Source: Pseudomonas sp. B21-015 (GTDB taxonomy: Bacteria > Pseudomonadota > Gammaproteobacteria > Pseudomonadales > Pseudomonadaceae). From it: a stretch of DNA of 64,000 nucleotides. Shown in pieces: positions 1 through 64,000 of this stretch. Each line of letters begins with the position of its first letter. Within the stretch, counting starts at the first letter, position 1. The translations under genes and the position numbers were made by a program. Location of the stretch: assembly GCF_024749285.1 (NCBI RefSeq), contig NZ_CP087196.1, forward strand, positions 1,736,001-1,800,000, read 5' to 3'. The notes below the pieces were generated by a model, which had not been told where the DNA came from, did not search any database, and saw nothing but the letters and a program-made list of their open reading frames with translations.

Positions 1-315
1 CGTGACCCGGCCCAGAGGCCTTGCCGGGCTCTCGAGGGTGGCTGTCAATTCCCTGTCGCACATGGGCATGCGCAGGCGCGGATCGAGCTGGTTGACTTGG
101 ATTTCGTAGCGGCCTTGCGTTTGACTGGTAGCCAGATAGTCCTCTACGGTGAATTCAAGAAAGCCCTGAGTGACGCCGATAAGCATGTCAGGCAAGGTAA
201 CCGTATCAGCAAGGGCAGGGCTGCCAGCGTTGAACAGGCAAACGGCCGACATCGCACAGAGCAATCTGTGGCAGGTTGATGTCAGGCGTCGGAAAAATGT
301 CGGTTCTGTGTTCAT
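1..315 (-). CDS. flgA: Flagellar P-ring assembly chaperone FlgA (N-terminal part, cut by window edge)
   Basis: FlgA is a periplasmic protein that assists assembly of the flagellar P-ring. Reading the minus strand from the ATG at 313-315 gives about 105 residues open to the window edge. It starts with a basic and hydrophobic export signal ending near SPALA and later has the QLDPRLRMPMC segment typical of FlgA N-terminal domains. The gene is divergent from cheV, the usual Pseudomonas arrangement next to flgM. The C-terminal SAF-like part lies outside the window, so completeness cannot be judged. Confidence 0.85.
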   Translation of the reverse strand, partial: MNTEPTFFRRLTSTCHRLLCAMSAVCLFNAGSPALADTVTLPDMLIGVTQGFLEFTVEDYLATSQTQGRYEIQVNQLDPRLRMPMCDRELTATLESPARPLGRVT

Positions 316-396
316 AAGAGTTAAAAAGCAAGCGCCGTGCCGTTTAGTGATGAATGGGCGTCGCAACACACTTAGCGTTGGTGTAGGAGTCTGGGC

Positions 397-1329
397 ATGG
401 CTGGTGTAATGGATTCGGTGAACCAGCGCACGCAACTGGTAGGGCAGAATCGCCTTGAGCTGTTGTTGTTCCGTCTCGACGGCCAGCAGCTGTATGGGAT
501 CAACGTATTCAAGGTTCGTGAGGTGCTGCAATGCCCCAAGCTGACCCTGATGCCCAAGTCCAGTCCTGTCGTGTGCGGTGTGGCGAATATTCGGGGGGCG
601 ACCATTCCGATTCTGGATCTGGCGATGGCGACCGGTTCCGGTCGGTTGCTGGATCAAAGCAATCCCTTCGTGATCATCACGGAGTACAACACCAAGACCC
701 AGGGTTTCCTGGTTCGATCGGTGGAGCGCATCGTCAACATGAACTGGGAGGAGATTCATCCGCCACCCAAGGGTACGGGACGCGATCACTACCTGACCGC
801 TGTGACTCGGGTCGACAATCAGTTAGTCGAAATCATCGACGTCGAGAAGGTGCTGGCGGAAGTGGCGCCGACACCGGAATCGATTTCGATGGGCGTGGTG
901 GATGTCGAGACTCAGCACAAGGCATTGTCCTTGCGGGTGTTGACGGTCGATGACTCGTCGGTGGCGCGCAAGCAGGTATCCCGTTGCCTGCAAACGATCG
1001 GCGTCGAAGTGGTGGCGTTGAACGACGGTCGGCAAGCGCTGGATTACCTGCGCAAACTGGCTGACGAGGGCAAGAAGCCGGAAGACGAGTTCCTGATGAT
1101 GATTTCCGACATCGAGATGCCGGAAATGGACGGGTACACCCTGACAGCCGAGATCCGCGCCGACCCGCGCATGCAGAAGCTTCATATCATCCTGCACACT
1201 TCGTTGTCGGGTGTGTTCAATCAGGCGATGGTCAAGAAAGTCGGTGCCGATGACTTCCTGGCCAAGTTCCGTCCTGATGACTTGGCATCCCGGGTGGTCG
1301 ACCGGATCAAAGCAGCAGATATCAGCTAG
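397..1329 (+). CDS. cheV: Chemotaxis coupling protein CheV (CheW-receiver fusion)
   Basis: CheV couples chemoreceptors to the CheA kinase and can be phosphorylated. The 310-residue protein has an N-terminal CheW-like domain (about residues 15-160) and a C-terminal receiver (about 178-305). The receiver keeps the acidic pair D185/D186, phospho-acceptor D238 in the SDIEMPEMDG block, and K290. It lies just upstream of cheR and the flgB operon, so it belongs with the flagellar and chemotaxis genes. Divergence from flgA and a start preceded by GTAGGAG support the ATG at 397. Confidence 0.95.
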   Translation: MAGVMDSVNQRTQLVGQNRLELLLFRLDGQQLYGINVFKVREVLQCPKLTLMPKSSPVVCGVANIRGATIPILDLAMATGSGRLLDQSNPFVIITEYNTKTQGFLVRSVERIVNMNWEEIHPPPKGTGRDHYLTAVTRVDNQLVEIIDVEKVLAEVAPTPESISMGVVDVETQHKALSLRVLTVDDSSVARKQVSRCLQTIGVEVVALNDGRQALDYLRKLADEGKKPEDEFLMMISDIEMPEMDGYTLTAEIRADPRMQKLHIILHTSLSGVFNQAMVKKVGADDFLAKFRPDDLASRVVDRIKAADIS

Positions 1330-1344
1330 GGGCGCTTTGCCCCT
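1328..1344 (+). other. Small hairpin spanning the cheV stop codon
   Basis: A 6-bp perfect stem (AGGGGC / GCCCCT, 5-nt loop) begins inside the cheV stop codon and lies in the 46-nt gap before cheR. It has no T-run, so it is probably not a terminator. It could reduce read-through or stabilise the cheV mRNA end. Confidence 0.3.
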
Positions 1345-1375
1345 GGCGGTCAACACGATTTAAGAGGCCGCATCA

Positions 1376-2203
1376 TTGTCTACGGGTAATTTGGATTTCG
1401 AACAGTTCCGGGTCTTCCTGGAAAAAGCCTGTGGCATTTTGCTTGGTGAAAACAAGCAATACCTGGTCTCGAGCCGTCTCAACAAACTGATGGAACAGCA
1501 GGGCATCAAATCGCTGAGTGAGCTGGTTCAGCGCATCCAGACCCAACCGCGCAGCGGTTTGCGCGAGATGGTGGTGGATGCCATGACCACCAACGAAACC
1601 CTGTGGTTTCGTGACACCTATCCGTTTGAAGTCTTGAAGAACAAGGTATTGCCTGAAGCGATCAAGGCAAGCCCCGGTCAACGCCTGAGGATCTGGTCGG
1701 CGGCGTGTTCGTCGGGTCAGGAACCGTATTCGCTGTCGATGTCCATCGATGAGTTCGAGCGAGTCAACATGGGCCAGTTGAAGGCGGGGGTGCAGATCGT
1801 TGCCACGGATCTGTCCGGCACCATGCTGACCAACTGCAAGACCGGCGAGTACGACAGCCTGGCCATCGGCCGCGGCCTGTCGCCCGAGCGCCTTCAGCGT
1901 TACTTCGACCCCAAAGGGCCGGGGCGCTGGGTTATCAAGGCGCCGATAAAGAGTCGGGTGGAGTTTCGCTCGTTCAACCTGCTGGACAGCTACGCGAGCC
2001 TGGGCAAGTTCGACATCGTGTTCTGCCGCAACGTACTGATCTACTTCTCCGCCGAGGTGAAGAAAGACATCCTGTTGCGCATTCACAGCACGCTCAAGCC
2101 CGGCGGTTATCTGTTCCTTGGCGCGTCCGAAGCGCTGAACGGTTTGCCGGATCATTATCAGATGGTCCAGTGCAGCCCGGGGATCATTTACAAGGCGAAG
2201 TGA
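1376..2203 (+). CDS. cheR: Chemotaxis protein methyltransferase CheR
   Basis: CheR transfers methyl groups from S-adenosylmethionine to glutamates on chemoreceptors, setting adaptation. The 275-residue product has the N-terminal all-helical CheR domain and a C-terminal SAM-binding fold with the WSAACSSGQEPYS motif near residue 106 and the FCRNVLIYF block. The reading frame begins at a TTG at 1376 preceded by an AAGAGG ribosome site; no closer ATG fits. It follows cheV by 46 nt, probably in one transcript, and ends just before a strong terminator. Confidence 0.95.
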   Translation: MSTGNLDFEQFRVFLEKACGILLGENKQYLVSSRLNKLMEQQGIKSLSELVQRIQTQPRSGLREMVVDAMTTNETLWFRDTYPFEVLKNKVLPEAIKASPGQRLRIWSAACSSGQEPYSLSMSIDEFERVNMGQLKAGVQIVATDLSGTMLTNCKTGEYDSLAIGRGLSPERLQRYFDPKGPGRWVIKAPIKSRVEFRSFNLLDSYASLGKFDIVFCRNVLIYFSAEVKKDILLRIHSTLKPGGYLFLGASEALNGLPDHYQMVQCSPGIIYKAK

Positions 2204-2220
2204 TTCGTTGACGGCATAAA

Positions 2221-2254
2221 AAAACGGGAGTCCTCAGGGGGCTCCCGTTTTTTT
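2221..2254 (+). terminator. Rho-independent terminator of cheV-cheR
   Basis: A GC-rich stem (CGGGAG...CTCCCG) is followed by seven or more T residues and preceded by an A-run, so it could work in both directions. It separates cheR from the sigma-54-driven flgB operon. Confidence 0.9.
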
Positions 2255-2280
2255 ATGCCTGGGACATCACCACGATCCAG

Positions 2281-2370
2281 TGTGGGAGCGGGCTTGCTCG
2301 CGAAGGCGTCGTGTCAGTCGACATCTGCTTTGACTGACATACCGCATTCGCGAGCAAGCCCGCTTCCACA
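2281..2370. repeat. REP doublet, family A
   Basis: Two inverted copies of a TGTGGGAGCGGGCTTGCTCG-type palindrome face each other across about 42 nt. This is a common REPIN-type element of fluorescent pseudomonads. The right copy has one change in the outer arm (CTTCCACA). It lies between the cheR terminator and the flgB promoter. Confidence 0.9.
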
Positions 2371-2399
2371 GGGGGATAAGTATTTCCCTTCAGAAGCGG

Positions 2400-2441
2400 C
2401 AGAAAAGCGGCAGGCGGCGGAAATCGGTTGCCGCTTTTCTG
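2400..2441. promoter_or_regulatory. 13-bp inverted repeat upstream of the flgB sigma-54 promoter
   Basis: CAGAAAAGCGGCA (2400-2412) and its exact inverse TGCCGCTTTTCTG (2429-2441) are separated by 16 nt. The centre is about 75 nt upstream of the -24 element, a typical position for an enhancer site of a sigma-54 activator. FleR/FleQ-type activation of class III flagellar genes is established in Pseudomonas; assigning this site to FleR is inference. Confidence 0.5.
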
Positions 2442-2495
2442 GCATTGCCGCCTTGCCTTTACCCGCAAAGCCCCGGTTTACGGGGATATTTGAAT

Positions 2496-2511
2496 TGGCA
2501 CGCCGCTTGCT
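2496..2511 (+). promoter_or_regulatory. Sigma-54 (RpoN) promoter of flgBCDE
   Basis: TGGCACGCCGCTTGCT matches the -24/-12 consensus with the GG and GC dinucleotides exactly 12 bp apart. It sits 45 nt before the flgB start. RpoN dependence of flgBCDE is established for Pseudomonas. Confidence 0.92.
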
Positions 2512-2555
2512 ATGTCCATCGTACGAAAAATCAGGTCACCCGAAGGTTTCCCGAC

Positions 2556-2963
2556 ATGAGCATCAGCTTCGATAAAGCGCTCGGTATCCACGAACAAGCC
2601 CTGGGCTTTCGCGCTCAGCGCGCCGAAGTCCTGGCCAACAACATCGCCAACGCCGACACCCCGAACTACAAGGCTCGGGATCTGGACTTCTCGAAAGTGC
2701 TCGCCGAGCAAAACGAGAAAACCAAAAACGGCAAGTTCGCCTTGAACATGACCAATAGCCGTCATATCGAAGCTGAAGGTCTGGGCAATGGCGACGAGTC
2801 GCTGATGTATCGCACGCCGATGCAGCCGTCGATCGACCAGAACACCGTGGACGCTCAACTGGAACAATCGAACTACGCGGAGAACGCGGTCAACTTCCAG
2901 GCCAGCTTCACCCTGCTCAACAGTAAATTCAAAGGGCTGGTGTCAGCCCTGCGCGGAGAGTAA
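2556..2963 (+). CDS. flgB: Flagellar basal-body rod protein FlgB
   Basis: FlgB forms the proximal rod of the flagellar basal body in the periplasm. The 135-residue product begins MSISFDKALGIHEQALGFR and has the N-terminal rod motif with NNIANADTPNYKARD. The C-terminal helix (YAENAVNFQASFTLLNSKFKG) is the other coiled-coil half. The reading frame stays open further upstream, but family length, the GAAGG at 2541 and the sigma-54 promoter at 2496-2511 all place the start at 2556. First gene of flgBCDE. Confidence 0.95.
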   Translation: MSISFDKALGIHEQALGFRAQRAEVLANNIANADTPNYKARDLDFSKVLAEQNEKTKNGKFALNMTNSRHIEAEGLGNGDESLMYRTPMQPSIDQNTVDAQLEQSNYAENAVNFQASFTLLNSKFKGLVSALRGE

Positions 2964-2966
2964 TCC

Positions 2967-3410
2967 ATGTCTCTATCCAGTGTTTTCAACATTGCCGGTA
3001 GCGGCATGAGTGCCCAGACCACTCGCTTGAACACCGTCGCCAGTAACATCGCCAACGCCGAGACCGTTTCGTCGAGCATCGACCAGACCTACCGCGCCCG
3101 TCACCCGGTGTTCGCCACCATGTTCCAGGGCGGTCAGAGCGGCGGCAGTGATTCGCTGTTCCAGAACCAGGATGCGGCCGGTCAAGGCGTGCAAGTGCTG
3201 GGCGTGGTCGAAGACCAGAGCAACCTTGAAGCGCGCTACGAGCCGAACCATCCGGCCGCTGATGCCAAGGGCTACGTCTACTACCCGAACGTCAACGTCG
3301 TCGAAGAAATGGCCGACATGATTTCCGCGAGCCGTTCGTTCCAGACCAACGCCGAAATGATGAACACCGCCAAAACCATGATGCAGAAGGTCCTGACCCT
3401 CGGTCAGTGA
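2967..3410 (+). CDS. flgC: Flagellar basal-body rod protein FlgC
   Basis: FlgC is a proximal rod subunit that stacks with FlgB. The 147-residue product has the N-terminal rod motif (MSAQTTRLNTVASNIANAET) and the C-terminal helix with MADMISASRSFQTNAEMMNT, normal length for the family. It begins 4 nt after the flgB stop, which indicates translational coupling within the flgBCDE operon. Nothing unusual seen. Confidence 0.96.
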   Translation: MSLSSVFNIAGSGMSAQTTRLNTVASNIANAETVSSSIDQTYRARHPVFATMFQGGQSGGSDSLFQNQDAAGQGVQVLGVVEDQSNLEARYEPNHPAADAKGYVYYPNVNVVEEMADMISASRSFQTNAEMMNTAKTMMQKVLTLGQ

Positions 3411-3425
3411 TAAGGGGCGATTCAC

Positions 3426-4148
3426 ATGAGCGTTACCGATACCACCAGTAGTTTGAGCCTCACTGACATCCTGGCCAACTCTTCGGTCAAGACCAGCAGC
3501 ACCACCGATAGCCTGTCTTCTGCGACCAGTAGCGCGACGGGCAATCAGGCATTGGGCAAGGACGCGTTCCTGCAGTTGCTGGTGACACAGCTCAAGAACC
3601 AGAACCCGCTCGATCCTCAGGATAACACCGCGTTCGTGGCACAGCTGGCGCAGTTCAGCAGCCTGGAAGGCATTACCACGCTCAACGACACGGTCACCAG
3701 CCTTGCCAGCAGCTACAGCTCGTCGCAAGCCTTGCAGGCTTCTTCGCTGGTGGGCCGTTCGGTTATCGCGCAGACCGACACCGCCGTGGTCGATACCTCC
3801 AAGAGTCTCACCGGTACGGTCGTCGTGCCCTCGTCTGTGTCTGGGGTCACCATCAAAATCAACAACGCTGATGGTGAAACCGTTCGCACACTCGATCTGG
3901 GCAGCCAGAGTGCGGGCAATTCCAGCTTTACCTGGGACGGCAAGGACGATGCGGGCGCCGTGGCGACGGCGGGCACCTACACCTTCAGCGCGACGAGCAC
4001 CATCGACAACACCAGCACCTCTCTGATTACTTACCTGCCGGCAACGGTTAACAGCGTGACCATCAGCCAGACCGGCGGTGAGTTGATGCTGAACCTGGCA
4101 GGCCTGGGCAGCGTTGCCCTGTCCAAAGTAGAAACCATTGGTATATAG
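3426..4148 (+). CDS. flgD: Hook scaffolding protein FlgD
   Basis: FlgD caps the growing hook and is lost once the hook is complete. The 240-residue protein has a Ser/Thr-rich N terminus (residues 1-38), the conserved block around LGKDAFLQLLVTQLKNQNP and DNTAFVAQLAQFSSLEG, and a C-terminal FlgD Ig-like/Tudor region with FTWDGKDDAG. It follows flgC by 15 nt in the operon. Length is typical for Pseudomonas. Confidence 0.94.
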   Translation: MSVTDTTSSLSLTDILANSSVKTSSTTDSLSSATSSATGNQALGKDAFLQLLVTQLKNQNPLDPQDNTAFVAQLAQFSSLEGITTLNDTVTSLASSYSSSQALQASSLVGRSVIAQTDTAVVDTSKSLTGTVVVPSSVSGVTIKINNADGETVRTLDLGSQSAGNSSFTWDGKDDAGAVATAGTYTFSATSTIDNTSTSLITYLPATVNSVTISQTGGELMLNLAGLGSVALSKVETIGI

Positions 4149-4179
4149 AGCCGACTAACACGGCACAAAGGAGTGGAAT

Positions 4180-5508
4180 ATGTCTTTCAATATCGGCCTT
4201 AGCGGTCTCTATGCCGCCAACAAACAACTGGACGTGACCGGCAACAACATCGCCAACGTCGCGACCACCGGTTTCAAATCGTCCCGTGCAGAATTCGAAG
4301 ACGTCTACTCGGCGACCAAACTGGGCACCGGTAGCAAGACCGTCGGCAATGGCGTGCGCCTGGCCAACGTTTCCCAGCAGTTCACCCAGGGCGACGTGAA
4401 CAACACCGGCAACGTGCTGGACATGGGGATCCAGGGCTCGGGCTTTTTTGTACTGAGTAACAACGGTTCGTTGACCTATACCCGTGCTGGTACGTTCAAG
4501 ACCGATAAGGATGGTTACATCACCAACAGCGACGGTACCGCTCGCCTGCAAGGTTATGGGGTGGATTCCAACGGCAAGATCGTCAACGGTGTGTTGACCG
4601 ACCTGCGGATCGACACCTCCAACCTCTCGCCCAAGGCTACTACCGCGGTCAGTTCGACGATCAACCTGAATTCGACTGCGACAGATATCAATCAGGCTAC
4701 TTCCCCATTCGATCCGACCGACGTTTCGACGTATACCAAGTCGTTCAGTACCTCTATCTATGATACCCAGGGCAACGCGCACACCATGGATCAGTACATG
4801 GTCAAGACGGCGGCCAATACCTGGCAGACCTACACCCTGGTCGACGGGCGTAACCCTGACGGTACCGCATACTCTGCGGCGACGCAGCCGTCAGCGACGA
4901 TGACATTCAACTCCAGCGGCACGCTGACGGGTATCACTGTACCGGCTGCCAGCCCATTCACCGTCAGCGGCACGACGATTACCATGAAGGGGAGCGGGGC
5001 TGGCGCATGGGTTCCCGGTACTGTTACCAGTGGCGTGTGGACGGCAAACGGCGCAGCTGCAAACTCTGGGGGTATAGCGATCGATATGACGAATACTACC
5101 CAGTACAACGCCGATACCGCCCGTTCGCTGCCGACCCAGGATGGTTACGCCACTGGCCAGATCACCAACCTGACCATTGACGATACCGGTACCCTGTTCG
5201 CCAACTTCAGCAACAGCCAGAACAAGGCCATCGGTCAGGTCTCGCTGGCCAGCTTCACCAACGAACAAGGCTTGCAGGCAGTGGGTGGCACCAGCTGGAG
5301 GGAAACCTTCGCTTCGGGTATCCCGGGCTACGATGCACCGACTACCGGCACCCTGGGTTCGGTGGTTTCCAACTCTCTGGAAGAGTCCAACGTCAACCTG
5401 ACCAACGAGCTGGTTGATTTGATCAAGGCCCAGAGTAACTACCAGGCCAACGCCAAGACCATCTCCACCCAGAGCACCATCATGCAGACCATCATTCAGA
5501 TGACCTGA
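4180..5508 (+). CDS. flgE: Flagellar hook protein FlgE
   Basis: FlgE polymerises into the extracellular hook that joins rod and filament. The 442-residue protein has the N-terminal D0 motif (SGLYAANKQLDVTGNNIANV), the FlgE/F/G family core, a variable Ser/Thr/Ala-rich surface domain at about residues 225-300, and the C-terminal NELVDLIKAQSNYQANAKT helix. An AAGGAG ribosome site lies 8 nt before the ATG. It is the last gene of the operon and is followed by a terminator rather than by flgF. Confidence 0.95.
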   Translation: MSFNIGLSGLYAANKQLDVTGNNIANVATTGFKSSRAEFEDVYSATKLGTGSKTVGNGVRLANVSQQFTQGDVNNTGNVLDMGIQGSGFFVLSNNGSLTYTRAGTFKTDKDGYITNSDGTARLQGYGVDSNGKIVNGVLTDLRIDTSNLSPKATTAVSSTINLNSTATDINQATSPFDPTDVSTYTKSFSTSIYDTQGNAHTMDQYMVKTAANTWQTYTLVDGRNPDGTAYSAATQPSATMTFNSSGTLTGITVPAASPFTVSGTTITMKGSGAGAWVPGTVTSGVWTANGAAANSGGIAIDMTNTTQYNADTARSLPTQDGYATGQITNLTIDDTGTLFANFSNSQNKAIGQVSLASFTNEQGLQAVGGTSWRETFASGIPGYDAPTTGTLGSVVSNSLEESNVNLTNELVDLIKAQSNYQANAKTISTQSTIMQTIIQMT

Positions 5509-5528
5509 TGCTTGATAGTGCTGCATAA

Positions 5529-5555
5529 GAAACCCCTCGCAAGAGGGGTTTTTTT
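5529..5555 (+). terminator. Terminator after flgE
   Basis: Hairpin AACCCCTC-GCAA-GAGGGGTT followed by five further T residues, 21 nt after the flgE stop. It ends the flgBCDE transcript. Confidence 0.9.
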
Positions 5556-5599
5556 GCCTTGCAGAATCAAGATAAAAGACCTTAAAGGCAGGCAAAAGA

Positions 5600-5634
5600 A
5601 AACCCCCGACAAGCCAGAGGCTCATCGGGGGTTT
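5600..5634 (-). terminator. Terminator of nrdA
   Basis: An AAACCCCCGA / TCGGGGGTTT stem with a 12-nt loop lies 35 nt beyond the nrdA stop. Read on the minus strand it runs into TTTTCTTTT. It faces the flgE terminator, so the convergent pair is insulated. Confidence 0.85.
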
Positions 5635-5668
5635 CAGGTAAGCGCCGTGGAGCGCCTACCGGCTCAGC

Positions 5669-8563
<2,895 letters not shown>

Positions 8564-8928
8564 GGGGGGTTGTCTCCACATTCTCTATGTTTGTTTGGGC
8601 ACCATCACGGTGCCCACCGTTCTGTCCTGAAGCACTACAACCGGCGGGGGCCGGGCATACCAACTTCGGGACAGATCAGGAAGGGGCTATTGGGCGCCGC
8701 TTCCATGCCGAAGTCTTTGGTGTCACGCCTTGGGCCTGAAACCGAATTCCGTTTTGGGCGGCAGTAAATGACTGCAACACCCGTACCGTTATCGCCGTTT
8801 CGGGCTTAAAAACAGTAGCCATCCGCACGCGCGGTTTGGTCTTTCGAAAATACGTTTGGTTCAACCGGAAAGAGGCAATAAAAGCGCTTGAAATCGGTGT
8901 CCGGTTTGTGTTTGGTTTTTGGCATAAA

Positions 8929-8944
8929 ACCCTACATGTAGGGT
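8929..8944. promoter_or_regulatory. NrdR-box-like palindrome
   Basis: ACCCTACATGTAGGGT is a perfect 16-bp palindrome (22 bp with flanking A4/T4) and matches 12 of 16 positions of the recalled NrdR consensus acaCwAtATaTwGtgt. It is about 365 bp upstream of the nrdA start. NrdR usually binds pairs of boxes and I could not find a convincing second one. The flanking T-run means it could also act as a plus-strand terminator, although nothing upstream needs one. Confidence 0.45.
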
Positions 8945-9001
8945 TTTTTTGGCGACGAGGTACAAGATAATGCGTTTTGGAGGGTGTTGCAATGTACTAC
9001 C

Positions 9002-9010
9002 TGTGGATAA
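9002..9010 (-). promoter_or_regulatory. DnaA box upstream of nrdA
   Basis: The minus strand reads TTATCCACA, a perfect strong DnaA box. DnaA control of nrdAB is established in E. coli, so its position about 440 bp upstream of nrdA suggests replication-linked regulation here. Only one perfect box was seen, so this is not an origin. Confidence 0.55.
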
Positions 9011-9073
9011 ACCTGTGCGTAAATTGTGTGTGAAAGAGGGAACAGGCGTGTAGGCCGCGACCTGGCTGGAGCC

Positions 9074-9111
9074 GACTGTTTTTCACTGATTTTCAGCGAC
9101 AGAAAACAGTC
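9074..9111. promoter_or_regulatory. 9-bp inverted repeat in the nrdA / response-regulator gap
   Basis: GACTGTTTT (9074-9082) and AAAACAGTC (9103-9111) are exact inverses separated by 20 nt. It may be an operator or a leader hairpin for the downstream rstA-like gene. The regulator is unknown. Confidence 0.3.
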
Positions 9112-9301
9112 ATCCGGATTTTTAAGGGCGCGAACCCTATCACAAAAAACCGTTGTGTCCGAACGTATTTACCGGCTTGTGTTCCCGCCGTGCGACGTTT
9201 ATACAATCGGCCAATGCAGATGCATTCTTATCCTCCCCAATCATTACAAAAAGACGGGTGGATCCTTCCCTTTAAAGTGATGTTGGCAAGCAGAGGTCAC
9301 C

Positions 9302-10024
9302 GTGGAGCAAGAAGTCTGGCAGGTATTGATTGTCGAGGACGACCAGCGTCTGGCCGAACTGACCCGCGACTACCTCGAAGCCAATGGCCTGCGTGTGTCG
9401 ATCGAGGGCAACGGCGCCCTTGCCGCGGCACGCATCATCAAGGAGAAACCGGACCTGGTGATCCTCGATCTGATGCTCCCTGGCGAAGATGGCCTAAGCA
9501 TTTGCCGCAAGGTTCGCGACAAGTATGACGGCCCGATCCTGATGCTCACCGCGCGCACCGATGACACCGATCAAATCCTCGGCCTCGACCTCGGCGCGGA
9601 TGACTACGTCTGCAAACCGGTTCGCCCACGTCTGCTGCTGGCGCGCATCCAGGCCTTGTTACGGCGCAGTGAAACCCCTGAAACCGCTCCGGAAAAACAA
9701 CGGCGTCTACAGTTCGGCCCGTTGGTGGTGGACAACGCGCTGCGTGAGGCCTGGCTGCATGACAAAGGCATCGAGTTGACCAGCGCCGAGTTCGATTTGC
9801 TCTGGCTGCTGGTGGCCAATGCCGGACGTATTCTGTCTCGCGAAGAAATTTTCACCGCGTTGCGCGGAATCGGTTATGACGGCCAGGACCGTTCCATCGA
9901 CGTGCGCATTTCGCGCATCCGCCCCAAGATCGGCGATGACCCGGAGCATCCGCGGCTGATCAAAACCATCCGCAGCAAAGGCTATCTGTTCGTTCCCGAA
10001 GCCTGCGCAGACCTGTCGCTGTGA
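9302..10024 (+). CDS. OmpR-family response regulator (RstA-like)
   Basis: This DNA-binding response regulator is paired with the downstream histidine kinase. The 240-residue product has a receiver (residues 6-120; acidic pair in VEDD, phospho-acceptor D56 in LDLMLPGEDG) and a C-terminal winged helix ending with the IRSKGYLF block. The frame begins with GTG at 9302 after an AGAGG site. It overlaps the kinase by 4 nt. Position next to nrdA matches P. aeruginosa PA1157. The RstA assignment rests on resemblance; target genes are unknown. Confidence 0.85.
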   Translation: MEQEVWQVLIVEDDQRLAELTRDYLEANGLRVSIEGNGALAAARIIKEKPDLVILDLMLPGEDGLSICRKVRDKYDGPILMLTARTDDTDQILGLDLGADDYVCKPVRPRLLLARIQALLRRSETPETAPEKQRRLQFGPLVVDNALREAWLHDKGIELTSAEFDLLWLLVANAGRILSREEIFTALRGIGYDGQDRSIDVRISRIRPKIGDDPEHPRLIKTIRSKGYLFVPEACADLSL

Positions 10025-11631
10025 ACTCGATCTTCCTGCGCATTTATGGCGGCATGTGCGCGGCGCTGATTCTGGTAGCCGTGCTCGGTGTGCTGGCCTT
10101 GCACCTGCTTAACCAGGTGCGCAGCGAGCAGTACCGCGAGCGCCTTGCCCACGGCACGTTCTCGCTGATGGCTGACAATCTGCAACCGATGAACGAAACC
10201 GAGCGCCACCGGGCCTTGCTAGTGTGGGGGCGCTTGCTCGGGATTCCGCTGGCGCTGAAGACGTTCCCCCAGACCGATCTCGACCTGACCCAGCGCACCC
10301 GCGTGCTGCGCGGCCAGGCACTGGTGGAGCAGACCGGCCCGCATGCGGCGAAGGTTTATCGCCTGGTCAGCGACAAGGAACAACTGGTGCTCACGGGGGA
10401 AGTCCAGCAGATCAGCGAACAACTGGCGCGGGCTACCATTTACCTGTTGGCCGATGAACTGGTGCGCTACCCGGTGGCCGAGCAGCCCAAGCGCCTGGCG
10501 CAGTTAAAGGAAGAGAAGGGGTTCGGCTTTGATCTGCGGCTGGTCACGGTCGATCAGGCCGACATGGACGAAGACCAGAGCCGCCGCGTGTCCGAAGGCG
10601 ACACGGTGATGGCGCTGGGCAAGGGCGGCGATTCGATCCGGGTGTTTGCCGGCATGGTCGGTACGCCGTGGGTGCTGGAAATCGGCCCGCTGTATCAGAT
10701 GAATCCTTACCCGCCCGAGTGGCTGGTGCTGATCGCGGCCCTGGGCCTGAGCCTGATCGGTTTGATTGTCTATCTGTTGGTACGGCAACTGGAGCGCCGT
10801 TTGCGCGGGCTGGAAGCCGCCGCCACACGCATCGCCAAGGGCAGCCTGGAAACCCGCGTACCGGCACGCGGCGCCGACTCGGTGGGGCGCCTGGCCTCGG
10901 CGTTCAACGGCATGGCCGAGCACTTGCAGCAATTGTTGGCGATTCAGCGAGAACTGGTGCGTGCCGTGTCCCATGAATTGCGCACACCGGTGGCGCGGCT
11001 GCGCTTTGGCCTGGAGATGATCGGCTCGGCCAGCACGCCTGAGGCGCTGGAGAAATACCGCGAAGGGATGGACCACGACATCGAGGACCTCGATCGGCTG
11101 GTCGATGAGATGCTCACTTATGCGCGGCTGGAGCAAGGCTCGCCGGCGCTGAATTTCCAGCGGATCGATCTGGATGCCTTGGTCCACCAGGTGATCGAGG
11201 AACTGGCGCCACTGCGCGCCGAGGTCACGGTGCAGCGCGGCTTGTGCCTGTCGGCCGCCGATTGCGACGGCGCCTGGGTCGAAGCCGAGCCGCGTTACCT
11301 GCACCGGGCGTTGCAGAACCTGGTGAGCAACGCGATGCGCCACGCCCAGTCACGGGTGACCGTCAGTTATCAGGTGGGGCAGCAGCGCTGTCGGGTGGAT
11401 GTCGAGGATGACGGGCCGGGCGTGCCGGAAACGGCGTGGGAGAAAATCTTCACCCCGTTCCTGCGCCTCGATGACAGCCGCACCCGCGCCTCGGGTGGGC
11501 ATGGGTTGGGGTTGTCGATCGTGCGGCGAATCATCCATTGGCATGACGGGCGAGCATTGATCGGCAAGAGCAAAAGCCTGGGCGGGGCCTGTTTCAGTTT
11601 GAGCTGGCCGAGGAGTCAGGAGCGGCGTTGA
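10021..11631 (+). CDS. Sensor histidine kinase (RstB-like)
   Basis: This inner-membrane kinase partners the regulator at 9302. The 536-residue protein has a transmembrane helix at about residues 9-30, a periplasmic sensor region to about residue 235, a second helix (LVLIAALGLSLIGLIVYLL), a HAMP linker, and a HisKA domain with H318 in VSHELRTPVARL. The ATP-binding domain has N, DDGPG and GGHGLGLS motifs. It starts with GTG inside the regulator's stop (GTGA overlap). It corresponds by position to PA1158. The signal sensed is unknown. Confidence 0.88.
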   Translation: MNSIFLRIYGGMCAALILVAVLGVLALHLLNQVRSEQYRERLAHGTFSLMADNLQPMNETERHRALLVWGRLLGIPLALKTFPQTDLDLTQRTRVLRGQALVEQTGPHAAKVYRLVSDKEQLVLTGEVQQISEQLARATIYLLADELVRYPVAEQPKRLAQLKEEKGFGFDLRLVTVDQADMDEDQSRRVSEGDTVMALGKGGDSIRVFAGMVGTPWVLEIGPLYQMNPYPPEWLVLIAALGLSLIGLIVYLLVRQLERRLRGLEAAATRIAKGSLETRVPARGADSVGRLASAFNGMAEHLQQLLAIQRELVRAVSHELRTPVARLRFGLEMIGSASTPEALEKYREGMDHDIEDLDRLVDEMLTYARLEQGSPALNFQRIDLDALVHQVIEELAPLRAEVTVQRGLCLSAADCDGAWVEAEPRYLHRALQNLVSNAMRHAQSRVTVSYQVGQQRCRVDVEDDGPGVPETAWEKIFTPFLRLDDSRTRASGGHGLGLSIVRRIIHWHDGRALIGKSKSLGGACFSLSWPRSQERR

Positions 11632-11655
11632 GATTGAGGGTGTCCTTTAGGGCGC

Positions 11656-11739
11656 CATCGCGGGCAAGCCCGACTCCCACAGGTTATTGGTGTTCTTTCG
11701 ACTGATACATAACCTGTGGGAGCGGGCTTGCCCGCGATG
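11656..11739. repeat. REP doublet, family A
   Basis: Inverted pair of CATCGCGGGCAAGCCCG... and ...CGGGCTTGCCCGCGATG palindromes between the ends of the convergent kinase and pcpS genes. No separate terminator was seen here, so the element may also serve as the transcript end. Confidence 0.9.
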
Positions 11740-11764
11740 GGGGCATCCCAAACACTGAAAGCCT

Positions 11765-12490
11765 TCAGGCCTTGATACTGACCAGACTCAACAAATGCCC
11801 ATCCATCACTGCAAATTGCGCGTCCAGCTCAGTGCCGCTACGCCATTCACTGGACAGGTCAGTCAGTAACCGCAATCGCACGTCACCACCCTCGCTCCAC
11901 TCCAGCACTTCGGCATGTTCGAAGTAGAAGCGCTTTTGGACGATCGGGTAGAGCGCCTTGAACAGGCTTTCCTTCACCGAAAACGTCAGCGTCACCCACA
12001 TTGCCAGTTGATCGCGAGCCCCGACAGCCATGCGCTGCAACTCAGGCCCGGTGAGAATTTCCCCGGCCAGGCGTTCGGCCCGTTCCGCGTCGAGCAGGTT
12101 TTCCAGATCCATCCCCAAACCGCGCCAATGGGCCTTGTTCGCGACAATCGCCGCGGCCCGGCCGGTGCTGTGGGTGATCGAACCGGCGATATGCGCTGGC
12201 CACACCGGTGCACGGTCCTCACCAATGGCCGGAATGAAACTCAGCCGTTCCAGTTGTTGCAACGCGGCCCGAGCGCAAACCCGTCCGGCGAGAAACTCGG
12301 CCTGGCGCTTGGCCACCGAACGCTGGATGCTCGCGGGCGGCTCGATGGCACTGCGCTGAAAATCATCGCTGGCCAGTTGCTTGGGATCGAAGTGAGTCCC
12401 CAACAGGACTGTATCGGGCAGCACAAACGGCAGCGGCCAAAGGGCGTCGAGCGGGGTGCAGCAGGCGGGTAGGGCGGGGACGGGATTCAT
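11765..12490 (-). CDS. pcpS: 4'-phosphopantetheinyl transferase
   Basis: The enzyme transfers 4'-phosphopantetheine from coenzyme A to carrier proteins, activating fatty-acid and siderophore synthases. The 241-residue product shows the Sfp/EntD-type motifs: the basic FLAGRVCARAAL block, the Mg-binding GLGMDLENLL segment, and FSVKESLFKALYP. The start MNPVPALP gives the length of P. aeruginosa PcpS; the frame is open further upstream but runs into a REP element. P. aeruginosa uses PcpS for both primary and secondary metabolism, which is likely here too. Confidence 0.9.
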   Translation of the reverse strand: MNPVPALPACCTPLDALWPLPFVLPDTVLLGTHFDPKQLASDDFQRSAIEPPASIQRSVAKRQAEFLAGRVCARAALQQLERLSFIPAIGEDRAPVWPAHIAGSITHSTGRAAAIVANKAHWRGLGMDLENLLDAERAERLAGEILTGPELQRMAVGARDQLAMWVTLTFSVKESLFKALYPIVQKRFYFEHAEVLEWSEGGDVRLRLLTDLSSEWRSGTELDAQFAVMDGHLLSLVSIKA

Positions 12491-12541
12491 GACGGGCATT
12501 TTGCCGGGTTGCCTTGAGGCTGGGTAGTGGCTGAGGGCTTT

Positions 12542-12674
12542 TGTGGCGAGGGAGCTTGCTCCCGATCGGCTGCGAAGCAGTGGTAAAGGCGGCAAACGCG
12601 TTGTACCTGACGAAATACGGTTGCAGGTTTTGGGGGCGCTTCGCTGCCCAGCGGGAGCAAGCTCCCTCGCCACA
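12542..12674. repeat. REP doublet, family B
   Basis: Outer arms TGTGGCGAGGGAGCTTGCTC and its inverse enclose about 95 nt with inner GCTGCGAAGCAG/GCTTCGCTGC arms. The core sequence differs from family A. It lies between pcpS and the dienelactone hydrolase gene. Confidence 0.9.
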
Positions 12675-12695
12675 GGGAGCAATGCTGTCGGTGTG

Positions 12696-13487
12696 TCAGC
12701 CAAAGATCTTCTTGAGAAACGCCTGCATGTCCGCCCACGACTGCTCATCCGCGGCCTTGTTGTAACCAATGTCCGGCCCGCCGTGGTCGCCATGGCTCAG
12801 ACGATCCGCATCGGGATTGCTGAACCCATGCTTGGCGCCTTCGAGGCTGACAAATTTATAGTCGGCACCGGCCTTGTCCATTTCCGCCTTGAACGCCGCC
12901 ACGTTATCCGCCGTGACCATGCTGTCCAGCGCGCCATGCTCCACCAGGATTTTCGCCTTCACACTGCCAGGCACAGCCGGCGTATTGGTTGCCAGTGCAC
13001 CGTGGAAACTCACCACGCCCGCCAGCGGCAAGCCCTGACGTGCAGCATCCAGCACCACCTTGCCGCCGAAGCAATAACCGATGCCTGCCAGTTTGGCCGG
13101 ATCGGTCTGTGGCTGTTTCTTCAGCAAATCGAGCCCGGCCTGAAACCGCGCGCTGGCTGCTGCGCTGTCCTTCAAGGCTGCTTGCATGAAGGCCATGGCG
13201 TCCTTGGCGTGTTCGGTGTTCTTGCCGTCGCCAAACATGTCGATCGCCAGCGCGCTGTAACCCAGACCCGCCAGATCACGGGCGCGACGCTTGGCGTAGT
13301 CGTTGAGGCCCCACCATTCATGCACCACCACCACACCCGGGCGTGGGCCTTTAATGGCGTCGTCGTAGGCGTAATAGCTGATCAGCTTCGTACCGTCGGC
13401 ACTTTGATAGGGAATTTCCTGAGTCTTGATGGCGGCCTGGCTGAGACCGCTCAAGGCCAGCAACACGAGGGCGAGGAATGCGCGCAT
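12696..13487 (-). CDS. Dienelactone hydrolase family protein, probably exported
   Basis: An alpha/beta hydrolase of the dienelactone hydrolase family. The 263-residue protein has a signal peptide (about residues 1-18, cleaved after SQA), the VVVHEWWGLNDYAK block, the nucleophile cysteine in GIGYCFGGKV, an aspartate in HGALDSMV and a histidine in GAKHGFSNP, completing a Cys-Asp-His triad. A GGAGATT ribosome site precedes the ATG. The position near oprH-phoPQ matches PA1166. The periplasmic location is inferred; the natural substrate is unknown. Confidence 0.85.
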   Translation of the reverse strand: MRAFLALVLLALSGLSQAAIKTQEIPYQSADGTKLISYYAYDDAIKGPRPGVVVVHEWWGLNDYAKRRARDLAGLGYSALAIDMFGDGKNTEHAKDAMAFMQAALKDSAAASARFQAGLDLLKKQPQTDPAKLAGIGYCFGGKVVLDAARQGLPLAGVVSFHGALATNTPAVPGSVKAKILVEHGALDSMVTADNVAAFKAEMDKAGADYKFVSLEGAKHGFSNPDADRLSHGDHGGPDIGYNKAADEQSWADMQAFLKKIFG

Positions 13488-13545
13488 GGTTGAATCTCCT
13501 TATTAAAAAACGTCAAAGCAGCGTAGTCGATTTGATTCAGCTCAG

Positions 13546-13562
13546 GTTCAGAGTGCGTTCAG
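13546..13562 (+). promoter_or_regulatory. PhoP box of the oprH-phoP-phoQ operon
   Basis: The direct repeat GTTCAG-N5-GTTCAG has the half-site form and spacing of PhoP boxes. A possible -10 (TACAGG, 13569-13574) follows about 7 nt after the second half-site. Auto-activation of oprH-phoPQ by PhoP at low Mg2+ is established in P. aeruginosa. Confidence 0.85.
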
Positions 13563-13634
13563 GGGCCGTACAGGGTGGGGTCAGTAACCTTGCCCCGTAC
13601 CCAAAAAGCACATAGCGCATGAGGAAATTCCCCA

Positions 13635-14237
13635 ATGACTACTTTGAAAAAACTGCTGCTGGCTTTCACCGTGATGGGCGCCAGTGTTGCCGCCCACGCC
13701 GACACCACCAATTTCGCCGGCCTGACCTTTGGCCAGACCAGCGACAAGGTTAAAAAATCCAACGCCCTGAACGACAACCTCAACCATCCGAACACCGATG
13801 GTGTGATCGGCAAGGACAACACCTGGGGCTTGCGTGTGGGCCAGCAAGACAGCCAGGGCCGCTACTACGCCACTTACGACAACGTGTCGGGTTCGCATAA
13901 TGGCATTAAACTGCGTCAGGAAAACCTGCTGGGCAGCTACGATTTGTTTTACCCGGTGGGTGGCAGCACCAGACTGTTCGGCGGTGCCACCGCTGGTTTG
14001 ACCAAAATGACCCAGGAATCGCCAGGCTTCAGCCGCGACAGCGACATCGGTTACGCCATCGGTGGCCAGGTCGGTGTATTGCAGCAAGTTTCGCAAAACA
14101 CCTCGGTCGAGCTGGGTTACCGTTACCTGCGCAGCAATGCCAGCACCGAGATGAGCGAGCGCGGCGGCAGCAAACAGGGTTCGCTGGATTTGACCAGCAG
14201 CGCCCAGACGTACCTGTCCGCCAACTACGCTTTCTAA
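13635..14237 (+). CDS. oprH: Outer-membrane protein OprH
   Basis: OprH is an 8-stranded outer-membrane barrel that binds lipopolysaccharide and stabilises the membrane when Mg2+ is low. The 200-residue protein has a signal peptide ending AHA (about residue 22), conserved segments FAGLTFGQTSDKV, WGLRVGQQ, GRYYATYDN, NKLRQ-like IKLRQENLLGSYD, LGYRYLRSNASTEM, and a C-terminal phenylalanine in SANYAF. Length equals the P. aeruginosa protein. It sits behind a PhoP box and upstream of phoP-phoQ. Confidence 0.93.
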   Translation: MTTLKKLLLAFTVMGASVAAHADTTNFAGLTFGQTSDKVKKSNALNDNLNHPNTDGVIGKDNTWGLRVGQQDSQGRYYATYDNVSGSHNGIKLRQENLLGSYDLFYPVGGSTRLFGGATAGLTKMTQESPGFSRDSDIGYAIGGQVGVLQQVSQNTSVELGYRYLRSNASTEMSERGGSKQGSLDLTSSAQTYLSANYAF

Positions 14238-14282
14238 AAAGCGTTTCGCGAGGGTATGCGCCAGTCAGTTAAACGCAATTCC

Positions 14283-14371
14283 TGTGGGAGCGGGCTTGCC
14301 CGCGATAGCGATCTGTCTGACACATCGATGGTGAATGTGCTGCCGTCATCGCGGGCAAGCCCGCTCCCACA
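14283..14371. repeat. REP doublet, family A, inside the oprH-phoP gap
   Basis: TGTGGGAGCGGGCTTGCCCG and its inverse flank about 40 nt between oprH and phoP. A stem-loop pair at this place may protect the oprH mRNA or lower phoPQ expression relative to oprH. Confidence 0.9.
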
Positions 14372-14454
14372 GGTTCCGCGGCTTAATTGACTGGCATCGC
14401 CCTGTCAGCCATCGAGGTTGTCTTTGGAGATTTTGATTTGCCCAGGAGAGCGTT

Positions 14455-15132
14455 ATGAAATTGCTGGTCGTCGAAGATGAAGCGCTGTTGCGCCATCACC
14501 TGCAAACCCGCCTGACGGACAGCGGCCACGTGGTCGAGTCCGTGGCCAATGCCGAGGAGGCGTTGTATCAGGCCGGGCAGTTCAACCATGACCTGGCGGT
14601 GATCGACCTCGGTTTGCCGGGCATGGGCGGGCTCGACCTGATTCGTCAGTTGCGTTCCCAAGGCAAAACCTTTCCGATTCTGATCCTCACCGCGCGCGGC
14701 AACTGGCAAGACAAGGTCGAAGGCCTCGCCGCCGGCGCCGATGACTACGTGGTCAAGCCGTTCCAGTTCGAAGAGCTGGACGCCCGGCTCAATGCCTTGC
14801 TGCGCCGCTCCAGCGGCTTCACCCAGTCGACCATCGTCGCCGGTCCCTTGCTGCTGGACCTCAACCGCAAACAGGCGTCCCTCGATGAACAACCGCTGGC
14901 ACTGACCGCCTACGAATACCGGATCCTCGAGTACCTGATGCGGCATCACCAGCAAGTGGTGGCCAAGGACCGTTTGATGGAGCAGCTCTACCCGGATGAC
15001 GACGAGCGCGATCCGAATGTGATCGAAGTGCTGGTCGGCCGCCTGCGCCGCAAACTCGAAGGCCCGGCTGGCTTCAAACCAATCGATACCGTGCGTGGCC
15101 TCGGCTACCTGTTCAATGAGCGCTGCACTTGA
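14455..15132 (+). CDS. phoP: Response regulator PhoP
   Basis: PhoP activates genes for Mg2+ limitation, lipid A change and polymyxin resistance. The 225-residue product begins MKLLVVEDEALLRHHL and has receiver motifs with the phospho-acceptor in AVIDLGLPGMGG (about D51), TARGNWQDKVEGL, and K in VVKPF. The OmpR-type winged helix ends VRGLGYLFNERC. Similarity to P. aeruginosa PhoP is very high. A GGAGAG site precedes the ATG. Its stop overlaps the phoQ start. Confidence 0.97.
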   Translation: MKLLVVEDEALLRHHLQTRLTDSGHVVESVANAEEALYQAGQFNHDLAVIDLGLPGMGGLDLIRQLRSQGKTFPILILTARGNWQDKVEGLAAGADDYVVKPFQFEELDARLNALLRRSSGFTQSTIVAGPLLLDLNRKQASLDEQPLALTAYEYRILEYLMRHHQQVVAKDRLMEQLYPDDDERDPNVIEVLVGRLRRKLEGPAGFKPIDTVRGLGYLFNERCT

Positions 15133-16475
15133 TTCGTTCCCTCCGTGTCCGTTTGATGCTCGCCGCCACGACCCTGGCGGTGTTGTTCATGCTGGCGTTG
15201 CTGCCGGCGATGCAGGGCGCGTTCAGCCTGGCGTTGCAGGATTCCATCGAACAGCGCCTGGCGTCGGACGTCACCACGCTGATCTCCGCTGCCCGGGTGG
15301 ACAACAACAGCTTGCAGATGCCGGCGCAGTTGCCCGATGAGCGCTTCAACCTCACCGACAGCCGTTTGCTTGGCTACATCTATAACCGCGAAGGTCATCT
15401 GGTGTGGCGTTCGAAGGCCACCCAGGAAGAGAACATCAACTACAAGCCGCGTTACGACGGGCGCGGTAACGAGTTCGCGAGGATTCGCGAGGCCAATGGT
15501 GAAGAGTTCTTCGTTTATGACGTCGAGGTCAAACTGCTGGGCGGCAAAAGCGCGGCGTTCAGCATCGTCGCGCTGCAACCGGTGCGCGAATACGAAATCA
15601 CCCTCGAAGGCCTGCGGGAAAACCTCTACCTTGGCTTCGGCGCGGCGTTACTGGTGTTGCTCGCCTTGCTGTGGATCGGCCTGACCTGGGGTTTGCAGGC
15701 GTTGCGCCGGCTGAGCCAGGAGTTGGACCAGATCGAGGGCGGTACGCGTGAAAGCCTGAGTGAAGAGCACCCTCGGGAACTGCTGCGCCTGACCGGCTCG
15801 CTCAACCGCTTGCTGCACAGCGAGCGTGAACAGCGCAGCCGTTATCGCGACTCCCTCGACGACTTGGCCCACAGCCTGAAAACCCCGTTGGCGGTGTTGC
15901 AAGGGGTCAGCGAAGACATGGCGCAAAAGCCGCAAGAGCGCGATCAGGCCTGGGTGCTGCAAACCCAGATCGAACGCATGAGCCAGCAGATCGGCTATCA
16001 ACTGCAACGCGCCAGCCTGCGCAAAAGTGGCCTGGTGCGCCATCAGGTGCGCCTGCGCCCGGTGCTGCAAAGCCTCTGCGACACGCTGGACAAGGTCTAC
16101 CGCGACAAACGTGTGCGTGTCGCGTTCGACCTGCCGGAGCCGTGCTACGTGCCGATCGAGCAAGGCGCCTTGCTGGAAATGATGGGCAACCTGCTGGAAA
16201 ACGCCTATCGCCTGTGCCTGAGCGAAGTACGTATCAGCGTGCGCGAAACCCTCAGTGGCATTGAACTCTGCGTCGAAGATGACGGGCCGGGCGTGCCACC
16301 GGATCAGCGTGCACGGATTCTGCAGCGGGGCGAGCGGCTGGATCGCCAGCATCCGGGGCAGGGAATCGGGTTGGCGGTGGTCAAGGACATCATCGAAAGC
16401 TACAGCGCCAAGCTGACACTGGGGGATTCGCCGATGGGCGGGGCGGCGTTCCGGATTCATTTTCCGGTGGTTTGA
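15129..16475 (+). CDS. phoQ: Sensor kinase PhoQ
   Basis: PhoQ senses divalent cations and cationic peptides and controls PhoP. The 448-residue protein has a first membrane helix at residues 10-33, a periplasmic sensor domain to about 165, a second helix (LYLGFGAALLVLLALLWIGL), and a HisKA domain with H248 in LAHSLKTPLAVLQ. ATP-binding motifs include NLLENAYRL, DDGPG and GQGIGLAVV. The frame starts with TTG at 15129, overlapping the phoP stop, so the two are translationally coupled. Confidence 0.95.
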   Translation: MIRSLRVRLMLAATTLAVLFMLALLPAMQGAFSLALQDSIEQRLASDVTTLISAARVDNNSLQMPAQLPDERFNLTDSRLLGYIYNREGHLVWRSKATQEENINYKPRYDGRGNEFARIREANGEEFFVYDVEVKLLGGKSAAFSIVALQPVREYEITLEGLRENLYLGFGAALLVLLALLWIGLTWGLQALRRLSQELDQIEGGTRESLSEEHPRELLRLTGSLNRLLHSEREQRSRYRDSLDDLAHSLKTPLAVLQGVSEDMAQKPQERDQAWVLQTQIERMSQQIGYQLQRASLRKSGLVRHQVRLRPVLQSLCDTLDKVYRDKRVRVAFDLPEPCYVPIEQGALLEMMGNLLENAYRLCLSEVRISVRETLSGIELCVEDDGPGVPPDQRARILQRGERLDRQHPGQGIGLAVVKDIIESYSAKLTLGDSPMGGAAFRIHFPVV

Positions 16476-16496
16476 CCCCTGTCACCGATCGTTCCC

Positions 16497-16596
16497 ACGC
16501 TCCGCGTGGGAATGCAGCCCGGGACGCTCCGCGTCCCTGCCGAAGCGGACGCGGAGTGTCCATTGAGGCATTCCCACGCAGAGCGTGGGAACGATC
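16497..16596. repeat. REP doublet, family C
   Basis: GATCGTTCCCACGCTCCGCG and its near-inverse ending in GTGGGAACGATC enclose CGGACGC...GCGTCC arms. This is a third palindrome family, downstream of phoQ, with no similarity to the cores of A or B. Confidence 0.9.
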
Positions 16597-16701
16597 TTTA
16601 ACAGCGGTGTTTAAAACACATCTCCAGACACTCACTCAGGCTACACATCCTTGCGCCGCTGCCTACGACTACGCCAGAATCCGCCGGCTTGTGCGCCTGG
16701 G

Positions 16702-16906
16702 GTGTGGGCTCTATCGTTTGCCGGTCGCTGACGAATCAGCGATCGGGTTTAGCGATCCGATCCCATACACAGACGCAAAAGCGCCCAAGTTTTGCTTGCA
16801 GTTCTTATTGCCTGCAATTCGCGTAATGGTGGCTGTGCGTGGGAGACCTTCGAGTCTACCCGGGGTTTCTGTGACCCGGATCGCTAACCTGCGTACAGCC
16901 GCCACC
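16702..16906 (+). ncRNA. Candidate structured leader RNA of the DUF6124-type gene
   Basis: Consecutive perfect or near-perfect helices are visible. P1 pairs GTGTGGG (16702-16708) with CCC-AT-ACAC (16762-16770) and encloses an 11-bp hairpin CCGGTCGCTGA/TCAGCGATCGG with a CGAA loop (16721-16746). P2 is GCAAAA/TTTTGC (16775-16795). P3 is TTGCAG/CTGCAA (16796-16817). P4 pairs GGTGGC-TGTGCG (16828-16839) with TGCGTACA-GCC-GCCACC ending at 16906 and encloses two GC-rich hairpins. A further CGTGG/CCACG pair (16928-16949) touches the ribosome site of the gene at 16959. Structure is seen; function is inferred. Confidence 0.5.
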
Positions 16907-16958
16907 TTTACTTGTTTAGCGATAGGTCGTGGCGGCTCAACCAACCACGGAGCTTCAC

Positions 16959-17318
16959 ATGTTCAAGATCACGCCCAACCCACCGGAAACCGACGACGTT
17001 TCTCCGTACGAAACCCCCGACTCCAAAAAACTCAACGAAGCCGCCGACCGCGCCCTCGATTACTACCTCAAACCGGTCATTCCCAAAGAAACTCCGCGCA
17101 AACCCAGCACCATCTACCATGTCGGCGCCGAGGTCGATAACGAGACCCTGCTGGTCAACGCCTGCGAATCCCTGGCGTCAGCGAGCGTGATGCTCAGTGA
17201 GTTCGCCGGGTTGATGGACATACCCCATCGCAACATGATGTTGGGGATTCAACAGGTGGTCATGCTGGGTGAGTTGGCAGTCAATCGGGTGCTGGATAAC
17301 TACGATCCACAAGGCTAG
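16959..17318 (+). CDS. DUF6124 (formerly DUF3077)-type small protein, function unknown
   Basis: I recognise this as a small-protein family common in Pseudomonas; the domain number is from memory. The 119-residue product begins MFKITPNPPETDDVSPYETP, has a Pro/Lys-rich linker around residues 45-55, and a helical C-terminal half with VNACESLASASVMLSEFAG and GIQQVVMLGELAVNRVLD. No signal peptide or membrane helix. The frame extends 30 nt upstream, but the GGAG at 16949-16952 fits the ATG at 16959. It is flanked by two family C REP doublets and preceded by a folded leader, so it looks like a self-contained unit. Confidence 0.7.
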   Translation: MFKITPNPPETDDVSPYETPDSKKLNEAADRALDYYLKPVIPKETPRKPSTIYHVGAEVDNETLLVNACESLASASVMLSEFAGLMDIPHRNMMLGIQQVVMLGELAVNRVLDNYDPQG

Positions 17319-17334
17319 CGAAAAACCTGTAACC

Positions 17335-17445
17335 GATCGTTCCCACGCTCTGCGTGGGAATGCCTCAACGGACGCTCCGCGTTCGGCTCTAGATGGGACG
17401 CGGAGCGTCCCGGGCTGCATTCCTTTGCTGCGCGTGGGAACGATC
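17335..17445. repeat. REP doublet, family C
   Basis: GATCGTTCCCACGCTCTGCG and inverse CGCGTGGGAACGATC around inner GGACGC arms. Together with the copy at 16497 it brackets the structured leader and the DUF6124-type gene. Confidence 0.9.
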
Positions 17446-17464
17446 AAAAAAATAGCGCTAGAAC

Positions 17465-18478
17465 TCAACTCTCCTGAGCGCGATAGGCTCCCGGCGTCAA
17501 CCCCGTCCACTTCTTGAACGCCCGGTGAAACGCCGACGGCTCGGAAAACCCCAGCTGCTCGGCAATCTGTTGCAACGACAGATCCGCGCGCCCCAGGTGA
17601 TAAATCGCAATATCCCGCCGCAACTGGTCCTTCAACTCCTGAAAACTCGTGCCTTCTTCGCGCAAATGCCGACGCAAGGTTTGCGGGCTGATGTGCAGGT
17701 GCGCGGCCACCGCTTCCAGGTCCGGCCAGCGCGCACTGTCGCGGCTGAGCAAGCGCCGCAACTGGCTGCTCAGGCTGTCGCCTTCGTCGGGGCGCGATAA
17801 CAGGTCGGCGGGGGAGCGCTCGAGAAAGTGCTTGAGGGTTCGTTCGTCCTGCAACAGCGGCATGTTCAGGTAGCGACTGTGAAATAACAGACTGCTCTGC
17901 GCCGTCGTGCTCTTTACGGTGGAAAAGCTCAGCGGGCAAGAAAACAGCAAATCGTATTCGGCCCCGTGTTCGGGTCTCGGGTAGCTGAACGTCGCCTGCT
18001 CCAGACGAATGCGCTGGCCAATCAGCCAGCTGCCGAACCGATGCCAGATCACCAACAGGCTTTCGCTGAGGAAATGGTCCGGGTCCCACAGCGGCGAATC
18101 GTCCAGGCTCAGGCGAACCCTGTCGCCTTCGCGGCTCAGCGTCAGACGCGGCGCGCCGGGGAACAGGCTGTAGAACAATAGGCCGCGATTGAGCGCTTTC
18201 TCCAGCGTGCGGCAGTGGATCACCGCGTGGCACATCATCGCGAAGCTGCCGGGTTTGCTCGGTGCCTGCCCGAAGCCCAGGTATTCGTCGTCCAGGGTCA
18301 GCCACAGTGCCTGGATCAATCGGGCGAATTGCTCAGGTGCGATTCGGGCGCGCGGCTCCTCGAGCAACTCGGGGCTGATCCCCTGTTGCAGTAAAAGACT
18401 CGAATAGTCATAGCCACGCCGACGCGCGCCACCGAGGGCGGCACGGGCGAAATGGCTGGCGATGGTGCGTTCGCGCAT
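17465..18478 (-). CDS. AraC-family transcriptional regulator
   Basis: A DNA-binding regulator with an N-terminal Arabinose_bd-like domain (about residues 15-205, including the typical CHAVIHCRTLEKALNR region) and a C-terminal AraC helix-turn-helix pair (SPQTLRRHLREEGTSF and LGFSEPSAFHRAFKKWTG). From MRERTIASHF at 18478 it has 337 residues. The frame stays open to 18553, but that would run over the first dctA activator site at 18538, so the later start is preferred. It is divergent from dctA, as PA1184 is in P. aeruginosa. Whether it regulates dctA is unknown. Confidence 0.82.
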   Translation of the reverse strand: MRERTIASHFARAALGGARRRGYDYSSLLLQQGISPELLEEPRARIAPEQFARLIQALWLTLDDEYLGFGQAPSKPGSFAMMCHAVIHCRTLEKALNRGLLFYSLFPGAPRLTLSREGDRVRLSLDDSPLWDPDHFLSESLLVIWHRFGSWLIGQRIRLEQATFSYPRPEHGAEYDLLFSCPLSFSTVKSTTAQSSLLFHSRYLNMPLLQDERTLKHFLERSPADLLSRPDEGDSLSSQLRRLLSRDSARWPDLEAVAAHLHISPQTLRRHLREEGTSFQELKDQLRRDIAIYHLGRADLSLQQIAEQLGFSEPSAFHRAFKKWTGLTPGAYRAQES

Positions 18479-18537
18479 AGAGGGCAGGTCCGTCCACTGA
18501 GCAATGGATGGTAGCGGTGCCTGTCGAGAATCAACAA

Positions 18538-18551
18538 GGCGGATATCCGCC
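18538..18551. promoter_or_regulatory. Upstream activator site 1 for dctA
   Basis: GGCGGATATCCGCC is a perfect 14-bp palindrome about 125 bp upstream of the dctA -24 element. With site 2 it forms a tandem pair with centres 41 bp apart, about four helical turns. This is the expected layout for a DctD-type sigma-54 activator. Confidence 0.65.
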
Positions 18552-18578
18552 AAATTGCAGGACGAGGTTTGGCTGATG

Positions 18579-18592
18579 GGCGGAAATCCGCC
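18579..18592. promoter_or_regulatory. Upstream activator site 2 for dctA
   Basis: GGCGGAAATCCGCC differs from site 1 by one base and lies about 85 bp upstream of the -24 element. Confidence 0.65.
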
Positions 18593-18671
18593 ACATCGAT
18601 GTAGCGGGTCAGTGACCCAAAAAAACCTGTAACCCTTGATGTCACGAGGCTGGCAGGGTTTTTTTCGAAGG

Positions 18672-18687
18672 TGGCACGGGGCTTGCG
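18672..18687 (+). promoter_or_regulatory. Sigma-54 promoter of dctA
   Basis: TGGCACGGGGCTTGCG has GG and GC exactly 12 bp apart. Control of dctA by RpoN with DctB/DctD is established in P. aeruginosa and rhizobia. The transcript would carry a leader of about 120 nt. Confidence 0.9.
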
Positions 18688-18733
18688 ATACAAGTCGCAG
18701 AGGTCTGCCATCGCGCAGCTCGACAAAACAAAT

Positions 18734-18751
18734 CCCTCCAGTGCAGGAGGG
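18734..18751 (+). other. Hairpin in the dctA leader
   Basis: CCCTCC and GGAGGG form a 6-bp GC stem with a 6-nt loop, about 70 nt before the dctA start. No T-run follows, so it is not a terminator. It may stabilise the 5' end or occlude the internal GGAGG. Confidence 0.4.
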
Positions 18752-18818
18752 TTCGCAAATGAGGTGTCAGGGGCAACAGTTGGATGTTGTTACTGAGGCA
18801 CTCTTGAGGAACTTTGCA

Positions 18819-20153
18819 ATGACGACTCGTCAGCCACTGTATAAATCCCTGTACTTCCAGGTGATCGTTGCCATCGCTATCGGCATCCTGCTCGGTCACT
18901 TCTACCCGCAGACCGGTGTAGCCCTCAAGCCGCTGGGTGACGGGTTCATCAAACTGATCAAAATGGTCATCGCACCGATCATCTTCTGTACCGTTGTCAG
19001 CGGCATCGCCGGCATGCAGAACATGAAATCGGTCGGCAAGACCGGCGGCTATGCGCTGCTGTACTTCGAAATCGTCTCCACCATTGCCTTGCTGATCGGT
19101 CTGGTCGTGGTCAACGTTGTGCAACCGGGCGCCGGCATGCACATCGACGTGACGACCCTGGACACCAGCAAAATCGCTGGCTTCATCTCGGCCGGCAAAG
19201 ACCAGAGCATCATTGCCTTTGTCCTCAATGTAATCCCGAACACCATCGTCGGCGCGTTCGCCAACGGCGACATCCTGCAAGTGCTGATGTTCTCGGTGAT
19301 CTTCGGTTTCGCCCTGCATCGCCTGGGTGCCTACGGCAAACCGGTGCTGGACTTCATCGATCGCTTCGCTCACGTGATGTTCAACATCATCAACATGATC
19401 ATGAAGCTCGCTCCAGTCGGCGCGTTCGGTGCGATGGCCTTCACCATCGGCGCCTACGGTGTCGGTTCGCTGGTGCAACTCGGTCAGCTGATGATCTGCT
19501 TCTACATCACCTGCATCGTATTCGTCGTCGTGGTGTTGGGTGCGATCTGCCGCGCACACGGCTTCAGCGTGCTGAAACTGGTTCGCTACATCCGTGAAGA
19601 ACTGCTGATCGTACTGGGCACTTCCTCGTCGGAATCGGCTCTGCCACGCATGCTGATCAAGATGGAACGCCTGGGTGCGGATAAATCGGTTGTGGGTCTG
19701 GTGATCCCGACTGGCTACTCGTTCAACCTCGACGGTACTTCGATCTACCTGACCATGGCGGCTGTGTTCATCGCTCAGGCGACTGATACCCCGATGGACC
19801 TCACTCACCAGATCACCTTGCTGCTGGTGCTGCTGTTGTCCTCCAAAGGTGCGGCGGGTGTGACCGGTAGTGGTTTCATCGTGCTGGCAGCCACCCTGTC
19901 GGCCGTGGGCACTCTGCCGGTGGCTGGCCTGGCGCTGATCCTCGGTATCGACCGCTTCATGTCCGAAGCCCGTGCGCTGACCAACCTTGTGGGTAACGCC
20001 GTGGCCACCCTCGTGGTCGCCAAGTGGGTGAAAGAGCTGGACGAAGACAAGCTGCAAGTCGAACTGGCTTCCGGCGGTCGCGGTATCTCCGACGAGCGCG
20101 AAGTAGACGACCTGGGCGTGGCTGAAGGCCCGGCCCCGGCCAGCGTCAAGTAA
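18819..20153 (+). CDS. dctA: C4-dicarboxylate/H+ or Na+ symporter DctA
   Basis: DctA imports succinate, fumarate and malate across the inner membrane. The 444-residue DAACS-family protein has several hydrophobic helices, the helical hairpin serine-rich motif around [14 protein letters not shown], and the substrate-binding [12 protein letters not shown] block. The start [15 protein letters not shown] at 18819 has a TTGAGGA site; the frame is open further upstream but overlaps the sigma-54 promoter. A strong terminator follows. Regulation is inferred from the promoter and tandem palindromes. Confidence 0.95.
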
Positions 20154-20163
20154 GCACTCTGGC

Positions 20164-20200
20164 TGCATGAAAAAACCCGCTTCGGCGGGTTTTTTCATGC
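20164..20200 (+). terminator. Terminator of dctA
   Basis: GCATGAAAAAACCCGC-TTCG-GCGGGTTTTTTCATGC is a long perfect stem with a UUCG loop and a U-run, 11 nt after the dctA stop. Confidence 0.95.
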
Positions 20201-20299
20201 CTGCAATTTGAGCGCAACGGTCACTGCCACTGACGCATCAGGTGATTGCTGCAATGTCCTCGGCTGCCTAGGCTTGGGGAATCGCACGGGAGAACGCTT

Positions 20300-21481
20300 A
20301 TGCTCGGTCCACTGGCATCACTCAAGGTTCTGGATTTCTCGACACTGTTGCCGGGGCCGTTCGCCTCGTTGCTGCTGGCAGACATGGGCGCCGAGGTGTT
20401 GCGCATCGAATCGCCGACCCGCATGGACCTGCTGCGAGTATTGCCGCCGCACGATCAAGGCGTGTCGGCCAGCCACGCGTACCTCAATCGCAACAAGCGC
20501 AGCCTGGCCCTGGACCTCAAGCAGCCCGAGGCGCTGGAGGTGATCAAGCGATTGCTGCAGGATTACGACATCGTGCTGGAGCAGTTTCGTCCCGGCGTGA
20601 TGGACCGGCTGGGTTTGGGCTATGAAGCCTTGAAGGCGATCAACCCGAAGCTGATTTATGTGTCGATCACCGGTTATGGTCAGACCGGCCCCTACAAGGA
20701 TCGCGCCGGGCACGACATCAACTACCTGGCGTTGGCGGGCCTGGCGAGCTACACCGGCCGTGCCGACGGCGGCCCGTTGCCATTGGGCATGCAGGTGGCG
20801 GATGTCGCGGGTGGCTCGCTGCACGGGGTGATCGGCCTGCTGGCGGCGGTGATCGCGCGGCAGCAGACAGGGCAGGGGCAGCATCTGGATGTAAGCATGA
20901 CCGATTGCGCTTTCAGCCTGAATGCCATGGCCGGTGCCGGATACCTGGCCTGTGGTGTGGCGCCGGGCAGGGAAGAGCAGATGCTCAATGGTGGCAGCTT
21001 CTACGACTACTACCGTTCACGCGATGGGCGCTGGTTGTCAGTGGGCAGCCTGGAGCCGGCGTTCATGCAGCAACTTTGCACGGCGCTGGGCCGGCCGGAA
21101 TTGGCAGCTCAGGGGCTGTCACCCGAACCGGCCCGGCAACAGGTGCTCAAGGAAGCGTTGAAAGTTGAATTCGAAAAATACGACTTTGCCACGTTGTGTG
21201 AGCTGTTTGCCGGGGTCGATGCGTGCGTCGAACCGGTGTTGAGCCTGGGCGAAGCGGTGCGGCATCCGCAGTTGAAGGCACGGGAATTAGTGGTTGAAGT
21301 GCCGAGGGGCGATGGAACGACTCAGGCGCAGATGGCTTGTCCGTTGAAATTTTCGGATGGGTTGCCTGAGCCGCGGCATATCGGGGCGGGCTTGGGTGAG
21401 CATACCGATCAGGTGTTGGGGGAGTTGGGGTTTAGTGCGCAGCGCATCGAAGAGTTGCGTATGGCGAAAGTAGTGAGCTGA
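20300..21481 (+). CDS. Family III CoA-transferase (CaiB/BaiF type)
   Basis: Enzymes of this family move CoA between acyl groups through an aspartyl-CoA intermediate. The 393-residue product has the N-terminal block VLDFSTLLPGPFASLLLADMGAEV, LNRNKRSLALDLK, the SITGYGQTGPY segment, and the catalytic aspartate region GHDINYLALAGL. The start at 20300 follows a GGGAGA site. It stands alone between a dctA terminator and a REP element, so no pathway partner indicates its substrate; racemase or CoA-transferase activity are both possible. Confidence 0.82.
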   Translation: MLGPLASLKVLDFSTLLPGPFASLLLADMGAEVLRIESPTRMDLLRVLPPHDQGVSASHAYLNRNKRSLALDLKQPEALEVIKRLLQDYDIVLEQFRPGVMDRLGLGYEALKAINPKLIYVSITGYGQTGPYKDRAGHDINYLALAGLASYTGRADGGPLPLGMQVADVAGGSLHGVIGLLAAVIARQQTGQGQHLDVSMTDCAFSLNAMAGAGYLACGVAPGREEQMLNGGSFYDYYRSRDGRWLSVGSLEPAFMQQLCTALGRPELAAQGLSPEPARQQVLKEALKVEFEKYDFATLCELFAGVDACVEPVLSLGEAVRHPQLKARELVVEVPRGDGTTQAQMACPLKFSDGLPEPRHIGAGLGEHTDQVLGELGFSAQRIEELRMAKVVS

Positions 21482-21483
21482 TT

Positions 21484-21587
21484 GATCGTTCCCACGCTCC
21501 GCGTGGGAATGCCGCCATGGACGCTCCGCGTCCACTGTGACGCAGAGCGTCACGGGATGCATTCCCACGCGGAGCATGGGAACGATC
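21484..21587. repeat. REP doublet, family C
   Basis: GATCGTTCCCACGCTCCGCG ... CGCGGAGCATGGGAACGATC between the convergent CoA-transferase and sprT genes. No other terminator was seen. Confidence 0.9.
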
Positions 21588-21593
21588 ATGGGG

Positions 21594-22088
21594 TTATTCG
21601 ACCCGCATCTCGCCACTGAACACCAACGTACTGCGACAACGCCGGCACAGATACCGCCGCCCCTGTCTCACCAAACCATGACGCTGGGCCGAAAACGGGA
21701 AATCGCTGTCGGGGCACGGGCATTTGTAGATGTAGCGGGTCACGCTGCGGCGTTTGACGTCATAGGTATGGCAGCGGTTGGGCGGCAGTTCGTAGACGCC
21801 GCGCATGATCAGTTGCCACTCTTCGCCGTGAGGCTGGATGCGGTCGCCGAACAGTTGATGGGCGATCAGGTGCGCGACTTCATGCGCCACGGTCTGTTTG
21901 AGGAAGTCTTCGGTGTTTTCCCGGTACAGCTGCGGGTTGAAACGCAGCAGGTTCTCGTGCAGATGCGCGACACCGGCTTTTTGCCCGCGCAGCTTGAGGC
22001 TTACCACGGGGCGTTTGAAAGGTCGTTTGAAAAAGGATTCGGCTTGCAGGAAACAGTCTTCGACGCGGGTATTGAGTTGCTCGGGCAT
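21594..22088 (-). CDS. sprT: SprT-family zinc metalloprotease-like protein
   Basis: A cytoplasmic SprT-like protein related to the SPRTN DNA-protein crosslink protease fold. The 164-residue product has the HEVAH zinc motif in QTVAHEVAHLIAHQ, a downstream HGEEW histidine, and a C-terminal zinc ribbon with paired cysteines (CPCPDS and CRRCRS). Length is typical for bacterial SprT. The molecular role in bacteria is poorly defined; the call is based on the motif order. Confidence 0.9.
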   Translation of the reverse strand: MPEQLNTRVEDCFLQAESFFKRPFKRPVVSLKLRGQKAGVAHLHENLLRFNPQLYRENTEDFLKQTVAHEVAHLIAHQLFGDRIQPHGEEWQLIMRGVYELPPNRCHTYDVKRRSVTRYIYKCPCPDSDFPFSAQRHGLVRQGRRYLCRRCRSTLVFSGEMRVE

Positions 22089-22192
22089 GCTTGATGGATC
22101 TCCAGAGGCGTCGAGTATGCCGCAACCCTGAGGACTTGCGAATCGCCGAGGGGCCGAATGGTCGTCGCCACGCTCTATTCTTAAGCGCTAGA

Positions 22193-22212
22193 AGGCCGCC
22201 TTGCGGCGGCCT
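22193..22212 (-). terminator. Possible weak terminator after the Yip1-like gene
   Basis: AGGCCGCC-TTGC-GGCGGCCT is a perfect 8-bp stem 35 nt beyond the stop of the minus-strand membrane protein gene. It lacks a clear T-run, so its strength is doubtful. Confidence 0.4.
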
Positions 22213-22246
22213 GTATTGGCAAGTCCTGTTTTTGGCCGATGTGTTG

Positions 22247-22849
22247 CTAATTCGTATAGACCGGTCCCACGCCCAGGCCCCAGACAATCACGGTGAACGC
22301 CATGATGGCCACCAGCACCACCAGTCCGACGGCGAGTATCGAACTTGAAAACAGAAATCCCTCGTCCGACGGAATGTTCATGAAGGTCGGCAAGCCTACA
22401 TACAGCAGGTACACCGTGTAACAGACGGCCGCGGTGCCGACGATCATCCCCAGCCACAGGTGCGGATACAGCGCCGCCAGGCCGCCGACGAACAGTGGGG
22501 TCGCGGTGTACGTGGCGAACGCGACACAGCGTGCCAGGTTTGGGTTGGCGTCATAGGTGCGCGCCATCCAGTGAATGAAGGCGCCCATCACCGCGACGCC
22601 GCCGAGCATCGCCACGTACGACATGATGGTCATCCACAGCGCGCTTTCCATGGTCAGCATCACCGGCGCTCGACTACCAATGACCCAGCCGACCTGCGTG
22701 GTGCCGATAAACGCGGAGACGGCGGGGATCGCCGCCAGAATCAGGGTGTGCGTCAGGTACATGTGGCTGATGCTTTCCTCCTGGTCGCCACGGATTTCCT
22801 TCCATTCCTGGTCAGGGTGGGTGAAAAGCCCCACTACGTGATGGATCAT
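22247..22849 (-). CDS. Yip1-family inner-membrane protein
   Basis: An integral membrane protein of the Yip1 type, conserved in Pseudomonas, with no known function. The 200-residue product begins MIHHVVGLFTHPDQEW and has five hydrophobic segments (about residues 40-60, 73-98, 110-132, 136-156, 172-196). The start at 22849 is preceded by GAGGAG at 8 nt; the frame is open for nine more codons without a site. No operon partner. Confidence 0.75.
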   Translation of the reverse strand: MIHHVVGLFTHPDQEWKEIRGDQEESISHMYLTHTLILAAIPAVSAFIGTTQVGWVIGSRAPVMLTMESALWMTIMSYVAMLGGVAVMGAFIHWMARTYDANPNLARCVAFATYTATPLFVGGLAALYPHLWLGMIVGTAAVCYTVYLLYVGLPTFMNIPSDEGFLFSSSILAVGLVVLVAIMAFTVIVWGLGVGPVYTN

Positions 22850-23051
22850 GCCAGTCACTCCTCTTGTTGTTGCCATCGCCCCCCAGCGGAGCGCTTACGG
22901 GCCAAAGTGGCCAGGTAAGTACAGGTCTGAATACGTGCGCGACCTTATGTCGCAGTATAGAAAGGAGTTACTGGCAATAGTGCGAGGGCTTTAGAGCAAA
23001 TCGCGCTGTAAACAATCTTGTTAATCGCCGCCGGGTCTGTGCCGAATGAAT

Positions 23052-23085
23052 CCTGTGGCGAGGGAGCAAGCTCCCTCGCCACAGG
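23052..23085. repeat. Compact family B REP hairpin
   Basis: CCTGTGGCGAGGGAG and its perfect inverse are separated only by CAAG. It looks like a family B doublet collapsed to one 15-bp stem. It lies 94 nt before the ttcA start, close to a likely -10 element. Confidence 0.85.
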
Positions 23086-23178
23086 GGTATGCTCAAGTCA
23101 TATAAAGCGCAGGCTTCGCCCCGCCAGGGTTTTTGCGTAAAATGCCGGCCTTTCGTCACACCTCACGGATTTCGCGTC

Positions 23179-24003
23179 ATGGGCACTCTTACGGTCAACC
23201 AGAACAAACTGCAAAAGCGCCTTCGCCGCCAGGCCGGTGAGGCTGTCGCCGATTTCAACATGATTGAAGACGGCGACAAGGTCATGGTCTGCCTGTCCGG
23301 TGGCAAGGATAGCTACACCATGCTCGACGTGCTGATGCATTTGCAGAAGGTCGCCCCGATCAAGTTCGAGATCGTCGCCGTGAACATGGACCAGAAGCAA
23401 CCGGGCTTCCCTGAGCATGTGCTGCCGGCTTACCTCAAAGAACTGGGCATCGAGTACCACATCGTCGAGAAAGACACCTACTCGGTGGTCAAGGAGCTTA
23501 TTCCTGAGGGAAAAACCACCTGCTCGCTGTGCTCGCGCCTGCGTCGCGGCACCCTCTATACCTTTGCCGATGAAATCGGCGCGACCAAAATGGCCCTCGG
23601 TCACCACCGCGACGACATCGTCGAGACGTTCTTCCTGAACATGTTCTTCAACGGTTCGCTCAAGGCCATGCCGCCGAAACTGCGCGCCGACGACGGGCGC
23701 AACGTGGTGATCCGTCCGCTGGCGTACTGCAACGAAAAAGACATCCAGGCCTACTCGGACCTCAAGCAATTCCCGATCATCCCGTGCAACCTCTGCGGCT
23801 CCCAGGAAAACCTGCAACGCCAGGTGGTCAAGGAGATGTTGCAGGAGTGGGAACGCAAGACCCCGGGCCGTACCGAAAGCATTTTCCGCAGCTTGCAGAA
23901 CGTGATCCCGTCGCAACTGGCGGACCGCAACCTGTTCGACTTCACCAGCCTCAAGATCGACGAAACGGCGGCTTCGCGCTTCGTCAACGTGGTCAATCTC
24001 TGA
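23179..24003 (+). CDS. ttcA: tRNA 2-thiocytidine(32) synthetase TtcA
   Basis: TtcA thiolates cytidine 32 of certain tRNAs using ATP and an iron-sulfur cluster. The 274-residue protein has the PP-loop [10 protein letters not shown] (about residue 40), two CxxC motifs (CSLCSR and CNLCGS) that bind the cluster, and the [14 protein letters not shown] block. The start [11 protein letters not shown] at 23179 matches family length; the longer open frame upstream would translate the REP hairpin region. Confidence 0.95.
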
Positions 24004-24012
24004 CACAAATAG

Positions 24013-24101
24013 TGTGGGAGCGAGCCTGCTCGCGATAGCGTTCTGTCAGACACATCAGTGTTGACTGATACGGCGCCATCGCGAGCAGGCTCGCTCCCAC
24101 A
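24013..24101. repeat. REP doublet, family A
   Basis: TGTGGGAGCGAGCCTGCTCG and inverse around a 40-nt centre between ttcA and the glycosylase gene. Its core is the GAGCCTGCTCG variant of family A. Confidence 0.9.
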
Positions 24102-24134
24102 GTTGGTTTTTCGCTTCATTCCTCAGGAGAGGGC

Positions 24135-24809
24135 ATGCGCGACTACAAGTGGCTGAACGAGTACTGCTTGAACCGCTTCGGTTCGGCGGCTGAACTGGAA
24201 GCCCATCTGCCCGTCCCCAAGACCCCGGCGCAATTGCGCAAGATCAGCGACGACCGCTACCTCTCGACCATGGCGTTGCGGGTATTCCGCGCCGGGCTCA
24301 AGCACAGCCTGGTGGATGCCAAGTGGCCGGCGTTCGAAGAAGTGTTCTTCAAATTCGACCCGGAAAAAGTCGTGTTGATGAGCGCCGAACATCTGGAGCG
24401 CTTGATGCAGGACGCGCGGATCATCCGCCACCTGGGCAAGCTCAAGAGCGTGCCGCGCAATGCGCAGTTCATTCTGGATGTCGCCCATGAGAAAGGCAGT
24501 TTTGGTGCCTTGATCGCCGAGTGGCCGGTGACCGATATCGTCGGTTTATGGACCTACCTGAAAAAACACGGCCATCAATTGGGCGGTTTGTCGGCGCCGC
24601 GATTCTTGCGAATGGTCGGCAAGGACACCTTCGTGCCGAGCTACGACGTGGTCGCGGCGCTGAGTGCGCAGCAGATCGTCGACAAGGTGCCGAGCAGTTT
24701 GCGGGATCTGGCCACAGTGCAGAATACGTTCAACCAGTGGCATGAAGAGAGCGGTGGACGGCCGATGAGCCAGATTTCGATGATGCTGGCGTATACCGTC
24801 AATCATTAA
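24135..24809 (+). CDS. DNA-3-methyladenine glycosylase I family protein
   Basis: Predicted base-excision repair glycosylase related to Tag. The 224-residue product has the family pattern YLSTMALRVFRAGLKHSLVDAKWPAFEEVF near residues 40-70 and the helix-hairpin-like region PRFLRMVGKDTFVPSYDVV. A CAGGAGAG site precedes the ATG. It differs from classical Tag, which has zinc-binding cysteine and histidine residues not evident here, so substrate range is uncertain. Confidence 0.8.
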   Translation: MRDYKWLNEYCLNRFGSAAELEAHLPVPKTPAQLRKISDDRYLSTMALRVFRAGLKHSLVDAKWPAFEEVFFKFDPEKVVLMSAEHLERLMQDARIIRHLGKLKSVPRNAQFILDVAHEKGSFGALIAEWPVTDIVGLWTYLKKHGHQLGGLSAPRFLRMVGKDTFVPSYDVVAALSAQQIVDKVPSSLRDLATVQNTFNQWHEESGGRPMSQISMMLAYTVNH

Positions 24810-24824
24810 GACCGAGTCGCCCGC

Positions 24825-24900
24825 ATCGCGAGCAGGCTCGCTCCCACATTGGATTGGTGTCGTTCACAAATCCCCTGTGGGAGCGAGCCTGCTCGCGATA
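24825..24900. repeat. REP doublet, family A
   Basis: ATCGCGAGCAGGCTCGCTCC and inverse GGGAGCGAGCCTGCTCGCGAT with a short 30-nt centre, between convergent genes. Confidence 0.9.
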
Positions 24901-24908
24901 GCGGTGTG

Positions 24909-26373
<1,465 letters not shown>

Positions 26374-26396
26374 CTATTTTTGACAAGGATCGAGAC

Positions 26397-26864
26397 ATGA
26401 CAAGGCGACTGGCAGCGGCATTGGCGATCTTGGGGGCGTTATTGCTGGGGGGCTGCGGCAACGACTATGGGACCGACCAGAACGGTCACAAAATCGCCGC
26501 CGAACGTCTGGATAAACAATGGCTGGTGCTCAATTACTGGGCTGAATGGTGCGGCCCGTGCCGTACCGAAATCCCGGAGCTGAACGTGCTGGCCGAGCAG
26601 CTCAAGGGCAAGAAGATCGGTGTGTTCGGGGTCAACTTCGACAATGTGCAGGGCGAAGAGTTGAAAAGCGCCAGTGAGAAACTGGGGATCAAGTTCACTG
26701 TATTGGCCCAGGACCCGGCCGACCTTTTCGAATTGCCGCGCAGTGAAGCGCTGCCGGTGACTTACATCATCGATGACAAGGGCAAGGTGCGGGAACAGTT
26801 GATGGGCGAGCAGACGGCGGCGGGGGTGATGGCGAAGCTTGAGGCGTTGCAGGCGACCAACTGA
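26397..26864 (+). CDS. TlpA/thioredoxin-like lipoprotein
   Basis: A periplasm-facing thiol-disulfide protein. The 155-residue product has a lipoprotein signal with lipobox LLGGC (C20), then a thioredoxin fold with the CGPC active site in WAEWCGPCRTEIPEL and the cis-proline segment ALPVTYIID. An AAGGAT site precedes the ATG at 26397. The role may be cytochrome maturation or protection of exported thiols; no partner genes indicate which. Confidence 0.88.
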   Translation: MTRRLAAALAILGALLLGGCGNDYGTDQNGHKIAAERLDKQWLVLNYWAEWCGPCRTEIPELNVLAEQLKGKKIGVFGVNFDNVQGEELKSASEKLGIKFTVLAQDPADLFELPRSEALPVTYIIDDKGKVREQLMGEQTAAGVMAKLEALQATN

Positions 26865-26877
26865 TCGAGCACCGACC

Positions 26878-27009
26878 TGTGGCGAGGGAGCTTGCTCCCG
26901 CTGGGCTGCGAAGCAGCCCTAAAACACGTTACCTCGGTTCTTCAGACAGACCGTATGGACCGGTTTACGACTGCTACGCAGCCGAGCGGGAGCAAGCTCC
27001 CTCGCCACA
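26878..27009. repeat. REP doublet, family B
   Basis: TGTGGCGAGGGAGCTTGCTC and inverse with inner GGGCTGCGAAGCAGCCC arms, between convergent genes. Confidence 0.9.
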
Positions 27010-27038
27010 GTCATTCACTTGGCTACAACCGAGAGTAA

Positions 27039-27443
27039 TCAACCCTCTTCAAGCCACCAACGCAACGGCTTGCCTTCTGCTGGCCAAAAGCGCATCTGAT
27101 CGATCGGCGAGACGTCCCAGCGCTGGACGTTTTCCAACACCTGCAGGAAGCGTTTTTCCTGCTCCATCAGCGCCGGCGCACAGAGTTTACGGGTGCTGCC
27201 GATCTTGCCGAAGCTCAGCTTTTCGCCTTCCAGGGAATACGGCGCGAACCAGTGGTTGCAGCCACCATTGCCATAAGCCCGACCGTCTTCATCGAGGGTG
27301 ATGGTCAGGTGGCTGTAGTCCATCAGCGGACGTTCGCCGATCCATTCCAGAATGTAACTGCGGTTCTGTTGCAACTTTACCGGCTCGGCGGCGCAGCCCA
27401 GCAGGCTGGCACCGACCATCGTGGTCAGAGCAAGGCGTTTCAT
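27039..27443 (-). CDS. META-domain (HslJ-like) lipoprotein
   Basis: A small envelope protein. The 134-residue product begins MKRLALTTMVGASLLGC with a lipobox cysteine at about residue 17, followed by a META domain with GNGGCNHWFAPYSLEG and the KLCAPALMEQEKRFLQVL segment. META proteins include HslJ, linked to heat shock and novobiocin resistance in E. coli. Its ATG overlaps the stop of the upstream gene (TGATG), so the two are coupled. Confidence 0.8.
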   Translation of the reverse strand: MKRLALTTMVGASLLGCAAEPVKLQQNRSYILEWIGERPLMDYSHLTITLDEDGRAYGNGGCNHWFAPYSLEGEKLSFGKIGSTRKLCAPALMEQEKRFLQVLENVQRWDVSPIDQMRFWPAEGKPLRWWLEEG

Positions 27444-27877
27444 CACGCAGGCTCCTGGCATTTCGGGCACAGGTGCTTCTCGGAGGCAGTGGTCCAGCCC
27501 AATTCGGCAATTCGCGCGGTGGCAGCCGGTTTTTCGGCCTTGTTGCCCAGCTTGGCGTCGACCGCGAACTCAAAGCTCAGTTCTTTGGCGCAGCTGTCGC
27601 AGTTGACTTGCCAGGTGTGAATCGCCAATTCGCCGAACACCGGACCACTGGCCACCGCGACCCATTGGCCGGGCGGGTTGATCAGGTGGCGAACCGTTTC
27701 GACGGTCAGGCGCATGGACAAGTCCTTGCTGCCTTTGAGGGTCACTACCAGCACGTCGTTATTACGAATCGAGCCGCCGTTGCCGGTGACTTGATAACGC
27801 CCCGGCACGAGGGCGCGGCATTCGGTGAGGGTGTGTTGCGGGTTCATCAGGCTGTAGCGGAAATCGTGTTCGACCAT
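27443..27877 (-). CDS. Hypothetical protein with C-terminal zinc-ribbon cysteines
   Basis: I do not recognise a named family. The 144-residue product from MVEHDFRYSLMNP has a central beta-rich region and two CxxC motifs, NCDSCAKE and LCPKCQE, near residues 103 and 138, which could bind zinc. It has no signal peptide, although its coupled downstream gene encodes a lipoprotein. A TTTGGAGGACCC site precedes the ATG. Confidence 0.65.
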   Translation of the reverse strand: MVEHDFRYSLMNPQHTLTECRALVPGRYQVTGNGGSIRNNDVLVVTLKGSKDLSMRLTVETVRHLINPPGQWVAVASGPVFGELAIHTWQVNCDSCAKELSFEFAVDAKLGNKAEKPAATARIAELGWTTASEKHLCPKCQEPA

Positions 27878-28011
27878 GGGTCCTCCAAATATGCGCGATA
27901 TGCTAGCACGGGCTTGAACGCAGCATAGCGCGGGCATGTGACCTTCGATCTGGTTCAAATGACTCGCCAACTCATGGCACACTGCCGCTTTTGCATCTCT
28001 AAGGAATGGAA

Positions 28012-28407
28012 ATGGCCTTAATCGAATGTTATGAATGCAAGCAGCGCATCAGCTCCACGGCGCCTGCTTGCATTCATTGCGGTGCACCTGCGGCAACGGT
28101 GCAAGCGGCCACTTCGACGGCAGCGCCTGTGGAAGCACCGCTTTCTTTCGGGCATTTACCGAGCAATGAGAGTGTGCCTCGGGTAACCCCGGCCGCGTTC
28201 GGGCGTAAACGAAAGACCGAAGTTCAGGCCGAGGTTCCGGCACCGGTGCTCAATGGGCCGCGTCCCGTGGAACTCTGGCTGAAACTCATGATTTTCTTTC
28301 TGCCGCCGTTTTTTGTCTGGTTCCTGCTGCGTCGCGGACATTCCCTTGGGCAGCGCTTGATCGGCTTCGGCTGGTTGGCGCTGATGATTATTTTGTCCAA
28401 GGCCTGA
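28012..28407 (+). CDS. Zinc-ribbon membrane protein, function unknown
   Basis: The 131-residue product has an N-terminal double-CxxC zinc ribbon (CYECKQRIS and ACIHCGAPA), a Pro/Ala-rich linker, and hydrophobic helices at about residues 88-105 and 112-129. Two ATGs lie 6 nt apart; AAGGA is flush with the first and well spaced for the second, so 28012 is chosen. It is divergent from the zinc-ribbon gene at 27877. A regulator or assembly-factor role is possible but not shown. Confidence 0.65.
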   Translation: MALIECYECKQRISSTAPACIHCGAPAATVQAATSTAAPVEAPLSFGHLPSNESVPRVTPAAFGRKRKTEVQAEVPAPVLNGPRPVELWLKLMIFFLPPFFVWFLLRRGHSLGQRLIGFGWLALMIILSKA

Positions 28408-28412
28408 GCCGA

Positions 28413-29402
28413 TCAGCTCTCGACCTGGTTCTGTGGCAAACCTGCCGCCCAGGCCGCGATGTTTTGCAGGGTGATCGCGGCAATCGCGCCCAGGGCTTCG
28501 CGGGTCAGGAAGGCCTGGTGCGCGGTGACGATCACGTTCGGAAAGGTCAGCAGGCGCGCCAGCACATCGTCTTGCAGCGGCAGGTCGGAGCGATCCTCGA
28601 AGAACAGTTGCGCCTCCTCTTCATACACGTCCAGCCCCAGATAACCCAACTGGCCGTTTTTCAACGCGTCGATCAGCGCCGGCGTGTCGACCAGACCGCC
28701 GCGCCCGGTGTTGATCAGCATTGCGCCGGGCTGCATGTGCGCCAGTGACTCGCGGTTGATCAAGTGTTTGCTCTGCTCGTTGAGCGGGCAGTGCAGGCTG
28801 ATGATCTGCGACTCGGCCAGCAGTTGCGGCAGGCTCAGGTAGCGCGCGCCGAGGGCTTCGACCTGCGGGTTCGGATAAGGGTCATGGGCCAGCAACCGAC
28901 AGCCGAAGCCGTGCATGATGTTCGCGAAGGTCGCGCCGATCTGCCCGGTGCCGACCACGCCGACGGTCTTGCCCACCAGGTCGAAACCGGTCAACCCGTG
29001 CAGGCTGAAGTCGCCTTCTCGCGTGCGGTTGTAGGCACGGTGCAGACGACGGTTGAGCGCCAGGATCAACGCCACCGCATGTTCGGCCACGGCATGAGGC
29101 GAGTAGGCCGGGACCCGCACGATCAGCAATCCCAGGCGCTTCGCCGCTGTCAGGTCGACATGGTTGTAACCGGCCGAGCGCAGGGCGATCAGGCGCGTGC
29201 CGCCTGCTGCCAGGCGTTCGAGCACCGGGGCGCTGAGGTCATCATTGATGAAGGCGCAGACCACTTCGTGATGTTCGGCCAGTGCCGCCGTGTCGAGACT
29301 CAGCCGGGCCGACTGGAACTGCAGCTCGATGCCGGCGGGCAGGTCGGCGGCAAGAAAACTGTCGCGGTCGTAGGTCTGGCTGCTGAAAAGAATCGTGCGC
29401 AT
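28413..29402 (-). CDS. ldhA: Fermentative D-lactate dehydrogenase (2-hydroxyacid dehydrogenase)
   Basis: LdhA reduces pyruvate to D-lactate with NADH. The 329-residue protein has the D-isomer-specific NAD-binding motif GKTVGVVGTGQIGATFA, catalytic arginine in NTGRGGLVD, glutamate in the DVYEEEAQLFF region, and the histidine in TAHQAFLTREAL. It lies just downstream of gacS on the same strand, the P. aeruginosa PA0927-PA0928 order. About 100 nt separate it from gacS, so it may have its own promoter. Confidence 0.92.
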   Translation of the reverse strand: MRTILFSSQTYDRDSFLAADLPAGIELQFQSARLSLDTAALAEHHEVVCAFINDDLSAPVLERLAAGGTRLIALRSAGYNHVDLTAAKRLGLLIVRVPAYSPHAVAEHAVALILALNRRLHRAYNRTREGDFSLHGLTGFDLVGKTVGVVGTGQIGATFANIMHGFGCRLLAHDPYPNPQVEALGARYLSLPQLLAESQIISLHCPLNEQSKHLINRESLAHMQPGAMLINTGRGGLVDTPALIDALKNGQLGYLGLDVYEEEAQLFFEDRSDLPLQDDVLARLLTFPNVIVTAHQAFLTREALGAIAAITLQNIAAWAAGLPQNQVES

Positions 29403-29499
29403 GCTGTCCTCCTGGAAGTCTCAAACCCCGTAGCAGTCTTCGGCAGCTGCTACAGGCGTTGAGTTTAGCGTTCAGGGCGCTCGGCGTTATTGCGCTGCA

Positions 29500-32250
29500 T
29501 CAGGCATTGATGCGCGCGTGGGCCGCGAGGCGATTGATGGCTCGTTCGAGTTCTTCCAGCGCGCCGGGGGCTTTCGGGTCTTGTTGCTTGAGCAGGGTTT
29601 CACTGCGCTGGCAGGCGGCGCGCAGTTGCGGTACGCCGCAATAACGGGTTGCCCCATGCAGGCGATGGACCCGCTCGATCAGGGCATTCTGGTCGTTGGC
29701 TTCACGGGCGACGCGGATGGCCTCGCGGTCGCCTTCCAGGGAGGCCAGCAACATTGCCAGCATGTCCGCCGCCAGATCGGCCTTGCCGGCCGCCAGGCGC
29801 AGGCCTTCTTCGTGATCGAGCACCTGCAACTCATTTCCGTTATGGCGGTCGCTGGAGCGCTCCGGCCCCAGATTACGCAACGCCAGGCCGGTCCATTTCA
29901 ACACCACTTGCGCCAGTTGCCGTTCGCTGATGGGTTTGGTCAGGTAGTCATCCATGCCGCTTTGCAGCAACGCGCGTTTTTCGTTGGCCATCGCGTGGGC
30001 GGTAAGGGCAACGATCGGCAGTGGCGTGCAATGCCGTTCGCTTTCCCACTGGCGGATGGCTTCGGTGCTTTGACGGCCATCCATTCCGGGCATCTGCACG
30101 TCCATCAACACCAGGTCGAAGGTCTCGTTCTGCACGGCCTTGACCGCGGCGTAACCGCTTTCCACCGCGAGCACCTTGGCGCCCATGTCCTCGAGCAGGG
30201 TTTGCACCAACAGCAGGTTGGCCGGGTTGTCGTCCACGCAAAGGACCTTCGGCGCGCGACTGGAGACCGGCTCGCCGGGGTCGCTGCGTTGCTGGCGCGG
30301 GTTGACCAGATCGGACAGGGCCCGGCGCAATTTGCGGGTGCAGGCCGGTTTGGACTGGAGCTGGCTGTGGGGGTTGGGCACCGAGAGGTGGAACAGCGTC
30401 AGTTCGGTGGTCGGGCACAGCACCAACACTTTGCAACCCAGGTGTTCGAGGTCCCAGATATGCTGGTTGAGGCGCTCCGGTGGCATGTCGTTGCTGGTGA
30501 TGCCGAGCACCGCCAGGCCGATCGCCTGATCAGTCTGATGGGCGCCGGTCACGCCATTGGCCAGGCTTTCCAGGGTGTTGAACGGCGTGACGGCCAAGCC
30601 GCAGTCTTCCAGTTGATGCTGCAATGCCTGACGGGCCAGTTCATGGTTTTCCAGGACCGCCACCCGATGCCCCAGCAGCGGTGGGCCGGGCAGGTCTTCG
30701 GCGTCGTCGCGGGTTTTGGGCAGGCTCAGGCTGATCCAGAATTCCGAGCCTTCGCCCGGTGTGCTGTCGACGCCGATCTCGCCGCCCATCTGCTCGATCA
30801 AGCGTTTGGAAATCACCAGCCCCAGGCCAGTGCCGCCAGGTTGCCGGGACAGCGAGTTATCAGCCTGGCTGAAGGCCTGGAACAAGGCGCGCACGTCCTG
30901 ATTGGACAGACCGATGCCGGTGTCTTGAATACTGATGCGCAGTTGCACGCTGTCTTCATGCTCTTCTTCGAGCATCGCCCGGGCGACGATGGTGCCTTCG
31001 CGGGTGAACTTGATCGCATTGCTCACAAGGTTGGTGAGGATCTGCTTGAGTCGCAGCGGATCGCCCACCAGCGACAGTGGCGTATCGCGATAAACCAGGC
31101 TCACCAGCTCAAGCTCTTTGGCGTGGGCGGCCGGGGCGAGGATGGTCAAGGTGTCTTGCAGCAGGTCGCGCAGGTTGAACGGAATATGGTCGAGCACCAG
31201 TTTGCCGGCCTCGATTTTCGAGAAGTCGAGAATCTCGTTGATGATCCCCAGCAGGCTGTCGGCGGATTTTTCGATGGTGCCCAGGTAATCGAGCTGACGC
31301 GGGGTCAACTCGCTTTTTTGCAGCAAATGCGTGAAGCCGAGAATGCCGTTGAGCGGCGTGCGGATTTCATGGCTCATGTTGGCCAGGAATTCGGATTTGA
31401 TCCGGCTCGCCTCCAGGGCTTCCTTGCGCGCCAGGTCCAGCTCGATGTTCTGGATTTCGATGGTTTCCAGGTTCTGACGCACGTCTTCGGTGGCCTGGTC
31501 GACGCTGTTCTGCAATTCTTCCTGAGCGTTCTGCAGGGTGCCGGCCATGCGGTTGATGCCGGACGCCAGTTCATCCAGCTCCTGGCTGCCGAGGGGCGGC
31601 AGACGGGTTTCCAGGTGACCGTCCTTGAGCTGCGCCACGGCTTGTTTGATCTGGCTCAGCGGCCGGTTGATGGTCCGGCCCATGCGCAACGCCAATAGCG
31701 CCGCACCGGCCAGGCCCCCTCCGATCAACAGCAGGCTGGCGAACAGGCTGCGGTAACCGCGCAGCAACATGCCGCTGTGGGACAGTTCGAGTTCGACCCA
31801 GCCCAGCAGGCGGTCGGCTTCACCGGGGATCAGGTCGCCAGCCAGGTTGCGGTGCTTGCCGAACACCGGCAGCAGGTAACGCGTGGCGTCATTGCCACTG
31901 CGGCGCAGCAGCTGCGAACCGTTGCCCAAGGGCGCCTGATTGAGCATGGTCGGGCCGGCATGGGCCAGCGTCGTGCGGTCGGGGGCGAGGAAGGTCACCG
32001 CGCGCACATCGGTTTGCTCCAGGGAGTGGGTGGCGATGCGCTCCAGCAGCTCGTTGTCTTTGCGGCCCATGGCGGGGGCCACCAATGGCGCCAGCTGTTC
32101 GGCGATCATTTCGCCGCGCTGCATGAGTTGGGCTTGCAAGTCCGATAGCTGCATCCAGGTGAAATAGCCGCCCAGGACCAGCGCCATCAGGGTGGTCGGC
32201 AACAGGGTCAGCAACAGCACGCGGCCTTTAATTCCCAGTTTCTTGAGCAC
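29500..32250 (-). CDS. gacS: Global sensor kinase GacS
   Basis: GacS is a tripartite hybrid kinase that phosphorylates GacA and so drives Rsm small RNAs, secondary metabolism, biofilm and virulence. The 916-residue product starts VLKKLGIKGRVLLLTLLP at a GTG preceded by CAGGAG. It has two membrane helices, a periplasmic detection domain, HAMP, HisKA with H294 in MSHEIRTPL, an ATPase domain, a receiver with D717 in LMDVQMPGMDG, and a C-terminal Hpt with H865 in RLHGATRYCG. H294 and D717 coincide with published GacS numbering as I recall it. Confidence 0.96.
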   Translation of the reverse strand: MLKKLGIKGRVLLLTLLPTTLMALVLGGYFTWMQLSDLQAQLMQRGEMIAEQLAPLVAPAMGRKDNELLERIATHSLEQTDVRAVTFLAPDRTTLAHAGPTMLNQAPLGNGSQLLRRSGNDATRYLLPVFGKHRNLAGDLIPGEADRLLGWVELELSHSGMLLRGYRSLFASLLLIGGGLAGAALLALRMGRTINRPLSQIKQAVAQLKDGHLETRLPPLGSQELDELASGINRMAGTLQNAQEELQNSVDQATEDVRQNLETIEIQNIELDLARKEALEASRIKSEFLANMSHEIRTPLNGILGFTHLLQKSELTPRQLDYLGTIEKSADSLLGIINEILDFSKIEAGKLVLDHIPFNLRDLLQDTLTILAPAAHAKELELVSLVYRDTPLSLVGDPLRLKQILTNLVSNAIKFTREGTIVARAMLEEEHEDSVQLRISIQDTGIGLSNQDVRALFQAFSQADNSLSRQPGGTGLGLVISKRLIEQMGGEIGVDSTPGEGSEFWISLSLPKTRDDAEDLPGPPLLGHRVAVLENHELARQALQHQLEDCGLAVTPFNTLESLANGVTGAHQTDQAIGLAVLGITSNDMPPERLNQHIWDLEHLGCKVLVLCPTTELTLFHLSVPNPHSQLQSKPACTRKLRRALSDLVNPRQQRSDPGEPVSSRAPKVLCVDDNPANLLLVQTLLEDMGAKVLAVESGYAAVKAVQNETFDLVLMDVQMPGMDGRQSTEAIRQWESERHCTPLPIVALTAHAMANEKRALLQSGMDDYLTKPISERQLAQVVLKWTGLALRNLGPERSSDRHNGNELQVLDHEEGLRLAAGKADLAADMLAMLLASLEGDREAIRVAREANDQNALIERVHRLHGATRYCGVPQLRAACQRSETLLKQQDPKAPGALEELERAINRLAAHARINA

Positions 32251-32467
32251 GCAACTCTCCTGCATCCAGCTGTTTATTGACCTGCACATGCGTCCGGCAC
32301 GCGCCACCTGCGCAGTGTAGCGATTTGCATGCGGGCAATCTTCGTAAAATTGATGTCGTCATTCGTCGGCCACTTCAGCGCTTTGGTCGCGGGGGGGGCA
32401 AACCTTGAGTTGCCCCTGGCGAGGCAATCTTGAATAATCGGCAACTGAGAATTATTTGCAGATACTT

Positions 32468-33190
32468 ATGACTCCCATCTCTGTTGGCCATCCCCGAATT
32501 CTCTCCATCGAAGACGATCTGGTGCTCGGTGCTTATGTTCATGAGCATCTGGGGCGCTGCGGTTTTCAGGTGACCTGGTGCCAGAACGGGCGGGAAGGTC
32601 TGGCCATTGCGCGCCAACAAGCCTTCGATGTGGTGCTGATGGATATCCTGCTGCCGGGGCTCGATGGCCTGGCGGTGCTGACCCAATTGCGCCAGAGCCA
32701 CTCCACGCCGGTGGTGCTGATGTCGGCGCTGGGGGCCGAGGCGGATCGCATCAGTGGCTTTCGCCTCGGGGCCGACGATTACTTGCCCAAACCCTTCAGC
32801 ATCGCCGAGTTGCGGGTGCGCATCGAAGCGATCCTGCGGCGTGTGGCGCTCGATCGCCGACCGGTGCCCGCACCGGTTGCGCCTTCGGTGGGCAGCCTGC
32901 GTTTCGACGACGAACTCTGCGAGGTGTCCTTCGGCGAACACGCCGCCGGCCTGACCCGCAGCGAGTACCGATTGCTGGAAACGCTCAATCGCAACGGCGA
33001 TGAAGTGCTGAGCAAAGCCTTCCTTTATCAGCAAGTCCTGCAACGCGGTTACGCCGCCCATGATCGCAGCCTCGACATGCACATCAGCCAGATCCGCCGC
33101 AAACTCAAGGCCATCGGCTACACCGAGCGCGAAGTGCGTACCGTTTGGGGCAAGGGGTATGTATTGAGTGCGGCCGATGAAATGGTCTGA
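32468..33190 (+). CDS. OmpR-family response regulator (PirR-like position)
   Basis: A DNA-binding regulator paired with the overlapping kinase. The 240-residue protein has a receiver with IEDD acidic residues and phospho-acceptor D59 in VLMDILLPGLDG, and a winged-helix domain ending VRTVWGKGYVLS. The ATG at 32468 is preferred; a TTG at 32456 is also open, and neither has a strong ribosome site. It holds the place of PA0929 (pirR) between gacS and cysM, but no pirA receptor gene follows, so the target is unclear. Confidence 0.82.
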   Translation: MTPISVGHPRILSIEDDLVLGAYVHEHLGRCGFQVTWCQNGREGLAIARQQAFDVVLMDILLPGLDGLAVLTQLRQSHSTPVVLMSALGAEADRISGFRLGADDYLPKPFSIAELRVRIEAILRRVALDRRPVPAPVAPSVGSLRFDDELCEVSFGEHAAGLTRSEYRLLETLNRNGDEVLSKAFLYQQVLQRGYAAHDRSLDMHISQIRRKLKAIGYTEREVRTVWGKGYVLSAADEMV

Positions 33191-34589
33191 CGTACCGGGC
33201 AGGCATTCACTGTTCTGGAAGCTGGCTTGTTTGTTGGTGGCGTTCTGTCTGCTGATGATCTGGTTGAGCTGGTCCTGGGGCCGCTACATGGAAAAGCAGA
33301 ACCTGTTCCTGTCCGACGAGGCCCGGGGCAGCCTGATGCGCTACGCCGCCGAGGCGGAGCAAGCGTGGAGTGAACGGCAGAGTATGGGCGTCGATGCCTG
33401 GTTGCGTCGTGTCGGCCATCACGAGACGACGTGGGTCGGTGTCATCGGCGGCGACTTGCAATCCCTGAGCAGTTATCCGCTGACGGAAAAGGAAGTTCAG
33501 CGACTGACCTTTTTGCGCGGCCTGGACTGGCCGGTGAGTCGTCGTAACAACGGCCTGCCCTGGCTGAAAATCCCATTCCCCAACGACCCGGCCGCCGGCA
33601 GTCTGGTGATCGAACTGCCTCAGCGTTTCATGCCCGGGCGCTACCGGGTGTTCTGGCGGGTGATCACCAATGGGGTGATTCCCGGGTTGCTCACACTGCT
33701 GGTGTGTGTGGGGCTGTATCGATTGCTGGTGGTCCCGCTGAACAGCCTGCGCGAACAGGCCAATACCTGGCGCGCTGACCAGCTGACTGTGTGCTTGTCG
33801 AGCCGCACCACCAATCGCCCGGATGAGTTGGGCGAACTGGGCAGGGCCTTCGATCACATGGCTGAGCGCCTGCAAAGCACGGTTGTGCTGCAACAGCAAT
33901 TGCTGCGCGACCTGTCCCACGAAATGCGCACGCCGCTGAGCCGGCTGCGGGTGGCCAGCGAAAGCGAGCAGGAGCTGGGTCAATTGCGCGAACGCATTGG
34001 CCGCGAAGTCGACGGCATGCAGCGTCTGGTCGAGGACACCCTGCAACTGGCGTGGCTCGACACCGAGCGCGCGCCGTTGCCTGACGAAGCGATCCAGGTC
34101 CAGGCGTTGTGGGACATGCTCACGGAAAACGCCTGCTATGAAAGTGGCTGGCCGGCGAGTCAATTGCACTGTGCGGTGGATGAGTCCTGCTGGGTGCGGG
34201 GTCATCTCAATACCCTGGCTCAGGCGCTGGAAAACATTCTGCGCAATGCCATTCGTCATTCACCGAAGGACAGTGTTGTGACGCTCGGCGGTCGGCGCGA
34301 TGGCGACTTCTGGCACCTTTGGCTGGAGGACGAGGGCGGTGGGGTGGCTGACGAGGCGCTTGAACGGATCTTCTCGCCGTTCATCCGGCTCGACGGTTCG
34401 CGGCCGGGGGACGGTGGATTCGGGCTGGGTTTGAGCATCGCGAGGAATGCGGTGCAGCGCCAGGGCGGGCGTCTGTGGGCTGAGAACAGTGGGGCAGGGT
34501 TGCGGCTGAATATGCGTCTAGTGGCTGATGAGGGTGGAGCCTGTCAGACCGCTTTGGCGAGCAAGCCCCACACACTGGATTTCGGCTGA
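33177..34589 (+). CDS. Sensor histidine kinase (PirS-like position)
   Basis: A membrane kinase for the regulator at 32468. The 470-residue product has helices near residues 14-34 and 163-185 enclosing a periplasmic domain, a HAMP linker, HisKA H248 in DLSHEMRTPLSRL, and an ATP-binding domain with NILRNAIRH, DEGGG and GFGLGLSI. It overlaps the regulator gene by 14 nt, so translation is coupled. Signal unknown. Confidence 0.85.
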   Translation: MKWSDVPGRHSLFWKLACLLVAFCLLMIWLSWSWGRYMEKQNLFLSDEARGSLMRYAAEAEQAWSERQSMGVDAWLRRVGHHETTWVGVIGGDLQSLSSYPLTEKEVQRLTFLRGLDWPVSRRNNGLPWLKIPFPNDPAAGSLVIELPQRFMPGRYRVFWRVITNGVIPGLLTLLVCVGLYRLLVVPLNSLREQANTWRADQLTVCLSSRTTNRPDELGELGRAFDHMAERLQSTVVLQQQLLRDLSHEMRTPLSRLRVASESEQELGQLRERIGREVDGMQRLVEDTLQLAWLDTERAPLPDEAIQVQALWDMLTENACYESGWPASQLHCAVDESCWVRGHLNTLAQALENILRNAIRHSPKDSVVTLGGRRDGDFWHLWLEDEGGGVADEALERIFSPFIRLDGSRPGDGGFGLGLSIARNAVQRQGGRLWAENSGAGLRLNMRLVADEGGACQTALASKPHTLDFG

Positions 34590-34619
34590 ACACACAGTTT
34601 GTGTACGCCGCAGATTAAA

Positions 34620-34643
34620 TGTGGGAGCGGGCCTGCTCGCGAA
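34620..34643. repeat. Single family A REP
   Basis: TGTGGGAGCGGGCCTGCTCG followed by CGAA, without an inverted partner within 130 nt. An unpaired copy 31 nt after the kinase stop. Confidence 0.8.
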
Positions 34644-34773
34644 GAGGCCCTCCCATCCACCACAAATCCCACCCTTATTCCTATAAGCAATAAGCCCCTT
34701 ACTTTGCGTGATATGGCCTGCGCACGTTTGCCGGTATGATAGGCGCCCCCGCAGTCTGGATTGCGAATACGCC

Positions 34774-35676
34774 ATGACCTTGCAGTACCCAACCATCGCC
34801 GATTGCGTCGGCAACACTCCGCTGGTCCGTTTGCAGCGCCTGCCTGGCGCCACCAGCAACACCCTTTTGCTCAAGCTCGAAGGGAACAACCCGGCGGGTT
34901 CGGTCAAGGACCGTCCGGCGCTGTCGATGATCACCCGTGCCGAGCTGCGCGGGCAGATCCACGCCGGCGATACGCTGATCGAAGCGACCTCGGGCAACAC
35001 CGGGATCGCCCTGGCCATGGCCGCCGCGATCAAGGGTTACAAGATGATCCTGATCATGCCGGACAACTCCAGCGCCGAGCGCAAAGCCGCGATGACAGCC
35101 TATGGCGCCGAGCTGATTCTGGTCAGCCAGGAAGAAGGCATGGAAGGCGCTCGCGACCTCGCCCAGCGAATGGAAGCCGAAGGCCGTGGCAAGGTGCTGG
35201 ATCAGTTCGCCAACGGTGACAACCCCGAGGCGCACTACACCACCACCGGTCCGGAAATCTGGCGCCAGACCCAAGGCACCATCACGCATTTCGTCAGCTC
35301 GATGGGCACCACCGGCACCATCATGGGTGTCTCGCGTTACCTGAAAGAACAGAACGACAACGTGCAGATCATCGGGCTGCAGCCGATGGAAGGCTCGGCG
35401 ATTCCGGGCATCCGTCGCTGGCCGCAGGAATACCTGCCGAAGATTTATCAGGCCGATCGCGTGGACCGGATCGTCGACATGGCGCAGAGCGAAGCCGAAG
35501 ACGTGACTCGTCGTCTGGCGCGCGAAGAAGGTATCTTCTGTGGCGTGTCTTCGGGCGGTGCCGTGGCGGCGATGCTGCGCCTGTCCAAAGAAGTTGAAAA
35601 CGCGGTGATCGTCGCGATCATCTGCGACCGTGGCGACCGTTACCTGTCGACCGGCATTTTCGACGCGCCCAACTGA
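34774..35676 (+). CDS. cysM: Cysteine synthase B (O-acetylserine sulfhydrylase)
   Basis: CysM makes cysteine from O-acetylserine and sulfide or thiosulfate with pyridoxal phosphate. The 300-residue product has K45 in GSVKDRPAL as the PLP lysine, the [12 protein letters not shown] substrate loop, the GTTGTIMG phosphate-binding loop and the C-terminal [12 protein letters not shown] serine. The start [17 protein letters not shown] fits family length. The stop overlaps the rlmD start. Confidence 0.95.
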
Positions 35677-37028
35677 TGGCTAGGCAAGAGAGAGGCCTGC
35701 GCTTCCAGCCCACGGGCGGCAGCAAGGCCCCGCAAGTCCCGACCGGCAAAAAGCAGCGCTTGACCATCGAGCGCCTGGCCAGTGACGGTCGCGGTATCGC
35801 GTTTTTCGAAGGTCGCACCTGGTTCGTCATCGGCGCATTGGCCGGTGAAGACGTCGAGGCGCGGGTCTTGGGTGCCCATGGCAAAGTGGTCGAGGCGCGC
35901 ACCGAACGCGTGTTCCAGGCCAGTGAATTGCGCCGCCCGGCACCGTGCGCTCATGCTGCTCGCTGCGGCGGTTGCAGCGTGCAGCATTTGCCCCACAACG
36001 AACAGCTCGCCCTGAAACAGCGCATGCTCGCCGAGCAATTGTCGCGGGTTGCCGGTGTCGAACCTGATGAGTGGGCAGCGCCGTTGAGCGGTCCGGAATT
36101 CGGCTACCGTCGTCGCGCCCGAGTGGCGGTGCGTTGGGACATGAAAGCGAAAAAACTGGAAGTCGGCTTCCGCGCCGCCGGCAGTCAGGACATTGTCGCC
36201 ATCAACGAATGCCCGGTGCTGGTACAGCCCTTGCAACCGATCATGACCCGCTTGCCGGAGATGCTCCGGCGCTTGAGCAAACCTCAGGCACTGGGGCATG
36301 TGGAGTTGTTCAGCGGTTCGTCATTGGCGGTATTGCTGCGGCACATGGTGCCGTTGTCCGAAGCCGACATGACGATCCTCAAGGATTTCTGCGCCTTCCA
36401 TGAAGCCCAATTGTGGCTGCATGGGGAAGGCGAGCCGCAACCGGTCGAGGCCGATCAGTCGCTGGGCTACCGCCTTGAACAGTGGGACCTGAACCTGGCG
36501 TATCGGCCCGGAGATTTCATTCAGGTCAACGCCGGGGTCAACGAAGCGATGGTGGCCCAGGCGCTGGAGTGGTTGGCGCCGAAATCCGATGAGCGGGTTC
36601 TGGACCTGTTCTGTGGGCTGGGCAACTTTGCCTTGCCGCTGGCCAAAGCCGTGCGCGAAGTGGTGGCGGTCGAGGGTGTGCAGGCCATGGTCGAGCGGGC
36701 GGCCGCGAACGCTGCCAACAACAATTTGCATAATGCGAAGTTTTTTCAGGCCGATTTATCCCAGCCTTTGGCTGATGCCGAATGGGCCAGCGAAGGCTTT
36801 TGTGCGGTACTCTTGGACCCACCGCGTGACGGTGCTTTCGAGGTGGTGCGCAAGCTTGCATCCCTGGGTGCCGAACGATTGGTGTATGTGTCGTGCAACC
36901 CTGCAACGCTGGCGCGCGACACGGTCGAATTGATCAAGCAGGGCTACCGGTTAAAACGTGCCGGGATTCTCGATATGTTTCCTCAGACGGCACATGTCGA
37001 GGCCATGGCGTTATTTGAAGCGAGCTAG
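35676..37028 (+). CDS. rlmD: 23S rRNA (uracil(1939)-C5)-methyltransferase RlmD
   Basis: RlmD methylates U1939 of 23S rRNA using SAM. The 450-residue protein has an N-terminal TRAM domain ([16 protein letters not shown]), the iron-sulfur cysteines ([14 protein letters not shown] and a distal cysteine), the SAM motif [15 protein letters not shown] and the catalytic [13 protein letters not shown] cysteine. It is translationally coupled to cysM (TGATG) and precedes relA, as in P. aeruginosa PA0932-PA0934. Confidence 0.96.
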
Positions 37029-37156
37029 GATGGCTCGTCTGGTCCGACTGACCCGCTCGTGCAAAGCGCATTCGTCTTAGCCCCGCGAGTACACACGGGC
37101 AGCGAAGGTCAGCGATTTGACGCATTGAATCTGCGTCGTAGGGAAGGTAAAGCAAG

Positions 37157-39400
37157 ATGGTACAGGTGAGAGCACACCAGCCGATCAACACTGACGGCAG
37201 TATCAATCTCGAGGCTTGGCTCGATCACGCGGTCAGTGTCGATGCGGCACTGGATCGCGAAGCCTTGAAAGAAGCCTGCGAGTTCGCTCGCGAGGCCGAA
37301 CAACAAGCCAATGCGGCGAAGAATCTGTGGTCCGAAGGGACCTCGAGTTTCCGCACGGGCCTGGAGATCGCCGAGATTCTCGCCGACCTCAAACTCGATC
37401 AGGATTCGTTGGTCGCGGCGGTCTTGTACCGTGGCGTGCGTGAAGGCCAGATCCAATTGCCGGCAGTCAGCCAGCGCTTCGGTCCGGTGGTGGCCAAACT
37501 CATCGACGGCGTGCAACGCATGGCGGCGATCAGCGACAGCCTGAGCCCGCGTAAATCCATGGTGATGGGCACTCAGGGTCAGGTCGAAAACCTGCGCAAA
37601 ATGCTCGTGGCCATGGTCGACGACGTGCGCGTTGCGCTGATCAAACTGGCCGAACGCACCTGCGCGATCCGCGCAGTGAAAACCGCTGACGACGAGAAGC
37701 GCAACCGCGTCGCCCGTGAAGTCTTCGACATTTACGCGCCGCTGGCCCACCGCCTCGGTATCGGTCATATCAAGTGGGAGCTGGAGGACTTGTCCTTCCG
37801 TTACCTCGAGCCCGACCAGTACAAGCAGATCGCCAAGTTGCTCCACGAGCGGCGGCTGGATCGCGAGCGCTTCATTGCCGACGTGATGAGCCAACTCAAG
37901 AACGAGTTGCAGGCCACCGGCGTCGATGCCGACATCAGTGGCCGGGCCAAACACATCTATTCGATCTGGCGCAAAATGCAGCGCAAGGGTCTGGAGTTCA
38001 GCCAGATCTACGACGTGCGCGCCGTTCGTGTGCTGGTGCCGGAAATGCGTGATTGCTACACCGCGCTCGGCATCGTCCACACCCTGTGGCGGCACATCCC
38101 GAAAGAGTTCGACGACTACATCGCCAACCCGAAAGAGAACGGCTACCGCTCGCTGCACACCGCGGTGATCGGCCCTGAAGGCAAGGTGCTGGAAGTGCAG
38201 ATCCGCACCCACGCCATGCACGAAGAAGCCGAGTTGGGGGTTTGCGCGCACTGGAAATACAAGGGCACCGACGTCAAGTCCGGCTCGAACCACTACGAAG
38301 AGAAAATCTCCTGGCTGCGTCAGGTCCTCGAGTGGCACGAAGAGCTGGGCGATATCGGCGGCCTTGCCGAACAGCTGCGGGTCGATATCGAGCCGGACCG
38401 GGTTTATATCTTCACTCCCGACGGTCACGCCATCGACTTGCCGAAGGGTGCGACACCGCTGGACTTCGCCTATCGCGTGCACACCGAAATCGGTCACAAC
38501 TGCCGCGGCGCCAAGATCAACGGGCGGATCGTGCCGCTCAACTACAGCCTGCAAACCGGTGAACAGGTCGAGATCATCACCAGCAAGCACGGCACCCCGA
38601 GCCGCGACTGGCTGAACCCGAACCTGGGTTACGTCACCACCTCGCGGGCGCGGGCGAAGATCGTTCACTGGTTCAAGTTGCAGGCCCGTGATCAGAACGT
38701 CGCGGCCGGTAAAACCTTGCTCGAGCGCGAACTCAATCGCCTCGGCCTGCCGCAGGTGGATTTCGACAAGCTGGCCGAAAAGGCCAACATGAAGACCGCC
38801 GAGGACATGTTTGCCGCGTTGGGTGCCGGCGATTTGCGTCTGGCACAACTGGTGAACCTGGCGCAGCAACTGGTCGAGCCGGAACGCGGCAACGAACAGC
38901 TGGAGCTGATCCCGCGCAAAGCCACCGGCTACAAACCGGGCAAGCGCGGCGATATCCAGATCCAGGGTGTCGGCAACCTGATGACCCAAATGGCCGGCTG
39001 CTGCCAGCCGTTGCCGGGGGACGCCATCGTCGGTTACATCACCCAGGGCCGTGGCGTGAGCATTCACCGTCAGGACTGCGCCTCGGTGCTGCAACTGGCC
39101 GGGCGCGAGCCGGAGCGGATCATCCAGGTCAGCTGGGGCCCGGTGCCGGTGCTCACCTATCCGGTGGACATCATCATCCGTGCCTACGACCGTTCCGGCC
39201 TGCTGCGCGACGTGTCGCAAGTGCTGCTCAACGAGCGGATCAACGTGCTGGCGGTCAACACCCGCTCGAACAAAGAGGACAACACGGCGCTGATGTCCCT
39301 GACCATCGAGATTCCGGGGCTGGATGCATTGGGGCGGTTGCTGGGGCGGATTTCCCAGTTGCCGAACATCATCGAAACCCGCCGTAACCGCACGCCTTGA
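37157..39400 (+). CDS. relA: GTP pyrophosphokinase RelA
   Basis: RelA makes (p)ppGpp on stalled ribosomes during the stringent response. The 747-residue protein has an inactive HD-like domain (about residues 30-190), the synthetase domain with YDVRAVRVLVP, ENGYRSLHTAV and GVCAHWKYK, a TGS domain (VYIFTPDGHAIDLPKGATP), a zinc-finger domain with MAGCCQPLPGD and HRQDC, and a C-terminal ACT domain. A GGAAGG site precedes the ATG. It follows rlmD by 128 nt. Confidence 0.96.
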   Translation: MVQVRAHQPINTDGSINLEAWLDHAVSVDAALDREALKEACEFAREAEQQANAAKNLWSEGTSSFRTGLEIAEILADLKLDQDSLVAAVLYRGVREGQIQLPAVSQRFGPVVAKLIDGVQRMAAISDSLSPRKSMVMGTQGQVENLRKMLVAMVDDVRVALIKLAERTCAIRAVKTADDEKRNRVAREVFDIYAPLAHRLGIGHIKWELEDLSFRYLEPDQYKQIAKLLHERRLDRERFIADVMSQLKNELQATGVDADISGRAKHIYSIWRKMQRKGLEFSQIYDVRAVRVLVPEMRDCYTALGIVHTLWRHIPKEFDDYIANPKENGYRSLHTAVIGPEGKVLEVQIRTHAMHEEAELGVCAHWKYKGTDVKSGSNHYEEKISWLRQVLEWHEELGDIGGLAEQLRVDIEPDRVYIFTPDGHAIDLPKGATPLDFAYRVHTEIGHNCRGAKINGRIVPLNYSLQTGEQVEIITSKHGTPSRDWLNPNLGYVTTSRARAKIVHWFKLQARDQNVAAGKTLLERELNRLGLPQVDFDKLAEKANMKTAEDMFAALGAGDLRLAQLVNLAQQLVEPERGNEQLELIPRKATGYKPGKRGDIQIQGVGNLMTQMAGCCQPLPGDAIVGYITQGRGVSIHRQDCASVLQLAGREPERIIQVSWGPVPVLTYPVDIIIRAYDRSGLLRDVSQVLLNERINVLAVNTRSNKEDNTALMSLTIEIPGLDALGRLLGRISQLPNIIETRRNRTP

Positions 39401-39423
39401 TCGCATGTTCAGCGCCGATCCAC

Positions 39424-39512
39424 TGTGGGAGCGAGCCTGCTCGCGATTGCGATTCTTCAGTCGGCCTATGTGTTGCCTGGAAGTCCGCTATCGCGAGCAG
39501 GCTCGCTCCCAC
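39424..39512. repeat. REP doublet, family A
   Basis: TGTGGGAGCGAGCCTGCTCG and inverse between relA and mazG. The right arm ends 26 nt before the mazG start. Confidence 0.9.
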
Positions 39513-39538
39513 TAGGGATTTTGCCGTGAGAGAGATTG

Positions 39539-40372
39539 ATGTATTCACTTGAAGACCTGCTGCACCTGATGAACCGCCTGCGCGACCCGCAATACGGTTG
39601 CCCGTGGGACATCAAGCAAACCTACGCCACCATCGTTCCACATACCCTGGAAGAAGCCTACGAAGTCGCCGACGCCATCGAGCGCGGCGATTTCGATCAC
39701 TTGCAGGGTGAGTTGGGCGACTTGTTGTTCCAGGTGGTTTATTACAGCCAACTGGCCCGGGAAGAAGGGCGCTTCGAGTTCGCTGGCGTGGTCGACAGCA
39801 TCACGCGCAAGTTGATCCGCCGTCATCCTCACGTGTTCCCCACCGGTGATCTGTACGCGCCGCTGGACGTCCCGCGTCTGAATGAAGAGCAGGTCAAGCA
39901 ACGTTGGGAAGAGATCAAGGCTGAAGAGCGCGCCGAGAAGTCTTCGGCGCCGCAGCAGTTGTCCTTGCTCGATGACGTACCCGCGGCGCTGCCGGCACTG
40001 TCCCGTTCGGCAAAACTGCAAAAGCGCGCGGGGCAGGTCGGTTTCGACTGGCCGGACGCCTTGCCGGTGCTCGACAAGGTTCGCGAAGAGCTCGATGAAG
40101 TGCTCGAAGCCATGGCCGACAATGACTCGGCAGCGATTGCCGATGAAGTCGGCGACCTGCTGTTTTCCGTGGTCAATCTGGCGCGACACCTCAAGGTCGA
40201 TCCGGAAACCGCGCTGCGCGGCGCGAACTCAAAATTTGAAAGGCGCTTCCGATTTATCGAACAGGCATTGCGCGACACCCACCGTCCCATAGAAGATTGC
40301 ACCCTCGAAGAGTTGGACGCCTTATGGGGCGAAGCCAAACGTCAGGAAAAGAATTTGCCCAGCTGCGGCTGA
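39539..40372 (+). CDS. mazG: Nucleoside triphosphate pyrophosphohydrolase MazG
   Basis: MazG hydrolyses nucleoside triphosphates to monophosphates and moderates stress responses. The 277-residue protein has two MazG domains: the first with CPWDIKQTYATIVPHTLEEAYE and ELGDLLFQVVYY, the second with VREELDEVLEAM and DEVGDLLFSVVN. Acidic metal-binding residues are intact in both. A TTG codon directly precedes the chosen ATG. It follows relA, a common linkage. Confidence 0.94.
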   Translation: MYSLEDLLHLMNRLRDPQYGCPWDIKQTYATIVPHTLEEAYEVADAIERGDFDHLQGELGDLLFQVVYYSQLAREEGRFEFAGVVDSITRKLIRRHPHVFPTGDLYAPLDVPRLNEEQVKQRWEEIKAEERAEKSSAPQQLSLLDDVPAALPALSRSAKLQKRAGQVGFDWPDALPVLDKVREELDEVLEAMADNDSAAIADEVGDLLFSVVNLARHLKVDPETALRGANSKFERRFRFIEQALRDTHRPIEDCTLEELDALWGEAKRQEKNLPSCG

Positions 40373-40397
40373 GCTGTTGCCTAAGTGAGTAAGTACC

Positions 40398-40940
40398 ATG
40401 AGCCTTTCCCTTCGCGACCAGTTGCTCAAAGCAGGGCTGGTCAACCAAAAGCAGGCCAAACAGGTCGGCAAAGAAAAACAGAAACAACAACGTTTGGCCC
40501 ACAAAGGCCAGATCGAACTCGATGACTCCCAGCAGCGTGCGGCTCAGGAAGCCATGGCCGAGAAGGTCAAGCGTGACCAGGAACTCAACCGTCAGCAGCA
40601 GGAGAAGGCCGAGCAGAAGGCTCGTGCCGCCCAGGTCAAGCAATTGATCGAAGTAACGCGCCTGCCGAAGCTGACCACCGAGGACTACTACAACTTCGTC
40701 GACGATAAGAAGGTCAAACGCATCTCCGTCAACACCCTGATGCGCAACAAGCTCAGCAACGGTTCGCTGGCGATCGTGCATCACGCCGGCGGTTACGAAG
40801 TGATCCCTCGTGAGGCGGCCCTGAAGATTCAGGAGCGCGATCCACAGCGCATCGTGCAGCTGAATGTGAAGACAGAAGAAGTCAGCGTCGAAGACGATCC
40901 GTATGCGGCCTATCAGATCCCTGATGATCTGATGTGGTAA
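40398..40940 (+). CDS. DUF2058 protein (YaiL-like, nucleic-acid associated)
   Basis: A cytoplasmic protein of the YaiL/DUF2058 family, function not established. The 180-residue product begins MSLSLRDQLLKAGLVNQKQ and has a long charged helix rich in Lys, Gln and Glu (about residues 15-85), a likely coiled coil, then a compact C-terminal domain (YYNFVDDKKVKRISV and VIPREAALKIQERDP). It lies 25 nt after mazG, probably co-transcribed, and ends in a terminator. Confidence 0.88.
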   Translation: MSLSLRDQLLKAGLVNQKQAKQVGKEKQKQQRLAHKGQIELDDSQQRAAQEAMAEKVKRDQELNRQQQEKAEQKARAAQVKQLIEVTRLPKLTTEDYYNFVDDKKVKRISVNTLMRNKLSNGSLAIVHHAGGYEVIPREAALKIQERDPQRIVQLNVKTEEVSVEDDPYAAYQIPDDLMW

Positions 40941-40958
40941 GCCGTTAGAGACTGCAAC

Positions 40959-40994
40959 AACGACAAACCCCGCTCATGGCGGGGTTTGTCGTTT
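40959..40994 (+). terminator. Bidirectional terminator after the DUF2058 gene
   Basis: AACGACAAACCCCGC-TCATG-GCGGGGTTTGTCGTT is a 15-bp perfect stem followed by TT. It lies between convergent genes and could serve both. Confidence 0.92.
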
Positions 40995-41006
40995 TCAATG
41001 CGGTCA

Positions 41007-41195
41007 TTATGCAGAACGCGCTTCGCGTTGCTGCTCCAGTGTTTCCAGTTCGGCCTTGTATTGGTGGGCTTCGGTCTCGGAGTGGAACATCCCGACCAGC
41101 AGGTTTTGTTGATGTACATCCCAAATGCGGATACCGGCGGCGATGCCTTCGTGGGACATGTGTGAATCGTCGCGTTCAGTTACTTTTACAGTCAT
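41007..41195 (-). CDS. Small conserved-looking protein of unknown function
   Basis: A 62-residue product starting MTVKVTERDDSHMSHEG with a compact domain-like pattern (GIRIWDVHQQNLLVGMF) and a charged C-terminal helix. A GGAG site lies 7 nt before the ATG, and the shared terminator at 40959-40994 follows it. The good start site and amphipathic pattern support a real gene. I recognise no family with confidence. Confidence 0.6.
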   Translation of the reverse strand: MTVKVTERDDSHMSHEGIAAGIRIWDVHQQNLLVGMFHSETEAHQYKAELETLEQQREARSA

Positions 41196-41479
41196 CTGCT
41201 AGCTCCAATCTCTGTTATCTGCAGCAAGGCGTGTGCAGGGCTTTGTTATAAGTTTGGTTAGCGGGCTAAGTAAACGACTGAATTCGGTAACGGACTTTTG
41301 CAAAATCGGAGAAAGTCCTGGAGGCCGCGAAATGCGCGACATTCGATCGCAGGCCGTTGAGTTCCATGACAAATGTTTCATGTTCGCGAGGAAGAAAACC
41401 GCGGTTCGAGCCTGATGGATTGAACACCACAATCCTTGTGGGCGCGGGCTTGCGCCTTAACTGGCTGCTTTATTCAGGC
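41196..41479. other. Intergenic region with a REP remnant
   Basis: No convincing gene is seen. It should hold the promoter of the 62-residue gene. A decayed REP half-site (GTGGGCGCGGGCTTGCGCC, about 41439-41457) lies near the fabB terminator. Confidence 0.5.
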
Positions 41480-41513
41480 AAAAAAAACGCCCCGAACCAG
41501 TCGGGGCGTTTTT
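41480..41513 (-). terminator. Terminator of fabA-fabB
   Basis: AAAACGCCCCGA-ACCAG-TCGGGGCGTTTTT stem-loop; the minus strand runs into a long T-run. It lies 24 nt beyond the fabB stop. Confidence 0.93.
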
Positions 41514-41536
41514 GTGTGCAGCGAAACGGCGAGGTA

Positions 41537-42757
41537 TTACTTACCTGCCCAACGCTTCAGCACCAGCGTGGCGTTGGTGCCACCGAAGCCGAAGCTGTTG
41601 CTCATCACGGTGTCGATGGTGGCGTTTTCGCGAGTCTTGGTCAGGATTGGCATGTCTGCCACTTCCGGGTCCAGTTCGTCGATGTTGGCGGAACCGGCCA
41701 TGAAGTTGCCTTCCATCATCAGCAGGCAGTAGATCGCTTCGTGAACACCAGCGGCGCCGAGGGAGTGACCCGACAGGCTCTTGGTGGAGCTGATGGCCGG
41801 GGCCTTGTCGCCGAACACTTCACGCACACCTTTCATTTCCATCACGTCGCCGACCGGAGTCGAAGTGCCGTGGGTGTTCAGGTAGTCGATCGGGGTATCA
41901 ACGGTGGCCATGGCCATCTGCATGCAACGGATGGCGCCTTCACCGCTTGGGGCGACCATGTCGTAGCCGTCGGAGGTCGCGCCGTAGCCAACGATTTCCG
42001 CGTAGATCTTCGCGCCGCGGGCCAGAGCGTGTTCCAGCTCTTCGACCACGACCATGCCGCCACCGCCGGCGATGACGAAACCGTCACGCTTGGCGTCGTA
42101 GGCACGGGAAGCTTTTTCCGGGGTTTCGTTGTACTGGCTGGACAGGGCGCCCATGGCGTCGAACAGGAACGATTGGCTCCAGTGTTCTTCTTCACCGCCG
42201 CCGGCGAAGACGATGTCCTGTTTGCCCAACTGGATCTGCTCCACAGCGTTACCGATGCAGTGAGCACTGGTGGCGCACGCGGAGGAGATCGAGTAGTTCA
42301 CGCCCTTGATCTTGAATGGCGTGGCCAGGCAGGCCGAAACGGTGCTGCCCATGGTCCGCGTGACGCGGTACGGGCCTACGCGTTTGACGCCTTTCTCGCG
42401 CAGGATGTCCAGCGCTTCCATCTGGTTCAAGGTCGACGCGCCACCGGAACCGGCGATCAGGCCGGTACGCACGTTGGAAACCTGCTCTTCGGTCAGACCG
42501 GAGTCTGCGATGGCATCTTTCATGGCCAGGTAGGCGTAAGCCGCCGCGTGGCCGACGAAGCGATAGATCTTGCGATCGATCAGTTCTTCGAGGGGAAGGT
42601 CAATGGAGCCGGAAACCTGGCTACGCAGACCCATTTCGGCATATTCCGGGTTGAACCGGATGCCAGGGCGGCTTGCACGCAGGTTAGCGGAGACGGTCTC
42701 TTTGTCATTGCCCAGGCACGAAACGATGCCCAGACCAGTGATAACGACGCGGCGCAT
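41537..42757 (-). CDS. fabB: Beta-ketoacyl-ACP synthase I FabB
   Basis: FabB elongates fatty acids and is essential for unsaturated fatty acids. The 406-residue protein has the catalytic cysteine in [12 protein letters not shown] (about C163), histidines in [11 protein letters not shown] and [12 protein letters not shown], and a C-terminal [13 protein letters not shown] motif. It follows fabA by 11 nt in the classic fabAB operon. Start [17 protein letters not shown] is standard. Confidence 0.97.
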
Positions 42758-42768
42758 GCGGATAACCC

Positions 42769-43284
42769 TTAGAAGTTGTCAGTGGAGGTGAAAACGCCGA
42801 CCCGAAGGCCTTCGGCGGTATAGATTTCGCGGCCGTCGACGGTCACGGAACCATCGGCGATGGCCAGGTTCAGCTTGCCTTTGAGGACGCGCTTGATATG
42901 AATGTTATAGGTGACTTTCTTGGCGGTCGGCAGTACCTGGCCAAAGAATTTCACTTCGCCCGAACCCAGGGCGCGACCGCGGCCCGGCAGACCTTGCCAG
43001 CCGAGGAAGAAACCGACCAGTTGCCACATGGCGTCAAGGCCCAGGCAGCCCGGCATCACCGGATCACCTTCGAAATGGCAGGCGAAGAACCACAGGTCCG
43101 GAGTGATATCCAGCTCGGCGACCAATTCACCTTTGCCGTACTTGCCACCTTCTTCGCTGATCAGGGTGATGCGATCGACCATCAGCATGTTGGGGGCGGG
43201 CAGTTGCGCGTTACCTGGGCCGAACAGCTCACCGCGACTGCAGCGCAGCAGGTCTTCCCGAGTAAAGGCGTTTTGTTTGGTCAT
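42769..43284 (-). CDS. fabA: 3-hydroxydecanoyl-ACP dehydratase/isomerase FabA
   Basis: FabA dehydrates 3-hydroxydecanoyl-ACP and isomerises it to cis-3-decenoyl-ACP, the branch point to unsaturated fatty acids. The 171-residue hotdog-fold protein has the active-site histidine and aspartate in [20 protein letters not shown] (near H70 and D84). A GAGGAGC site precedes the ATG. First gene of fabA-fabB. Confidence 0.97.
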
Positions 43285-43419
43285 GCGAGCTCCTCAATAG
43301 TCCCATGCGGCAGGGTGGGGCGAATCTTCCCGGCCGATCGAAGCGTTCATGCCTCGAGTCAGCAGCCTACTCATAGACTATTGCGTTGTGGTGAAAGTCA
43401 CAGCACCAAGGACATGAAT

Positions 43420-43433
43420 GTACACTTGTGCAC
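43420..43433. promoter_or_regulatory. Candidate operator upstream of fabA
   Basis: GTACAC-TT-GTGCAC is an imperfect palindrome (5 of 6 positions) about 140 bp upstream of fabA. P. aeruginosa fabAB is controlled by the TetR-type regulator DesT at a palindrome with a similar shape, but the match to its site is only partial. Confidence 0.3.
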
Positions 43434-43532
43434 TGAAATTATTATTCAAGCCCCTTTTCGGGCCTGTTCGGGTGCCTAAGACTGCCGCACTTTCGTCGTT
43501 CACGCCAGTCGCAGATAGCCGAAAGGCCTGCA

Positions 43533-45434
43533 CTACTGCACCCATCGCTGCAGAATTTGCTGCAGATCAGTGCGTTTAAAGGGCTTGGCCAGGTAATCGT
43601 TCATTCCCGCCGACAGACAGGCTTCGCGGTCGCCCTGCAAGGCGTTGGCCGTCAGGGCGATGATCGGCAAGTCAGCGCAGCCGGGCAGTTGACGGATCTG
43701 TCGGGTAGCCTCATAGCCATCGACGACCGGCAGTCGGCAGTCCATCAGAATCGCTTCGAAAATCAGGCTCTCGGCACTGCGCACCGCTTGTGCACCATCG
43801 GTGGCGACGCTGACAGTAAAGCCCAGACTGCGCAACATTGCTTCGACGACGGTGCGGTTGACCGGATTGTCCTCCACCAGCAGCACATTGCGACCTTCGC
43901 CGTGACCATTGCCGGTGTGTACTCGCGGCGTCAGCACTGGCAACGACTGTTCGTAGATCGCCAGGGGGATTTCCAGGGTGAACACCGAGCCAACGCCTTC
44001 TTCACTCTGAGCGCGCAAGGTGCCGCCCATTCGTTCTGCCAGGGTGCGGGCAATCGGCAGCCCCAGCCCGGTGCCACCGTAACGTCTTGAAATGGAACTG
44101 TCGGCCTGCTGGAACGCGTTGAACATCAATTCCAGGCTGTCGGCCGGGATGCCGATCCCGCTGTCGCGCACGGTGCAGGTGAACCACAGCAGTTCGTGGT
44201 CCAGGGATTGCCACTGCGGTTCGATCGTGACGCGACCCCGTTCGGTGAACTTCAGCGCATTGCCGACCAGATTGACCAGGATCTGCCGGATCCGCGTCGG
44301 ATCGCCCTGAACCTGCAGCGCACGCATGTCTTCGGGGATCCGCAGTTGCAGGTCAAGCCCGCGTTGCACCGCGCTGTGCTGGAACGACTGAGCGCAACTG
44401 CCGATCAGGTCCGCGAGGTTGAACGCAATGTGCTCCAGCTCCAGTTCCGAGCGCTCGATGCGCGAGAAATCCAGAATGTCGTTGATGACTTTGAGCAGGT
44501 GTTCAGTGGATTCCGAGGCCAGTGCGGCGTACTCGATCTGCTCCTCGGTCATTTCGGTGGTTTCCAACAGTTGCAGCATCCCCAGCACGCCATTCATCGG
44601 CGTGCGCAGTTCATGGCTCATCATCGCCAGGAAATCGGATTTGGCGTTGTTGGCCTTTTCCGCTTCCTCGCGGGTCTGGATCAGTTGCGCCATGGCCTGA
44701 TGCTGTTCGCGGCTGGCTTGTTCAAGGCCTTGGGCAAGGTTGTTGATGTGTTGCGACAGGGCGCCCAGTTCGGTGTCGTCGACAATCGGCAGGGGTGTTT
44801 TGTAGTCGCCTTCCTGGATCGCCTTGACCGCATTGCCGATGTCGTGGATCGGTTGCGACAGGCTGCCGGCCAGGCGCCGAGCCAGCAGAAAGGTAAACAA
44901 CAGGGCAAACAAGGCCAGGATCCCGGCCTTGAACAGGATTTCTTGTTGGCGCTGATTGAAGGCGTCGTTGGACAGACCGACGATCACCCGGCCCAGATAA
45001 TCCTCACCTGGCGCTGTGGGGACGGTACGGCTGTTCTGGAAAAAATCGTTGTTGAGCGCGATGCGTTGCAGCCGCACCGGTGCCTGGAACACTTCGACCT
45101 GGTGCGCGCGGTTGTGGGTTTGCGACGGTTGTTCGACGTACACCAGAATCCGGTTGGCGCTGTCCTGTACTTCCAGAAAGCGCACATTGGGCGTGGCCAG
45201 AGTGGCTTTGAGCAAGCTTTCGAGCACCTCGTTGTTGCCCGAAATCACTCCGTATTCAGTGGCCGGCGCCAGTTGGTTGGCGATCAGCTGACCGGTGTGG
45301 TTGAGCTCCTGGCGCAGGTCCTGGATTCGCACGAAGGTGAAGAAGCTGATCAGCAGCAACGTCAGCAGCAGCGCCGGGCCGAGGCTGATGATCTGGGTGC
45401 GGGTATTGATGTCCCAACCGCGACGGAAGGTCAT
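43533..45434 (-). CDS. Hybrid sensor histidine kinase / response regulator (PA1611-like)
   Basis: The 633-residue inner-membrane kinase has helices at about residues 18-37 and 168-188 around a CHASE8-like periplasmic domain, a HAMP linker, HisKA H274 in [12 protein letters not shown], an ATPase domain with NLVGNALKF and GGTGLGLPI, and a receiver with D565 in [11 protein letters not shown]. Its place beside fabA-fabB matches P. aeruginosa PA1611, a RetS-interacting kinase. It overlaps the substrate-binding-like gene by 4 nt (ATGA), so it is translated as part of a receptor operon. Confidence 0.9.
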
Positions 45435-46363
45435 GGGCGGTGTTCTCCTTCGGCCAGCCTTGTTGCGACAGAGGCTTCGTCCATCGGTTCAATACTTAAT
45501 GAACGAGCCACTTGCGGGTTGCTCAAGACCTTGAAGTGCTGCGGATAAAGGGTGCGCGGCCAGGTGTTTGAGGGGCGGTCGAGCAGTTCGTCGAGAATCT
45601 TCAGCCAATCGCTCTGGTCGCTGTAGGTGCTGGCGAGGCTGCCGGCCCTGACGAAGGCGGCGTTGGGACCGATCAGCGCCAGTTGCCGGGCATAGCTGCT
45701 GAGCAGCAGGTTTTTCACGGTTTTCGGGTTATACAGATTAGGGTCGTCCAGGCCCAGCAGCACGTCACTGTTTTTCAGCAACGCCTGCAAGGGGCGGCTG
45801 TCATTGGTGTTGTCCCAACGTTCGGTGACCACTTCAAGGCCCAGGGGCAGGGCGGCCTGATGCAGTTCCTTCAACAGGAACTCACTGTGGCCGTCGAAAA
45901 GCACACCGACCCGTCGGACCTCAGGCAGAAGGAGTCGGGTCAGGCGCAATTGTCGATCCAGTGGCGGATCACTCCAGAGCAGGCTCAGATGCGGGGGCAG
46001 GTCATTGCCCAGGCGTTGTCGGGCTTGCAGGCGGCTGATGCGCAGCACCAGCGTCGCGGGACCCTGGGCGTCTTGCAGGCGCCACTCGAGGCTTGGCAGG
46101 TCGAGCAGAATCAAACGGGTGCCAGCGGGCAGTTGGCCGGGCGCCGGAAGGCTGGCGACAGGCTGGAAACGCACGCTGTCGGTGGGGCGCAACTCGCTCA
46201 GGGCCTGGACGAAAGATTGCACGCCGGGGCTGTCTTCGGCGCCGGTCAGCAAAATATCGGCGGCCCGTGCCGGCAGGCAGCACAGCAGTCCGGCAAACAC
46301 CAGGCACAACCCGGCCAGCAGGCGGCCAAGGGTTGGCGTCTTCCGTGACCGGCGATGCAGCAT
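45431..46363 (-). CDS. Periplasmic substrate-binding-like protein
   Basis: The 310-residue product has a signal peptide (residues 1-35, ending ARA) followed by a two-lobed fold of ABC substrate-binding type, with [28 protein letters not shown] and [14 protein letters not shown] segments. No permease or ATPase is encoded nearby. It starts 1 nt after the TonB receptor stop and overlaps the hybrid kinase by 4 nt, so it may pass ligand information to the kinase rather than to a transporter. That role is inference. Confidence 0.7.
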
Positions 46364-46364
46364 C

Positions 46365-48488
46365 TTAAAACTCCAGCTCCGCGCTGAAGTAGAGCACCCG
46401 GCGCTCGTCGTAGTTGTTGTCGACGAAAGTGGTGGGCTGATTGTCGAGGCGTTGCTGGAGGATCCCGGCCAGCTCCAGATTGGCCTTGCCCAGGCCAATG
46501 CGTTTGGCGATGCGGGTATCGACCCGTTCGAAGCGGTAACCGTTGAGGGCGTCGGCGCCATAGTAGAAGAGCGCGCTGTTCCAGCCGTGGCCCCAGTTAC
46601 GCAGCCAACCGGCGGAGCCGCTGTTGCGCGCCGTCTGTTGTGCATCCAACGGATTGCTCGCCTCGGCATCGACGTAGGCATAGGTCAGGCGCAGACGGTC
46701 AGCGCTGCTGACGCGCCAGTCCAGCTGGGTTTCAGTCCCGGAGTATCTGGAGCTGTTCGAGTTGCTGGCAATGTACTGATTGTTGCGCAGCGGTTCGCTG
46801 ATCATGCCGTTGATTTCGTCGTAGAACAGCTTTACATCGACCGTCAGCCCCCGCTCTGCGAAGTAGCCGTTGTAGCCCAGCTCCCGGGAGCGCATGCGTT
46901 CCTGTTCGAGGTCGCCCGGGCCACGGGTCCTGACGAAATAGCGGGCGCTGGTCTGGCCGTAGGTACTTGGCTGCAGGTTGGTCACCTGGTAGCTCCAGTT
47001 GACGTTGTTCTCGAACATGTCTGGTGAGCGTATGGCTTCCGAATACACCGCGCGCAAACCGTGACGCGGGTTGATCAGGTAATTGACCGCCACCCGTGGG
47101 GTCAGCGAGCTACCGGTCAACTGCGTGTCTTCGAACATCGCACCGCCTTGCAGCAACCAGTGCTCGGTGGCGCGCCACTCGAGTTGGCCGAACGCTCGCC
47201 AGGTGGTGTCGTCGAGCTTGCCATTGAAGTAGGTCTCGGAATCTGCCCGGTCGTAACGATAGTTCATGCCGCTGACCAGCCGCAGACTGTCGGACAGGCT
47301 GAGCGTGTCTTGCAGTTCGAGGTCGTAGCGTGATTCCCGGGCGCTCTGGTCAATGTCGCCGCAGAGGGTTTGCCGGGCGCCGTTTTGCCATTGCCTCAGT
47401 ACCTGATTGCCCAGCGCACGTTCAGCCGCAGTCCCTGCCGGTGCGCCGGAACCGGTGTAGCGCTCCATGTTGCGCGCCAGGCGTTCGGCGTAGTTCGGAT
47501 TGAGTTGCCACAGTTCGGTCAGTTCCGGGCTGAACGAGACCTCGGCATCGCAGGCACGCCAGGTCTGCTGACGATCCCAGTGCTGCGCCGAGCCTTGAAT
47601 ATAAAGGCTGTGATCGGGATTGATGTCCAGGTTCCAGCGCATCGAGCCGGCGTAGTCCTTGGCGATGACGTCGGAATTATTCCCGGCGGCGGTAATCCCT
47701 GAGAATACCGGGCGGTAGGTATACGGCCGCTGGTTGGTCCCGTCCTTGGCATTCAGTTGCCAATCGACGCTCTGGTTTTCGTTGAGCGTCTGGCTGACGG
47801 CAAGGCTGAAGCGGTTCAAGCGGCGGCTGTCGCGGTAATCGGCGCCGGTGCGGTTCGAGTCGAAGCCATCATCTTGCTGGCCGGACAGCGACAGACGCAA
47901 GTCGCCGCTGCCCCAGCCCTTGCCCTGGCTGGCGTAGAAGTCGTTGATACCGCGCTGGCCACGGGTGAGTTTCAGCCGCGTGCCGTGGCTGTCGGCCGGC
48001 TTGCGGGTGATGATATTGACCACTGCCATCAGCGCGTTGGCGCCGTAGCTGACGGTGTTCGGGCCACGAAAAACCTCGATGCGCTCGATGTCTTCCATGG
48101 CCACCGGAATATCGCTCCAGTCCACCGTGGCCAGGCCTGCGCGGTACACCGAGCGGCCGTCGATCAGCACTTGCATGCGCCGGGCTTCACTGGCGTTGGT
48201 GCCGTGGTAGTTCACCGCCGCCTGATTGCCGCTGATATTGCCGACCATCATCCCCGGCACCAGCCGCAGCAATTCGCTGATGTCCCGCGCGCCACTGGCG
48301 GTGATCAGTTCGCTGTCGATCACCGTCATGCTGCCCGGCACCGCGGCCGGCGACTGTTTCAAGCGCGTTGCCGTCAGCACTTGCGGCAACGGATCGTTGT
48401 CGAGGAACAGGTCGTCGGCCAGCAATGGCGAGCTGAACATCAGCGCCAGAACCAGCGGCGAGCGAGAGGAGGGAGAGCCAAAAGACAC
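46365..48488 (-). CDS. TonB-dependent outer-membrane receptor
   Basis: A ligand-gated outer-membrane porin. The 707-residue protein has a signal peptide ending LLA (about residue 24), a TonB-box-like DDLFLDNDPLPQVLTATR, a plug domain (about residues 40-150 with RIEVFRGPNTVSYGANALMAVVNIITRKP), and a 22-strand barrel ending in phenylalanine (FSAELEF). There is no N-terminal STN signalling domain. It leads a three-gene operon with the binding protein and hybrid kinase. The substrate is unknown. Confidence 0.88.
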   Translation of the reverse strand: MSFGSPSSRSPLVLALMFSSPLLADDLFLDNDPLPQVLTATRLKQSPAAVPGSMTVIDSELITASGARDISELLRLVPGMMVGNISGNQAAVNYHGTNASEARRMQVLIDGRSVYRAGLATVDWSDIPVAMEDIERIEVFRGPNTVSYGANALMAVVNIITRKPADSHGTRLKLTRGQRGINDFYASQGKGWGSGDLRLSLSGQQDDGFDSNRTGADYRDSRRLNRFSLAVSQTLNENQSVDWQLNAKDGTNQRPYTYRPVFSGITAAGNNSDVIAKDYAGSMRWNLDINPDHSLYIQGSAQHWDRQQTWRACDAEVSFSPELTELWQLNPNYAERLARNMERYTGSGAPAGTAAERALGNQVLRQWQNGARQTLCGDIDQSARESRYDLELQDTLSLSDSLRLVSGMNYRYDRADSETYFNGKLDDTTWRAFGQLEWRATEHWLLQGGAMFEDTQLTGSSLTPRVAVNYLINPRHGLRAVYSEAIRSPDMFENNVNWSYQVTNLQPSTYGQTSARYFVRTRGPGDLEQERMRSRELGYNGYFAERGLTVDVKLFYDEINGMISEPLRNNQYIASNSNSSRYSGTETQLDWRVSSADRLRLTYAYVDAEASNPLDAQQTARNSGSAGWLRNWGHGWNSALFYYGADALNGYRFERVDTRIAKRIGLGKANLELAGILQQRLDNQPTTFVDNNYDERRVLYFSAELEF

Positions 48489-48525
48489 GGCACAGCCTTG
48501 ATAGTGATTAGTTGGCGCGCATGTT

Positions 48526-48575
48526 AACCGAGCACAACGACTTTTCCAGTCACGTTGTGGACATTTTCCTCGGTT
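48526..48575. promoter_or_regulatory. Nested inverted repeat upstream of the TonB receptor gene
   Basis: AACCGAG-CACAACG (48526-48539) pairs with CGTTGTG (48553-48559) and, after 9 nt, CTCGGTT (48569-48575). Both 7-bp arms are perfect. On the minus strand this would form a bulged hairpin about 40-90 nt before the receptor start, or two overlapping operators. Confidence 0.45.
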
Positions 48576-48641
48576 TTGTTGGTCTTCTTCCTACAAGTGC
48601 CGGTATTTGATGCAGGGGCTGGCCGCCACTGGGCCGCTCCG

Positions 48642-48647
48642 TATAAT
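48642..48647 (+). promoter_or_regulatory. -10 element of gpsA
   Basis: A perfect TATAAT lies 37 nt before the gpsA start. No good -35 was seen at the usual spacing. Confidence 0.45.
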
Positions 48648-48684
48648 GCCGGCATCGCCACTGGTATGGATTAACGGATTGCAT

Positions 48685-49710
48685 ATGACTGAACAGCGCC
48701 CAATTGCGGTCCTGGGAGGCGGAAGTTTTGGTACCGCCGTGGCTAATCTGCTGGCCGAGAACGGGCATCAGGTCCGACTGTGGATGCGTGACCCCGAGCA
48801 GGCGGAGGCCATTCGGGTCGATCGCGAGAACCCGCGTTACCTCAAAGGCATCAAGATTCTTGCGGCGGTGGAGGCGGTCACGGACCTGCAAGCCACCCTG
48901 GAGGCCTGTGACCTGTGCTTCGTCGCGCTGCCGTCCAGCGCGCTGCGTTCGGTGCTGGCACCCCACGCCCAGCTTTTGAGCGGAAAGCTGCTGGTGAGCC
49001 TGACCAAAGGCATCGAAGCCCACACGTTCAAGCTGATGAGCCAAATCCTTGAAGACATCGCCCCGCAAGCGCGCATTGGCGTGCTGTCCGGGCCGAACCT
49101 GGCCCGTGAAGTGGCCGAACACGCGCTGACCGCCACGGTGGTCGCCAGCGAAGACGAAGAGCTTTGCCAGCGGGTCCAGGCTGCGTTGCATGGCCGCACC
49201 TTTCGCGTGTACGCCAGCGCCGACCGCTTTGGCGTGGAGCTGGGCGGGGCGCTGAAAAACGTCTACGCAATCATCGCCGGCATGGCGGTGGCATTGGGGA
49301 TGGGTGAAAACACCAAGAGCATGCTGATCACCCGGGCACTGGCGGAAATGACCCGGTTCGCGGTGAACCAGGGCGCGAATCCGATGACTTTCCTGGGCCT
49401 GGCGGGCGTCGGCGATTTGATCGTCACCTGCTCGTCGCCGAAAAGCCGCAATTATCAGGTCGGGTTTGCCCTCGGCCAGGGCTTGAGCCTGGAGGACGCG
49501 GTGACGCGTCTGGGCGAAGTCGCCGAAGGTGTGAACACCCTCAAGGTGCTCAAGGCCAAGGCGCAGGAAGTAGGTGTGTATATGCCGCTGGTCGCCGGAT
49601 TGCACGCGATTCTGTTCGAAGGGCGCACGCTTGATCAGGTGATTGGGTTGTTGATGCGTGGTGAACCGAAAACCGACGTGGACTTTATTTCCACCAGTGG
49701 TTTCAACTGA
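48685..49710 (+). CDS. gpsA: Glycerol-3-phosphate dehydrogenase [NAD(P)+]
   Basis: GpsA reduces dihydroxyacetone phosphate to glycerol-3-phosphate for phospholipid synthesis. The 341-residue protein has the dinucleotide motif [17 protein letters not shown], the lysine in [19 protein letters not shown], the catalytic [12 protein letters not shown] block, and GLGDL-like [12 protein letters not shown]. The start [15 protein letters not shown] matches the family; the longer open frame upstream overlaps the promoter. Confidence 0.96.
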
Positions 49711-49745
49711 GCACTTAACCGAGACGAGCAGGGAGCGAGACAGAC

Positions 49746-50093
49746 ATGAACGATCCAAAAGTAGAAGCCAAGTACGAATCCATCCTGCTGCGGGTGCTGT
49801 GGATGATTGTCTATGTGCTGGTCTGGCAAGTGGCGCAATTGATCCTCGGCGCAGTGGTGCTGGTGCAGCTGATCTATCGTTTGATATATGGCGCGCCGAG
49901 CGCCAGCCTGATGAATTTCGGCGACAGCCTGAGCCAGTTTCTGGCACAGATCGGTCGTTTCGGCAGCTTTCACAGCGACCAGAAGCCCTGGCCGTTCGCC
50001 GACTGGCCAGCGCCGCGTACACCGGAAGGTGAAGCCCCGCACGTTGTGGCGCCGACACCGCATCCGGCCCGAGATGAGGAACCGAAACTATGA
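49746..50093 (+). CDS. DUF4389 membrane protein
   Basis: A 115-residue protein with an extended hydrophobic segment at about residues 15-47 (LLRVLWMIVYVLVWQVAQLI and following), an amphipathic middle, and a Pro/Glu-rich tail. This matches the DUF4389 pattern. A GGGAGC site precedes the ATG, and its end overlaps sixA by 4 nt, so the gpsA-DUF4389-sixA genes form an operon. Function unknown. Confidence 0.8.
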   Translation: MNDPKVEAKYESILLRVLWMIVYVLVWQVAQLILGAVVLVQLIYRLIYGAPSASLMNFGDSLSQFLAQIGRFGSFHSDQKPWPFADWPAPRTPEGEAPHVVAPTPHPARDEEPKL

Positions 50094-50542
50094 AACTCTG
50101 GGTATTGCGTCATGGTGAAGCCGAACCTCACGGTACTCGCCCGGACTCCGAGCGGGCACTGACCGCCCACGGTCGTGAAGAGGTGTTGCGTGCCGCAGCC
50201 GAATTGATCGGCCAGCCGCTCACTGCCATTTATGCCAGCCCTTATCATCGAGCGCAGGAGACGGCAGAAATTGTGCGTACGGCGCTGAATTTCGCGCCGG
50301 AGATTCGCACGGTCGACTGGCTCAAGCCCGACAACTATCCGCAAGCGGTGGCGGAGCAGTTGGTGTCCGTGGATCACGCGCTGCTGGTCAGCCATAACCC
50401 GCTGGTCGGTAACCTGCTGGGCTATTTGCAGCATGGTCATGTGCAGGCCCCGGAGAAAGTCGGCACAGCCGGGCTGGCGGAGCTCGAGGGCGACGAACTG
50501 CTGGTCGGGGCGATGAAGCTCAACGGCATCAAACACCCGTAG
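50090..50542 (+). CDS. sixA: Phosphohistidine phosphatase SixA
   Basis: SixA removes phosphate from histidine phosphocarriers. The 150-residue histidine-phosphatase fold has the catalytic LRHGEAEP (H8), an arginine in ASPYHRAQETAE, and the second histidine in LLVSHNPLVGNLL. The start overlaps the DUF4389 stop (ATGA). Candidate targets in Pseudomonas include PTS or Hpt proteins, but the sequence does not show which. Confidence 0.92.
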   Translation: MKLWVLRHGEAEPHGTRPDSERALTAHGREEVLRAAAELIGQPLTAIYASPYHRAQETAEIVRTALNFAPEIRTVDWLKPDNYPQAVAEQLVSVDHALLVSHNPLVGNLLGYLQHGHVQAPEKVGTAGLAELEGDELLVGAMKLNGIKHP

Positions 50543-50563
50543 ACCCTGAAGAAACCGGGCTAA

Positions 50564-50580
50564 TGTGGGAGCGGCTGTGG
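50564..50580. repeat. REP fragment at a deletion border
   Basis: TGTGGGAGCGGCTGTGG is the left half of a family A-like palindrome, joined directly to the truncated synthetase remnant. A related half (TGTGGGAGTCGTTGTGG) occurs near 60103. Confidence 0.5.
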
Positions 50581-50584
50581 CTAG

Positions 50585-51070
50585 GGGCTCACCGAAGATG
50601 GCTTCCTGCGCACCGGTGACCAGGGCGAGGAAGATGCCGAAGGCAACCTGCGCCTGACCGGGCGCCTGAAGGAAATCTTCAAAACCAGCAAAGGCAAGTA
50701 CGTCGCCCCGGTACCGATCGAGAATCGTCTGGCGGTGCACTCGCGGATCGAACAAGTGTGTGTGGTCGGCGATGGCCTGAGCGCACCGCTGGGGTTGTGC
50801 GTGTTGTCGACGGTCGGTCAGCGGGACGCCAGCGCAGCGACGAGGGCGGGCCTGCATTCAAGCCTGGAAAAGCTGCTGGAGGAGGTTAACGGCGCCCTTG
50901 ATAAGCATGAGCGCTTGCACCGACTGGTGGTAGTCAAGGACAGTTGGGCGGTGGAGAACGGCTTCCTGACGCCGACCCTGAAGATCAAGCGCAACATGAT
51001 CGAAGCCGCTTACGGCGCGCGGTTCGAAGAATGGAGCGAGCGTAGCGAAGCGGTGCTGTGGCAGGATTGA
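50585..51070 (+). pseudogene. 5'-truncated AMP-binding acyl-CoA synthetase remnant
   Basis: The open frame encodes only the C-terminal part of a long-chain acyl-CoA/AMP-binding synthetase. It contains the DGFLRTGD motif, the A8-type GRLKEIFKTSKGKYVAPVPIE hinge, and a C-terminal subdomain ending KIKRNMIEAAYG. Upstream the frame closes at TAG (50582-50584) and runs into a REP fragment. The large N-terminal AMP-binding domain, several hundred residues, is missing. The fragment cannot be catalytic; it precedes the thioesterase that normally accompanies the full gene. Confidence 0.85.
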
Positions 51071-51102
51071 GCGACGAACAACACCCACAAAGGAACGCAA
51101 CG

Positions 51103-51546
51103 ATGAGTCTGTGGCGCACCATTCCCAACGTCGAGCAGTTGAACGCAATTCAGAAAAATACCATCGGCGAAGTGCTGGATATTCGCTTCGAAGCCTTCGA
51201 TGACGAGTCCCTGACCGCGAGCATGGTCATCGACCATCGCACGCACCAGCCTTATGGCTTGTTGCATGGTGGTGCTTCGGTGGTGCTGGCCGAAACCGTC
51301 GGCTCGATGGCCAGTTATCTGTGCATCGACGCCAGCAAGTTTTATTGCGTAGGCCTGGAAATCAACGCCAACCATTTGCGCGGGCTGCGCAGCGGGCGAG
51401 TGACGGCAGTGGCCAAGGCGATTCACATTGGTCGCACCACCCATGTCTGGGATATCCGTTTGAGCAGCGATGAGGGCAAGGCCAGTTGCGTATCGCGGCT
51501 GACCATGGCGGTTGTTCCGTTGGGGGAACAACCGCCGTCTCGTTGA
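51103..51546 (+). CDS. Hotdog-fold acyl-CoA thioesterase (PaaI/MenI-like)
   Basis: The 147-residue protein begins MSLWRTIPNVEQLN and has the hotdog motif PYGLLHGGASVVLAETVGS with catalytic glutamate near residue 64, and the GLEINANHLRGLRSGRV and HIGRTTHVWDIRL strands. It resembles YdiI/EntH thioesterases. An AAAGGAA site precedes the ATG. It lies 32 nt after the synthetase remnant; probably an intact survivor of a two-gene acyl-CoA unit. Confidence 0.88.
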   Translation: MSLWRTIPNVEQLNAIQKNTIGEVLDIRFEAFDDESLTASMVIDHRTHQPYGLLHGGASVVLAETVGSMASYLCIDASKFYCVGLEINANHLRGLRSGRVTAVAKAIHIGRTTHVWDIRLSSDEGKASCVSRLTMAVVPLGEQPPSR

Positions 51547-51566
51547 TAGCGATACAGCCGCTGCGT

Positions 51567-54416
51567 TCACATGTGTGTCATCTGATGGGGCAGATTGGAT
51601 CGTGAATAGCTGCGCTGCCTGCGCGTCGTCTCGCTGGTGACGTAGAAAATTTCGGTGGCTGCCGGGTCATCGGTCGCATTGCTTGAAACTGGCACGTTCT
51701 CTCGGGTGATACCGGCGCCGACCGTGTTCATTTCCAGATCCCAGGACGTTTGCCCCAGTTCTGCACTCAAGCCGGGTGTCGCGGTGGTCACGAAGGTCGA
51801 TCGCAAGTCGCCGATGGCATTGCCGACCGCCCGCGTCATCGCAGCTTGAGTGTTTGCGTCCAATGCGCTGTATCCAGGAATCTGTGCGACGGCCAGATTG
51901 GCTAACTGTCCCAGGGAGGAAAAGAAATGCCGGCTGCTGAATCCGACGATGGCTTTGTTCGGGTCGAATGTCGGCCCACTGCCTTTGGACGGCTTGGTTG
52001 GCGTTCCACGCAATCCCCTCACGGCAGAGGCACCGGCCGCACCGACTGCCGTCGCAGTAGCACCGACCAGGGTCGACTGTAGGGCTTTACCCACGCTTTC
52101 ATTCCCGAACAGCGTCGCGCCACCATACCCCACTGCTGCTCCGGCGGTGCCCACGGCGCCCATACTGGCCAGTCCGGTTACGAAGTCTGCACGGCCGACA
52201 GAGGGATTGCTCGGGCCGGCATTTGCAAAGTATTGGGATGACAGTTCGCGAAACACCGTCCCGAAAGCTCCGCCGATCTGAGCGGCAGCAGCTGTATTGC
52301 CTTTTGGATTGAGGGTTCCGAGCAAGGAAGGCGCAGCCCCCAGAGCTGCACCAAGGGCAGCGCCGCCGACTTTCGCCATGAGAGGCCCCCAGCTGGAGGG
52401 ATCGTCGACGGAAACTCCGGATTGAGCCCAGTTAGCGCTCGCATACCCGCTGATGCCGCCTGAAATCGCGCCCGCTGTGGCGCCGGCAGCAGTCACTGCC
52501 ACGTTCATGGGCGACATAAGCGTGGTCATTGCATATTGCACGGTGGCGGCGATCAAGGCGCTTGCAAGTTCTCGGGCCGCCGTCGCACCGGCCGCCATGG
52601 CGGTGTCGAGCCCAGCCAGGCCCTGAACATCGACAAACCTGACCGGATTGCCGTGCACCATGGCAAACAGATTCCAGCCATCGGCAGTGCCTGCCGGGTC
52701 GGGGTTGAGCCAGCGCCCCCACCAGTGGGCGTAGTAACGTTGTCCGTAGTAATACAGTCCGGTGGCATCACGTTCCTGGCCTGAGTATCGCCGGGTCTTA
52801 TAGCTGGCCTGTACTTTGTCCGGGCCGGCCCACCATGAAGTGCCACCGTAGGGGTAGTACATTTCCTCGCTGATCAGTTCGGCGTGTTGACCGAGTTCCA
52901 ATGTACTGGAGCCCAAATGATTGCTCAGGCTGTAACGATACTGATCGGCGTTGCCACTGCCTGGCTCCCAATGCAGAACCTGTACCGCGCAGCGTCCGGC
53001 CTGGACCAAAATGACATGTAGAACTTCTTCGGGAGATGTACGGATTTCCAGCCCTGGTAAATAGCGCACTTCATGCGTTCGCGTTGATGAACCGCCTTGA
53101 GTGACGCGAATTTTGCGCTTGCGCTGACCAGACTCGTCGTAAAGGTAGATTTCGCTGTCATTGGGTGCGTTCTCGCGCACCACTTGATCGACCTGCCGCA
53201 GACGGTTGTTCAGGCTCCAGGTCAGATTCTGGCCCGCCATCAACTCCCTTTTGTTGCCGTTGGCATCGAATCCGGCGGTGATTTCACTCTCGTCGGGCAG
53301 CCCGCCGTCAGCCTTTTGCGCCAGTCCCCGATTGCTGTATTTCGAAATCGCCGTCTGCTGTGTCCAGCTGTGGCTGGCAGCGTTGTGAACCAGTGTCGTG
53401 AGGTTGCCGGCACAATCGTAGGTATAGGTCTGGCGGTAATTTTCCAGCTGCCCCGGGTCGGGAGGGGAAACAAAGACCGGCTCCTGAGGACCGTTCTGGC
53501 TATTGACCCGCTGCCAGCCGTTTGCCTCTATCAGTTGATACAAACTGTTGTAGGTGAAAGTGTTGGTCGGTTCGATCTTCTGGTTGCGAAAAAACGGGTG
53601 CGCTGAGCCGCATCTTTGATGCTGAGGATATTGCCGGAGCGATTTGTCTTGCGATTGCCCGGCGAGCTTCAAGCGAACCTGACCGAGTTGGCCGGCGATG
53701 TTCAGATCTGAATACTGGACGTTGCCTTGTGCATCTTCCTGGCTGACCATGAGCCCCAGAGCATTGTAGAGGGTGCGGGTGGTCGCGCCGCTGCCGGGCT
53801 CGCTCAACCGGTTTCTTTCGGCTTCATCAATGGGCCAGTCCGGTTCGCCCAGCTCTTTGAGAAAATGTCGAGTCTGCGAGCTGACTCCGCCCGTCAGCGC
53901 GAAGTCAGTGAAGTGCACAGTGCCGGCGCTGTCGTCATGGCGGATCAATTGGCCGCATTGATTGCGCGAGGCAGATTCCGGAGTGTTGCCCCCATAGGTG
54001 TAAACCGAGCGGTTTCTTGCGGATGTGCCGTGAGCCTGTTCGACGGTTTTGACCGGGCGCAGCAACAGGTCGTATTCGGTTCGAACCTGAGTGAGCAGAC
54101 TGTCCCAGCCGATGAGGTTTTGACCGGCTACACCGGTCAGGGTCAGCCGGCTTCCCGCATCCACGCTGTCACTGTAGAGGGGCGTACCCGTGAGGCTGAA
54201 AACTGTCGTCAGGTTTGGCCGGGCGTCTGGCTCGGCCTCAAGCAGCTTGAACAGACGAGGGTCGCGGCTGATCGTCGGGCGACCTGCGGCATTATAGGAT
54301 TGACGGTAAATCCGAGGCTCTGCTGTCTTGCCGGGCGTGTCACGGTAGTAGGACACAGTGGCGACGTTGAGCCCTCGAGGATCTTTCACGGAGACTGTCG
54401 GGGTTTTTGTGTGCAT
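51567..54416 (-). CDS. RHS-repeat / TccC-like toxin protein with rearranged core
   Basis: The 949-residue product begins MHTKTPTVSVKDPRGLNVAT, a TccC-type insecticidal-toxin N terminus, has RHS/YD-type repeats (TYNSLYQLIEANGW, YDCAGNLTTLVHN, YRYSLSNHLGSSTLEL) and the core end (LYYYGQRYYAHWWGRWLNPDPAG, PVRFVDVQG). The C-terminal region of about 330 residues starts with Gly/Ala-rich hydrophobic stretches and ends in an unrecognised domain. A block of the core is missing and 16 codons at 53588-53635 are out of frame. CAGGAG precedes the chosen start. No immunity gene is visible. Function is uncertain. Confidence 0.8.
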   Translation of the reverse strand: MHTKTPTVSVKDPRGLNVATVSYYRDTPGKTAEPRIYRQSYNAAGRPTISRDPRLFKLLEAEPDARPNLTTVFSLTGTPLYSDSVDAGSRLTLTGVAGQNLIGWDSLLTQVRTEYDLLLRPVKTVEQAHGTSARNRSVYTYGGNTPESASRNQCGQLIRHDDSAGTVHFTDFALTGGVSSQTRHFLKELGEPDWPIDEAERNRLSEPGSGATTRTLYNALGLMVSQEDAQGNVQYSDLNIAGQLGQVRLKLAGQSQDKSLRQYPQHQRCGSAHPFFRNQKIEPTNTFTYNSLYQLIEANGWQRVNSQNGPQEPVFVSPPDPGQLENYRQTYTYDCAGNLTTLVHNAASHSWTQQTAISKYSNRGLAQKADGGLPDESEITAGFDANGNKRELMAGQNLTWSLNNRLRQVDQVVRENAPNDSEIYLYDESGQRKRKIRVTQGGSSTRTHEVRYLPGLEIRTSPEEVLHVILVQAGRCAVQVLHWEPGSGNADQYRYSLSNHLGSSTLELGQHAELISEEMYYPYGGTSWWAGPDKVQASYKTRRYSGQERDATGLYYYGQRYYAHWWGRWLNPDPAGTADGWNLFAMVHGNPVRFVDVQGLAGLDTAMAAGATAARELASALIAATVQYAMTTLMSPMNVAVTAAGATAGAISGGISGYASANWAQSGVSVDDPSSWGPLMAKVGGAALGAALGAAPSLLGTLNPKGNTAAAAQIGGAFGTVFRELSSQYFANAGPSNPSVGRADFVTGLASMGAVGTAGAAVGYGGATLFGNESVGKALQSTLVGATATAVGAAGASAVRGLRGTPTKPSKGSGPTFDPNKAIVGFSSRHFFSSLGQLANLAVAQIPGYSALDANTQAAMTRAVGNAIGDLRSTFVTTATPGLSAELGQTSWDLEMNTVGAGITRENVPVSSNATDDPAATEIFYVTSETTRRQRSYSRSNLPHQMTHM

Positions 54417-54640
54417 GGGAGCAGTCTCCTGAAAGAGCTTCGAATCGGGCATAGTTATTCGTAGTTGCTCCTGAAGTATCAACTGTCAGAAATGACAGGT
54501 AAGTGAGGTGTTCGACGAATGCCAGGATTGTTTTTCATCGACGAAACGACGCTGTCATCATTCCTGTCAGTTACGGTCATTGCTGTAGGACACAGTCTTA
54601 CGGACAATCACCCTCTGTTTTTTGCACATGGATCGCCGGT

Positions 54641-55447
54641 ATGTCGCAACAGGTGTTTTTCGCTCACGCCAACGGTTTCCCTTCGGCCACGTACGGCAAG
54701 TTGTTTGCCGCGCTGGCGCCGGAGTACCAAGTGGCGCATTTGGAGCAGCACGCCCATGACCCGCGTTTTCCGGCGGACGACAACTGGAACAATCTGGTGG
54801 ATGAGCTGATTCATCACCTCAAGCAGCAACCCGGGCCGGTCTGGGGCGTTGGCCACTCCTTCGGCGGCGTGCTGCACCTGCATGCCGCGTTGCGTTGCCC
54901 AGAGTTGTATCGCGGCGTGGTCATGCTCGATTCGCCGGTGCTGACCCGCGCCGATCAATGGGTGATCCGTGCCGCCAAACGCTTCGGTTTCATCGATCGC
55001 CTGACCCCGGCCGGTCGTACCCTGGGACGGCGGGAAGAGTTCGCCGATCTGGAGGCGGCCCGCCTGTATTTCGCTGGTAAAACCCTGTTTCGCGGCTTCG
55101 ATCCGGAATGCTTCGAGGCCTATCTTCAACATGGTTTGCAAAAGGTCGGCGACAAGCTGCGTCTGCGGTTCGACCCGGCCACGGAAATCAGCATCTACCG
55201 TGGCGTGCCCCATACCAGCCCCGGCAGTGCGCGGCAGCTGAAAGTGCCACTGGCGGTGGTTCGCGGGCACAAGAGCCGCGTGGTGATGCGCCATCACGCC
55301 CGTTCTGTCGGGCGCATGCCTCTGGGCGAGTCCTTGACCCTGCCCGGCGGCCACATGTTTCCTCTCGAACGTCCACAGGACACGGCCATGCTGCTGAAGA
55401 ATCTGTTCAGTCGCTGGGAAGGTCGCCGCCAACAGGAGTGCGCATGA
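54641..55447 (+). CDS. Alpha/beta hydrolase
   Basis: The 268-residue product has the nucleophile elbow GVGHSFGGVL (serine near residue 77), an aspartate in VVMLDSPV, and a C-terminal histidine in LPGGHMFPLERP, giving a full triad. MSQQVFFAHANGFPSATY is a typical start for this Pseudomonas subgroup. Its stop overlaps the next hydrolase (ATGA). The substrate is unknown. Confidence 0.85.
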   Translation: MSQQVFFAHANGFPSATYGKLFAALAPEYQVAHLEQHAHDPRFPADDNWNNLVDELIHHLKQQPGPVWGVGHSFGGVLHLHAALRCPELYRGVVMLDSPVLTRADQWVIRAAKRFGFIDRLTPAGRTLGRREEFADLEAARLYFAGKTLFRGFDPECFEAYLQHGLQKVGDKLRLRFDPATEISIYRGVPHTSPGSARQLKVPLAVVRGHKSRVVMRHHARSVGRMPLGESLTLPGGHMFPLERPQDTAMLLKNLFSRWEGRRQQECA

Positions 55448-56298
55448 GCAGTGTCGTTGAAGAAGTTCGCCTGAGCCTGCCGCATATCGAGTTGGCGGCG
55501 CACCTGTTCGGGCCCGAGGACGGCTTGCCGGTGATCGCCTTGCACGGCTGGCTGGACAACGCCAACAGCTTTGCCCGGCTGGCGCCGAAGCTCAAGGGCT
55601 TGCGCATCGTCGCGCTGGACATGGCCGGGCACGGTCACTCGGGGCATCGGCCGAACGGCGCCGGTTATGCGCTGTGGGACTACGCCCACGACGTGTTGCA
55701 AGTGGCCGAGCAGTTGGGATGGCAGCGTTTTGCGCTGCTGGGGCATTCCCTGGGGGCGATCGTCTCGCTGGTGGTGGCCGGGTCGTTGCCGGAGCGGGTG
55801 ACTCACTTGGCGTTGATCGACGGCATCATTCCTCCTACGGACAAAGGCGAAAATGCCGCCGAGCGCATGGGCATGGCCCTGCAAGCGCAGCTGGATCTGC
55901 GGGAAAAACGCAAACCGGTCTACAACACCCTCGACCGGGCCATCGAAGCGCGCATGAAAGGCTTGGTGGCGGTCAGTCGCGAAGCCGCCGAATTGCTGGC
56001 TCAGCGCGGCTTGATGCCGGTGCCGGGCGGTTACACCTGGCGCACCGACAACCGCCTGACCCTTCCATCGCCGTTACGTCTGACCACTGAACAGGCGATG
56101 GCTTTCGTCCAGCGCGTCAGTTGTCCTGCACAGCTGGTGGTCGCGGCTGACGGCATGCTCGCCAAACACCCCGAGTTGCTGGAGCGTCTACCCTTTAGCC
56201 GTGAACAGTTGCCTGGCGGCCATCATTTGCACCTGAATGACGAACCCGGTGCCGACCTTGTCGCAGACTGTTTCAATCGGTTCTTCGCCGTTCCTTGA
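55444..56298 (+). CDS. Alpha/beta hydrolase (second of a tandem pair)
   Basis: The 284-residue product has oxyanion motif [12 protein letters not shown], nucleophile elbow [11 protein letters not shown] (serine near residue 101), and histidine in [11 protein letters not shown]. It is not a recent duplicate of the upstream hydrolase; the two differ throughout. The 4-nt overlap indicates translation as a pair. Esterase or lipase-like activity is likely; substrate unknown. Confidence 0.85.
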
Positions 56299-56348
56299 CT
56301 TGCGCCGGGCAACTGTCGAGGCTGGGCGGGTTGAAATGGGAGACAACC

Positions 56349-57008
56349 ATGATAGATCTGTACACCGCAGCGACCCCGAATGGCCACAAGGTCTCTATCG
56401 TGCTCGAGGAACTCGGCCTGCCCTACACGGTGCATGCCTTGAGTTTCGACAAAAAGGAACAGAAGTCCGAGGACTTCCTCAAGATCAATCCCAATGGCCG
56501 GATTCCGGCGATTGTCGACCGCGCCCATGGCGATTTCGCTGTGTTCGAATCCGGCGCAATTCTGATTTACCTCGCCGAGATGACCGGCAAACTGCTGCCC
56601 CAGGACCCGAAAGGGCGCTCGGTAGTGTTGCAGTGGCTGATGTTCCAGATGGGCGGCATCGGCCCGATGCAGGGCCAGGCCAACGTGTTTTTCCGCTATT
56701 TCCCGGAAAAACTCCAGGGTGCCATCGACCGTTATCAACATGAAACCCGGCGCTTGTATGAAGTGCTCGACACGCGTCTGCAAGCCGTGGAGTTTCTGGC
56801 GGGAGAGTACAGCATTGCCGACATCGCGACCTTTCCGTGGATCCGTGGCCACGACTGGTCCGGTGTCTCGGTGGACGGCTTGCCGGCCTTGCAACGCTGG
56901 ATAGCCACCCTGGAGGCGCGCCCTGCGGTGCAGCGTGGTTTGCTGGTGCCCGAGCGCATCGATGATGCCAGCATCATCAAAGGTGCCCAGGCCATGTTGA
57001 TCCGATGA
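56349..57008 (+). CDS. Glutathione S-transferase (YfcG/YghU-like)
   Basis: The 219-residue protein has an N-terminal thioredoxin fold ([22 protein letters not shown]), the [12 protein letters not shown] cis-proline segment and [12 protein letters not shown] glutathione site, and a helical C-terminal domain ([10 protein letters not shown]). NG replaces the catalytic Ser/Cys position, as in YfcG-type disulfide-bond oxidoreductases. GGGAGAC precedes the ATG. It overlaps the DUF4892 gene by 4 nt. Confidence 0.88.
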
Positions 57009-57823
57009 GCCTATCCATGCGTTCACTCACTCTGCTGGCACTATGCACTTTCAGTCCCTGGTTATTGGCCGCTGATATCCCGGGCAGTCAGGATCTGCCG
57101 ATCGTGCCGCGCATGACCGATGCACAGATCGTCGACTATCGCCCGACGGTTGAGCTCGAGCGGATTTACCCGCTGGGTTCGATCCGCAAGATCAGCGGTC
57201 AGTTGCGCTTCGACGGCCAGGTCACCGCTCGGGGGCAAACCACTTCGGTCACCTACGAATTGCCACCGGAGCATGCCTCCACTGAGGCCTTCACCGCCGC
57301 CCGCGAAGCCTTGCAGAAGCAGGGCGCCGAACTGTTGTTCTGGTGCCAGGCCCGGGATTGTGGCGAAAGCAGCCTGTGGGCCAATGAAGTCTTCGGCAAC
57401 GCCAAGCTGTATGGCGCCGATAATGAACAGGCTTATTTGCTGCTGCGTCTGGCGGCCCCTCAAGACAACACACTGGTGGCGCTTTACAGCATCACTCGCG
57501 GTAATCGCAGGGCCTATCTGCACGTCGAGCAGTTCGACGCCGCCGCGCCGCTGGGTAATTTGTTGCCGACGTCCGCGACGTTGCTGCGCCAGCTCAAAAG
57601 CACCGGGAAACTCGATTTCCCCAAACTCGGCGGTGACCCTGACGACACCTGGCTGCGTTTGATTTCCCGGGGCCTGAACCTGGACACCACGTTGCGGGTC
57701 GGCGTTTCGGGGCCCAATGCCGAAGCCTGGCGCCAGGCGCTGATCGGCCAGGGCGTGCGCACGGCGCGGATGGAAACCGGCAGCGTCGAAGGCTCTGGCC
57801 TGCACTTCGAATTGTTGCGATAA
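57005..57823 (+). CDS. DUF4892 exported protein
   Basis: The 272-residue product has a signal peptide ([22 protein letters not shown], cleaved near residue 23) and the DUF4892 pattern: [65 protein letters not shown] cysteine pair in CQARDC may form a disulfide. Start overlaps the GST stop (ATGA). Function unknown; the family often carries a C-terminal domain resembling OmpA-type regions, which is absent here. Confidence 0.82.
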
Positions 57824-57831
57824 GCTCATTC

Positions 57832-57856
57832 GGCGAACGCGTTCTGCGCGTTCGCC
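57832..57856 (+). other. Strong hairpin between DUF4892 and AI-2E-type genes
   Basis: GGCGAACGCG-TTCTG-CGCGTTCGCC is a perfect 10-bp stem 8 nt after the DUF4892 stop. No T-run follows, so it may be an mRNA-stabilising structure or a rho-assisted end rather than a terminator. Confidence 0.5.
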
Positions 57857-57904
57857 TACGCTTTGCTGACTGACTTTTTCGGCTGACTTTTTTCAGGATC
57901 TTAC

Positions 57905-58960
57905 ATGCTCAATAATGATCGGCTGTTGGTGCAGATCCTGCTCCTGGTGCTGTTTGGCGCGAGTTTATGGGTGATGGCGCCATTCTGGTCGGCGCTGTTC
58001 TGGGGCGCGGTGCTGGCGTTTGCCAGTTGGCCGCTGATGCGTCTGTTGACCCGTTGGCTCAATGGTCGTGAATCCCTGGCGGCGCTATTGCTGACGCTCG
58101 GCTGGATGATATTGGTGGCGGTACCGCTGGTATGGCTGGGGTTCAATCTGGCGGATCACGTGCGCGATGCCACGGCGTTCATCAAGGATGTGCAAGTCGA
58201 TGGTCTGCCTGAAGCACCGGTCTGGCTGGGCGGTATTCCCCTGGTCGGCGAGCGGTTGGTGGGGATCTGGAACAGCATCGATCAGCAAGGCGCGGCGATG
58301 ATGCTGGCGATCAAGCCTTATCTGGGGCAGGTCGGTAACTGGTTGCTGGCGCGCAGTGCGCAGATTGGCGGCGGGATTCTAGAGCTGACGCTGAGTATTG
58401 TTTTCGTGTTCTTTTTCTACCGGGACGGGCCGCGTCTGGCGGTGTTTGTCCATGGGTTGCTGGAGCGGCTGATTGGTGAGCGCGCCGGGTATTACATCGA
58501 CCTGGTGGCGGGTACCGTGCAGCGGGTGGTCAATGGGGTGATCGGTACAGCGGCGGCTCAGGCGGTGCTGGCGTTGATCGGCTTCCTGATTGCCGGCGTG
58601 CCTGGGGCGTTGGTGCTGGGGATTGTGACGTTTTTGCTGAGCCTGATTCCGATGGGACCGCCGCTGGTGTGGATTCCGGCCACGGCCTGGTTGGCCTGGA
58701 AGGGCGAGTACGGCATGGCGGTGTTCCTCGGGATTTGGGGGACATTCATTATCAGCGGGGTCGACAACGTGCTTAAGCCGTACCTGATCAGTCGGGGCGG
58801 GAATTTGCCGTTGGTGATTGTGTTGCTCGGGGTGTTTGGCGGGTTGATTGCGTTTGGGTTTATCGGGTTGTTCATTGGTCCGACGTTGCTGGCCGTGGCT
58901 TACAGCCTGCTGACCGATTGGAGCAAGAGCCAGGCTCGGGTTGAAGATCGCCGGCCCTGA
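57905..58960 (+). CDS. AI-2E transporter family (PerM-like) membrane protein
   Basis: The 351-residue product has eight or so hydrophobic helices, with the family's periplasmic-type central stretch (about residues 75-150) and the C-terminal block PYLISRGGNLPLVIVLLGVFGG. Members export diverse solutes; the AI-2 name is historical, and no autoinducer role is implied here. ATG follows a TTCAGGA-type site 82 nt after the DUF4892 stop, across a hairpin. Confidence 0.85.
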   Translation: MLNNDRLLVQILLLVLFGASLWVMAPFWSALFWGAVLAFASWPLMRLLTRWLNGRESLAALLLTLGWMILVAVPLVWLGFNLADHVRDATAFIKDVQVDGLPEAPVWLGGIPLVGERLVGIWNSIDQQGAAMMLAIKPYLGQVGNWLLARSAQIGGGILELTLSIVFVFFFYRDGPRLAVFVHGLLERLIGERAGYYIDLVAGTVQRVVNGVIGTAAAQAVLALIGFLIAGVPGALVLGIVTFLLSLIPMGPPLVWIPATAWLAWKGEYGMAVFLGIWGTFIISGVDNVLKPYLISRGGNLPLVIVLLGVFGGLIAFGFIGLFIGPTLLAVAYSLLTDWSKSQARVEDRRP

Positions 58961-58986
58961 GGTTTTTTGTTGGGGTTTGCGGGCTC

Positions 58987-59079
58987 TTCGCGGGCAAGCC
59001 CGCTCCCACACTGGTTTTGGGTTGGTCACTAACAGTGTGATCAACGCCGATCAACGGTGGGAGCGGGCTTGCCCGCGAA
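58987..59079. repeat. REP doublet, family A
   Basis: TTCGCGGGCAAGCCCGCTCC and GGGAGCGGGCTTGCCCGCGAA as an inverted pair between convergent genes. Confidence 0.9.
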
Positions 59080-59114
59080 ACGGACGACACGGTCTGTCAG
59101 ACTGAACGCCTGAC

Positions 59115-59972
59115 TCAGGTCGCGACGTTCAGGTGTTTGCCCACGGTCGCCACGTTGTCGAGCGAGTACTGCTTGCTCAGGTTGGCGATCATTTTGTTCA
59201 GGGCTTCGGTCACGTTGAACGGGTCGGTGGAGCTGTCGGTGCTTTGCTCACGGCCGGCTTGCAAGGCGGCTTTCAGTTCATCGCTGCTGACGCCATCGCT
59301 GCTGTCGCTATCGAGCGCTTTGAGCAGCGCGGCGCTGGTGTCGGTGTTGGTGTTGGTCGATGAGGTGCTGTCGCTGGCCAGGGCGCTGCTCAGTTCCGTG
59401 GCCGTGACACTGCCATCGCTGTCGGCATCGAGTTGGCTGAACAGTTCTTCGCTGGACACCTGTTGAGGTGGCGGCGGCGGTGGGGTCAGGCTGGCGGCGA
59501 GTTCGTCCTGGCTGACGGTACCGTCTTCGTTCTTGTCCAGGGCCGAGAAGATTTCCGCGCTGTCGGCCGTACTGCCGGCGTTGGTCAGACCGCTGCTCAG
59601 TTCATCGCTGCTGATGGCGCCGTCACTGTCTGAGTCCAGGGCGCTGATCAGCGCATCGGCCAGTTCGGTGTTCGGTGCCTGATCGCCCGGCGGCGGTGGT
59701 GGAGGGGCCATCGCGGCCATTTCCTCGCTGCTCAGGCTGCCGCTTTCGTCGCTGTCCAGGTCACTGAAGTTCTTGCTCAGGGTGACCAGCAGACCGTCGT
59801 CGGATTTCTGTGACAGGGCGCTCTTGAGCTCGTCCTGGTCCACCGCGCCGTTACTGTTGCTGTCGAGTTTGGCGAGCAGTTCTTTCTGGAATTGCTGGCT
59901 GCGAGCGCTGTTGGTGGAGGTGGTGCTGCTGGTACTGGTATAGCTCGTGTAGTTGCTGACACTACCGATCAT
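59115..59972 (-). CDS. Six-EF-hand acidic protein (XopAW-like family)
   Basis: The 285-residue product has six EF-hand loops: DSNSNGAVDQDE, DSDESGSLSSEE, DSDSDGAISSDE, DKNEDGTVSQDE, DADSDGSVTATE and DSDSSDGVSSDE. They are separated by Ser/Thr-rich linkers and two six-proline runs. The last loop has one residue shifted and may bind calcium poorly. An N-terminal Ser/Thr/Tyr-rich segment replaces a signal peptide, so export, if any, would be non-classical. The ATG at 59972 follows AAGGAG by 8 nt. Resemblance to type III effector XopAW is by family name only. Confidence 0.85.
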   Translation of the reverse strand: MIGSVSNYTSYTSTSSTTSTNSARSQQFQKELLAKLDSNSNGAVDQDELKSALSQKSDDGLLVTLSKNFSDLDSDESGSLSSEEMAAMAPPPPPPGDQAPNTELADALISALDSDSDGAISSDELSSGLTNAGSTADSAEIFSALDKNEDGTVSQDELAASLTPPPPPPQQVSSEELFSQLDADSDGSVTATELSSALASDSTSSTNTNTDTSAALLKALDSDSSDGVSSDELKAALQAGREQSTDSSTDPFNVTEALNKMIANLSKQYSLDNVATVGKHLNVAT

Positions 59973-60057
59973 TGTGCTCACTCCTTGGAATGGGAAACCG
60001 GTGGGTGCACCGGCCTATGCAGCCTCAAGGGGCAAGTTATCGTGGGTATATGGGATT

Positions 60058-60073
60058 TGTACCGATTGGTACA
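60058..60073. promoter_or_regulatory. Perfect 16-bp palindrome upstream of the EF-hand gene
   Basis: TGTACC-GATT-GGTACA is a perfect inverted repeat about 90 bp upstream of the EF-hand gene start, in the gap before the two-component genes. It looks like a dimeric repressor or activator site. No regulator could be assigned. Confidence 0.45.
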
Positions 60074-60120
60074 CACACAAATATCGGGCCGGCATCAAAT
60101 CCTGTGGGAGTCGTTGTGGC

Positions 60121-61176
60121 TCAGAGGCGCGGCAGGCGGATGACCGCCGTGAGACCACCGCCGGGGGTTTCTTCCAGGCTCAATTGCCCTCCCAGACGCT
60201 CCGCTGCTTCCCTGGCGATGGTCATGCCCAGACCGACGCCGCCGGAGTTGCGATTGCGCGAGCCTTCCAGACGAAAGAACGGTTCGAACACCGCCTCACG
60301 TTTATCCGCCGCGATACCCGGGCCATGGTCGATGACCCGGATCACCAGCTCCTCGCGGCTGTCCTCAAGCGTAATCAGCGCGTCCCCGGCATAACGCAGA
60401 GCGTTATCCAGCAGGTTGTTGACGCACGAGCGCAAGGCCATCGGCTGCACCTGCAACGGGGCGCAATGACCGCTGCTCTGGACGTCGGCGCCCTGGTCCT
60501 GAGCGTTTTCGCTCAGGGATTCGACCAGCGCTTGCACGTCCATCCATTGTGGCGCTTCGCTGGTGCGCTGTTCGTGCAGGTAAGTGAGGGTGGAATCGAG
60601 CATGCCGATCATGTCGTCCAGGTCCTGACGCATCTGGCCTTGCAGCTTGTCGTCGTCGATCTGTTCCAGCCGCAGTTTGAGCCGCGACAGCGGCGTGCGC
60701 AGGTCATGGGACACTGCGCCGAGCATTCGCGAGCGCTGCTGCATCTGTTCCAGAATGCGTTTCTGCATCAGGTTGAAGGTGTGCGCCGCTTGGCGCGCTT
60801 CCCGTGGACCGGACTCATCCAGGGGCGGACTGTCGAGATTTTCACTCAGGCGTTCGGCGGCGTCGCTCAGGCGCTGAATCGGGCGGGTCAACAGCTTGGC
60901 GCCGTACCAGGCCGCGATGATCAGCGAGACAAGCTGAAAGGTCAGCGGCACGAGTGGCCCGCCGAACCATGGCCGTGGCGGCCGGTTGTCGAAGCGTGGG
61001 GCCATTGGCGGGCGTTGTCCGTCGAAGCGCTCGGAAAACTCCGACGGCGGTGGGGGAGGCGGAGGGGGTGGCCCATAATGTTTGAACCATAAAAACGCTA
61101 ACAAATGCGCCAGTACGATCGCCAGCAGCAGCACGCCAAACAGGCGGCCGAACAGCGTATCGAAGCGCGCACGCAT
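60121..61176 (-). CDS. Sensor histidine kinase with poly-proline periplasmic loop
   Basis: The 351-residue kinase has a first helix at residues 8-31, a short periplasmic loop (about 32-75) with nine consecutive prolines, a second helix near 78-92, HAMP, HisKA H157 in GAVSHDLRTPLSRL, and an ATPase domain with NNLLDNALRY, DHGPG and GVGLGMTI. The tiny Pro/Arg/Asp-rich sensor loop suggests sensing through the membrane or a partner rather than a folded domain. It overlaps its response regulator by 1 nt (TGATG). Confidence 0.88.
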   Translation of the reverse strand: MRARFDTLFGRLFGVLLLAIVLAHLLAFLWFKHYGPPPPPPPPPSEFSERFDGQRPPMAPRFDNRPPRPWFGGPLVPLTFQLVSLIIAAWYGAKLLTRPIQRLSDAAERLSENLDSPPLDESGPREARQAAHTFNLMQKRILEQMQQRSRMLGAVSHDLRTPLSRLKLRLEQIDDDKLQGQMRQDLDDMIGMLDSTLTYLHEQRTSEAPQWMDVQALVESLSENAQDQGADVQSSGHCAPLQVQPMALRSCVNNLLDNALRYAGDALITLEDSREELVIRVIDHGPGIAADKREAVFEPFFRLEGSRNRNSGGVGLGMTIAREAAERLGGQLSLEETPGGGLTAVIRLPRL

Positions 61177-61946
61177 CAGCCGATGTCTCGTGCGTCGAAC
61201 AGATAACCCTCGCCGCGAACGGTCTTGATCAGCTGTGGGGCTTTCGGGTCGTCACCGAGTTTCTGGCGCAGGCGCGACACCAGCAAATCGATGCTGCGAT
61301 CAAACGCTTCGATCGAGCGACCACGAGCGGCGTCCAACAGCTGTTCGCGGCTGAGCACCCGGCGCGGACGTTCGATGAACACCCAGAGCAAGCGGAATTC
61401 GGCGTTGGACAGCGGCACCACCAGGCCATCAGCGGCGATCAACTGGCGCAGCACACTGTTCAGCCGCCAGGTGTCGAAGCGAATGTTCGCACGCTGTTCG
61501 GTGCGGTCGTCGCGCACCCGACGCAGAATGGTCTGAATCCGCGCGACCAGTTCCCGCGGTTCGAATGGCTTGGCCATGTAGTCGTCGGCACCCAGTTCCA
61601 GGCCGATGATCCGGTCGGTGGGTTCGCAGCGGGCGGTGAGCATCAGGATCGGGATGTCCGATTCAGCGCGCAGCCAGCGGCACAGCGACAAACCGTCTTC
61701 GCCGGGCAGCATCAGGTCGAGCACCACCACGTCGTAATGCTCGGCTTGCAGCGCCTGACGCATGGCGGCGCCATCGGTGACGCCGCTGGCGTGGATATTG
61801 AACCGGGCCAGGTAATCGATCATCAGCTCGCGGATCGGGACGTCATCGTCGACGATCAGGGCGCGAATGCTCCAGCGTTTATCATCGGCCGGCGCTTTTT
61901 GATCGTCGTTCAGAGGTGCTGGGGAGTTGTGCATGCGTGCGTTCAT
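61176..61946 (-). CDS. OmpR-family response regulator
   Basis: The 256-residue product has an unusual N-terminal extension of about 27 residues, then a receiver with VDDD and phospho-acceptor D77 in VLDLMLPGEDG, and an OmpR-type winged helix (NAEFRLLWVFIE, VRGEGYLF). A second methionine (MHNSPAPL) offers an alternative start at residue 5. It heads the operon with the poly-proline kinase. Targets unknown. Confidence 0.87.
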   Translation of the reverse strand: MNARMHNSPAPLNDDQKAPADDKRWSIRALIVDDDVPIRELMIDYLARFNIHASGVTDGAAMRQALQAEHYDVVVLDLMLPGEDGLSLCRWLRAESDIPILMLTARCEPTDRIIGLELGADDYMAKPFEPRELVARIQTILRRVRDDRTEQRANIRFDTWRLNSVLRQLIAADGLVVPLSNAEFRLLWVFIERPRRVLSREQLLDAARGRSIEAFDRSIDLLVSRLRQKLGDDPKAPQLIKTVRGEGYLFDARDIG

Positions 61947-62226
61947 CTGCCAGGTAGGCTGCCAACCACAAAGATAGGCTGCGAGGTTGTGGCTTCAGCA
62001 TAGGCGTCCGGCCGTGAGGCGGGAAGTGCTGTAGGACCTGTTGCGGCTGCCGAGGGTAGCGTTGAAGGGTGTTGTGGGCGTGTCGTGTATGTATCGGGCT
62101 CGACACAATTGGTGAAAGGACTAGTCTTGGCTGAGCCGACTCGACGATTTACCGATCATCGGGTCCCGCAGCGTCGCTGGTTCCGCTACAATGCGCGCCG
62201 ATTTCGACTTGCCTGAGAGCCCACTC

Positions 62227-62925
62227 ATGTCCGCCTGCCAGACGCCTATTATCGTCGCCCTGGATTTCCCCTCCCGTGACGCCGCACTGAAGCTGGCCGA
62301 TCAACTGGACCCGAAGCTGTGCCGGGTCAAAGTCGGTAAAGAACTGTTCACCAGTTGCGCTTCGGAAATCGTCGGCACCTTGCGCGACAAGGGTTTCGAA
62401 GTGTTCCTGGACCTCAAGTTCCACGACATCCCGAACACCACCGCCATGGCCGTCAAGGCCTCCGCGGAAATGGGCGTGTGGATGGTCAACGTGCACTGCT
62501 CCGGCGGCCTGCGCATGATGGCTGCGTGCCGCGAGGTGCTCGATCAGCGCACCGGCCCGAAACCGCTGTTGATCGGCGTGACCGTGCTGACCAGTATGGA
62601 ACGTGAGGATCTGGCGGGTATCGGCCTGGACATCGAGCCGCAGGAGCAGGTGCTGCGCCTGGCCGCGTTGGCAGAAAAAGCCGGGATGGACGGTCTGGTC
62701 TGCTCGGCCCTCGAAGCCCAGGCCTTGAAAGCCGCTCACCCGTCGCTGCAACTGGTGACCCCGGGGATTCGCCCGGCGGGCAGTGCTCAGGACGATCAGC
62801 GCCGCATCCTGACCCCGCGTCAGGCGCTGGATGCCGGTTCCGACTACCTGGTGATCGGTCGTCCGATCAGCCAGGCGGCGGATCCGGCGAAGGCGTTGGC
62901 CGCCGTCGTCGCAGAACTCGCTTAA
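62227..62925 (+). CDS. pyrF: Orotidine 5'-phosphate decarboxylase
   Basis: PyrF decarboxylates OMP to UMP, the last step of pyrimidine synthesis. The 232-residue barrel has the catalytic D-K-x-x-D motif in [13 protein letters not shown], the IVALDFPS N-terminal strand, and the C-terminal phosphate loop [13 protein letters not shown]. The start [13 protein letters not shown] matches family length; the frame is open 12 codons further upstream over the likely -10 (TACAAT, 62187). Confidence 0.96.
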
Positions 62926-62938
62926 ACGCCACTAAACC

Positions 62939-63027
62939 TGTGGGAGCGGGCTTGCCCGCGATAGCGGTGTATCAGAAACATTAATGTTGACTGACACGCC
63001 CCTATCGCGGGCAAGCCCGCTCCCACA
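62939..63027. repeat. REP doublet, family A
   Basis: TGTGGGAGCGGGCTTGCCCG and inverse around about 40 nt, between convergent pyrF and the oxidoreductase gene. Confidence 0.9.
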
Positions 63028-63055
63028 GGGTTTTGTGGTTTTTTCAGATATCGGG

Positions 63056-64000
63056 TTAAACCTTCAACACCAACTTCCCGAAATTCTCGCCGCTGAACAA
63101 CTTCATCAGCGTCTCCGGGAAGGTTTCCAGCCCTTCGACGATGTCTTCCTTGCTCTTGAGCTGCCCCTTGGCCATCCAGCCGGCCATTTCCTGCCCGGCA
63201 GCGGCGAACTGCGCGGCGTAATCCATCACCACGAAACCTTCCATCCGCGCGCGGTTGACCAGCAACGCCAGGTAGTTGGCCGGGCCTTTGACCGCTTCCT
63301 TGTTGTTGTACTGGCTGATGGCGCCGCAAATCACTACCCGCGCCTTCAGGTTCAGACGGCTCAGCACGGCATCGAGAATATCGCCGCCGACGTTATCGAA
63401 ATACACATCGACGCCTTTCGGGCACTCACGCTTGAGGCCGGCGTGTACGTCTTCGTTTTTGTAGTCGATGGCACCGTCAAAACCCAGCTCATCGATCAGG
63501 AACTTGCATTTGTCCGCGCCGCCGGCAATGCCGACCACCCGACAGCCTTTGATCTTGGCGATCTGCCCGGCGATGCTGCCCACCGCACCGGCCGCGCCCG
63601 ACAGCACGACGGTGTCGCCGGCCTTTGGCGCACCGACATCGAGCAGGGCGAAGTAGGCGGTCATCCCGGTCATGCCGAGCGCGGATAAATAGCGCGGCAG
63701 CGGTGCCAGTTTCGGATCGACCTTGTAGAAACCTCGTGGCTCGCCGAGGAAGTAATCCTGCACACCCAAGGCACCGTTGACGTAGTCACCCACTGCAAAG
63801 CCCGGATTGTTCGAGGCGATGACTTTGCCGACACCCAATGCACGCATGACTTCGCCAATGCCGACTGGCGGGATGTAGGACTTGCCCTCGTTCATCCAGC
63901 CACGCATGGCCGGGTCCAGGGACAGGTATTCGTTCTTGACCAGGATCTGACCCGCCGCCGGTTCGCCGACCGGTACTTCTTGATAGGTGAATGTCTCACG
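63056..64000 (-). CDS. NADP-dependent oxidoreductase (MDR family), cut at right edge
   Basis: A medium-chain reductase of the leukotriene B4 dehydrogenase/CurA type. The visible 314 residues run from the window edge through LSLDPAMRGWMNEGKSY, the ALGMTGMTAYFALLD block, the dinucleotide loop VVLSGAAGAVGSIAGQIAK, VYFDNVGGDILDAVL and the C-terminal FGKLVLKV. No zinc ligands are seen, as expected for this branch. Only a short N terminus is missing. Likely substrates are alpha,beta-unsaturated carbonyls. Confidence 0.9.
   Translation of the reverse strand, partial: RETFTYQEVPVGEPAAGQILVKNEYLSLDPAMRGWMNEGKSYIPPVGIGEVMRALGVGKVIASNNPGFAVGDYVNGALGVQDYFLGEPRGFYKVDPKLAPLPRYLSALGMTGMTAYFALLDVGAPKAGDTVVLSGAAGAVGSIAGQIAKIKGCRVVGIAGGADKCKFLIDELGFDGAIDYKNEDVHAGLKRECPKGVDVYFDNVGGDILDAVLSRLNLKARVVICGAISQYNNKEAVKGPANYLALLVNRARMEGFVVMDYAAQFAAAGQEMAGWMAKGQLKSKEDIVEGLETFPETLMKLFSGENFGKLVLKV

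Follow-up and report, generated by a model that had tools for sequence, protein, structure and literature searches.

A C4-type antisense RNA cassette ahead of a DUF6124 gene, a candidate self-silencing unit in a multi-copy chromosomal set of Pseudomonas

A small gene preceded by a long, strongly structured leader raises the question of what the RNA does and whether it acts on that gene. Such a locus lies in the 64,000-nucleotide stretch of the Pseudomonas sp. B21-015 chromosome analysed here (the window), for which an initial annotation had noted a chain of helices and offered several readings, among them a small-RNA element. The helix chain is real: positions 16702-16958 reach a folding energy of -109.4 kcal/mol, whereas 200 shuffles averaged -84.0 (sd 4.4, z = -5.8) and none did as well. 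Frames of 222 aa (+ strand) and 77 aa (- strand) in a mechanical list of open reading frames overlap the leader.

The leader matched two Rfam families above their curated cut-offs. The C4 antisense RNA model (RF01695) matched 16822-16909 with 59.7 bits against a cut-off of 45, over model positions 1-87 of 87, and just 5' of it the c4-a1b1 model (RF03163) matched 16711-16763 (49.4 bits, cut-off 46.7). C4 is a textbook phage RNA, known from P1 and P7. The small-RNA proposal was thus correct, the element being a C4 antisense RNA together with its own targets, and what had been described as a multi-branch domain ending GCCACC is the C4 RNA itself, which adopts the three-stem C4 shape when folded alone (-43.2 kcal/mol). 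Covariation agrees with this fold: among 39 paralogues, 15 of the 20 predicted C4 pairs are changed on both sides at least once, in an alignment that does not resolve the third C4 stem, where loop length varies. The gene behind the leader encodes a DUF6124 protein (PF19619, 72.3 bits against a cut-off of 27), the only Pfam match of that gene. The features of the cassette are as follows.

16640..16720, + strand: upstream block with the putative promoter (-35 TTGTGC at 16689-16694, 17 nt, -10 TATCGT at 16712-16717)
16724..16743, + strand: first hairpin, an 8-bp stem in the fold, part of the c4-a1b1 match (RF03163 and fold); putative 5' end of the transcript
16749..16759, + strand: a1 target TTAGCGATCCG, 11-nt complement of C4 a' (pairing)
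16822..16909, + strand: C4 antisense RNA, Rfam span (RF01695)
16828..16906, + strand: predicted mature C4 RNA, 79 nt (P1 analogy: GGT start, GCCACC end)
16862..16877, + strand: third C4 hairpin with loop b', whose partner is the ribosome-site region b2 (duplex -12.5 kcal/mol)
16877..16887, + strand: C4 a' CGGATCGCTAA, with 11 contiguous pairs to a1 and 8 to a2
16897..16905, + strand: C4 3' arm AGCCGCCAC, pairing with 16929-16937 in competition with the C4 outer stem
16916..16923, + strand: a2 target TTAGCGAT, 8 contiguous pairs with a'
16929..16937, + strand: alternative partner GTGGCGGCT of the C4 3' arm, 9 pairs, in the minimum-energy fold; function putative
16941..16955, + strand: b2 target including the ribosome site GGAG at 16949-16952 (sequence and pairing)
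16959..17318, + strand: DUF6124 gene, 119 aa, presumed silenced target (PF19619)

In the same tool, P1 also scores above both cut-offs (68.8 bits for C4, 51 for c4-a1b1), and its c4-icd-ant annotation shares with the window the order a1, b1, C4, a2, b2, start codon. Both C4 RNAs start with GGT, end with GCCACC and pair with a2 and the ribosome-site region; in the window these end marks fall at 16828 (GGT) and 16904-16906 (ACC), the cleavage itself being predicted. The ATG lies 49 nt beyond the C4 model in the window and 47 nt beyond it in P1. The two differ downstream, where P1 and P7 carry icd-ant and the window DUF6124, and in their setting: the window cassette, unlike P1, is chromosomal, has about 39 copies in its genome and shows different antisense types at one site in relatives.

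We regard a self-silencing gene cassette of the P1 immI type as the best explanation and a highly probable one, with the silencing resting on analogy. A single transcript from one promoter would run from a1/b1 through the C4 RNA and a2/b2 into the DUF6124 gene. Its cleavage by RNase P at 16827/16828 would free a C4 RNA of about 79 nt whose a' would pair with a2 and whose b' loop would pair with the ribosome site, so that the gene would be transcribed and hardly translated. About 39 such cassettes in this genome, with largely private antisense-target pairs, would stand before DUF6124 and several other small-protein genes, and release might come from decoy pairing by a1/b1 or another C4 transcript, or from failed processing. 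The family membership, layout, self-complementarity, paralogue set and different blocks at one site are read directly from the sequences. The promoter, RNase P processing and translational block are by contrast carried over from work on P1, Acinetobacter baumannii and Salmonella Gifsy-1. In P1, RNase P frees C4 from its leader, C4 blocks the ribosome site and a' sets the specificity (passages of PMC5320573). The same passages describe 21 Group 1 C4-like sRNAs in A. baumannii AB5075, for the authors a first large group in one genome, which begin at a GG site in RNA-seq, are apparently processed and vary in their a' loops. That start site makes processing of the window cassette plausible. Both genomes hold many C4-like RNAs, but in those passages no linked self-target gene is assigned in A. 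baumannii, whereas those of the window's genome come with their own target and an adjoining small gene.

Observations that count against self-silencing include weak own b' pairing, own pairs that are not always the best ones, a whole-leader fold other than C4, the lack of a terminator-like stretch, four DUF6124 genes of this genome with no visible C4 trace, and the lack of a promoter in a scan. The last came from a consensus promoter scan; we nevertheless infer that TTGTGC-17-TATCGT (16689-16717) is the promoter of the cassette, and by eye many of the 39 cassettes show similar hexamers upstream of the first hairpin at a constant spacing. As to termination, the window has no intrinsic terminator after a1/b1, its longest T run being 4. 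T runs of at least 5 occur in 10 of the 39 cassettes, in 7 of these after a GGCG arm, and a terminator-like stretch between a1/b1 and C4 is visible by eye in P1 and in about 7 of the 39, the window having none.

The pairing between each antisense RNA and its own target was assessed by scoring the a' and b' of every C4 against the a2 and ribosome-site region of every cassette, for 38 cassettes of the window's own genome (L042, which has no start codon, was excluded). Own pairs averaged -27.5 kcal/mol and the others -19.9 (z = -13.8, 0 of 20,000 permutations), and the own pair came first in 12 of the 38 rows and 17 of the 38 columns, at a median rank of 2. The set is largely, but not strictly, private, and cross-talk is possible; the own pairs of L052 and L058 rank about 20th. 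The window cassette pairs more weakly than most, its sum ranking third by row and seventh by column among the 38, and its b'-ribosome-site duplex fifth by row and seventh by column; the longest b' run with the ribosome-site region is 8 contiguous pairs, four of them G-U. The upstream targets gave an excess as well, both for a' with the a1 region (z = -12.6, 0 of 20,000, in the 38 cassettes) and for b' with the b1 region (z = -3.9, 2 of 20,000). Own-pair excess was also found in 20 cassettes from 20 other Pseudomonas genomes, top scorers that are not independent and include the near-identical orthologues L082-L084 and L086 (z = -9.0, 0 of 20,000), and in 19 cassettes from other genera or families (z = -9.6, 0 of 20,000). 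Among 80 DUF6124 loci including the window, with C4 recognised by a lenient pattern instead of Rfam, it reached z = -16.5 (0 of 10,000); an 81st, L190, had been dropped because it has no C4 3' end in register and its match starts at residue 12. These permutations control composition and only partly shared descent, and kinship among cassettes inflates some of the tests.

Two further readings, a cis-acting switch and action in trans, are compatible with self-silencing, and the confidences given here therefore do not sum to one. Folded whole, the leader takes a minimum-energy structure different from the C4 fold, in which a1 is paired to a' and 16929-16937 to the C4 3' arm. Instead of, or beside, trans antisense action, the C4 3' arm and a' might switch between folding into C4 and folding onto 16929-16937 and a1, translation then being set by the fold that the one transcript takes up, a reading we judge rather unlikely. 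In the own genome 20 of 38 cassettes have an alternative arm of at least 7 pairs, compared with 7 in a reversed control, and among the 20 other Pseudomonas cassettes 10 do, compared with 4. Its own-pair excess, however, is not clear in the own genome (z = -1.6) or in the 20 other Pseudomonas cassettes (z = 0.2); in other genera it is present (z = -3.4, 16 of 20,000), although there 15 of 19 cassettes reach 7 pairs against 12 of 19 reversed controls. We keep the alternative fold as a possible second regulatory layer.

A precedent for such a switch is the IsrK locus of Salmonella Gifsy-1 (RF01394), for which a two-fold structural switch was shown; its structure A pairs the middle part of IsrK with the downstream orf45, and the alternative fold of the window leader resembles this arrangement (passages of PMC4825925). 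Like the window, according to the same passages, IsrK combines a leader RNA, a downstream-pairing segment and a downstream gene that is translationally silent, in the window presumably so. The isrK model nevertheless scores below cut-off in the window (28.4 of 50 bits), which counts against the switch, and the window lacks a terminator that would give a short IsrK; on these two grounds an IsrK-like attenuator was rejected for the window. Those passages also describe a stable RNA, STnc1160, downstream of IsrK, which the authors compare with P4 CI. The CI RNA with seqA and seqC is described as, like C4, a processed antisense RNA between two targets (passages of PMC4825925); unlike the C4 model, CI acts by premature transcription termination.

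It is less probable still that C4 acts mainly in trans on other cassettes or host mRNAs, with the self-match a leftover of origin, a view proposed for the A. baumannii C4-like RNAs. The median own-target rank of 2 means that some cassettes could hit a neighbour, and in A. baumannii the authors regarded host targets as potentially the likelier ones (passages of PMC5320573). Own pairing nonetheless holds on average in every set tested, including alleles of different types at one site, which favours the self-silencing cassette.

The cassette is one of many. In its own genome (6.59 Mb, one contig) we found 39 scattered C4 matches, 38 of them over cut-off and the closest two 13.6 kb apart, together with 37 a1/b1 matches (15 over cut-off). 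The gene had been called an orphan, which the 29 DUF6124 matches in this genome refute. By hand comparison of coordinates, 21 of the 29 DUF6124 genes lie directly behind a C4 match, and four more follow C4 relics (half a C4, or a1/b1 alone); before the remaining four, one of which has an internal stop and one of which is truncated, no C4 trace was visible. The relic-preceded genes, at 5543044 and 4152134 (L062, L063), 1347935 (L064) and 5646652 (L060), are candidates for decaying cassettes or for targets of another C4. Among 119 Pseudomonas genomes, 110 have C4 matches (109 over cut-off), 73 have at least 10 by our own count and 17 at least 33, with up to 33 candidates scored per genome, and DUF6124 is present in 95. 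Some C4-rich genomes hold few DUF6124 genes, such as G009 (at least 33 C4 matches, 2 DUF6124) and G086 (24 and 3), so other targets fill the remainder. Across the phylum, 62 of 398 genomes drawn have C4, with up to 10 candidates scored in each.

Other C4 cassettes precede a DUF3077 gene (L022), a Bro-N gene (L027), a 52-residue protein (L021) and further small proteins. When 10 C4-cassette proteins were scanned, three gave Pfam matches over cut-off (DUF3077, Bro-N and DUF6124) and seven did not, among them the L021 protein; NCBIfam returned zero matches for 7 proteins. DUF6124 itself has 1342 relatives at E <= 0.001. An AlphaFold2 model of the protein shows a helical hairpin, with a mean pLDDT of 76 and block means of 89-95 across residues 61-110, for which the best Foldseek hit in the PDB had E = 1.2; searched by sequence against solved structures, the protein gave one chance-level match (E = 0.81). 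Neither fold nor sequence pointed to a toxic small protein of the type I toxin-antitoxin kind. In profile comparison DUF6124 matched DUF3077 at E = 2.9e-4 (probability 40%), and a third target group matched DUF6124 at E = 0.13 and DUF3077 at E = 0.099. One superfamily for all C4 targets was rejected, the plausible link being that between DUF6124 and DUF3077 only.

Several further observations concern these targets. A family of about 52-57 residues (SKIRA...RMALAALHANSSL...), to which the L021 protein belongs, is a frequent C4 target on chromosomes (L021, L072-L075, L085, L088, L089, L091, L103) and on viral contigs (L209, L214, L215, L217, L220, L222, L225). A second family of about 90 aa (RIRxxTQxLEN) follows DUF6124 or a bare a1/b1 in L059, L066 and L067, and its relatives lie directly behind C4 in L052 and L054-L056. 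In L023 the last part of the gene behind C4 is weakly QslA-like, at 21.3 bits against a cut-off of 25. Outside Pseudomonas, the gene behind the C4 leader of L107 (G399) resembles by eye what we take to be a SymE-type toxin gene.

Given the phage origin of the known C4 RNAs of P1 and P7, the cassette might be a decaying prophage immunity remnant without present function. Phages and plasmids of Pseudomonas have L021-like C4 leaders, in 36 of 50,697 phage records and 50 of 72,556 plasmids, some cassettes of the own genome are half-deleted, and by eye a DUF6124-like gene lies behind C4 in 4 of 24 viral contigs with the exact C4 pattern. (These four IMG/VR contigs, L207, L213, L216 and L224, may be prophage or host flank.) Against a remnant speak the 39 copies at least 13 kb apart, the pairing kept on average and the 16640-16680 block, 95-100% identical in 12 alleles, and a protein search found DUF6124 in only 1 of 50,697 phage records, at the record edge, and in 0 of 72,556 plasmids, on which DUF6124 as phage or plasmid cargo was also rejected; we consider a remnant very improbable. 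A riboswitch or other small-molecule leader, as the initial annotation had entertained from the strong structure before a single gene, can practically be dismissed: C4 and c4-a1b1 are the sole Rfam matches in the window, with no riboswitch family at cut-off, and the stems are conserved while the variable loops pair with the gene's own leader, unlike a ligand pocket.

The window cassette is flanked by a histidine kinase gene and an AraC-type gene (named by eye from translations), a position that allowed comparison with relatives found without the use of DUF6124. When 38 related genomes were searched with the AraC protein, 14 of the genus, the window's own included, gave a match of 74-100% identity. 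In the fetched regions of 10 of the other 13, the kinase gene adjoins the AraC gene with 31-1266 bases between them; L122-L124, with no kinase gene beside the AraC gene, were excluded. All 10 are empty, with no DUF6124 at E <= 1e-4 and no C4 at the gathering score. Conversely, a scan seeded with DUF6124, and therefore biased towards carriers, kept 80 loci in named Pseudomonas, of 325 encoding a relative, and 12 of these 80 lie between the same kinase and AraC genes. The suggestion of a mobile cassette holds in part: presence at the site is patchy and antisense types recur at different sites, but the REP doublets that flank the cassette on both sides do not define a unit. The two-sided REP pattern was found in the window and L127 only, of 13 same-site loci; REPs are one-sided in L128 and L138 and absent by pattern in 9 of the 13, and a REP-bounded mobile unit was rejected. 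The REP doublets around the cassette are incidental. A further doublet of the same kind lies at window positions 21488-21583, and the empty site of L116 (1296-2562) carries, by eye, a REP-containing unit of about 200 bp repeated about six times in tandem.

The 13 loci at this site (the 12 and the window) carry six antisense types. Compared with the window, L128, L129, L138 and L140 are 91-95% identical at the kinase end, 88-90% in the gene and 91-94% at the AraC end, against 59-82% in C4 and 61-70% in the stretch after it; over seven same-site alleles the corresponding ranges are 59-82% for C4, 74-90% for the gene and 86-95% for the flanks. Over positions 16640-16680 L127 is 95% identical and each of the remaining 11 alleles 98-100%, and over 16680-16720, with the putative promoter hexamers, identity is 78-98%; in the seven alleles of other types, identity over 16760-16920, taken in 40-base steps, lies between 32% and 92%. 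L180 shares its antisense type with the window, yet its stretch before C4 has diverged (48-68%). Genes at the same site can be nearly identical behind different types (L180/L185 95.1%, L128/L129 96.5%, L201/L204 91.7%).

Differences in type at one site extend beyond this one. Requiring both flanks where long enough, the 80 loci fall into 36 sites and 32 types, with 144 same-site pairs that differ in type, 41 that agree and 76 pairs that share a type at different sites; this strict version was used, looser clustering, for which one flank sufficed, giving 22 sites, at which 199 pairs differed in type. On a gene tree of 48 rows we counted 21 site changes (10 states; mean of 200 shuffles 32.2, lowest 29) and 30 type changes (16 states; mean 38.1, lowest 33), two counts that, with different state numbers, are not strictly comparable. 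Both lie below the shuffles, so the gene carries signal of site and of type, neither perfectly. From these patterns the C4 block and its matching target have probably been exchanged between cassettes by recombination, and both block exchange and whole-cassette exchange seem to occur.

The locus had also been put forward as an undescribed system. This does not stand for the RNA family: the window RNA belongs to the known C4 family. Among the papers listed by our literature search, with subscription journals mostly outside its scope, there was no genome-wide, self-targeting, type-swapping C4 set, and nothing on DUF6124, C4-DUF6124 cassettes or C4-type exchange. In the portions of the literature retrieved, Weinberg 2010 lists c4 and c4-a1b1, papers on Xylella and Burkholderia report a few C4 matches, the c4 RNA passage of a 2025 review concerns P1/P7, and DUF3077 appears as a pseudogene in P. 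putida. The search is weak evidence for novelty, and the multi-copy, self-targeting, type-swapping chromosomal set seems new.

Most DUF6124 genes of this genome sit behind an RNA best known from phages; if the silencing drawn from P1 holds, it would take a special signal for DUF6124 to be made. The type exchange leads us to a tentative reading in which dozens of near-orthogonal, antisense-silenced small-protein cassettes with swappable specificity form a diversifying repertoire on Pseudomonas chromosomes, akin to heteroimmunity or recognition. If so, incoming DNA, phage or kin of matching type would either be silenced or titrate away the resident C4, freeing the protein. The chromosomal sample contained none of the 24 viral C4 loops, which speaks against the immunity reading, the sample being small. 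The 39 natural antisense/target pairs and the same-site alleles with different pairs make RNA specificity and its evolution directly testable.

Identical loop signatures, taken from pattern-cut loops in which the window's own type is shortened, occur in 1 of 838 within-genome pairs and 90 of 5948 between-genome pairs (shuffle mean 11.3, 0 of 5000 as low). Exclusion of like types within a genome was set aside as an explanation, because shared descent of orthologous sites accounts for some of the deficit. The sole identical within-genome pair, L195 and L197 of P. frederiksbergensis 36C6, falls in one flank cluster and is perhaps a recent duplication.
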